DNA from: a virus
IMG/VR virus record: IMGVR_UViG_3300035670_001181
Coordinates: 1 to 24,956 of that record
Strand: one strand, 5' to 3'
Length of the DNA: 24,956 bases
Part shown: positions 1 through 24,956 of the stretch, in pieces
Numbering within the stretch: position 1 is the stretch's first letter
How the letters are laid out: the number at the start of each line of letters is the position of its first letter
Program-made: the position numbers and the translations under genes
The notes under the pieces: model-generated
Told to the model about the DNA's origin: nothing
The model's input: only the letters and a program-made list of their open reading frames with translations
Database searches by the model: none

Positions 1-2
1 CC

Positions 3-83
3 GAATACTCAGCTACCGTGGGTGAAATCGAAGTCATCACCCTGAACTTCGTTACCAACGGCACCGTCACCCTCGACATCTGA
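3..83 (+). CDS. Tail tube (major tail) protein, copy 1, C-terminal fragment
   Basis: This is the last 26 codons and the stop of a gene that enters from the left of the window. The readable residues match the C-terminus of the next gene at 20 of 26 positions, including the shared EYSATVGEIE stretch. It is therefore a tandem paralogue of the complete tail tube gene that begins three bases after its stop codon. The family forms the stacked rings of the tail tube around the tape measure protein. Only the C-terminus is visible, so the length and start cannot be judged. The paralogy is seen directly; the tube assignment rests on gene order, since the chaperone and tape measure genes follow. Confidence 0.75.
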   Translation, partial: EYSATVGEIEVITLNFVTNGTVTLDI

Positions 84-85
84 TC

Positions 86-505
86 ATGGCTTTTTATCGC
101 GGGCAACAAGGCACTGTCTTCTTTGACAAAGCTGGCAGTGGCGGCCTGTCTGAGATCGCTGCAGTGCGGTCCTGGACCATGACCGTTGAGAAAGAGTCGT
201 TGGACGTGAGCGCTCACGGCGCCACTTACCGCGCCAACGTGGGCGGGCTGATCAGCGGCTCGGGCACCATTGAGGTGATGTACGACGCCCCCGGTGCTGG
301 CGACAAGTTGGACCTGATCACAGATGCCAACCAAGCCACCGACGAGGCTGATGCAGCCGTTGAGCTGTACCTAGACGAAACCGGCGGCAAGAAGATCACC
401 GGCACCATTGTGGTGACAAGTGCTGAGTACTCCGCTACTGTTGGCGAGATCGAAATCATTACGATCAACTTCGTCTCCAGCGGAACCCTTACCCTGAGCA
501 TCTGA
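86..505 (+). CDS. Tail tube (major tail) protein, copy 2
   Basis: This 139-residue protein is predicted to be a subunit of the tail tube, through which DNA passes during injection. It is small, rich in beta-prone residues and has no membrane segment or signal peptide, as expected for the lambda gpV/phi13-type tube fold. The assignment comes mainly from position: it lies directly upstream of a chaperone gene with a slippery site and a tape measure gene, the standard order in siphophages. The start ATG is two bases after the stop of a paralogous upstream gene, and its stop overlaps the next start as TGATG. I see no Ig-like extra domain. A minor or decoration tube subunit is possible because there are two copies. 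Confidence 0.75.
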   Translation: MAFYRGQQGTVFFDKAGSGGLSEIAAVRSWTMTVEKESLDVSAHGATYRANVGGLISGSGTIEVMYDAPGAGDKLDLITDANQATDEADAAVELYLDETGGKKITGTIVVTSAEYSATVGEIEIITINFVSSGTLTLSI

Positions 506-861
506 TGCCCGCCGCACAACGCCCGGTTGACCTGCTCGCCGGTGCATTTGACCTTAACCAGCGCCGTAAGTTCAGCATCAAGAATGATGCTGGTGATACG
601 GTGCTGGACCTTTACTTTAAGCCGATCACCCGCGCAGACCGCAAGCGGGCTAGCAGTCTGGCTGGTTCTGATGAGGCACTGGAGATCAGCACCTACATGC
701 TGTGCCAGATTGCTGAGCTGGAGGACGGCACCAAAGCATTTGCCCCGGCTGATGCAGCCAAGCTGCAACGCGAGCTGCCTGAGCGGGTGCTGAACGAGCT
801 GGAGCTGTTCCTGTTTGGCCTTGGCGACAGCAGCGGCATCGAGGAAGCAAAAAAAGGCTAG
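505..861 (+). CDS. Tail assembly chaperone, short form (gpG-like)
   Basis: This 118-residue protein corresponds to the short product of a lambda G/GT-type locus. Such chaperones coat the tape measure protein before the tube polymerises and are absent from the finished virion. The sequence is acidic and helical in its second half, with no catalytic motif, and lies between tube and tape measure genes as expected. The start ATG overlaps the tube gene stop (TGATG). Seven A residues sit two codons before the stop codon TAG, forming a slippery heptamer that lets some ribosomes enter the -1 frame and make a longer protein. Direct similarity to gpG is weak to the eye, so the call depends on context plus the frameshift architecture, which together are convincing. 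Confidence 0.85.
   Translation: MPAAQRPVDLLAGAFDLNQRRKFSIKNDAGDTVLDLYFKPITRADRKRASSLAGSDEALEISTYMLCQIAELEDGTKAFAPADAAKLQRELPERVLNELELFLFGLGDSSGIEEAKKG
849..855 (+). promoter_or_regulatory. Slippery site A_AAA_AAA for -1 frameshift in the tail chaperone
   Basis: The heptamer of seven A bases lies in the frame X XXY YYZ relative to the zero-frame codons GCA AAA AAA GGC TAG. Both AAA-decoding tRNAs can re-pair after slipping back one base. The zero-frame stop follows within two codons, and the -1 frame stays open for 58 more codons. This matches the conserved GT frameshift of tailed phages in place and geometry. Confidence 0.85.
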
Positions 862-1031
862 GCCAGGACAGCCTGCTCTTCTTTGAGTTCTTCCTGGCCA
901 CTGAGCTTGGCATGACGGTCAGCCGGTTACGGACTGAGCTGACCGATGCTGAGTTTATCCATTTTGCAGCGTTCTACGAGATCAAAGGCGAGCGCGAAAA
1001 AGAAGCAATGGACAAACCCCGCCGCCGGTAA
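855..1031 (+). CDS. Tail assembly chaperone, -1 frameshift extension (gpT-like part of gpGT)
   Basis: This is the second half of the frameshifted chaperone. It has no sensible start of its own and is read after a -1 slip at the run of A bases, adding 58 residues to the 117 already made, for a fused product of about 175 residues. The extension begins RLGQDSLLFFEFF and contains a short helical, charged stretch ending in KPRRR. In lambda the T domain recruits the tube protein to the tape measure-G complex, and the same role is expected here. It ends nine bases before the tape measure start. The open frame and the slippery site are seen directly; the ratio of the two products is unknown. Confidence 0.83.
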   Translation, partial: RLGQDSLLFFEFFLATELGMTVSRLRTELTDAEFIHFAAFYEIKGEREKEAMDKPRRR

Positions 1032-1040
1032 ACTGGTGCT

Positions 1041-3386
1041 ATGGCAGTCTCCAACGTCGAGCTAAGGGTTGACGCACGCAATGCGATTGCCGCGTTGCAG
1101 CGCGTTAACAGCGCATCAGCTCAAGCCGAGGCCGCCACTCAAAAATTAAAGTCCGCCTTTGCAACTGCCGGGCAGGTCCAGTCCGTCTTTGGTGCAAAAG
1201 TAGCCAATACAGAATCAGCAATACGCAAACAGATCGCAGCTTTGCAGGATGTGCAAAGCCGGGTTCAGCTTGGTGGCGCTCTTTATCAAAAGGCCGCAAA
1301 GCAGATTGAGGAATACGAAGCTCGATTGCGAGGTGCTAGTCGAGCGACATCAGATGCTGCTACGGCATTGACCGGGTTGGCCGCTGGAGCAGCAGCTTTC
1401 AATGCGCAGCGTATCGCCACGGCGTTTATTACCGCCGCTAACGCTGCCGATGGCGCCGAACGACGCATCAAGCTGGTTAGCCAAGGATTTGACGATTACA
1501 GGCTTGTTCTGCAAGTGGCCGAGGGTGCTGCTAAACGGTTTGGCCTATCGCAGATTCAGGCATCAACAGCTATCGCAGACGTTTATACAAGGCTGCGCCC
1601 GGTAGGCTTTCAGCTCAATGAAATCAACGCGATTTATGAAGGTTTCAATACGGCAGTGAAGCTAAGCGGCGTCAGCGCTGAAGCTGCGAATGCTGCATTC
1701 TTGCAACTGTCGCAGGGTCTTGGTAGTGGCACCTTGCAGGGTGATGAGCTGAGATCGGTTCTTGAGCAGATGCCTGCTATTGCTCAGGCAATTGCCAAGG
1801 AGATGGATATTAATGTTGGCAGCATTAAGAAGTTTGGCTCGGAAGGAAAAATTACCGCTGAAGTTATTGTTAGAGCGCTTGATCGGGTGCGCACCGAAGG
1901 CGCCGCCAAACTAGCGCAAGCATTGGACACGCCCCAGCAAAGAGTCATTGATCTTCAGAATGCTTTCGAAGATTTTAAGGTCGAAGTAGGTGGCGCGGTG
2001 GCGCCGATTGTGATTGCCTCAATTAAAGAAATTACAAAAGCAATTCAAGAAGCCACCAAGTTCACAGTGGATTTAAAAGCTGGTTTCATGGTAATGGGTG
2101 ATGCGTTTGGTGGCATCAACCTAGGCATCGGATCAATGAACGAGGGATTGCTGGGTACTATTCTGCGACTAAATGAAATTGGCAGAAATAAAGGCTTGAT
2201 AGCGCTGATGGATATAATGACGCTCGGCGGCGCATCAACACTGGGCGGCATTGCCAGGCTTGGTAAGAAGCGTCGCGCAGGCGAGGGGTATGCAGCACCA
2301 GCCGGGCCCGAAATGCCAATTCGGCTTTCAATGCAAGGCCGGGCACTGGGCGGCGGCGGCGCTGCTAGCAAAGGCGCAGGAAACAAAGCGGCCAAGGATG
2401 CCGAACGGGCTGCAAAAGCTGCTGCTGAAGAGCGTGCTCGCATTGCCGAAATTGTCCGTGAGCGGCTTGCGGAAGGGCAATTAATTCAACTAAAATCAAC
2501 CATTCAAGACAAGATCGCAGCAGCCGAAGCCGCAGGAGATCAGCAACTTGCCACGCGACTCAAAGGACAGGAAAGGTTGCTAGATATTGAGTTTAGATAC
2601 GCGCAAGAGCTGGCACAAACACGAGACATTAAATTGCAAGAAGCAATTATTTACAAAGGAATCAGCGATCAAATTGCCAGTCAAAATCAGATGCAGCGCG
2701 AACTAAATGAACAACAAAATGAAAGCGCTAGAAATCAGATTGTAGCGCTTGAAAATCAAATCAACCTGCAGGCTGAGCTGACCGAAAGTCAGAAGCAGCA
2801 AAAGGCTATTGCTGACAGCCTTGCCACCACCATTGGCGAGGGGTTGGCGTCATCTTTTAACGCATTGATCCAAGGCAGTGAGGACTTTGGTACTAGCTTG
2901 CGGCGCATTGCCTCTGGCGTGCTGATTGACATCGCCAACCAACTATTGCGGGTGTTCGTTATCCAAAAAGCGATTAACGCTCTTAGCGGACTGTTTGGTG
3001 GCGGCGGCGCAGGTGGACTGTCTTACTCAGGCGTGACCGGCAGCGCCCTTGGCACTTCAATGCTGTCCGGCAACTTCACAGCAACGCCATTCAGCACAAT
3101 TGGTCTTGGGTTCCGTGCCAATGGTGGTAGCGTCCGTGCTGGCAGTCCGTATGTCGTTGGAGAGCGCGGTCCTGAGCTGTTTATGCCAGGGCGCAGCGGC
3201 GGCATTGCACCAACCGGCAGCTTTGGCGGTGCCGTTAACGTAGTGGTCAACGTAGACGCAGGCAGCACCAGCGTGGAAGGTAACGAGCCGAATGCAAATC
3301 AGCTCGGTAGGATCGTCGGTGCTGCAGTGCAGGCCGAGATCGTCAAGCAGCAACGTCCCGGCGGCCTGCTCGCCAATACCCGCTAA
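1041..3386 (+). CDS. Tail tape measure protein
   Basis: This 781-residue protein sets tail length and is ejected with the DNA. Residues 1-120 are alanine/glutamine-rich and helical. Residues around 130-320 match the conserved tape measure domain, with the characteristic LQGDELRSVLEQMPAIAQAI stretch followed by a GKITAEVIVRAL segment. Residues about 450-615 form a long, charged coiled coil. A hydrophobic glycine-rich part follows (about 620-680), and the C-terminus carries the GSPYVVGERGPELFMPG motif common near tape measure C-termini. At roughly 0.15 nm per residue, the family rule suggests a tail near 115 nm. The gene sits between the chaperone and gpM-like genes, and its stop overlaps the next start (TAATG). 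The central part (about 1130-2750) is visibly more A/T-rich than its flanks. Confidence 0.93.
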   Translation: MAVSNVELRVDARNAIAALQRVNSASAQAEAATQKLKSAFATAGQVQSVFGAKVANTESAIRKQIAALQDVQSRVQLGGALYQKAAKQIEEYEARLRGASRATSDAATALTGLAAGAAAFNAQRIATAFITAANAADGAERRIKLVSQGFDDYRLVLQVAEGAAKRFGLSQIQASTAIADVYTRLRPVGFQLNEINAIYEGFNTAVKLSGVSAEAANAAFLQLSQGLGSGTLQGDELRSVLEQMPAIAQAIAKEMDINVGSIKKFGSEGKITAEVIVRALDRVRTEGAAKLAQALDTPQQRVIDLQNAFEDFKVEVGGAVAPIVIASIKEITKAIQEATKFTVDLKAGFMVMGDAFGGINLGIGSMNEGLLGTILRLNEIGRNKGLIALMDIMTLGGASTLGGIARLGKKRRAGEGYAAPAGPEMPIRLSMQGRALGGGGAASKGAGNKAAKDAERAAKAAAEERARIAEIVRERLAEGQLIQLKSTIQDKIAAAEAAGDQQLATRLKGQERLLDIEFRYAQELAQTRDIKLQEAIIYKGISDQIASQNQMQRELNEQQNESARNQIVALENQINLQAELTESQKQQKAIADSLATTIGEGLASSFNALIQGSEDFGTSLRRIASGVLIDIANQLLRVFVIQKAINALSGLFGGGGAGGLSYSGVTGSALGTSMLSGNFTATPFSTIGLGFRANGGSVRAGSPYVVGERGPELFMPGRSGGIAPTGSFGGAVNVVVNVDAGSTSVEGNEPNANQLGRIVGAAVQAEIVKQQRPGGLLANTR

Positions 3387-3730
3387 TGGCTACCTTTCCC
3401 GCGATCAGTCCTACCTATGGCGCTGAGAAGCGCAGCGCCCCCAAGCGGCGTGTGGTGCAGTTTGGCGATGGCTACGAGCAACGGCTGACCTATGGCCTGA
3501 ACCAGAATCCAAAAGAGTGGTCTCTGACCTGGAACAACATCACAGAGGCCAACGCGGACACCATCGAGACCTTTCTTGATGCCCGTGCTGCTGATGCGGC
3601 TGCATTTGACTGGACACCACCAGATGAGGCAACCGCTTACAAGTGGGTCTGTGATAGCTGGAGCAAGTCCATTCCGTACAACGGCAGGGCGATAATTAAC
3701 GCCACCTTCCGCCAAGTGTTTGAGCCCTGA
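3386..3730 (+). CDS. Minor tail protein, gpM-like
   Basis: This 114-residue protein belongs by sequence character and position to the phage minor tail family of lambda gpM. That protein joins the tail tip complex and connects the tape measure-loaded tip to the first tube ring. The recognisable family features are an N-terminal SPTYGAEKR, a VQFGDGYEQR motif at about residues 28-37, a tryptophan pair around SLTWNNI, and a FDWTPPDE segment near residue 75. The length is close to that of lambda gpM. The gene overlaps its neighbours by one base on each side (TAATG upstream, TGATG downstream), so it is translationally coupled within the tail operon. Confidence 0.9.
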   Translation: MATFPAISPTYGAEKRSAPKRRVVQFGDGYEQRLTYGLNQNPKEWSLTWNNITEANADTIETFLDARAADAAAFDWTPPDEATAYKWVCDSWSKSIPYNGRAIINATFRQVFEP

Positions 3731-4623
3731 TGGCCTACGCAGCCTGGCAAGCCAGCACGAGTTACGCAGTCGGTGACATCGTCCGCGCCACGACCACACA
3801 GGTCAGCGGGCTGGTGTTTCGCTGCACGGTCGCTGGCACCAGCGCCAGCACGCAACCGGCATGGCCGACCGACATCGGCAGCACCATCGTTGATGGCGGC
3901 GTCACATGGGCAGCGATCAGCAGCGTTTACGAAGAGCTGGCGGTCCTGGGTCCGAACGCCATCATCGAACTGTTTGAGCTGCAGCTTGACACCACGCTGC
4001 ACGGCGCCAGCACGACCTACTACTGGCACAACGGCGTGAACGCAGCCGTCACCGGCAACATCGTCTTTGCCGGCAACACCTATGTCAGGCTTCCGGTTGA
4101 GGCGACGGGGTTTGACTACACCAGCTCTGGCAGCCTGCCGCGCCCGACGCTGCGGATCAGCAACTTGTTCAGCGACATGACCACGCTGCTGCTGCTGGTC
4201 AATGCGACCACACCCGGCAACGACCTGGGCGGCGCCACAGTGCGGCGGATCCGCACGCTGAAGAAGTTCCTTGATGGCGAGGCAGCGGCCGACCCTAATG
4301 CCCGCTTCCCGACGGAGATCTGGTACGTCGACAGGAAGTCCAACGAGAACCGCGATCTGGTTGAGTTCGAGCTGGCCAGCAAGTTTGACCTAGCTGGTGT
4401 GATGCTGCCCCAGCGGCAGATCATCGCCAATGTGTGCCAATGGAAGTATCGCGGCGCTGAATGCGGCTACACCGGCAGCAACTACTGGAACGTCAACGAT
4501 CAGTCCGTTGGCACGCTGGCGGCTGACGTGTGCGGCAAGCGCGTGGAGAGCTGCAAGCTGCGGTTCGGTGCAACGGCTGAGTTGCCGTTCGGCTCCTTCC
4601 CAGGGGCTGGCCTGACCCAGTGA
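3730..4623 (+). CDS. Minor tail tip protein, gpL-like, with Fe-S cysteines and an extra N-terminal domain
   Basis: Residues about 75-297 match the lambda gpL family, which sits in the tail tip and carries an iron-sulphur cluster. Four C-terminal cysteines at 236, 245, 268 and 275 have spacings of 8, 22 and 6 residues, which as I recall is the spacing of the cluster ligands in lambda gpL. Other landmarks are SSGSLPRPTLRISN and the CGKRVESC motif. Residues 1-65 are an extra domain with a WQASTSYAVGDIV start, resembling small carbohydrate-binding modules attached to phage tail and chitinase proteins. That domain is an addition relative to lambda gpL and may bind the cell surface. The gene overlaps the gpK-like gene at TGATG. 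Confidence 0.9.
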   Translation: MAYAAWQASTSYAVGDIVRATTTQVSGLVFRCTVAGTSASTQPAWPTDIGSTIVDGGVTWAAISSVYEELAVLGPNAIIELFELQLDTTLHGASTTYYWHNGVNAAVTGNIVFAGNTYVRLPVEATGFDYTSSGSLPRPTLRISNLFSDMTTLLLLVNATTPGNDLGGATVRRIRTLKKFLDGEAAADPNARFPTEIWYVDRKSNENRDLVEFELASKFDLAGVMLPQRQIIANVCQWKYRGAECGYTGSNYWNVNDQSVGTLAADVCGKRVESCKLRFGATAELPFGSFPGAGLTQ

Positions 4624-5336
4624 TGAAACTGACGGACACGCTCAAGGCTGACATCCTGGCGCACGCGCAGGCCGAGGATCCCCGCGAATGCTGCGGCCTG
4701 ATCCATGTCGTCAAAGGCCGGCGCCGCTACTACCCGTGCCGCAACATCGCCGCCACACCAGACGAGCACTTCATCCTTGACCCGGCGGACTACGCAGCAG
4801 CCGAAGACCTGGGTGAGATCGTAGCCGTGGTGCATAGCCATCCGGTAACGCAGCCAGTCCCATCAGCAGCAGATCAGATCGGCTGCAACAACAGCGGCCT
4901 GCCGTGGGTGATCGTCAACCCCAAGACCAAGGCATGGGGCGGCTGCGAGCCTGCAGCGTTTGAGCTGCCATACGTCGGCCGCGAGTTCGTGTTTGGCGTG
5001 GTCGATTGCTACTCGCTGGTGCGGGATTGGTATCACCGCGAGTGGGGCTTGACGCTGGCGGATTTCGACCGGCGTGATCGATTCTGGGAGCGCGGTGAGA
5101 ACCTGTACCTGGACAGCTACCGCTCGCAGGGTTTCAAGCAGGTGCCGTTTGAAGAGCTGCAACACGGCGATGCGATCCTGATGCAACTGTTCTCAGGGCT
5201 GCCCAACCACGCGGCGATCTACCTGGGCGATCAGCAAATCCTGCATCATGTGCAGGGGCGATTGAGTAGCCGTGACGTGTATGGCGGTTACTATGTCAAG
5301 AGCACTGCCCTGGTCTTGCGGCATGAAAGTCGTTAA
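4623..5336 (+). CDS. Tail tip assembly protein, gpK-like (JAMM peptidase plus NlpC/P60)
   Basis: This 237-residue two-domain protein is needed for tip assembly and probably cuts peptidoglycan or a tail protein. The N-terminal JAMM/MPN domain has its glutamate at residue 22 and the zinc motif HSHP (H71, H73) with S81 and D84. The C-terminal NlpC/P60 domain has the nucleophile C129 in VVDCYSLVRDWY and a histidine at 196 in NHAAIYLGD, so both active sites look intact. I chose ATG at 4623, which shares one base with the upstream stop (TGATG); a GTG three bases earlier would add one residue. The 3' end overlaps the gpI-like gene by 14 bases. Confidence 0.92.
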   Translation: MKLTDTLKADILAHAQAEDPRECCGLIHVVKGRRRYYPCRNIAATPDEHFILDPADYAAAEDLGEIVAVVHSHPVTQPVPSAADQIGCNNSGLPWVIVNPKTKAWGGCEPAAFELPYVGREFVFGVVDCYSLVRDWYHREWGLTLADFDRRDRFWERGENLYLDSYRSQGFKQVPFEELQHGDAILMQLFSGLPNHAAIYLGDQQILHHVQGRLSSRDVYGGYYVKSTALVLRHESR

Positions 5337-6015
5337 GGTCTACGGCGCACTCCGAAAGCGACTCGGCCAGTGCCGGTTCGAGTTCGAGGTAGACACGCCC
5401 GCGCAGGCGATCAAGGCGTTGTGCGTCAACTTCCCTGGGCTGGACAAGTGGTTGATTGACTCTGAGCAGACCGGCATGGGCTTTCGCGTCACCGTCGGCA
5501 AAGAGCGCATCACACAAGAGGATGCCAGTGTGGCCATGCTGCCATGGTCTGAGCGGGATGTGTTCAGCATTGCGCCGGTGCTGGCTGGTGCTGGACGTGG
5601 TGTTGGCGGCATCCTTGCTGGAGTCGGATTGGTCGCGTTGGCATTTGTGACAGGTGGCGCCACAATCGGCCTGCTTGGTCTGGCAGCTCCTGTTGCAGTC
5701 AGCAGCGTGCTTGGAACTGTTGGTGCCAGTTTGATTCTTGGCGGTGTCGCGCAGATACTTTCCCCGCAGCCCGACATCTCAGCGTTGCAGCGCGGCAAGG
5801 AAGCCGCTCGTCTGGAGTCGTTCACGTTCAGCGGCATCGTCAACACCAGCCAGCAGGGGATGCCGGTGCCGATCGTCTATGGCCGCGCTTTTGTTGGCTC
5901 GGCTGTCCTGTCCAGCGGCCTTGACGTGGCGCAACTGAAATCGGGCGACACCTCAGGCGGACCAATCACGGTTGAGCAGGTGTTCGCAAGATTTATCGGG
6001 AGCAAGGGTCAATGA
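5323..6015 (+). CDS. Tail assembly protein, gpI-like
   Basis: This 230-residue protein matches the lambda gpI family, which acts during tip assembly. The first 80 residues, starting MKVVKVYGALRKRLG, form the ubiquitin-like part typical of the family. A glycine/alanine-rich hydrophobic stretch (about residues 85-150) resembles one or two membrane-inserting helices. The C-terminal part has the conserved GMPVPIVYGRAFVGS motif. The ATG at 5323 was preferred over an in-frame ATG 51 bases upstream, because the family begins at this position and the extra residues would be read from the middle of the gpK-like gene. The stop overlaps the gpJ start as ATGA. Confidence 0.9.
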   Translation: MKVVKVYGALRKRLGQCRFEFEVDTPAQAIKALCVNFPGLDKWLIDSEQTGMGFRVTVGKERITQEDASVAMLPWSERDVFSIAPVLAGAGRGVGGILAGVGLVALAFVTGGATIGLLGLAAPVAVSSVLGTVGASLILGGVAQILSPQPDISALQRGKEAARLESFTFSGIVNTSQQGMPVPIVYGRAFVGSAVLSSGLDVAQLKSGDTSGGPITVEQVFARFIGSKGQ

Positions 6016-9000
6016 CGATGATCGCAATCCAAGGCGCCGGTGGCGGTGGCGGTGGCGGTGGCAAGGGCGGCGGTGGCGGCTCAACTCACGTCCCATCAGA
6101 GGCTGATGATTCGCTTCAATCAGTTCAATATGCCAGCGTCTTGGACTTAATTAGTGAAGGAGAGATTGAAGGAATTGAGGGTGACGCGAAAGGGATTTAC
6201 CTAGATGGCACACCAGTCCAGAGCAGCAGCGGAATTGACAACTTCACCGGCTACACAATCGTTACTCGGACAGGCACACAAGCGCAGAGCTATATTCCCG
6301 GAACTGGTGTTGAGTCCGAACAAGCAGTAAACGTTGAGATCACGGCTGCTGCATCCGTCACCAGGCAAATCACCAACTCGGATGTGGACCGCGCCCGCAT
6401 CACGGTGCAGGTGCCAGCGCTGCAGATCATCGAGGACGACGGCGACATCATCGGCCACAGCGTCAGCATCCGCTGCAGGGTGCAGTACAACGGCGGCGGC
6501 TACACAACCGTCTTCGAGGACACGATCAGCGGCAAGACCACCAACGCTTATCAGCGTGACTACATCCTTACTCTTGCCGGCGCATTTCCTGTCGACATCA
6601 GGCTGGAGCGCATCAGCGCCGATGAGACCAGCGCCCGCCGGCAGAACCGCACCTTCTGGTTCAGCTACACCGAGATCATTGACGAAAAGTTCAGGTATCC
6701 CAACAGCGCTCTTGTTGGACTGCGCTTTGACAGCCGCCAGTTCAAAGGCATCCCAGCCCGCAAGTACTTGGTGCGTGGCATCAAGGTGCAACTGCCGAGC
6801 AATGCCACGGTTGACACGACCACCTACCTCGGCCGCGTCACCTACAGCGGCGTCTGGGATGGCACCTTCGGCGCTGCTACCTGGACCAACGACCCGGCCT
6901 GGTGTCTGTGGGACCTGCTGACGAACACCCGTTATGGCGCCAGCATCCCGGCCAGCAGCCTGGACCGTTACGACTTCTACGCAATCAGCCAGTACTGCAA
7001 CGCGCTGGTCAGCAACGGACGCGGCGGGCTGGAGCCACGGTTCAGTTGCAACATGCTGATCAACAGCAGGGACGAGGTTTACAACATCATTCAAGAGTTC
7101 GTCGCTCTGTTCCGTGGCATTGCCTACTACGGCGCTGGCGCCATGGTGGTCCTGCAGGACAAGCCATCGGATCCGCAGTACCTGCTGACCCCGACCAACG
7201 TGGTGGATGGGCTGTTCAACTACAGCGGCTCATCGCAGAAGGCACGGCACACCACGGCCACCGTCGCTTATCAGGATTACGACAACCTGGGCGAGGTGTC
7301 CTACGAGTACGTCGAGGATGCGTCAGCCGTTGCCAAGTACGGCATCATCAACAAGGACATCAAGGCAGTCGGCTGCTACTCGCAAGGGCAGGCGCACCGT
7401 GCTGGTAAATGGGCGCTGCTGTCAGAGCAGAACCTGACCGAGACCGTCACGTTCAGTGTCTCGATCGACTCGGGCATCGTGCTGCGGCCTGGCATGGTGA
7501 TCGACGTGGCCGATCCGGTTAAGGCTGGCACCAGACGCGGCGGCCGCATCGCAGCGGCAACAACCACAACCGTCACGCTCGACGACGCCACCGGCATCAC
7601 GCTCGGCACCTCGCCCACGATCAGCGTCCTGCTGCCCACCGGCCTGGTCGAGACCCGCAGCGTTAGCACCCTGGCTGCTGGTGTCGTCACGGTCACGAGC
7701 GCGTTCAGCGAGGCGCCCAATGCCGAAAGCATCTGGGTCCTGCAGAACTCCAGCCTGCAGACGCAGCAGTTCCGTGTCGTCAGTGTGGCCGAGGCCGAAG
7801 ATGGCATCTATGGCGTCACAGCGCTGGCGTACAACAGCAGCATCTACGCCGCGATCGAGTCAGACATCAAGCTGCAGACGCGGGACATCTCCAACCTGTC
7901 CGCACTGCCCGAGTCGCCCACCGGCCTGACTGGCACGGAGCACCTGTACACCGACGGCCAGAACGTCCGCACCGCATTTGAACTGAGCTGGGTGCCGCCG
8001 ACGCAACTGGTGCAGTCCTACCGGGTGATCTACCGGCTCAACAACAACAACTGGTCGCAGATCGACACCAACAGCCCCAGCACCCGCATCGAGGGCTTGG
8101 ACGCTGGCACGCTGCAAGTCCGGGTGCAGTCGATCAACAGCCTTGGCGGGGTCAGCAACCCAGCGACTGCAACATTCACCCTGGTCGGCAAGACCGCACC
8201 GCCGGGCAACGTCCAGAACCTGACGATCGAACCGATCAGCGCCAACAGCGCCCGCCTGAGGTGGGATGCCACGGTTGATCTGGACGTGCGCGTTGCTGGC
8301 CGCGTCCACATTCGTCACACCAACCTGACCGATGGCACCGGCACCTGGAGTAACAGCGTTGACCTGATCCCTGCAGTCGCTGGCTACAACACCGAAGCGA
8401 TCGTGCCGCTGGTTGAAGGAGAGATCCTGGTTAAGTTCGAGGATGACGGCGGCCGGCAGAGCCCTACCGAGGCCAGCGTGATCGTGGACTTCCCTGATGC
8501 GCTCGGCAATCTGCTGGTGCAAAGCCGCCGCGAGGATGCCGACACGCCGCCGTACCAGGGCAGCAAGACTGACGTCTTCTACAGCGATGAGTTCGACGCG
8601 CTGGTGCTCGACGGTGATGCGCTGCTGGATGCCATCGCTGACTTCGACCTGATCAGCAGCATGGATTACTTGGGTGCCGTGCAGCCGCTGGGAACCTACG
8701 AGTTCGCCAACACGCTCGACCTTGGCGCAGCCTATGCCCTTGACCTAAGCCGCTACTTCGTGACGGCCGGCTTCTACCCGAACGATCTGGTCGACAGCCG
8801 CACGGGAGAGGTTGACTCATGGTCGGATTGGGACGGCGCCATCGTGGACAAGGTGAACAGCAAGCTGTACCTGCGCCGCACCAACGATGACCCGGCTGGC
8901 ACGCCCACATGGTCCGGCTGGCAGGAGTTCGTCAATGGCACGTTCTTGGGGCGTGGCTTCCAGTTCAAAGCAGAGCTGATCAGCAGCGACCCATCACAGA

Positions 9001-9320
9001 ACATCCTGATCGACCAGCTCGGCTACGAAGCCACCTTCCAGCGCAGGTCAGAGCAGTCGGTCGGTGCTGTTACCAGCGGCGCTGGCACCTACTCGGTGGC
9101 CTTCGACAAAGCGTTCTTCACCGGCACTGCGTTGCTTGGCGGCCTGAGCAGCAGCCTGCCCAGCATCGGCATCGTCGCGCAGAACATGGCGACAGGCGAT
9201 TACTTCAACGTGACCAACGTCACCAGCAGCGGCTTTGACGTGACCTTCAGAAACAGTGCTGGCACTGCAGTGAGCAGGAACTTCCTATGGACTGCGGTGG
9301 GATTTGGCAAGGGCGCTTAA
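6012..9320 (+). CDS. Central tail tip / host specificity protein, gpJ-like
   Basis: This 1102-residue protein forms the trimeric central tip that contacts the receptor. It starts with a glycine-rich linker (residues 8-23, almost only glycine) that leads into the HVPSEADDSLQS and VLDLISEGEIEG motifs typical of gpJ. Baseplate-hub-like domains fill residues 40-600, with the tryptophan-rich DPAWCLWDLLTNTRYG segment near residue 297. Two fibronectin type III-like domains lie about residues 630-720 and 735-830. The C-terminal 270 residues are probably the host-contacting part. It starts at ATG 6012, overlapping the previous stop; ATG 6018 is an alternative. It is the last gene of the tip set and precedes a separate fibre gene. 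Confidence 0.95.
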   Translation: MTMIAIQGAGGGGGGGGKGGGGGSTHVPSEADDSLQSVQYASVLDLISEGEIEGIEGDAKGIYLDGTPVQSSSGIDNFTGYTIVTRTGTQAQSYIPGTGVESEQAVNVEITAAASVTRQITNSDVDRARITVQVPALQIIEDDGDIIGHSVSIRCRVQYNGGGYTTVFEDTISGKTTNAYQRDYILTLAGAFPVDIRLERISADETSARRQNRTFWFSYTEIIDEKFRYPNSALVGLRFDSRQFKGIPARKYLVRGIKVQLPSNATVDTTTYLGRVTYSGVWDGTFGAATWTNDPAWCLWDLLTNTRYGASIPASSLDRYDFYAISQYCNALVSNGRGGLEPRFSCNMLINSRDEVYNIIQEFVALFRGIAYYGAGAMVVLQDKPSDPQYLLTPTNVVDGLFNYSGSSQKARHTTATVAYQDYDNLGEVSYEYVEDASAVAKYGIINKDIKAVGCYSQGQAHRAGKWALLSEQNLTETVTFSVSIDSGIVLRPGMVIDVADPVKAGTRRGGRIAAATTTTVTLDDATGITLGTSPTISVLLPTGLVETRSVSTLAAGVVTVTSAFSEAPNAESIWVLQNSSLQTQQFRVVSVAEAEDGIYGVTALAYNSSIYAAIESDIKLQTRDISNLSALPESPTGLTGTEHLYTDGQNVRTAFELSWVPPTQLVQSYRVIYRLNNNNWSQIDTNSPSTRIEGLDAGTLQVRVQSINSLGGVSNPATATFTLVGKTAPPGNVQNLTIEPISANSARLRWDATVDLDVRVAGRVHIRHTNLTDGTGTWSNSVDLIPAVAGYNTEAIVPLVEGEILVKFEDDGGRQSPTEASVIVDFPDALGNLLVQSRREDADTPPYQGSKTDVFYSDEFDALVLDGDALLDAIADFDLISSMDYLGAVQPLGTYEFANTLDLGAAYALDLSRYFVTAGFYPNDLVDSRTGEVDSWSDWDGAIVDKVNSKLYLRRTNDDPAGTPTWSGWQEFVNGTFLGRGFQFKAELISSDPSQNILIDQLGYEATFQRRSEQSVGAVTSGAGTYSVAFDKAFFTGTALLGGLSSSLPSIGIVAQNMATGDYFNVTNVTSSGFDVTFRNSAGTAVSRNFLWTAVGFGKGA

Positions 9321-9323
9321 AGT

Positions 9324-9341
9324 AGGAGCAAAATGGCCTAG
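9324..9341 (+). promoter_or_regulatory. Shine-Dalgarno followed by a two-codon mini-ORF before the tail fibre gene
   Basis: An AGGAG at 9324-9328 is well placed (four bases) for an ATG at 9333, but that frame reads only ATG GCC TAG. The fibre start ATG GCT begins two bases after this stop and lies 15 bases from the AGGAG, too far for ideal pairing. Ribosomes may initiate on the mini-ORF and then restart on the fibre gene. The arrangement is seen directly; its effect is inferred. Confidence 0.45.
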
Positions 9342-9343
9342 CT

Positions 9344-10345
9344 ATGGCTCAACACGATTACGTCATCGCTAACGGCACTGGTGCAGCCGTCCGATCTGAC
9401 CTGAACAATGCGCTGGCCGCGATCGTCAGCCAGAACAGCGGCGCCACTGCACCCAGCACTACCTACGCGTATCAGTGGTGGGCAGATACGACCACCGGCC
9501 TGCTCAAGCTGCGCAACGCTGCGAACAACGCTTGGATCACGCTGTTCCAGCTCGACGGCGAGTGGAGCACCATCGCTCTGGAGAACGGCTCAGCCGCAGC
9601 ACCGTCGATCTACTTCAAGGACAGCGGCACCGACACCGGCATCTACAGCCCCGGCACTGATCAGGTTGCCATCAGTACGGGCGGCACCGGGCGCCTGTTT
9701 GTTGACTCCAGTGGTCGGGTAGGTCTGGGGACTTCGACGCCGCAGCTAAGTACTGGCGCAGTCGGCGGCAATGTATTGCATGTTGCTGGCGCAGGAACTA
9801 CTGGACTGCGAATCCAAAATACCGGAGGCAATTCGGTTGACATTTACGCTGGCAGTGATGGTTTTATTAACCAGTCCGGGTCCGGCACTCTTAACTTTCA
9901 ACTTGCTGGATCTACCAAGGCAACCCTTACCTCAACTGGATTAGGGATTGGCACTACTTCGCCTAGCAATTTGCTGCATTTATCGGCAGCAGGCACTTCC
10001 TACTTGCAAATTCAGAATACGACAGCAAGCAACAATCTTTACGTTGGCAATTCAGGTGGTTCAGGCATCTTTGAACTTACTGGATCAAACCAATTTAAGT
10101 TTGTTTCTAACAGCAGTGAACGAGTTTTAATCGACAGCTCGGGACGCCTGTTAGTTGGCACGAGTACTGACTCTGGCGGTGCTCTACTTCAGGTGAACGG
10201 AGATCGAGTTAGAATTGCGACGGCTAAAACTCCAGCTTCCGCTACTGCCGCTGGCGTTGCGGGTGAGATTTGCTGGGATGCCAGCTACGTTTATGTCTGC
10301 GTTGCTGCGAACACATGGAAGCGATCCGCGATTGCCACTTGGTAG
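9344..10345 (+). CDS. Tail fibre protein with GIGT-type repeats
   Basis: This 333-residue fibre protein probably extends from the gpJ tip and binds the host surface. The N-terminal 75 residues (MAQHDYVIANGTGAA onward, then WWADTTTGLLKLRN) resemble the head domain of fibre proteins I associate with cyanophages. Three related repeat motifs follow at about residues 123 (GRVGLGTSTP), 198 (GLGIGTTSP) and 266 (GRLLVGTST), consistent with a repetitive beta shaft. The C-terminus, GEICWDASYVYVCVAANTWK, is a small beta domain typical of such fibres. Base composition becomes more A/T-rich after about 9725, suggesting that the shaft and tip were swapped onto a conserved head. The end overlaps the next gene by 31 bases. 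Confidence 0.85.
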   Translation: MAQHDYVIANGTGAAVRSDLNNALAAIVSQNSGATAPSTTYAYQWWADTTTGLLKLRNAANNAWITLFQLDGEWSTIALENGSAAAPSIYFKDSGTDTGIYSPGTDQVAISTGGTGRLFVDSSGRVGLGTSTPQLSTGAVGGNVLHVAGAGTTGLRIQNTGGNSVDIYAGSDGFINQSGSGTLNFQLAGSTKATLTSTGLGIGTTSPSNLLHLSAAGTSYLQIQNTTASNNLYVGNSGGSGIFELTGSNQFKFVSNSSERVLIDSSGRLLVGTSTDSGGALLQVNGDRVRIATAKTPASATAAGVAGEICWDASYVYVCVAANTWKRSAIATW

Positions 10346-10827
10346 CCGAGGCGGGCACGCTCAAGTGTTCCGTCTGCAAACAGCTCAAGCCAGCCGACCA
10401 GTTCTATGAGGTCCGCAACCGTACCAATGGGCGGAGGGATTCGTTCGGGGTGCTTCGAGCGTCGCAATGCAAAGCCTGCCAAAACGATTACTACCTTGGC
10501 TTGGACCAGAAAACCAAAATGCTTTACGCAGCTCGGAAGCGGGCACGGCTTGGTGGATTCGACTGCACCATCACAAAGGACGACATTGAGATTCCCGAAA
10601 CCTGTCCGGTGCTGGGGATTCCACTGTTTGCTCGTGTAGGCGCTGGCAGGTCAAACCGCGATCAAGTGGAGAACTCCCCGAGCCTGGATCGGATCGACAA
10701 CAGCAAGGGCTACGTGCCTGGGAACATTGCCGTCATTTCTATGCGCGCCAACATGATCAAGAACAACGCCACGCTTGCTGAGCTGAAGGCCATCGTAGCC
10801 TACATAGAAGCCAGCCAGAGCCAGTAA
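10315..10827 (+). CDS. HNH-type endonuclease with N-terminal zinc finger
   Basis: This 170-residue protein looks like a free-standing phage HNH nuclease. A CxxC pair in LKCSVCKQLKPADQFY and a second in SQCKAC form an N-terminal zinc ribbon. The C-terminal half has the pattern CPVLGIPL, then SPSLDRIDNSKGYVPGNIAV, then a conserved RANMIKNNAT segment, as seen in phage HNH nucleases with an LDRID core. I chose ATG 10315 because an in-frame ATG at 10270 gives a cysteine-rich leader that reads as out-of-frame fibre sequence. The gene starts inside the fibre gene. A homing function is the usual guess for such genes; a role in DNA packaging is also possible but unsupported here. Confidence 0.8.
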   Translation: MEAIRDCHLVAEAGTLKCSVCKQLKPADQFYEVRNRTNGRRDSFGVLRASQCKACQNDYYLGLDQKTKMLYAARKRARLGGFDCTITKDDIEIPETCPVLGIPLFARVGAGRSNRDQVENSPSLDRIDNSKGYVPGNIAVISMRANMIKNNATLAELKAIVAYIEASQSQ

Positions 10828-10852
10828 ACCTACTCACATCTCTCCCTGGCTG

Positions 10853-10932
10853 ACGTGTTAAAGAAATCCAAAAACTTTGACACGTTTATCTAGACGTGTA
10901 ACCAGACCCCGCTGGGCTTGACACGGGTGTAA
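10853..10932 (+). promoter_or_regulatory. Control region with repeated TTGACAC / GTGTAA half-sites
   Basis: Between the HNH gene and the next ORF lie repeated related elements: ACGTGTTAA at 10853-10861, an inverted pair TTGACACGT (10877-10885) and ACGTGTAA (10894-10901), and a tighter inverted pair TTGACAC (10918-10924) and GTGTAA (10927-10932). Both TTGACA hexamers match a sigma70 -35 box, but I find no good -10 at the right distance. The symmetry suggests operators for a DNA-binding protein, or phage-specific promoters that lack a standard -10. Confidence 0.5.
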
Positions 10933-10938
10933 TGTGGT

Positions 10939-10967
10939 GGGGCAGCGGTGCGTCAACACCCTGCCCC
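10939..10967 (+). other. Strong RNA hairpin in the leader of the accessory gene cluster
   Basis: GGGGCAG (10939-10945) pairs with CTGCCCC (10961-10967), and after a single bulged C, GGTG (10947-10950) pairs with CACC (10957-10960), leaving a six-base loop. No T-run follows, so it is not a classic intrinsic terminator. It ends 22 bases before the next start codon and could affect translation or mRNA stability. Confidence 0.5.
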
Positions 10968-10989
10968 TGGCCACGATCCCCTGGAGACC

Positions 10990-11337
10990 ATGACCCAAGA
11001 ATCTTATAAGCATCCCATTGCCCCACCGCCGGAGCTGGTGCGCCACTGGTCTCGGTTTCAAGGCGACACCGATCCCGAAGCGCTGTGGTTTCGCATCGCC
11101 AACGAAGCCGCCCAATGGGGCGCCGACCAGGAACTGGAAGCGTGCGTGAAATGGCTCGAATGGAATCATTCCGATCTCCTCAGCCGCGATCTCCGCGCCG
11201 CCCGCCGCCCCAAGCCACCAAGCTTGAAGGAGCAGGCCATTGCAGCGCTGGACGACGCTGTGATGCGGGGCGACTGCATCACTGTGTCTGATGCACTGCC
11301 CACCATCCGCCGCGCACTGGAGCAACTCGATGACTAA
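10990..11337 (+). CDS. Small acidic protein, first of two tandem paralogues
   Basis: This 115-residue protein has no recognised function. Its C-terminal two thirds contain GADQELEACVKWLEWN, then RRPKPPSLKEQAIAALDD and the ending TIRRALEQLDD, all repeated almost word for word in the next gene. I associate this RPKPPSLKEQA type with picocyanobacterial phages. The start is ATG 10990 with GGAG at 10983-10986; a GTG at 10948 would lie inside a hairpin and is less likely. The stop overlaps the next start (ATGACTAA). No catalytic residues, membrane segment or export signal are visible. The helical, charged nature would fit a small regulatory or inhibitory protein, but that is speculation. Confidence 0.75.
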   Translation: MTQESYKHPIAPPPELVRHWSRFQGDTDPEALWFRIANEAAQWGADQELEACVKWLEWNHSDLLSRDLRAARRPKPPSLKEQAIAALDDAVMRGDCITVSDALPTIRRALEQLDD

Positions 11338-11683
11338 ACAAATTAACGGTGACAAGTTGTTTGTTATTGATCATCATCCTGCTATTCCACCTTCTGATTT
11401 ATTAAAGAAGTGGGAAGATGCATGGTTTAATGAAGAAGAACATGCTGATGTTTTATTGATCCAGGCATTTCAAGCAGGCGCAGACCAGGAGCTGGAGGCG
11501 TGCTGTGAGTTGCTGCGGCAGAAAGGCGTTCCTGCGTGGTCCTTGCTTCGGCTGCATCGCCGCCCCAAGCCGCCGAGCTTGAAGGAGCAGGCGCTTGCAT
11601 TACTGCAGCCAGGAGAGCCACGCCTATTCAACAGCGAAATGCAAGACACCATCCGCCGCGCCTTGGAGCAACTAGATGATTGA
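11330..11683 (+). CDS. Small protein, second tandem paralogue with a divergent A/T-rich 5' half
   Basis: This 117-residue protein shares with its upstream neighbour the segments GADQELEAC, HRRPKPPSLKEQALALL and DTIRRALEQLDD, which are also close at the DNA level. The first 45 codons differ completely and are markedly A/T-rich (11335-11460), whereas the shared 3' part is G/C-rich. The gene thus looks like a new 5' module joined to a duplicated 3' module. The start ATG overlaps the previous stop by eight bases and its stop overlaps the next start in the same manner, so the three genes are probably one transcript. Function unknown. Confidence 0.75.
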   Translation: MTKQINGDKLFVIDHHPAIPPSDLLKKWEDAWFNEEEHADVLLIQAFQAGADQELEACCELLRQKGVPAWSLLRLHRRPKPPSLKEQALALLQPGEPRLFNSEMQDTIRRALEQLDD

Positions 11684-12179
11684 ACCAACAATGAACAACA
11701 AAGTTATTTTTCAACAAAACTCTCCTGATGGAATGGAAGAGGTCATCCGTTTTGACAAAGAAGGCTTTCACTACCGGGACCAGTTCATTGGTGATGCTGG
11801 TGAAGCCCACTACTTGATGGTGGAGTTTCTCAGGCAGAACACCGCGACAAAGCGATGCGATACGAAGTCTAGAGGCCTGATCCAGCGACTGACCGATGCG
11901 CTGGAAATGCTGATGAAGTGGGACGGCTGGTGCGAAAAAGACGAGCTTGATTTGCTGTCTGAAGCCCGCACGCACCTTGCCCAGCCCGAGCTGCAGGACC
12001 CATCAGACGCAGAACTGCTGGGGTTGATGCCCGAGACAATGCGGGATGAGTTCTCTTACGCAGCCAAGGTCTGCTCTGACGCAACCGGCGGCAAAGTCGA
12101 GCCCGGCATCTTTCGCGTGGCACTCAATACCGCTGCTCTGGAGTACGCCCAAGCAGTTCTAGCCCGCTACGTCCTGTAG
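11676..12179 (+). CDS. Conserved-type hypothetical protein
   Basis: I do not recognise this 167-residue protein as a named family. It begins with an A/T-rich stretch (MNNKVIFQQNSPDG, beta-prone) and continues into a helical, G/C-rich part with WDGWCEKDELDLLSEARTHL. It ends with VEPGIFRVALNTAALEY, a C-terminal region of a style I associate with small cyanophage proteins. No catalytic motif or membrane segment is visible. ATG 11676 overlaps the upstream stop; ATG 11691 is an alternative that would leave a small gap. Its composition shift repeats the pattern of the preceding gene, pointing to modular exchange of 5' parts. Confidence 0.65.
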   Translation: MIEPTMNNKVIFQQNSPDGMEEVIRFDKEGFHYRDQFIGDAGEAHYLMVEFLRQNTATKRCDTKSRGLIQRLTDALEMLMKWDGWCEKDELDLLSEARTHLAQPELQDPSDAELLGLMPETMRDEFSYAAKVCSDATGGKVEPGIFRVALNTAALEYAQAVLARYVL

Positions 12180-12210
12180 TCATTCCCACTAATTACCCCA
12201 CCCAATCACC

Positions 12211-12561
12211 GTGACCCAAAAAGATTGCCCGATTAACTTCCGAGAGCTGTGCGCTGTGCTAAACAAATGGGTGATTGAACTGGCCGCAAGTCACCCCAAC
12301 CTGTCTGATTCAGGTATCGCCAAGATCAACCAGCTTGTTGATCACACCGCTGACGCCCTGGCCCAGTCCGAGCCGGTGCCCGTCGCTGAACGGTTGCCGG
12401 GTCTGCAGGATTGTGATGCAGAGGGAAAGTGTTGGTGGTGGGTCGCTGATGAGCCTGGAGCTTTTCCGCATTGGATCTACGCCCCGCTTGAAGCGCAAAC
12501 ATGGGCCGGCTATTCGGCCTGGCTTCCTCACCACGCGCTGCCGGTGCCTCAAGCCTCATAG
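12211..12561 (+). CDS. DUF551-like small protein
   Basis: This 116-residue protein has a helical N-terminal half and a C-terminal domain with the pattern VAERLPGLQDCDAEGKCWWW followed by WLPHHALPVP. That pattern resembles the DUF551 domain, often found in phage proteins and of unknown function. The start is GTG at 12211, preceded by a C-rich leader (CCCACCCAATCACC) without a Shine-Dalgarno sequence, which is not unusual in cyanobacteria. There is a 31-base gap from the previous gene. The DUF551 match is by eye and should be treated as likely rather than certain. Confidence 0.65.
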   Translation: MTQKDCPINFRELCAVLNKWVIELAASHPNLSDSGIAKINQLVDHTADALAQSEPVPVAERLPGLQDCDAEGKCWWWVADEPGAFPHWIYAPLEAQTWAGYSAWLPHHALPVPQAS

Positions 12562-12611
12562 TCACCTTCACTAGGCACCCGTCCTAAACTCCCACCATCA
12601 CCCATCAACTC

Positions 12612-12917
12612 ATGGCCACCGTATTTACCTGGCACATCGCCAACATGGAGCGCGAGACCGCTGACGGGTTTGTGATGACCGCCCACTACACCGTCACCGC
12701 TGAAGACGGCACCTACAGCAGCGGTGCGTACGGGTCACTGGGCTTCGAGCGCCCGGACAAGCTGATCCCGTTTGCTGACCTGACCGAAGAGATGGTCATC
12801 GGCTGGGTCAAGGATGCGTTCGGCGCCGAGAAAGTCACCGAAATCGAAGCCGCCCTGCAGGCGCAGCTTGACGAGCAGCGTCATCCCAGCAAAGCCAGCG
12901 GGATGCCGTGGCAGTAG
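12612..12917 (+). CDS. Small conserved phage protein of unknown function
   Basis: This 101-residue protein reads TWHIANMERETADGFVMTAH near the start, followed by HYTVTAEDGTYSSGAYGSLG. I associate this pattern with small, mostly beta phage proteins that occur near structural or lysis genes. The second half is helical, with a tryptophan at GWVKDAFG. No enzymatic residues are apparent. The start ATG has no Shine-Dalgarno; instead the leader holds CCCACCATCACCC, similar to the leader of the previous gene. A virion or assembly role is possible from the location, but nothing in the sequence proves it. Confidence 0.65.
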   Translation: MATVFTWHIANMERETADGFVMTAHYTVTAEDGTYSSGAYGSLGFERPDKLIPFADLTEEMVIGWVKDAFGAEKVTEIEAALQAQLDEQRHPSKASGMPWQ

Positions 12918-12933
12918 GCGCTAACCTGAGTGC

Positions 12934-13182
12934 ATGATCGAGCTGGTCGCTGCTGTTGCTGGGGCATCCATCAGCGTGGCTGCGATGGGCGCGATGGGCT
13001 TCAGCAAGCGCAATGACGAGGCGCGTGATGCCGTCATCCGGCTCACCGCTGCAGTGGAGCACATCGCCACGCAACTGGAGGTGCTGCATGGTGACATCCG
13101 CGCCGATCGTCAGGAGACCTTTAAGCGGCTGAATGGCGTTGAGCAGCGGGTGGCTACGCTAGAGGCACGCCCACACCGTTAG
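12934..13182 (+). CDS. Small membrane protein with helical tail, lysis region
   Basis: This 82-residue protein has one hydrophobic segment at residues 3-22 (LVAAVAGASISVAAMGAMG), followed by a charged helix to the end that looks able to form a coiled coil (heptad-like spacing in AVEHIATQLEVL and LNGVEQRVATLE). The layout resembles XhlA-type lysis accessory proteins and other small phage membrane proteins. It lies just before a second small membrane ORF and the endolysin gene, which supports a role in lysis, perhaps as a holin partner or antiholin. There is no direct proof of pore formation. The ATG is 16 bases after the previous stop. Confidence 0.6.
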   Translation: MIELVAAVAGASISVAAMGAMGFSKRNDEARDAVIRLTAAVEHIATQLEVLHGDIRADRQETFKRLNGVEQRVATLEARPHR

Positions 13183-13184
13183 TC

Positions 13185-13325
13185 ATGGACTTCCTGTCCC
13201 ATCCTGCTTTTTGGATTGTTGTTGCTGCAGCTAGCGAACTGATTGCCCTGTCGCCGCTGAAAAGCAACAGCATCATTCAACTGGTGTTCCAGATCCTCAA
13301 CCTGCTCAAAGCAAAAAAGGGCTGA
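13185..13325 (+). CDS. 46-residue membrane protein, possible holin or lysis accessory protein
   Basis: This short gene begins at ATG 13185, two bases after the previous stop, and encodes 46 residues. The N-terminal part (HPAFWIVVAAASELIALSP) is hydrophobic and long enough to span or enter the membrane once. A second amphipathic stretch (SIIQLVFQILNLLKAKK) leads to a basic end. Its position directly upstream of the endolysin suggests a lysis function. The last codons are GCA AAA AAG GGC TGA and contain a perfect A_AAA_AAG slippery heptamer in the correct phase, so a longer product with a 79-residue C-terminal extension is predicted. I do not recognise a characterised family. Confidence 0.65.
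   Translation: MDFLSHPAFWIVVAAASELIALSPLKSNSIIQLVFQILNLLKAKKG
13313..13319 (+). promoter_or_regulatory. Slippery site A_AAA_AAG at the end of the 46-residue membrane ORF
   Basis: The heptamer A AAA AAG sits in phase with the zero-frame codons GCA AAA AAG GGC TGA, the most efficient class of -1 slippery sequence known in bacteria. The stop is two codons downstream. The -1 frame is open from 13235 to 13558 and lacks ATG, GTG and TTG codons for the first part of the extension, so a slip here is the simplest way to translate it. A small potential hairpin (AGCG/CGCT) lies about 30 bases downstream; its role is doubtful. Confidence 0.6.
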
Positions 13326-13558
13326 TCCGGTTTGGCAAGCCTTTATGGGAGCGCCGCGCTGAGCAAGCCATTCGTCAATGGTGGTTTGAGCGCACGCTAC
13401 CGGCCAAGCTGGACAAGGCAGAGGCTGATTGGCATGTTGCGCAACCTGCAGCGCCGAAGCCGGTGATTACGCATGAACCGATCGACGATGAGCTGCAGAC
13501 CGGCGACAGCCGATTGCTAGGTGGTCCTATGAGCATCAAATCACCATGGTCAAGCTGA
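13319..13558 (+). CDS. -1 frame extension of the small membrane protein
   Basis: This open frame adds 79 residues after a -1 slip at A_AAA_AAG, giving a 124-residue fusion with the preceding 45 residues. The extension starts GLIRFGKPLWERRAEQAIRQ, is basic and tryptophan-rich at first, then has a proline/alanine linker (QPAAPKPVITHEPIDDE), and ends LLGGPMSIKSPWSS. Without it, 13326-13545 would be an unexplained gap in a tightly packed gene cluster. Its end overlaps the endolysin start by 13 bases. There is no ordinary start codon until deep in the frame, so independent translation is unlikely, although reinitiation at CTG 13322, which overlaps the TGA stop, cannot be excluded. Function unknown; a basic cytoplasmic tail on a membrane protein would fit. 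Confidence 0.55.
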   Translation, partial: GLIRFGKPLWERRAEQAIRQWWFERTLPAKLDKAEADWHVAQPAAPKPVITHEPIDDELQTGDSRLLGGPMSIKSPWSS

Positions 13559-14604
13559 GCGACCTGTTCCGGTACTACAAGCACGGCACGCCACATCAAA
13601 TGGCGGCCATCTCTGAATTGGAAGCCGAGCTGTTAAAGGTTGCGCCGGAATTGTTTACTAAGGACCAGCCGTGGTACAAGACCTGGCAGCAGGGCGGCAA
13701 GCTGCATAGCTATGAGGCAGCAGCAAAGCTGATCAAAGAGTTTGAAGGCTGCCACCTGTCGGCTTACCCAGACCCGCTCAGCGGCGGCGATCCCTGGACC
13801 ATCGGCTATGGCAGCACCAGGTACAGCGACGGCCGCAAGGTGCAGCGCGGCGACAAGATCACCGTGGTCGAAGCCGGCAAGCTGCTGGACCTAGAGGTTG
13901 AACGCATTGCTGAGAAGCTACGTGCAACGGTGCCGTTCTGGAATGCCATGAATGGCGATAAGCAGTGCGCCCTGATCAGCTTTGCCTACAACCTGGGCAG
14001 CGGGTTTTACGGCTCGACCGGGTTCGAGACGATCAGCCGCGGGCTGCGTGAAAAAGATTGGGATGCAGTGCCGGCCGCGATGCTGCTCTACAGGAACCCC
14101 GGCACCAACGTCGAGGCTGGGCTGAGGCGCCGGCGCGAAGCTGAGGGCAAGCTATGGGGCGAGGCTGCGCAAGCCTTGCCATACAAGGTGAAGCCCAGCG
14201 ATCCGTTCAGCACCAAGCTGTCGGCGCATTTCACCCTTGGCGAGTTTGCGCTAGGTGATCCCGCCCGCCGGTTTGTTGCCCAGCATCAGATCGACACCGC
14301 AGCCGAGCTGGCAGCGTTCTTGGAGCGTGTGCGCACCGCATTTGGCGGCAAGCGCATCACGATCACAAGCGGCTACCGTCCAGCGGCGATCAACCGCGCC
14401 GTTGGTGGCGCATCAGGCAGTGAACACCTCTACGACGCTCCCAGCGTGGGAGCTGTGGACTTTTACGTTGATGGCGCTGATATCAACAAGGTGCAGGCAT
14501 GGGTTGATCGTGAATGGCCGTACAGCGTTGGCTATGGCGCGGCCAAGGGATTTACCCATCTAGGCATCCGCAAAGGCCGGCCTAGGGTGCGCTGGGACTA
14601 TTAG
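13546..14604 (+). CDS. Two-domain endolysin: GH24 lysozyme plus M15-type peptidase
   Basis: This 352-residue enzyme should degrade host peptidoglycan at lysis. Residues about 57-215 are a GH24 (T4/lambdoid-type) muramidase with the catalytic glutamate E67 in EFEG, D76 in AYPDP and T85 in WTIGYGS. Residues about 225-350 resemble a zinc M15/DD-carboxypeptidase-like domain with SGYRP, then H294 and D305 in a SEHLYD to AVDF arrangement, and H338 in FTHLG as the third zinc ligand. All expected active-site residues are present in both domains. There is no signal peptide, so release should need a holin; the two small membrane ORFs upstream are candidates. The first 55 residues form an extra N-terminal helical region. 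Confidence 0.9.
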   Translation: MVKLSDLFRYYKHGTPHQMAAISELEAELLKVAPELFTKDQPWYKTWQQGGKLHSYEAAAKLIKEFEGCHLSAYPDPLSGGDPWTIGYGSTRYSDGRKVQRGDKITVVEAGKLLDLEVERIAEKLRATVPFWNAMNGDKQCALISFAYNLGSGFYGSTGFETISRGLREKDWDAVPAAMLLYRNPGTNVEAGLRRRREAEGKLWGEAAQALPYKVKPSDPFSTKLSAHFTLGEFALGDPARRFVAQHQIDTAAELAAFLERVRTAFGGKRITITSGYRPAAINRAVGGASGSEHLYDAPSVGAVDFYVDGADINKVQAWVDREWPYSVGYGAAKGFTHLGIRKGRPRVRWDY

Positions 14605-14632
14605 ACTCGCTGTGTAGGCCGCTACCAACGGC

Positions 14633-15484
14633 ATGGCGATTACGTCTACGCGAGTATCGCCAGAGCTTTTGGAGATACGGATACCGTACAGCAGCACCAA
14701 GGAAGAAGCAACCTTTCTCCTGCTATCGGACATCCACCTGGACAACCCAAAATGTAACCGCAAGCTACTGCTGCAGCACCTTGAGGAGTGCAAGGCGATT
14801 GGCGGTCATGCGTTGATGTTTGGTGATGTGCTTTGCCTGATGCAGGGCAAAAAAGACAGGCGCGGCAGCAAGGGCGACATCCGGCCAGAGCATCTAGGCG
14901 GTAATTACTTCGATCTGGTGTTCCGCGAGTCGGCAGACCTGCTCAGGCCATACGGTGACATGATCCTGATGATGGGCGACGGCAACCACGAGACTGCCGT
15001 GCTCAACAACCAAGAGATCGATCCGCTTGAGAACGTGGTGCGGCTCATGCGCAACGATGGCGCCGTTACCGAGCACATGGGCTATCAAGGCTTTGTGCGG
15101 TTTGCGTTCCGTCAGCCGGCCGGCCGTACACGCCGTTGCACGCTGTTCTTCCACCACGGCGCCTGGGGCGGCATCGTCACCAAAGGCACCATGGGCGGCG
15201 GCCGTTACGCGCAGATCGCACCTGATGCAGACATCATGGTGAACGGTCATAACCACGAGCGCAGCATGGTTGCGCACCCGTGCTACCGCATCGCAGAGAA
15301 CGGCAAGGCATGGGTTGAGCAGCGCTGGCATCTGCAGACCGGCACCTATAAGCAGGAGTTCGGCGCTACAGGCGGCTGGGCGATTGAGCGCATCGTGATG
15401 CCTAAGTCACTTGGTGGGATATGGCTGACGTTGCGGCCACGGGAGCGTGGTGGTGTTGACATCACCTGCAGGCCAACGGTATGA
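14633..15484 (+). CDS. Calcineurin-like metallophosphoesterase
   Basis: This 283-residue protein contains the full set of metallophosphoesterase motifs: DIHLD (D33, H35), GD at D65, GDGNHE (N118, H119), HHGAWGG (H174, H175) and GHNH (H206, H208). Such two-metal enzymes hydrolyse phosphodiesters or phosphomonoesters, and phage members include nucleases and phosphatases whose substrates are often unknown. There is no membrane segment or extra domain. Its site between endolysin and a small ORF is not typical for a nuclease of the replication module, so the substrate cannot be inferred from the neighbours. The stop overlaps the next start (ATGA). Confidence 0.88.
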   Translation: MAITSTRVSPELLEIRIPYSSTKEEATFLLLSDIHLDNPKCNRKLLLQHLEECKAIGGHALMFGDVLCLMQGKKDRRGSKGDIRPEHLGGNYFDLVFRESADLLRPYGDMILMMGDGNHETAVLNNQEIDPLENVVRLMRNDGAVTEHMGYQGFVRFAFRQPAGRTRRCTLFFHHGAWGGIVTKGTMGGGRYAQIAPDADIMVNGHNHERSMVAHPCYRIAENGKAWVEQRWHLQTGTYKQEFGATGGWAIERIVMPKSLGGIWLTLRPRERGGVDITCRPTV

Positions 15485-15663
15485 GGCAGTACGTCCTTGA
15501 GATTGAGTACACCATCGTGGTGGAAAGCGACAGCGACGACCCGGAAGCAGTATCAGATGACTTTGTGGCGCGGCTCACCGAGTTAGCGCCGTCTAATGAT
15601 CACATCCTGGGCTTATCGGTTCAGGTGCTACCCATCCCCGAATTGCGTGGATCATTTGATTGA
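15481..15663 (+). CDS. Small acidic hypothetical protein
   Basis: This 60-residue protein starts at ATG 15481, overlapping the phosphoesterase stop by four bases, which implies coupled translation. It begins with a beta-prone stretch (QYVLEIEYTIVVES), then an acidic loop and helix (DDPEAVSDDFVARLTELA), and ends in another strand-like segment. This strand-helix-strand layout is common in small ferredoxin-like or dsRNA-binding-like folds but gives no function. I do not recognise the family. The downstream HNH gene probably starts at the overlap with its stop. Confidence 0.6.
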   Translation: MRQYVLEIEYTIVVESDSDDPEAVSDDFVARLTELAPSNDHILGLSVQVLPIPELRGSFD

Positions 15664-15967
15664 TGGCTCCAACCTCGTATCAAAGCGCAGCGCAAAGCAT
15701 CAATTTAGACAGCAAATCTTTGAGGCATGGCGGCATGAATGCGCCTACTGCGGCGTGCCGGCTGACACCTTAGATCACGTCAAGCCACGGCATAAAGGTG
15801 GCGCCACAGTTGCTAGCAATCTTGTACCCGCGTGTCAGAATTGCAACCGTCGCAAGGGTAGCGAGGAATGGCGGGAGTGGTTTAACCGTCAAGAGTCATG
15901 GACCGTCGATCGCGTTCTAAAGATTCAGGACTGGTTGATTGATTCAGCATCTGATGATAAAAGATGA
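15656..15967 (+). CDS. HNH endonuclease, probably with a 5' frameshift
   Basis: The reading frame contains a complete HNH nuclease domain: CAYCG, then LDHVKPRHKGG, then SNLVPACQNCNRRKGSEEW, so the ββα-metal core and zinc-binding cysteines are intact. The start is uncertain. In this frame the candidates are TTG 15656, GTG 15647 and ATG 15596, all read through the previous gene. By contrast, an ATG at 15663 overlaps the upstream stop (TGATG) and reads MAPTSYQSAA before leaving the HNH frame. Removing two bases from the GCGC at 15690-15693 would join it smoothly into AKHQFRQQIFEAW. I infer a recent two-base insertion, or less likely a sequencing error or recoding. The protein may therefore be poorly expressed. 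Confidence 0.7.
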   Translation: MIDGSNLVSKRSAKHQFRQQIFEAWRHECAYCGVPADTLDHVKPRHKGGATVASNLVPACQNCNRRKGSEEWREWFNRQESWTVDRVLKIQDWLIDSASDDKR

Positions 15968-16038
15968 TCGCTTGCCAGTCTTGCGCATGATCTCTACACA
16001 TGCCGTTTAGACAAACACGCCATACATCACCGTGTCTT

Positions 16039-16929
16039 TCAATCGTCGGTTCCAAGGGGCGTGCCTGCCAGTGGATTGCTCATCAGCATACGGAGGCGCA
16101 TGATGCCGCGCTGCTCGATGTTGTGCAATCGTGTCTTGTTAATGCCGGTCATGCGCTCCAGTTCTGACCAGGTCATCGGCTGGCAGATCATGCGTGCTTT
16201 AAGGACTGTTTGCGTTGTCTCATCAAGGTATTTTGCGAAGTATTCCATCACATTTTGTATGTCTTGACGGATTGCAACGTCTTCTTGATTAGACGCAGGA
16301 TCTGCAATTGTTTCTGCAATGGTGTTGCTTTCAGAGTCTGAAATGTACTGGTCGAGGCTGGTGACGCGGTAGCTTTGCCGCAGCAGCATGGATAGGTCTT
16401 TGGGGTCCATGTCCAAATGCTGCGCTACTTGGCTGGTGCTAGGCGCTTCGCCCAATTGATGGCCGAGGTCTTGGATGGTGCGGTTGACCTTATACAGCAT
16501 CTCATGCACGCCAATCGGCAGCCGGATCATGGCGTCATAACTGATCAATGCCCTAGTAATGCCTTGCCGGATCCACCAGTAGGCATAGGTCGAAAACTTG
16601 TAGCCTCTGGTGGGGTCAAACAGATCCACGGCGCGAGACAGGCCGATATTGCCCTCTTGTATCAGGTCCATCAGCTCAAGGGTCTTGTTCTGCCGTTTGT
16701 CGTACTTGCGGGCGATGTGTACGACAAGCTGCAGGTTGGACTGAATGAATCGCTGCCGGGCGCGTTCGCCGCTGCGGATCTCACGCTGTTCGTCTTTTGT
16801 TGGCGGCCTTTCCAGTTGTTGCAGTTCTTTAAGCCTTGCAACGCGTCTGCCAAGTTGTATCTCCTGCTGCGGTGTCAACAGTGGATATTTGGCGATACTG
16901 TTGAGATAATCCTTGATAGAGTCCGACAT
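16039..16929 (-). CDS. Phage-encoded sigma70-family RNA polymerase sigma factor, cyanobacterial type
   Basis: This 296-residue protein should bind host RNA polymerase core and direct it to phage promoters. Region 1.2 is residues 1-31 (SIKDYLNSIAKYPLLTPQQE). Region 2 spans about 56-127, with LMDLIQEGNIGL and the -10 melting/recognition motif FSTYAYWWIRQGITRA. Region 3 is about 135-210 and region 4 about 223-283. The last is diverged: the helix-turn-helix reads MTWSELERMTGINKTRLHNI instead of the usual RERVRQIE pattern, so -35 recognition or activator contact may differ. Region 1.1 is absent. Similarity is to the cyanobacterial group 1/2 sigma style. The gene is the last of the - strand cluster and faces the + strand late genes end to end. 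Confidence 0.92.
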   Translation of the reverse strand: MSDSIKDYLNSIAKYPLLTPQQEIQLGRRVARLKELQQLERPPTKDEQREIRSGERARQRFIQSNLQLVVHIARKYDKRQNKTLELMDLIQEGNIGLSRAVDLFDPTRGYKFSTYAYWWIRQGITRALISYDAMIRLPIGVHEMLYKVNRTIQDLGHQLGEAPSTSQVAQHLDMDPKDLSMLLRQSYRVTSLDQYISDSESNTIAETIADPASNQEDVAIRQDIQNVMEYFAKYLDETTQTVLKARMICQPMTWSELERMTGINKTRLHNIEQRGIMRLRMLMSNPLAGTPLGTDD

Positions 16930-17167
16930 GATGAATCCATTGGTTCACACGATAGAAGCACAATTTCACGGCGCTGCCAATGCCCAGGTGTTGCGTGAGC
17001 TACACGAGCGCGGTGATTTTAATGCAGTTTTGGAGTATGCACTGCTGCTGGCAGAGCAAGAAGCCAGCCAGCGATCACAAATCAACTGGCTGGTGCGTGA
17101 GGCTGCTAGCTCATGCGGCGTCGAGCCGTGGCACCTGACCGCTGCTGAGGAACTGCTTGGAGGCTGA
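16928..17167 (+). CDS. Small + strand protein antisense to the sigma leader
   Basis: This 79-residue ORF (ATG 16928, or 16931 for 78 residues) lies on the + strand between two - strand genes. It overlaps the sigma factor start by two bases in CATGATG and the 3' end of the dCTP deaminase gene by 57 bases. The protein is helical and well composed, with FHGAANAQVLRELHERGDF and LLLAEQEASQRSQINWLVRE, and does not look like a shadow frame; the - strand offers no competing gene in this interval. Function unknown. If real, its transcript would be antisense to the sigma leader and could modulate it. Confidence is moderate because no promoter or Shine-Dalgarno is obvious. Confidence 0.55.
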   Translation: MMNPLVHTIEAQFHGAANAQVLRELHERGDFNAVLEYALLLAEQEASQRSQINWLVREAASSCGVEPWHLTAAEELLGG

Positions 17168-17662
17168 CACAAGTTGGTCGTTGTTGTAGCTGCCGGTCAG
17201 GGCGTAGCTAAGTGCTGGCCGCTGGCTCATGCGGAAGAACACCATTTGGCCAATCTTGAGCCCTGGATAGATCGGCAGCGGCTGCAACTGACGGGCATTC
17301 TTCAGCTCCAGCGTTAACGCACTGCCATGCCAACCTGGATCGGCGTAGCCGGCGTGCAGGTTTTCGTAGCCTTCACGGGCGCGGCTGGACTTGAGGAAAA
17401 ACAGCCCGGCCACGTCCTCAGGCATGACAAAGGTTTCGATCGTCTGCGCCAGAATGAACTGCCCTGGCACCAGCTCGTATGGGTGCTCGGCGGTGTAGTC
17501 CTTAATCGACAGCGGAATCATCTGGTGCGATTCCACCGACTCAAGCATGATCAGATTGCCAAGTCGCAGGTCAAGGCTGGCAGGATTGATCAGTTCCGGC
17601 TGATAGTCATGCACCATGCCGTGCTGGATCAGGTCATGGATCTCGGTGTCACAGAGGATCAT
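17111..17662 (-). CDS. dcd: dCTP deaminase (Dcd/DUT family)
   Basis: This 183-residue enzyme should deaminate dCTP to dUTP, feeding dTTP synthesis during phage replication. Family signatures are NPASLDLRLG (residues 26-35), KSSRAREGY (91-99) with S92/S93 and R96, GYADPGWHG (105-113), the catalytic glutamate E119 in TLELKN, and GLKIGQMVFF (134-143). The length is close to that of bacterial Dcd. A bifunctional dCTP deaminase/dUTPase cannot be excluded by eye. The start overlaps the end of the zinc ribbon gene by 14 bases, so the two are co-transcribed, and the 3' end overlaps an antisense + strand ORF. Confidence 0.9.
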   Translation of the reverse strand: MILCDTEIHDLIQHGMVHDYQPELINPASLDLRLGNLIMLESVESHQMIPLSIKDYTAEHPYELVPGQFILAQTIETFVMPEDVAGLFFLKSSRAREGYENLHAGYADPGWHGSALTLELKNARQLQPLPIYPGLKIGQMVFFRMSQRPALSYALTGSYNNDQLVSASKQFLSSGQVPRLDAA

Positions 17663-17861
17663 GTCTCAGTTGTGGTTTTTTGTTGACTGTGATGATGTCA
17701 TGGGCTGAAACCTGCAGCTCATGTGGCTGGATTGTGTACCAACGGCAGTTGCAACTGGTGCATTTACGACGCCGGATGATGCCTTTGTCGGTGCTGTTGG
17801 TAGCGATCACATAAGTGCTGTACCCGTTGCAGTTAGGGCATTGAACCTGAATCGCGGGCAT
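17649..17861 (-). CDS. Zinc ribbon protein resembling the NrdR N-terminus
   Basis: This 70-residue protein has two cysteine pairs, CPNC at residues 8-11 and CTSC near residue 34, separated by a segment that ends GIIRRRKC. This is the same arrangement as the zinc ribbon of NrdR, the repressor of ribonucleotide reductase genes, but the ATP-cone that senses nucleotides is missing. It could be a stand-alone DNA-binding ribbon, an anti-repressor competing for NrdR boxes, or an Ogr-like transcription activator. The gene overlaps the ribbon-helix-helix gene upstream by 29 bases and dCTP deaminase downstream by 14, tying it to nucleotide metabolism. Confidence 0.75.
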   Translation of the reverse strand: MPAIQVQCPNCNGYSTYVIATNSTDKGIIRRRKCTSCNCRWYTIQPHELQVSAHDIITVNKKPQLRHDPL

Positions 17862-18069
17862 TTTCTAGATCTTGTGCCATAACTGCTGCACTGCGCAGCA
17901 TGGTGCTGAGCTTGATCGGGCGCATGTCTTTCCAGCAGGCATACCTAATGGCATGACGGAAGCCCATGCTAATATTGCCGTCGCCTAGTTTGCGAGCAGC
18001 TTCGATCTCTTCGCGGCTCATGCGGATGTTTACCGTGAAGTTGCGGCCTTTGTTTAACCGATCAGCCAC
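17833..18069 (-). CDS. Ribbon-helix-helix-like DNA-binding protein
   Basis: The 78-residue product carries a probable ribbon-helix-helix fold: strand NFTVNIRMS, first helix REEIEAARKLG, turn DGNISMG and second helix FRHAIRYACW. Such proteins dimerise through the strand and bind operator DNA. I chose GTG 18069; a TTG 12 bases upstream is possible, while ATG 18021 would remove the DNA-binding strand. The gene overlaps the DUF3310 gene upstream and the zinc ribbon gene downstream. It probably acts as a local repressor of early genes, though no operator could be matched to it. Confidence 0.65.
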   Translation of the reverse strand: MADRLNKGRNFTVNIRMSREEIEAARKLGDGNISMGFRHAIRYACWKDMRPIKLSTMLRSAAVMAQDLENARDSGSMP

Positions 18070-18257
18070 TGCATGTACCAATTGGCTTTGCGCAAGGACT
18101 CAGTGCCTTGCTTGTGCTTTTCACGCCAAACATACTTAAGCACATTGCCTTTGCAGTAGCCACGAAACTCTTCTGGTGTGAGTGCTGCTTGGATGGCTTC
18201 GATGCACTCAATGCCGCCTTGCGTGTAGTGCGGCGGATGGTTTACGAGGTCAGTCAC
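18054..18257 (-). CDS. DUF3310 family protein
   Basis: The 67-residue product matches DUF3310 (the SaV-like phage family, thought to be linked to nucleotide metabolism): VNHPPHYTQGGIECIEAI, then FRGYCKGNVLKYVWREKHK, and a C-terminal LRKANWYMQWL helix. I chose GTG 18257 because a GGAGG lies six bases upstream and the conserved part begins directly after it; a longer frame to 18320 lies wholly inside the previous gene. The family's function is unknown, but it is common beside phage replication genes. It sits in a run of overlapping - strand genes. Confidence 0.85.
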   Translation of the reverse strand: MTDLVNHPPHYTQGGIECIEAIQAALTPEEFRGYCKGNVLKYVWREKHKQGTESLRKANWYMQWLIG

Positions 18258-18516
18258 TGACACCCTCCAGCTCGGTGGCGATGGCGAGGAGTTGATGGTG
18301 AACGCTTTGCTTGGCATCACGAAACCCCTCCATGTATTCGTTCATTGGGTAACGGCCAGGAAACGGCGCGACGTGATCCGCAACAGCCCACAAGGCGGCA
18401 GCAACATCGGACTTGATCTTATCAATCGACCTTGGACAGGCGAAATACGGCACGTCGTACCGCTTGAGGGTTACAGCATTCAGCACCGCCTCTGCGGCGG
18501 GGGAGAGTTCAGTCAT
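18250..18516 (-). CDS. Small hypothetical protein
   Basis: This 88-residue protein starts MTELSPAAEAVLNAVTLKRY and includes DVAAALWAVADHVAPFPGRY. I associate this alanine-rich helical pattern with small cyanophage proteins of unknown function. No catalytic motif, zinc site or membrane helix is visible. Its ATG overlaps the stop of the upstream 47-residue gene by eight bases, and its end carries the GGAGG that serves the DUF3310 gene, so its 3' end has a dual role. Function unknown. Confidence 0.65.
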   Translation of the reverse strand: MTELSPAAEAVLNAVTLKRYDVPYFACPRSIDKIKSDVAAALWAVADHVAPFPGRYPMNEYMEGFRDAKQSVHHQLLAIATELEGVSD

Positions 18517-18652
18517 CCTGCTTTAGCTCCATCAGCTTTAGGATGTACTCAGCAAAGGCAACGTGTGTCATGACAGCATGGGTGCGTGGTGGCATCCCAT
18601 AGCTGTCACGCCACCACTGCTCAAATGCTGTTTTAATGGCGGCTTCGTTCAT
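18509..18652 (-). CDS. 47-residue hypothetical protein
   Basis: A short gene fills the gap between the SSB gene and the next ORF. It starts at ATG 18652, sharing one base with the SSB stop (TGATG), and ends overlapping the following start by eight bases. The product is helical and aromatic-rich at its start (MNEAAIKTAFEQWWRDSYG) with HVAFAEYILKLMELK at the end. The tight coupling on both sides and sensible composition support it being real. I do not recognise the family and cannot assign a role beyond its place among replication genes. Confidence 0.65.
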   Translation of the reverse strand: MNEAAIKTAFEQWWRDSYGMPPRTHAVMTHVAFAEYILKLMELKQDD

Positions 18653-18993
18653 CAGAACGCAGCCTCCTCAGTCTTGGTGCGTGGCAGGTACTCAAACCGC
18701 TGCACATTCAGCACATGCTTGCTGCGCTTGGCGCCGGATTCCTTATCAGTCCAGTCCTGGCGGCGGATGGCACCAGTCACCATGATGCTGTCGCCTTTTT
18801 TGCAGTTGTCGGCAATCATCTCGCCGCCCTTGCCCCAGACTTCTACATCAATTGCATTATTGATGTAATTGCCTTCTTTGTCTTTGCCTTCGCTGATGCC
18901 GCCACCGAAGTTACAAACACAAGTACCAGAATCAAAAAACTTAATCTGTGGTTCGCTAATAATACGAACAACGCCGGTTGCATAAAGGCTCAT
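18652..18993 (-). CDS. ssb: Single-stranded DNA-binding protein
   Basis: This 113-residue protein has the OB-fold pattern of SSB: an N-terminal strand set ([19 protein letters not shown]), the central VEVWGKGGEMIADNCKKGD segment, and the SIMVTGAIRRQDWTDKESG loop. It protects single-stranded DNA and works with the Bet-type annealing protein and helicase encoded nearby. It is shorter than bacterial SSB and lacks the acidic C-terminal tail (the end is KTEEAAF), as in many phage versions, so recruitment of host partners may be reduced. The start overlaps the stop region of the preceding excisionase-like gene by four bases. Confidence 0.88.
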   Translation of the reverse strand: MSLYATGVVRIISEPQIKFFDSGTCVCNFGGGISEGKDKEGNYINNAIDVEVWGKGGEMIADNCKKGDSIMVTGAIRRQDWTDKESGAKRSKHVLNVQRFEYLPRTKTEEAAF

Positions 18994-19193
18994 GGATTGA
19001 CGGGGGTAATGGAGTTGGATTCTTCAAAGGCCAGCACATCCGCTATGGGATACCTGACCCGCGACTCACCTAAAGGCAAGCCGAACCGTGGGACCGTGTA
19101 ATAAGACGGTCCCTGGTTACGCAGCCGCTGGGATTTGATGGTGCTTGGCTTCAAGCCCCAGCGTGCTGCTAATTGTTCAGTCGTCAGATACAA
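18990..19193 (-). CDS. Excisionase/MerR-like helix-turn-helix protein
   Basis: The 67-residue product has the winged-helix layout of excisionase-type HTH_17 proteins: [19 protein letters not shown] followed by [14 protein letters not shown] and a wing ending [14 protein letters not shown] chose TTG 19193 because a perfect AGGAGG (19200-19205) lies six bases upstream, inside the end of the Bet gene; a longer frame from ATG 19235 adds a cysteine-rich, non-conserved leader. It may be a transcription regulator or a recombination directionality factor. No integrase is seen in the window, so the regulator role is preferred. Confidence 0.78.
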
Positions 19194-19929
19194 GTTCAGC
19201 CTCCTTTTCAAGCATCTGCTGCAGCAGCTTGTCATGCTGCTCCTGCGTCAGGTCGCCGTCCTCCAGCCGCTTTGCCATGCGCGGTTGCAGGTCTTCGAGG
19301 TCCTGCAGGCTCTTGGCCTTGGCGATGGCGGCAGCACCAGCAGTGAAGGTCTTGCTGGTGTCCTTGGCCTTGACGGCAGGTAATGCAGGTGCATTGTCTG
19401 CTGTGATGGTGACCGTCTCTGCTGCCTGGTCCATCTCGTCGGTGGTGTAGACACCGGACATGTCGGCAGGAAATGCCTTACGCAGTGCCAGCGCCTCGGA
19501 GCATTTGGCAATCATCGCGGCGGGCATCTTGGACCACAGTCCCTGGCCGGCGTTGTAGTCCGCAAAGCGGGCAACGCCAACAAACGGGTGTTGGCTGCCT
19601 TTGCGGTGGACGATGGTCTTGGCTGCGGCGGGCGGCTTTGAAGAAAGCCACACGTCCCTCCAGTCGCCCTCTTCACCGCACCAATAGGTCTCACTGCCGT
19701 CAAGCTGGCCAGTGCGCTCGGCAATGGCACGGAGGCCATCAATGCCGGCTTGGATGGTCATCTTGCCGCCACGCTTGATGGCGTAGATCTGCTTGCTGAA
19801 CGGATCAAGGCCAGTGCGCTGACAGGCATAGGCAAACAGCCGCAACTCGTCGTTGGTGCAGCCCGGTGCAATGGTGCTGCTGATCAGTTGGACCTGATCG
19901 GGGGTCCATGTGGTAATTGCTGTTGACAT
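19177..19929 (-). CDS. bet: Phage recombination protein, Bet/RecT superfamily annealing protein
   Basis: This 250-residue protein matches the Redβ/Bet family of single-strand annealing proteins. Signatures are an N-terminal region with [20 protein letters not shown] and [20 protein letters not shown], then [20 protein letters not shown] and [16 protein letters not shown]. The C-terminal 80 residues are a charged variable tail. It anneals complementary strands generated by an exonuclease and is encoded directly after a RecE-like exonuclease on the same strand, forming a classical Red-type recombination pair with SSB nearby. The start ATG overlaps the exonuclease stop by one base. Confidence 0.92.
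19199..19205 (-). promoter_or_regulatory. AGGAGG ribosome binding site deciding a TTG start
   Basis: A full AGGAGG lies six bases before TTG 19193 within the 3' end of the Bet gene. It is one of the best Shine-Dalgarno sequences in the window, and it places the start of the excisionase-like gene at a TTG rather than at the upstream ATG 19235. Confidence 0.7.
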
Positions 19930-20720
19930 TAGAAGGTCTCAGTTTCGATGGGATTTGTCGCCCACTTAGGCAGGCTGATGGTCTGAATGGTCGTGTCGCC
20001 ATAGCCCGGCCACACATTGGCGGCATGGCATCCAGCGATCACGTCCATGCCATTGTCCCGCATGGTCCGCCCTAATGCAAGGGCTTCAGCGTCGAGTTCA
20101 TAAACCGCAACAGCATGCGGGTAGGTCTTCTCGACCGCAACGAACACAAACCGCTGGCAGCGGTCTGACAGTCCTTCGAGGTAGTGCGCCGCTTGGATGT
20201 GGTAGCCGAAGGTGGCCACGCTGCGGGCGAATGCCTGCGGGCTGGCGTCGGTGGTGGTCTTGATGTCCACGATGGTGCTGCCCTGATACCAGTCCGGGCG
20301 GCACTTGCAGCGCAGCCCTGTGGCACTGTCAGTCCACCAGAAGGACTGCTCAGCCTTGCCCTCTTTGAGCAGTGCATACGCTGCAGGGTGTGCCTGCACC
20401 GCAGCGCTCATGCCCATGGCAAGTGCCATGTCGCTGGCGGTGACTGCTTCCATGCCCTCGGCAGCCATGCGCTCGGCTTGCTCCTTACCGGCCTTGGTGT
20501 TGCGTGGTGCGCACACGCCGTAGCGGTTCAGCAGCTCCTGTGGTTCGAGAATGGCGCAGTGGGCAAGGCTGCCCAGCTTCATCGCAGCAGTCGGCTCGAC
20601 CGGCTTGCGGTTGGGGTCAACGTACCGGCTCCAGTAGTGGTAAGGCGATTGCATTACCGCTTTCAGGTGACTGGCGCTGACGGCTGGATCGGCGTGATAC
20701 TCCTCGTTGGTGATGGTCAT
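19929..20720 (-). CDS. RecE-like exonuclease (PDDEXK superfamily)
   Basis: This 263-residue protein matches the phage RecE/DUF3799-type exonucleases that resect DNA ends 5' to 3' and hand single strands to a Bet/RecT protein. Family landmarks are [31 protein letters not shown], and the nuclease core CRPDW with [19 protein letters not shown], in which the PD-(D/E)xK aspartate and lysine are visible, followed by [12 protein letters not shown] chose ATG 20720, preceded by GAGG, rather than an upstream frame opening at 20765. Its start overlaps the stop of the upstream small gene (ATGA), and it lies directly upstream of bet. Confidence 0.9.
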
Positions 20721-20905
20721 TTCTGCCTCAGTTGGCGGTGGATCATGGTCTGTGGTCCGAAGCAATGCAGCAGTTGCGGGAATGCCTGCAGGAGGACTTG
20801 ACGGTTGTTGGGGTCAGCGACCAGCCCTGCATCAGCAAGGCGTGAGATAAACCCGCCGCCGTGCTGTTTGGCGGTTTGGAATGTCCAGAAGTCGTCTGAT
20901 GTCAT
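20717..20905 (-). CDS. 62-residue hypothetical protein
   Basis: The ATG at 20905 begins a 62-residue product (MTSDDFWTFQTAKQHGGGF, then ISRLADAGLVADPNNRQVLL and AFPQLLHCFGP). I associate this HGGGF pattern with small cyanophage proteins of about this length, function unknown. It is helical with no metal site or membrane helix. An open frame extends further upstream to 21112, but that part is cysteine-rich and reads antisense-like across a hairpin and another gene, so the later ATG is preferred. It overlaps the exonuclease start by four bases, suggesting that it is translated ahead of the recombination pair. Confidence 0.7.
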   Translation of the reverse strand: MTSDDFWTFQTAKQHGGGFISRLADAGLVADPNNRQVLLQAFPQLLHCFGPQTMIHRQLRQK

Positions 20906-20929
20906 GGGTAGAATGGCTTTGGTAGGGAT

Positions 20930-20952
20930 GACGGGGGTGTGGCGCCCCCGTC
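20930..20952 (-). terminator. GC-rich hairpin after the membrane-HTH gene, possible attenuator
   Basis: GACGGGGG (20930-20937) pairs perfectly with CCCCCGTC (20945-20952) around a seven-base loop. It lies five bases beyond the stop of the 59-residue membrane-HTH gene. On the - strand an A-run precedes it and no T-run follows; on the + strand GTTTTCT follows it. It could thus terminate stray + strand transcription or weaken read-through into the recombination genes. Confidence 0.5.
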
Positions 20953-20957
20953 GTTTT

Positions 20958-21137
20958 CTATGCCAGTGCAACGCGGACGCGATAGCGCGTGATGCGCATG
21001 TGATCCGCAATGCGGCGCTGCGACCAGCCGTAGCCCCGCAGCCGCTTGGCGCGTTGCTCAGTTGACTCCGTTGCCCACAGCAGCACCAGCAACGGCAGCA
21101 GCAACAGAGCAAGGATCAGGGTCAGTGTGGTTGTCAT
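20958..21137 (-). CDS. 59-residue membrane-anchored helix-turn-helix protein
   Basis: This short gene encodes one strongly hydrophobic N-terminal segment (residues 3-22, LTLILALLLLPLLVLLW), followed by a compact resolvase-like helix-turn-helix (RAKRLRGYGWSQRRIADHMR, then ITRYRVRVALA). It is the first gene behind a good sigma70 promoter and is followed by a strong hairpin. A membrane-tethered HTH of this size is unusual. It might sense membrane state, tether phage DNA, or regulate its own promoter. I do not recognise a characterised family. The ATG lies 35 bases from the expected transcription start. The ORF is short, but promoter, start, domain logic and stop-hairpin all fit. Confidence 0.65.
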   Translation of the reverse strand: MTTTLTLILALLLLPLLVLLWATESTEQRAKRLRGYGWSQRRIADHMRITRYRVRVALA

Positions 21138-21178
21138 GGGTGGGATTTGCAGTGCAGGCCGGTTGCCTGCGTGGCCAC

Positions 21179-21207
21179 ACTATACCATCATGGTCGGCCG
21201 TGGTCAA
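21179..21207 (-). promoter_or_regulatory. Sigma70-type promoter for the membrane-HTH gene and downstream genes
   Basis: On the - strand a TTGACC (-35, 21202-21207) is separated by exactly 17 bases from TATAGT (-10, 21179-21184). The start point should lie near 21172, about 35 bases before the ATG at 21137. It is the best host-type promoter in the window and could drive the membrane-HTH, exonuclease, bet and SSB genes early after infection. Confidence 0.7.
21184..21194. promoter_or_regulatory. Palindromic operator candidate in the promoter spacer
   Basis: ACCAT C ATGGT is a perfect 11-base inverted repeat that abuts the -10 box and lies inside the 17-base spacer. A repressor bound here would block RNA polymerase. 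Candidate binders encoded nearby are the HTH and ribbon-helix-helix proteins, but no pairing can be shown from sequence alone. Confidence 0.4.
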
Positions 21208-21228
21208 CCCTCTTGCAACAAAGCCCAG

Positions 21229-21603
21229 TCAGTCGCGCACGGGTGTATTGGTTTTGTCGCAAACCAGAGCCCTTGCATCCTCCACTGACCGCGCCACACC
21301 AGCGATCCCGCCTGCTGCCTGCACCGCATCCAGCCACTGCTGCTGCTCTGGCCTGAGCTTGCCTGTGGGGGTCTTGACCTCGATGCTGAGGAACACAGCC
21401 ACCTGGGTGCCGACCATCTCAGGCGTCACGGTGACCGTGCGCCAGCCGATCAGGTCAGCGCTGCCCTTGCACAGGCCGAACTGCACCGGGCGGCCATGCT
21501 GGTCGCGCAGGGTGCCGGTGTTGTTGCGGTACAGGCGCACTGACCCGCGACTGCAAGCGAGCCTGATGTGCTGTTGAATAGTTTGCTCGCTTTGCTTGGT
21601 CAT
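21229..21603 (-). CDS. VRR-NUC domain nuclease
   Basis: This 124-residue protein matches the virus-type replication-repair nuclease family: an N-terminal helix (SEQTIQQHIRLACSRG), VRLYRNNTGTLRDQHGRPVQ, the metal-binding core KGSADLIGW with D in GSADL, then SIEVKTPTGKLRPEQQQWLD with E and K of the PD-(D/E)xK type, and AAGGIAGVARSVEDA. Family members cut branched or structured DNA during replication or repair. I chose ATG 21603 because the conserved region begins there. The frame of the upstream homing endonuclease runs into this gene for about 150 bases in another phase. Confidence 0.9.
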   Translation of the reverse strand: MTKQSEQTIQQHIRLACSRGSVRLYRNNTGTLRDQHGRPVQFGLCKGSADLIGWRTVTVTPEMVGTQVAVFLSIEVKTPTGKLRPEQQQWLDAVQAAGGIAGVARSVEDARALVCDKTNTPVRD

Positions 21604-22168
21604 TGCTCTTGAAAAAGCACTTAGCAGCATCAATCGTAATCCCAAGAGCTTCTGACCATTCCGTCAAGGTTTTGGTCTGACCTTGGTATGTGATGTATGC
21701 GCAATTTCTGCGATTGTTTTGCTGCTGCTTTCTGGTCGCCCAGCAGCAGTTTGCCGGGTTGTAGCCAAGATCATTGTTAATTCTTTCAATGGTCAAACCT
21801 TCTGCATACCCGTTGGACACTGCCCAATTGCGAAAGGTCACATAATCACGCCATTCGTCACAAACACGAATCCCTCTTGCTCCATAACCGCCATAGGCTT
21901 TGTGGGTTTGGCTATGACAACGCCTTACCATTGAGTCCCATACACGGTATAGCTTTGTATTTGATTCGCAATGGCGCGTCCATTTGCCCTTAAGACATCC
22001 ACAGCCAATCTTTTCTCTCTCCTTCAAGCGACTTTTTCTAATAACAGTTGTATTGCCGCAATCACAAAGACATTCGATCATATAATGGCCATTTTGCTTG
22101 CCGATGGCTTTGATCACTAATAGCTGGTCAAAACGTTGGCCAGCCAAATCTTGTCCGGTGTAATCCAT
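21455..22168 (-). CDS. Homing endonuclease with AP2/HNH-like domain, C-terminus displaced
   Basis: The 237-residue frame begins with a zinc-bearing module (CLCDCGNTTVIRKSRLK, GCGCLKG) and the core YRVWDSMVRRCHSQTHKAYG, then GYGARGIRVCDEW and GLTIERINNDLGYNPANCCW with TRKQQQNNRRN, typical of phage AP2/HNH homing enzymes. After EWSEALGI the usual C-terminal DNA-binding repeat is missing. The last 50 residues read the 5' end of the VRR-NUC gene out of frame and have basic, low-quality composition. The body (21600-22150) is A/T-rich relative to the neighbours, as expected for a recently acquired element. It is probably functional at the nuclease core but truncated at the end. Confidence 0.78.
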   Translation of the reverse strand: MDYTGQDLAGQRFDQLLVIKAIGKQNGHYMIECLCDCGNTTVIRKSRLKEREKIGCGCLKGKWTRHCESNTKLYRVWDSMVRRCHSQTHKAYGGYGARGIRVCDEWRDYVTFRNWAVSNGYAEGLTIERINNDLGYNPANCCWATRKQQQNNRRNCAYITYQGQTKTLTEWSEALGITIDAAKCFFKSNDQAKRANYSTAHQARLQSRVSAPVPQQHRHPARPAWPPGAVRPVQGQR

Positions 22169-22174
22169 GCTGTC

Positions 22175-22212
22175 AAAGCTGCTTTACCCATCTTCTTGCG
22201 TTCCGCAGCTTT
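22175..22212. repeat. Inverted repeat between helicase and homing endonuclease genes
   Basis: AAAGCTGC (22175-22182) and GCAGCTTT (22205-22212) are perfect eight-base inverted repeats with a 22-base loop. TTGACA hexamers sit next to both arms on the - strand. The element occupies almost all of the short gap before the homing endonuclease. It may be a transcription signal, or a footprint of the insertion that brought the endonuclease; there is no T-run. Confidence 0.45.
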
Positions 22213-22222
22213 TGTCAAGGGA

Positions 22223-23809
22223 TCAGACGCCATGCCGCTTGGCCAACCTAGCCTGATACACCCGCTCTGCCCAGCCGCGTTTGTAGCCGCGTTGCTGCGC
22301 CAGTTTGCGGAGGTCTTCCAGGGACTGCGCGCTGCCTTGTTCGCGTTTAAAGGTTAGCTTTTCAATTTGATTGACATTGCAAGTATAGATTTCATTGTTA
22401 TCAATAAGTTGATTCACTTTACCATATGGAAATGAAGGCTGCAATGAATCATTATGGTTTTTGAATAAATTACAAAAGATTTTTTCAGGCGCTTCGTCTT
22501 GACGAGGCTCTAGTTTCCCGAAAAACCATTGAGAGCCTGTTGGCTTGTGTATAACTCGATCTCCAGGTCTAATTTTTTCAGTTGTTTTTAGTTCCACAAG
22601 CTCACCTTCAACCACCTTCAGCTCACGTTGCTCTTGCGGCGCGAACACATGCCCGCAGTCGCGGCACACCTGCGCAGCGCTCATGCTAGTGCTAAAGCAC
22701 ACCGGGCATACTTTGACACTGGGGGATTGCTCGCGGTCGCGTTTGCGGGCACCGTCTAAGGTCCAGTCGCGGTCTTCGAGGTGATGGCCAAGCCGCAGCG
22801 TGTTGCCGACGTGGTCCAGCACCACAGCGGTTTTGCCGTGGCTTGGTCTCAAGCAACGGCCGATCATCTGCAGGTGCAGGCTGACGCTCTGCGTAGGCCT
22901 GAGCAAGATGCACCCGCCGACGCTTGGCACGTCCACGCCCTCACCGATCAGGCTGCAACTGGTCAGCACCTTGATGCGGCCAGTGCCGAGTGCTGTCAAC
23001 AGGTCCCTACGCTGGTCAGCGGTCATGGTGCCGTCGATGCTGGCGGCTGGGATGCCTTGGGACATGAACAAAGCAGCCACCGCCTCGGCATGTGCCACTG
23101 AGCAGCAGAACGCAATAGCCGTCTGGCCTGTTAGATGCTTGCGGTAATGGCTGACGCAGTCGCCCATGATAGTGCCGACGCGCTCTTCTGATTGCTTGGC
23201 GTCAAAATCGCCCATCTTCTTGCGCAGGCCGGTGGTATCAAACCCCGGCGGTGCCAGCACACGGGCATTGGCTAGGTAGCCGTTATCGGTCAGCCACGCA
23301 GCGCTGGGTCCCTGCACCATGACCTCATAATGGTCGCCAAGCCCACGGCCGTCGCCACGGCATGGCGTTGCAGTCACGCCCAACACATGCGCCTGCTGGA
23401 AATGCTGCAGCACCGTTGACCACTGGCCAGCATTGGTGTGGTGCGCCTCGTCTACCACCAAGAGCTGAAAGAACCCAGGCGGCAGCTTGTGCAGCCTGCG
23501 AGCAAGGGTCTGGACGCTGGCCACCTGCACCGCATGGCTCAGGTCCATGCTGCGGCCTGCTGCAATGCGGCCATGGGTGACGCCCATAGCCGTGAGGCTG
23601 CGGCTGGCTTGGTCCAGCAGCTCAGCGCGGTGCACAAGGATGCAGACGCGGTTGCCCTTGCGGGCGGCGGATTGGGCGATGTAGCTGAATATGCAAGTCT
23701 TGCCGCCACCAGTGCTAAGGACGCCAAGAACAGACTTTTTGCCGAGTTGGTATTGCAGGCGGATCTCATCCACCATCTTTTGCTGGTAGGGGCGGAGTGT
23801 TACTGCCAT
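22223..23809 (-). CDS. SF2 DEAD/DEAH-type helicase with C-terminal zinc finger
   Basis: This 528-residue ATPase should unwind or translocate on DNA for phage replication or recombination. Motif I is STGGGKT (residues 32-38), motif II DEAH (120-123), motif III TATP (146-149), and motif VI QMIGRCLRPS near residue 325. A zinc ribbon (CPVC then CRDCG) follows the helicase core. A further segment of about 80 residues, RPGDRVIHKPTGSQWFFG through NQIEKLTFKREQ, is encoded by A/T-rich DNA (about 22345-22590). It looks inserted before a conserved helical end (SAQSLEDLRKLAQQRGYK). ATG 23809 overlaps the stop of the upstream HNH gene by ten bases; a frame opening at 23833 is less likely. Confidence 0.9.
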   Translation of the reverse strand: MAVTLRPYQQKMVDEIRLQYQLGKKSVLGVLSTGGGKTCIFSYIAQSAARKGNRVCILVHRAELLDQASRSLTAMGVTHGRIAAGRSMDLSHAVQVASVQTLARRLHKLPPGFFQLLVVDEAHHTNAGQWSTVLQHFQQAHVLGVTATPCRGDGRGLGDHYEVMVQGPSAAWLTDNGYLANARVLAPPGFDTTGLRKKMGDFDAKQSEERVGTIMGDCVSHYRKHLTGQTAIAFCCSVAHAEAVAALFMSQGIPAASIDGTMTADQRRDLLTALGTGRIKVLTSCSLIGEGVDVPSVGGCILLRPTQSVSLHLQMIGRCLRPSHGKTAVVLDHVGNTLRLGHHLEDRDWTLDGARKRDREQSPSVKVCPVCFSTSMSAAQVCRDCGHVFAPQEQRELKVVEGELVELKTTEKIRPGDRVIHKPTGSQWFFGKLEPRQDEAPEKIFCNLFKNHNDSLQPSFPYGKVNQLIDNNEIYTCNVNQIEKLTFKREQGSAQSLEDLRKLAQQRGYKRGWAERVYQARLAKRHGV

Positions 23810-24357
23810 TGGTCGCTCTTGCCAGCATTGCAATCACGGCACAGCACCTGCAAATTGTCAGCCTCGTTGGTGCCGCCCTTGGACACGGGATGGATGTGGT
23901 CTATCTCAAGCGTGGCACCATCCTTGGCAGTTACGCCGCACATCTGGCAGCGATAATCATCACGCTTTAGAATCTCAAAACGCAGGCTGGGTTTGATAGG
24001 TTGGCGTTTGGGCTTTTGTTCTTCAATAACAAGTCCAACCTCTTTCCATTCAATAAAAGTTTGCCCTTTGTGCTGATAAATTGCAAGTATTGATTTAGCG
24101 GGACAGCATTCACAAGTAAAAAATATTTCCATTCCGTCGCGGCGAGGGCTCGGGCAATACGTCATTGAATAATTTGTTTCTTGTGTTACCTTGAATCCCC
24201 CTTTTTCTGTTTTACACAAGATAACAAAATCGCCAGTCTCGCTGTCTTCATTCCTGTTGTAATACATAATTCCTTCGTGATGCAGATAATTGCCGCCGCA
24301 CGCGGGGCAGTCAAGGCCGTCGTAGGCAAATTCGGTGCCTGAAATAGGTAATTTCAC
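23800..24357 (-). CDS. HNH endonuclease fused to an N-terminal zinc-binding domain
   Basis: This 185-residue protein joins two parts. The N-terminal part (about residues 1-115) has CPACGGNYLHHEG, then CPSPRRDGMEIFFTCECC and IYQHKGQTFIEW, a pattern I know from stand-alone phage and bacterial hypothetical proteins. The C-terminal part is a standard HNH nuclease: RFEILKRDDYRCQMCG, LEIDHIHPVSKGGT, DNLQVLCRDCNAGKSDQW. The DNA of the first part (24000-24270) is A/T-rich, that of the second G/C-rich. I chose GTG 24357 because the conserved sequence starts there; TTG starts upstream to 24390 are possible. It begins the leftward operon next to a symmetrical control region. Confidence 0.8.
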   Translation of the reverse strand: MKLPISGTEFAYDGLDCPACGGNYLHHEGIMYYNRNEDSETGDFVILCKTEKGGFKVTQETNYSMTYCPSPRRDGMEIFFTCECCPAKSILAIYQHKGQTFIEWKEVGLVIEEQKPKRQPIKPSLRFEILKRDDYRCQMCGVTAKDGATLEIDHIHPVSKGGTNEADNLQVLCRDCNAGKSDQWQ

Positions 24358-24373
24358 GGGTTTGAGCTGAAAG

Positions 24374-24411
24374 CCTTGCAAACTTAGCAAAAAACGCTAG
24401 GCTGTGCAAGG
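24374..24411. promoter_or_regulatory. Symmetrical divergent control region with overlapping promoter candidates
   Basis: CCTTGCA (24374-24380) and TGCAAGG (24405-24411) form a perfect seven-base inverted repeat, with a smaller TAGC/GCTA repeat inside. Each arm holds a -35-like hexamer. Rightward: TTGCAA (24376-24381), 16 bases, TAGGCT. Leftward: TTGCAC (24404-24409 on the - strand), 17 bases, TAAGTT. The two promoters would occupy the same DNA, so only one could fire at a time. The -10 boxes are weak, so this is a candidate, not a certainty. Confidence 0.45.
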
Positions 24412-24426
24412 CCACCGCTAAAAATC

Positions 24427-24591
24427 ATGGAGCTAGCACACCCGCTTTCGGTCCAGTTCACGGCCGAGCAACTCGCTTGGCTTGACTCCCGCCGCGTGGC
24501 TGGGCTGTCTCGTAGCGCAGTGCTAAGGCTTGTGGTAGAGGAAGCCATGCGCCTCCACCGCGACGGCATCCTGCCTGCAACCAAGCGATGA
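24427..24591 (+). CDS. 54-residue ribbon-helix-helix regulator
   Basis: This short gene (ATG 24427) encodes a probable CopG/Arc-type repressor: strand HPLSVQFT, helix AEQLAWLDSRRV, turn AGLSRS, helix AVLRLVVEEAMRLHR. The small size and the location directly after a symmetrical control region suggest that it binds the inverted repeat and regulates itself, the primase gene and possibly the divergent helicase operon. Its stop overlaps the primase start by four bases (ATGA), so repressor and primase are made together. No toxin partner is adjacent, so an antitoxin role is not supported. Confidence 0.7.
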   Translation: MELAHPLSVQFTAEQLAWLDSRRVAGLSRSAVLRLVVEEAMRLHRDGILPATKR

Positions 24592-24956
24592 CCATCCTCG
24601 ACGCAGCACGCGGCAGGTGGCCAGACCTGCTGCAACAGCTTGCTGGCCTGACGCCCGACCAGCTCACTGACAAGCACCAGCCGTGCCCGCTTTGTGGTGG
24701 CAAAGATCGTTACCGCTTTGACGACCAAGACGGCTCGGGCTCGTGGTTCTGCAACAAGTGCGGCGGCAAGGCCGGCACCGGCGGAGCAGGCAGCGGCATG
24801 GACATGTTGATGCGTCGCATGGGTTGGAGTTTTGCCGAAGCAGCGCAGCGGGTTGAGCAGCATCTCGGCCTAGCCAAGCCAATACCAGCACCCCCTCTCA
24901 AGGGCTGGGATTCGCACTGGCGGTACACAGACACCTTTTATGTACTGCGCCGCAAT
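24588..24956 (+). CDS. DNA primase (zinc-ribbon type), N-terminal part, cut by the window end
   Basis: The first 123 residues of a primase or primase-helicase are visible. A P4 alpha/T7 gp4-type zinc ribbon is formed by CPLCGGKDRYRFDD and SWFCNKCGGKAGTG, with four cysteines in two pairs. A short alpha-helical region (MDMLMRRMGWSFAEAAQRVE) then leads to the start of the next domain. The catalytic Toprim or AEP domain and any helicase domain lie outside the window. The gene overlaps the ribbon-helix-helix gene as ATGA. It supplies primers for the replication that the helicase, SSB and recombination proteins of the divergent operon support. Confidence 0.88.
   Translation, partial: MTILDAARGRWPDLLQQLAGLTPDQLTDKHQPCPLCGGKDRYRFDDQDGSGSWFCNKCGGKAGTGGAGSGMDMLMRRMGWSFAEAAQRVEQHLGLAKPIPAPPLKGWDSHWRYTDTFYVLRRN

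Follow-up and report, generated by a model that had tools for sequence, protein, structure and literature searches.

A predicted programmed -1 frameshift in a lysis-cassette membrane protein gene of cyanophages

Among DNA phages, the tail chaperones are the textbook example of programmed frameshifting. In the late genes lambda gpG/gpGT and P2 E+E', ribosomes slip by -1 at an X_XXY_YYZ heptamer shortly before a short open reading frame (ORF) ends, and in lambda a major short protein is thereby accompanied by a minor extended one. Among lysis genes, two products of a single gene are known from the dual-start holins of SPP1, 24.1/24.1* and 26/26* (PMC6316719), and expression of the lysis gene L of MS2 has been linked to frameshifting (Kastelein 1982, as cited in PMC5009743 and PMC10885494). 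A described frameshift in a holin or lysis gene of a dsDNA phage was not found in the open-access literature, a scope that leaves out most subscription journals, and no frameshift in a dsDNA-phage lysis cassette appears in the accessible part of the review by Atkins et al. 2016 (PMC5009743) or in two frameshift-prediction papers. Frameshifting and heptamers are already known, but a conserved case in a membrane protein of a dsDNA-phage lysis cassette is apparently new, as far as could be found.

The window, that is, the whole stretch of viral DNA analysed here, comprises 24,956 bases, and S-CBS1 and S-CBS3, two Synechococcus siphoviruses, are among its relatives. On its + strand, a short ORF (13185-13325; ATG at 13185; PHROG 22542) encodes a 46-aa protein, and its final zero-frame codons are GCA AAA AAG GGC TGA. 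The slippery heptamer A_AAA_AAG (13313-13319, + strand) lies in phase for -1 slippage, one codon ahead of the zero-frame stop TGA (13323-13325, + strand), a spacing that is identical in 181 of 199 related loci. The last upstream stop of the -1 frame is at 13232-13234, and the frame is open from 13235 to a TGA at 13556-13558. After the slip, it supplies 79 codons (13319-13555; 13319-13558 with the stop, + strand) for a helical, W-rich extension with a C-terminal LGGPMSIKSPW. The entire frameshift gene occupies 13185-13558 on the + strand, and its predicted long form would have 45+79 = 124 residues. The earliest ATG, GTG or TTG of the -1 frame is a GTG located 48 codons past the slip. Upstream lies a conserved neighbour, an 82-aa protein with a membrane segment at its N-terminus and a coiled-coil-like remainder (12934-13182, + strand; PHROG 26178), and downstream is an endolysin (13546-14604, + strand; Phage_lysozyme and Peptidase_M15_3), the first 13 bases of which are shared with the extension. 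With the endolysin ORF beginning at 13546, the gap upstream of it is occupied by the -1 frame. The ending of the short ORF, the phase of the heptamer, the start-poor 79-codon frame and its gap-filling position had all been reported in a first-pass annotation of this DNA, and each is confirmed. Comparative sequence evidence, set out below, indicates that the gene is almost certainly decoded by programmed -1 ribosomal frameshifting.

The same annotation had counted this site as the second of its kind in the window, and the first also looks genuine. In the window's own tail-chaperone-like gene (505-1031), the ORF at 505-861 ends GCA AAA AAA GGC TAG, with the junction at about 849, and the -1 frame adds approximately 60 codons up to 1029-1031, before the tape measure. 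By its sequence, this looks like a genuine, ordinary frameshift of the G/GT type. Several other features of the window were observed. Just 5' of the lysis cassette, a DUF7936 protein is encoded at 12612-12917 (PF25590, E 1e-36), and DUF7936-like proteins occupy the equivalent position in the podoviruses S-B28 (L089) and S-CBP1 (L242). Between 10948 and 12561, successive small ORFs look like tandem paralogues because they have the motifs RRPKPPSLKEQA and IRRALEQLDD in common. An ORF for an RpoD-like sigma factor lies at 16039-16929 on the - strand, and a group 2 sigma factor is annotated at the matching place in S-CBS1.

Relatives of the frameshift gene were first collected from IMG/VR, where the extension protein, used as the sole query, yielded 107 loci, and the set was enlarged through scans with short-form, extension and podovirus alignments, one genome scan, and searches of phage records. 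Once identical sequences had been removed, 202 loci with both parts were kept, and clustering at 90% identity gave 118 clusters. Although the extension searches imposed no frame relation to the short ORF, the extension lies in the -1 frame relative to it in 202 of 202 relatives. An in-phase canonical X_XXY_YYZ heptamer is present 0-2 codons before the short-ORF stop in 199 of the 202 loci, against a background of 6 canonical heptamers per ~9,100 zero-frame codons outside the junction. Together, these figures exclude chance. Seven isolate genomes carry the arrangement: S-CBS1, S-CBS3, KBS-S-2A, S-EIVl and the podoviruses S-B28, 7B11-B and WH11-B. By comparison, among 14 relatives of the short protein without an extension, none has a canonical heptamer, and in L167 and L168 the short ORF leads directly into the endolysin start. 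A further homologue of the short protein, about 42 aa long and unannotated, was observed in the Microviridae genome MH572431 (L090, 1501-1629) from Ciona gut; it is possibly a candidate lysis gene of that genome.

The heptamers themselves are informative. Among the 199 loci, A_AAA_AAG accounts for 185, G_GGA_AAG for 6, C_CCA_AAG for 5 and A_AAA_AAC for 3; the corresponding counts for the 118 clusters are 104, 5, 5 and 2, with 2 others. S-EIVl has the lambda-type G_GGA_AAG. The occurrence of four canonical kinds implies that evolution swapped shift-prone heptamers for one another while their phase was unchanged. Across clusters, the codon that precedes Lys-Lys specifies Ala, Gly, Pro, Ser, Val, Thr or Arg. 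All 100 clusters in which this codon is fourfold degenerate have A at its third position, whereas fourfold sites in the remainder of the short ORF have A in 15% of cases (binomial 1e-82, a value that ignores relatedness). The conservation of heptamer, phase and frame, the exchange of heptamers and their absence from the 14 extension-less relatives strongly support the earlier proposal that one gene yields two proteins, of 46 and 124 residues, by frameshifting. Non-canonical sequences stand at the junction in L021 (G_AAA_AAG) and in L052 and the near-identical L054 (A_AAG_AAG). The first-pass annotation had named one pattern as contrary to its reading, namely homologues in which the heptamer is lost and the downstream frame has a start of its own. 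This pattern occurs in one of the 202 loci, L251, a host-genome contig of Cyanobium sp. N5-Cardenillas that has no canonical heptamer and in which a GTG overlaps the stop (AAGTGA). There, the extension would be a separate, coupled gene, which suggests that evolution has switched between coupled genes and a frameshift arrangement.

Purifying selection acts on both parts. The short ORF has a dN/dS of 0.14 in the zero frame, and the extension has a median pairwise dN/dS of 0.149 in the -1 frame versus 1.26 and 2.23 in the other frames. The contrast recurs in the group typified by S-CBS1 and KBS-S-2A (0.201 versus 1.38 and 1.98) and in a small podovirus group (0.43 versus 0.93 and 0.99). These values are simple counting estimates from loci that share ancestry and are not independent, but the contrast is very large nonetheless. 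Stop codons in the downstream frame, the other pattern that would have spoken against the first-pass reading, number 0 in 5,025 codons. Both the site and the -1 frame are thus conserved among related phages, the comparison that the annotation had put forward. More than 100 clusters and all seven isolates agree in the arrangement, and purifying selection is strong in each frame. These findings refute the view that the two ORFs are really one, split by a mistake in sequencing or assembly, or that the gene is decaying and one of them is dead; the probability of such an artefact is negligible, even with a homopolymer at the junction of a metagenome-derived contig.

How ribosomes gain access to the extension can be judged from its boundaries. 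A stop of the -1 frame itself lies 3-7 codons 5' of the slip in 28 of 116 clusters, and in 87 of 116 ATG, GTG and TTG are absent through codon 15 after it. Taken together, the near upstream stops and the missing starts imply that translation must enter at or near the heptamer. Entry by termination and reinitiation, at a non-canonical or downstream start beside the short-ORF stop, would instead produce a separate protein and no fusion. An NTGA overlap yields a -1 relation too, the GTG of L251 overlaps its TGA in just this way, and the second codon past the slip is CTG in 82 of 116 clusters. However, this CTG is partly dictated by the TGA stop, and the other 34 clusters have CTA, TTA, TTG or another codon at the same place. 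A non-canonical CTG or ATC start after the slip was rejected, as neither is conserved across clusters. Existing annotations also appear to favour internal starts, since the extension is annotated from such starts as gp23 in S-CBS1 and gp22 in S-CBS3, and from a GTG in S-EIVl; in KBS-S-2A it is unannotated. S-CBS3 has kept A_AAA_AAG in addition to the internal ATG used for gp22, and a start at this ATG would cut away part of a conserved helix. Reinitiation has no need of an in-phase heptamer, of A at fourfold sites, or of swaps to C_CCA_AAG and G_GGA_AAG, and it is highly unlikely as the general route to the extension.

Transcriptional slippage, in which some mRNAs would gain an extra A, predicts a nearly identical protein outcome and draws on the run of six A residues found at the junction in most loci. 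Nevertheless, the codon phase is conserved and the A run is not lengthened, while loci with G_GGA_AAG and C_CCA_AAG keep the arrangement with only three A residues. An origin of the long form in the transcript is consequently judged extremely unlikely, and ribosomal frameshifting remains the preferred reading. Elements that might stimulate it were sought on both sides of the heptamer. A Shine-Dalgarno-like element 5' of the heptamer was seen in just 2 of 116 clusters, and RNAalifold analysis of the 3' region (33 and 30 sequences) returned weak stems with unconvincing covariation. Single-sequence folds are ordinary and, on average, slightly more stable than expected (mean z -0.72). Many phage frameshift sites are without a stimulatory element. 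The nearby stop codon, which a single codon separates from the heptamer in 181 loci, may on its own aid slippage.

The short form is predicted to contain one hydrophobic segment (~residues 7-25) followed by an amphipathic helix; its structure prediction used an alignment from which annotated-record rows were left out. It has no match to holin families in Pfam, NCBIfam or the annotated PHROG holins. Similarly, the extension has no match in Pfam, NCBIfam, PHROGs, PDB sequences or plasmids, and neither form gave a profile match to spanin families. No lipobox was found, and the predicted 124-aa product of the window has no cysteine. An AlphaFold2 model of the extension consists of a long helix followed by a strand, a short helix and a strand (pLDDT 83, pTM 0.39). 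In a Foldseek search with this model, the third match was S-PM2p159 (probability 0.99, E 0.036); the first two we take to be S-CBS3 gp22 and the S-EIVl protein, from their length, identity and accessions.

S-PM2p159, which has matches in 24 Synechococcus phage records, is assigned to PHROG 3316 (T4-GC 852). PHROG 3316 proteins are the products of single in-frame genes and have ~130 residues with a basic N-terminus and a hydrophobic segment, and cysteines surround the conserved motif in S-PM2p159 and some relatives. Their C-terminal pattern, KAIxDY...P.Y.EK..DGS.AQ.LLGGEMRLCAPW, aligns with KAEADW...P.VI.E.PID..LQTGDSRLLGGxMSIxAPW of the extension (hhalign E 7.6e-8 and 1.2e-6). On these profile alignments, the C-terminal half of the extension is homologous to the cyanomyovirus PHROG 3316 membrane protein. 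The N-terminus of S-PM2p159 did not align with the short ORF, which aligns with PHROG 22542. From the shared C-terminal pattern it follows that the frameshift-made product would have an in-frame counterpart that is laid out in the same way overall but has a different N-terminal membrane segment. Membership of the podovirus extension in the siphovirus extension family was considered on the basis of a suggestive motif and rejected, as the profile comparison was not significant. The -1 extension of podovirus S-B28 matches PHROG 6464 (T4-GC 410) with E 7e-4, and the cyanomyovirus proteins of T4-GC 410 (L243, 1273-1809; L244, 1267-1653) were observed to share ETGxFGxxGWS with it; T4-GC 410 and the podovirus extension are possibly a further branch of a similar domain.

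Gene order connects both proteins to lysis. In 91 of 118 clusters an endolysin comes after the extension, and in 88 of 118 the short ORF is preceded by the 82-aa protein; this synteny supports the lysis-region placement given by the first-pass annotation. Distant homologues of the short protein stand beside lysozymes in P60, S-SRP01, S-CBP1, S-CBP42, S-CBS4 and DSL-LC07. Several PHROG 3316 members, too, occur near lysis genes: close to a lysin and an RlpA-like protein in S-PM2, a lysozyme in DSL-LC03, and endolysin and muramidase-like genes in MA01 and S-B68. In S-CREM1 the PHROG 3316 homologue is away from lysis genes. The endolysin of S-PM2 itself looks split (L354, 15534-16717), p153 having an endolysin-like N-terminus and a peptidase-like domain and p154 being a fragment of a lysozyme domain. 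From these genomic contexts, the short and long proteins probably act in lysis. With frameshifting still real, the pair could instead be non-lytic, serving for example in host takeover, superinfection exclusion or virion assembly, and lie beside the endolysin by happenstance. Searches linked no member to an established holin or spanin family, and in S-B28-like podoviruses the gene that follows is annotated as a small terminase or its equivalent rather than as an endolysin. In T7, this is the position of the holin gene 17.5. Lysozyme adjacency, however, recurs across unrelated genome contexts, and a non-lytic role appears improbable.

In the model that we favour, the cassette would be ordered as 82-aa protein, short/long gene and endolysin. 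The tRNA-Lys molecules on AAA and AAG of A_AAA_AAG would slip back one base, after which 79 codons would be read. The majority of ribosomes would stop at TGA and release the 46-aa membrane protein, a holin-like subunit, whereas a minority would make the 124-aa form, in which the identical membrane segment carries the W-rich helical extension with its LGGxMSIxAPW motif. The long form would co-assemble with the short form in the membrane, and the slip frequency would fix the short:long ratio and hence the amount of extension domain present. For this overall model, in which frameshifting yields a holin-like short form and a substoichiometric long form that act in lysis, we estimate a probability of about 0.7.

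The specific task of the long form can be assigned with less assurance. Control of a holin pair through its ratio is plausible, but an envelope-acting long form fits about as well, and the proposal that the long form is specifically a substoichiometric holin modulator is tentative. Lysines that follow the membrane segment give it a positively charged flank, which hints at a C-terminus in the cytoplasm and at regulation. Conversely, cysteines flank the motif in S-PM2p159 and some relatives, which hints at a periplasmic location and at action on the envelope. On the latter reading, frameshifting is real and the long form is a spanin-like effector that disrupts the envelope with a periplasmic extension. 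The basic N-terminus, membrane segment and occasional cysteines of PHROG 3316 are as expected for a periplasmic C-terminus, and a spanin survey records P60, S-CBS4, S-PM2 and further cyanophages as spanin-less (PMC6139136), a listing that makes an envelope role worth testing. The window phage's predicted long form, for its part, has neither lipobox nor cysteine, its lysines speak for a C-terminus in the cytoplasm, the 82-aa neighbour is a rival candidate for an inner-membrane spanin, and some phages carry the short form without the extension. Overall, an envelope effector seems less likely than not. A wider version of this idea is a speculative long shot: the extension would be the outer-envelope-acting lysis domain missing from "spanin-less" cyanophages, made as a holin-anchored frameshift product in siphoviruses (perhaps also podoviruses) and as an in-frame protein in cyanomyoviruses, with slippage setting the ratio of hole-former to envelope-disruptor.

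If the favoured model is true, frameshifting would have been put to a new use, the control by ribosomal slippage of the proportion between two lysis proteins. The arrangement also revises gene calls that were missed or wrong, both in well-known cyanophage isolates and across many metagenomic contigs. Moreover, the extension offers a conserved candidate for the domain with which picocyanobacteria are opened by their phages, which are recorded without recognised spanins. The model is directly testable because isolates with cultured hosts carry the gene.

The gene shares with lambda gpG/gpGT and P2 E+E' its character as a late gene with a -1 slip near the end of a short ORF and, with the lambda pair, a predicted major short and minor extended product. 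It differs from gpG/gpGT in preceding an endolysin instead of lying between the major tail protein and the tape measure, in encoding a small membrane protein, and in having no homology to it. The dnaX site likewise has A_AAA_AAG with a zero-frame stop close behind. The dnaX site is, however, flanked by a Shine-Dalgarno-like element upstream and a hairpin on the 3' side, neither of which was found here, and in dnaX shifting shortens the product, whereas here it would lengthen it. In MS2, frameshifting is also tied to a phage lysis gene, but MS2 is an RNA phage in which the coat-gene frameshift merely allows reinitiation at L, and no lysis-protein fusion is made. Like the spanins (i-, o- and u-), which are membrane-anchored lysis-cassette proteins in phages of two-membrane hosts, the window proteins belong to such a setting; unlike them, they have no lipobox or recognised o-spanin partner. 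The S-PM2p159 family matches the long form in having a membrane segment followed by a helix and LGGxMRLxAPW, and departs from it as a single in-frame gene with an unrelated N-terminal segment and, in part of the family, cysteines. The dual-start holins (lambda S105/S107 and those of SPP1) offer the parallel of one lysis-cassette membrane gene with two forms in a set ratio. Their N-termini differ through the choice of start codon, whereas in the gene described here the C-termini would differ through predicted frameshifting, and the holin activity is putative.
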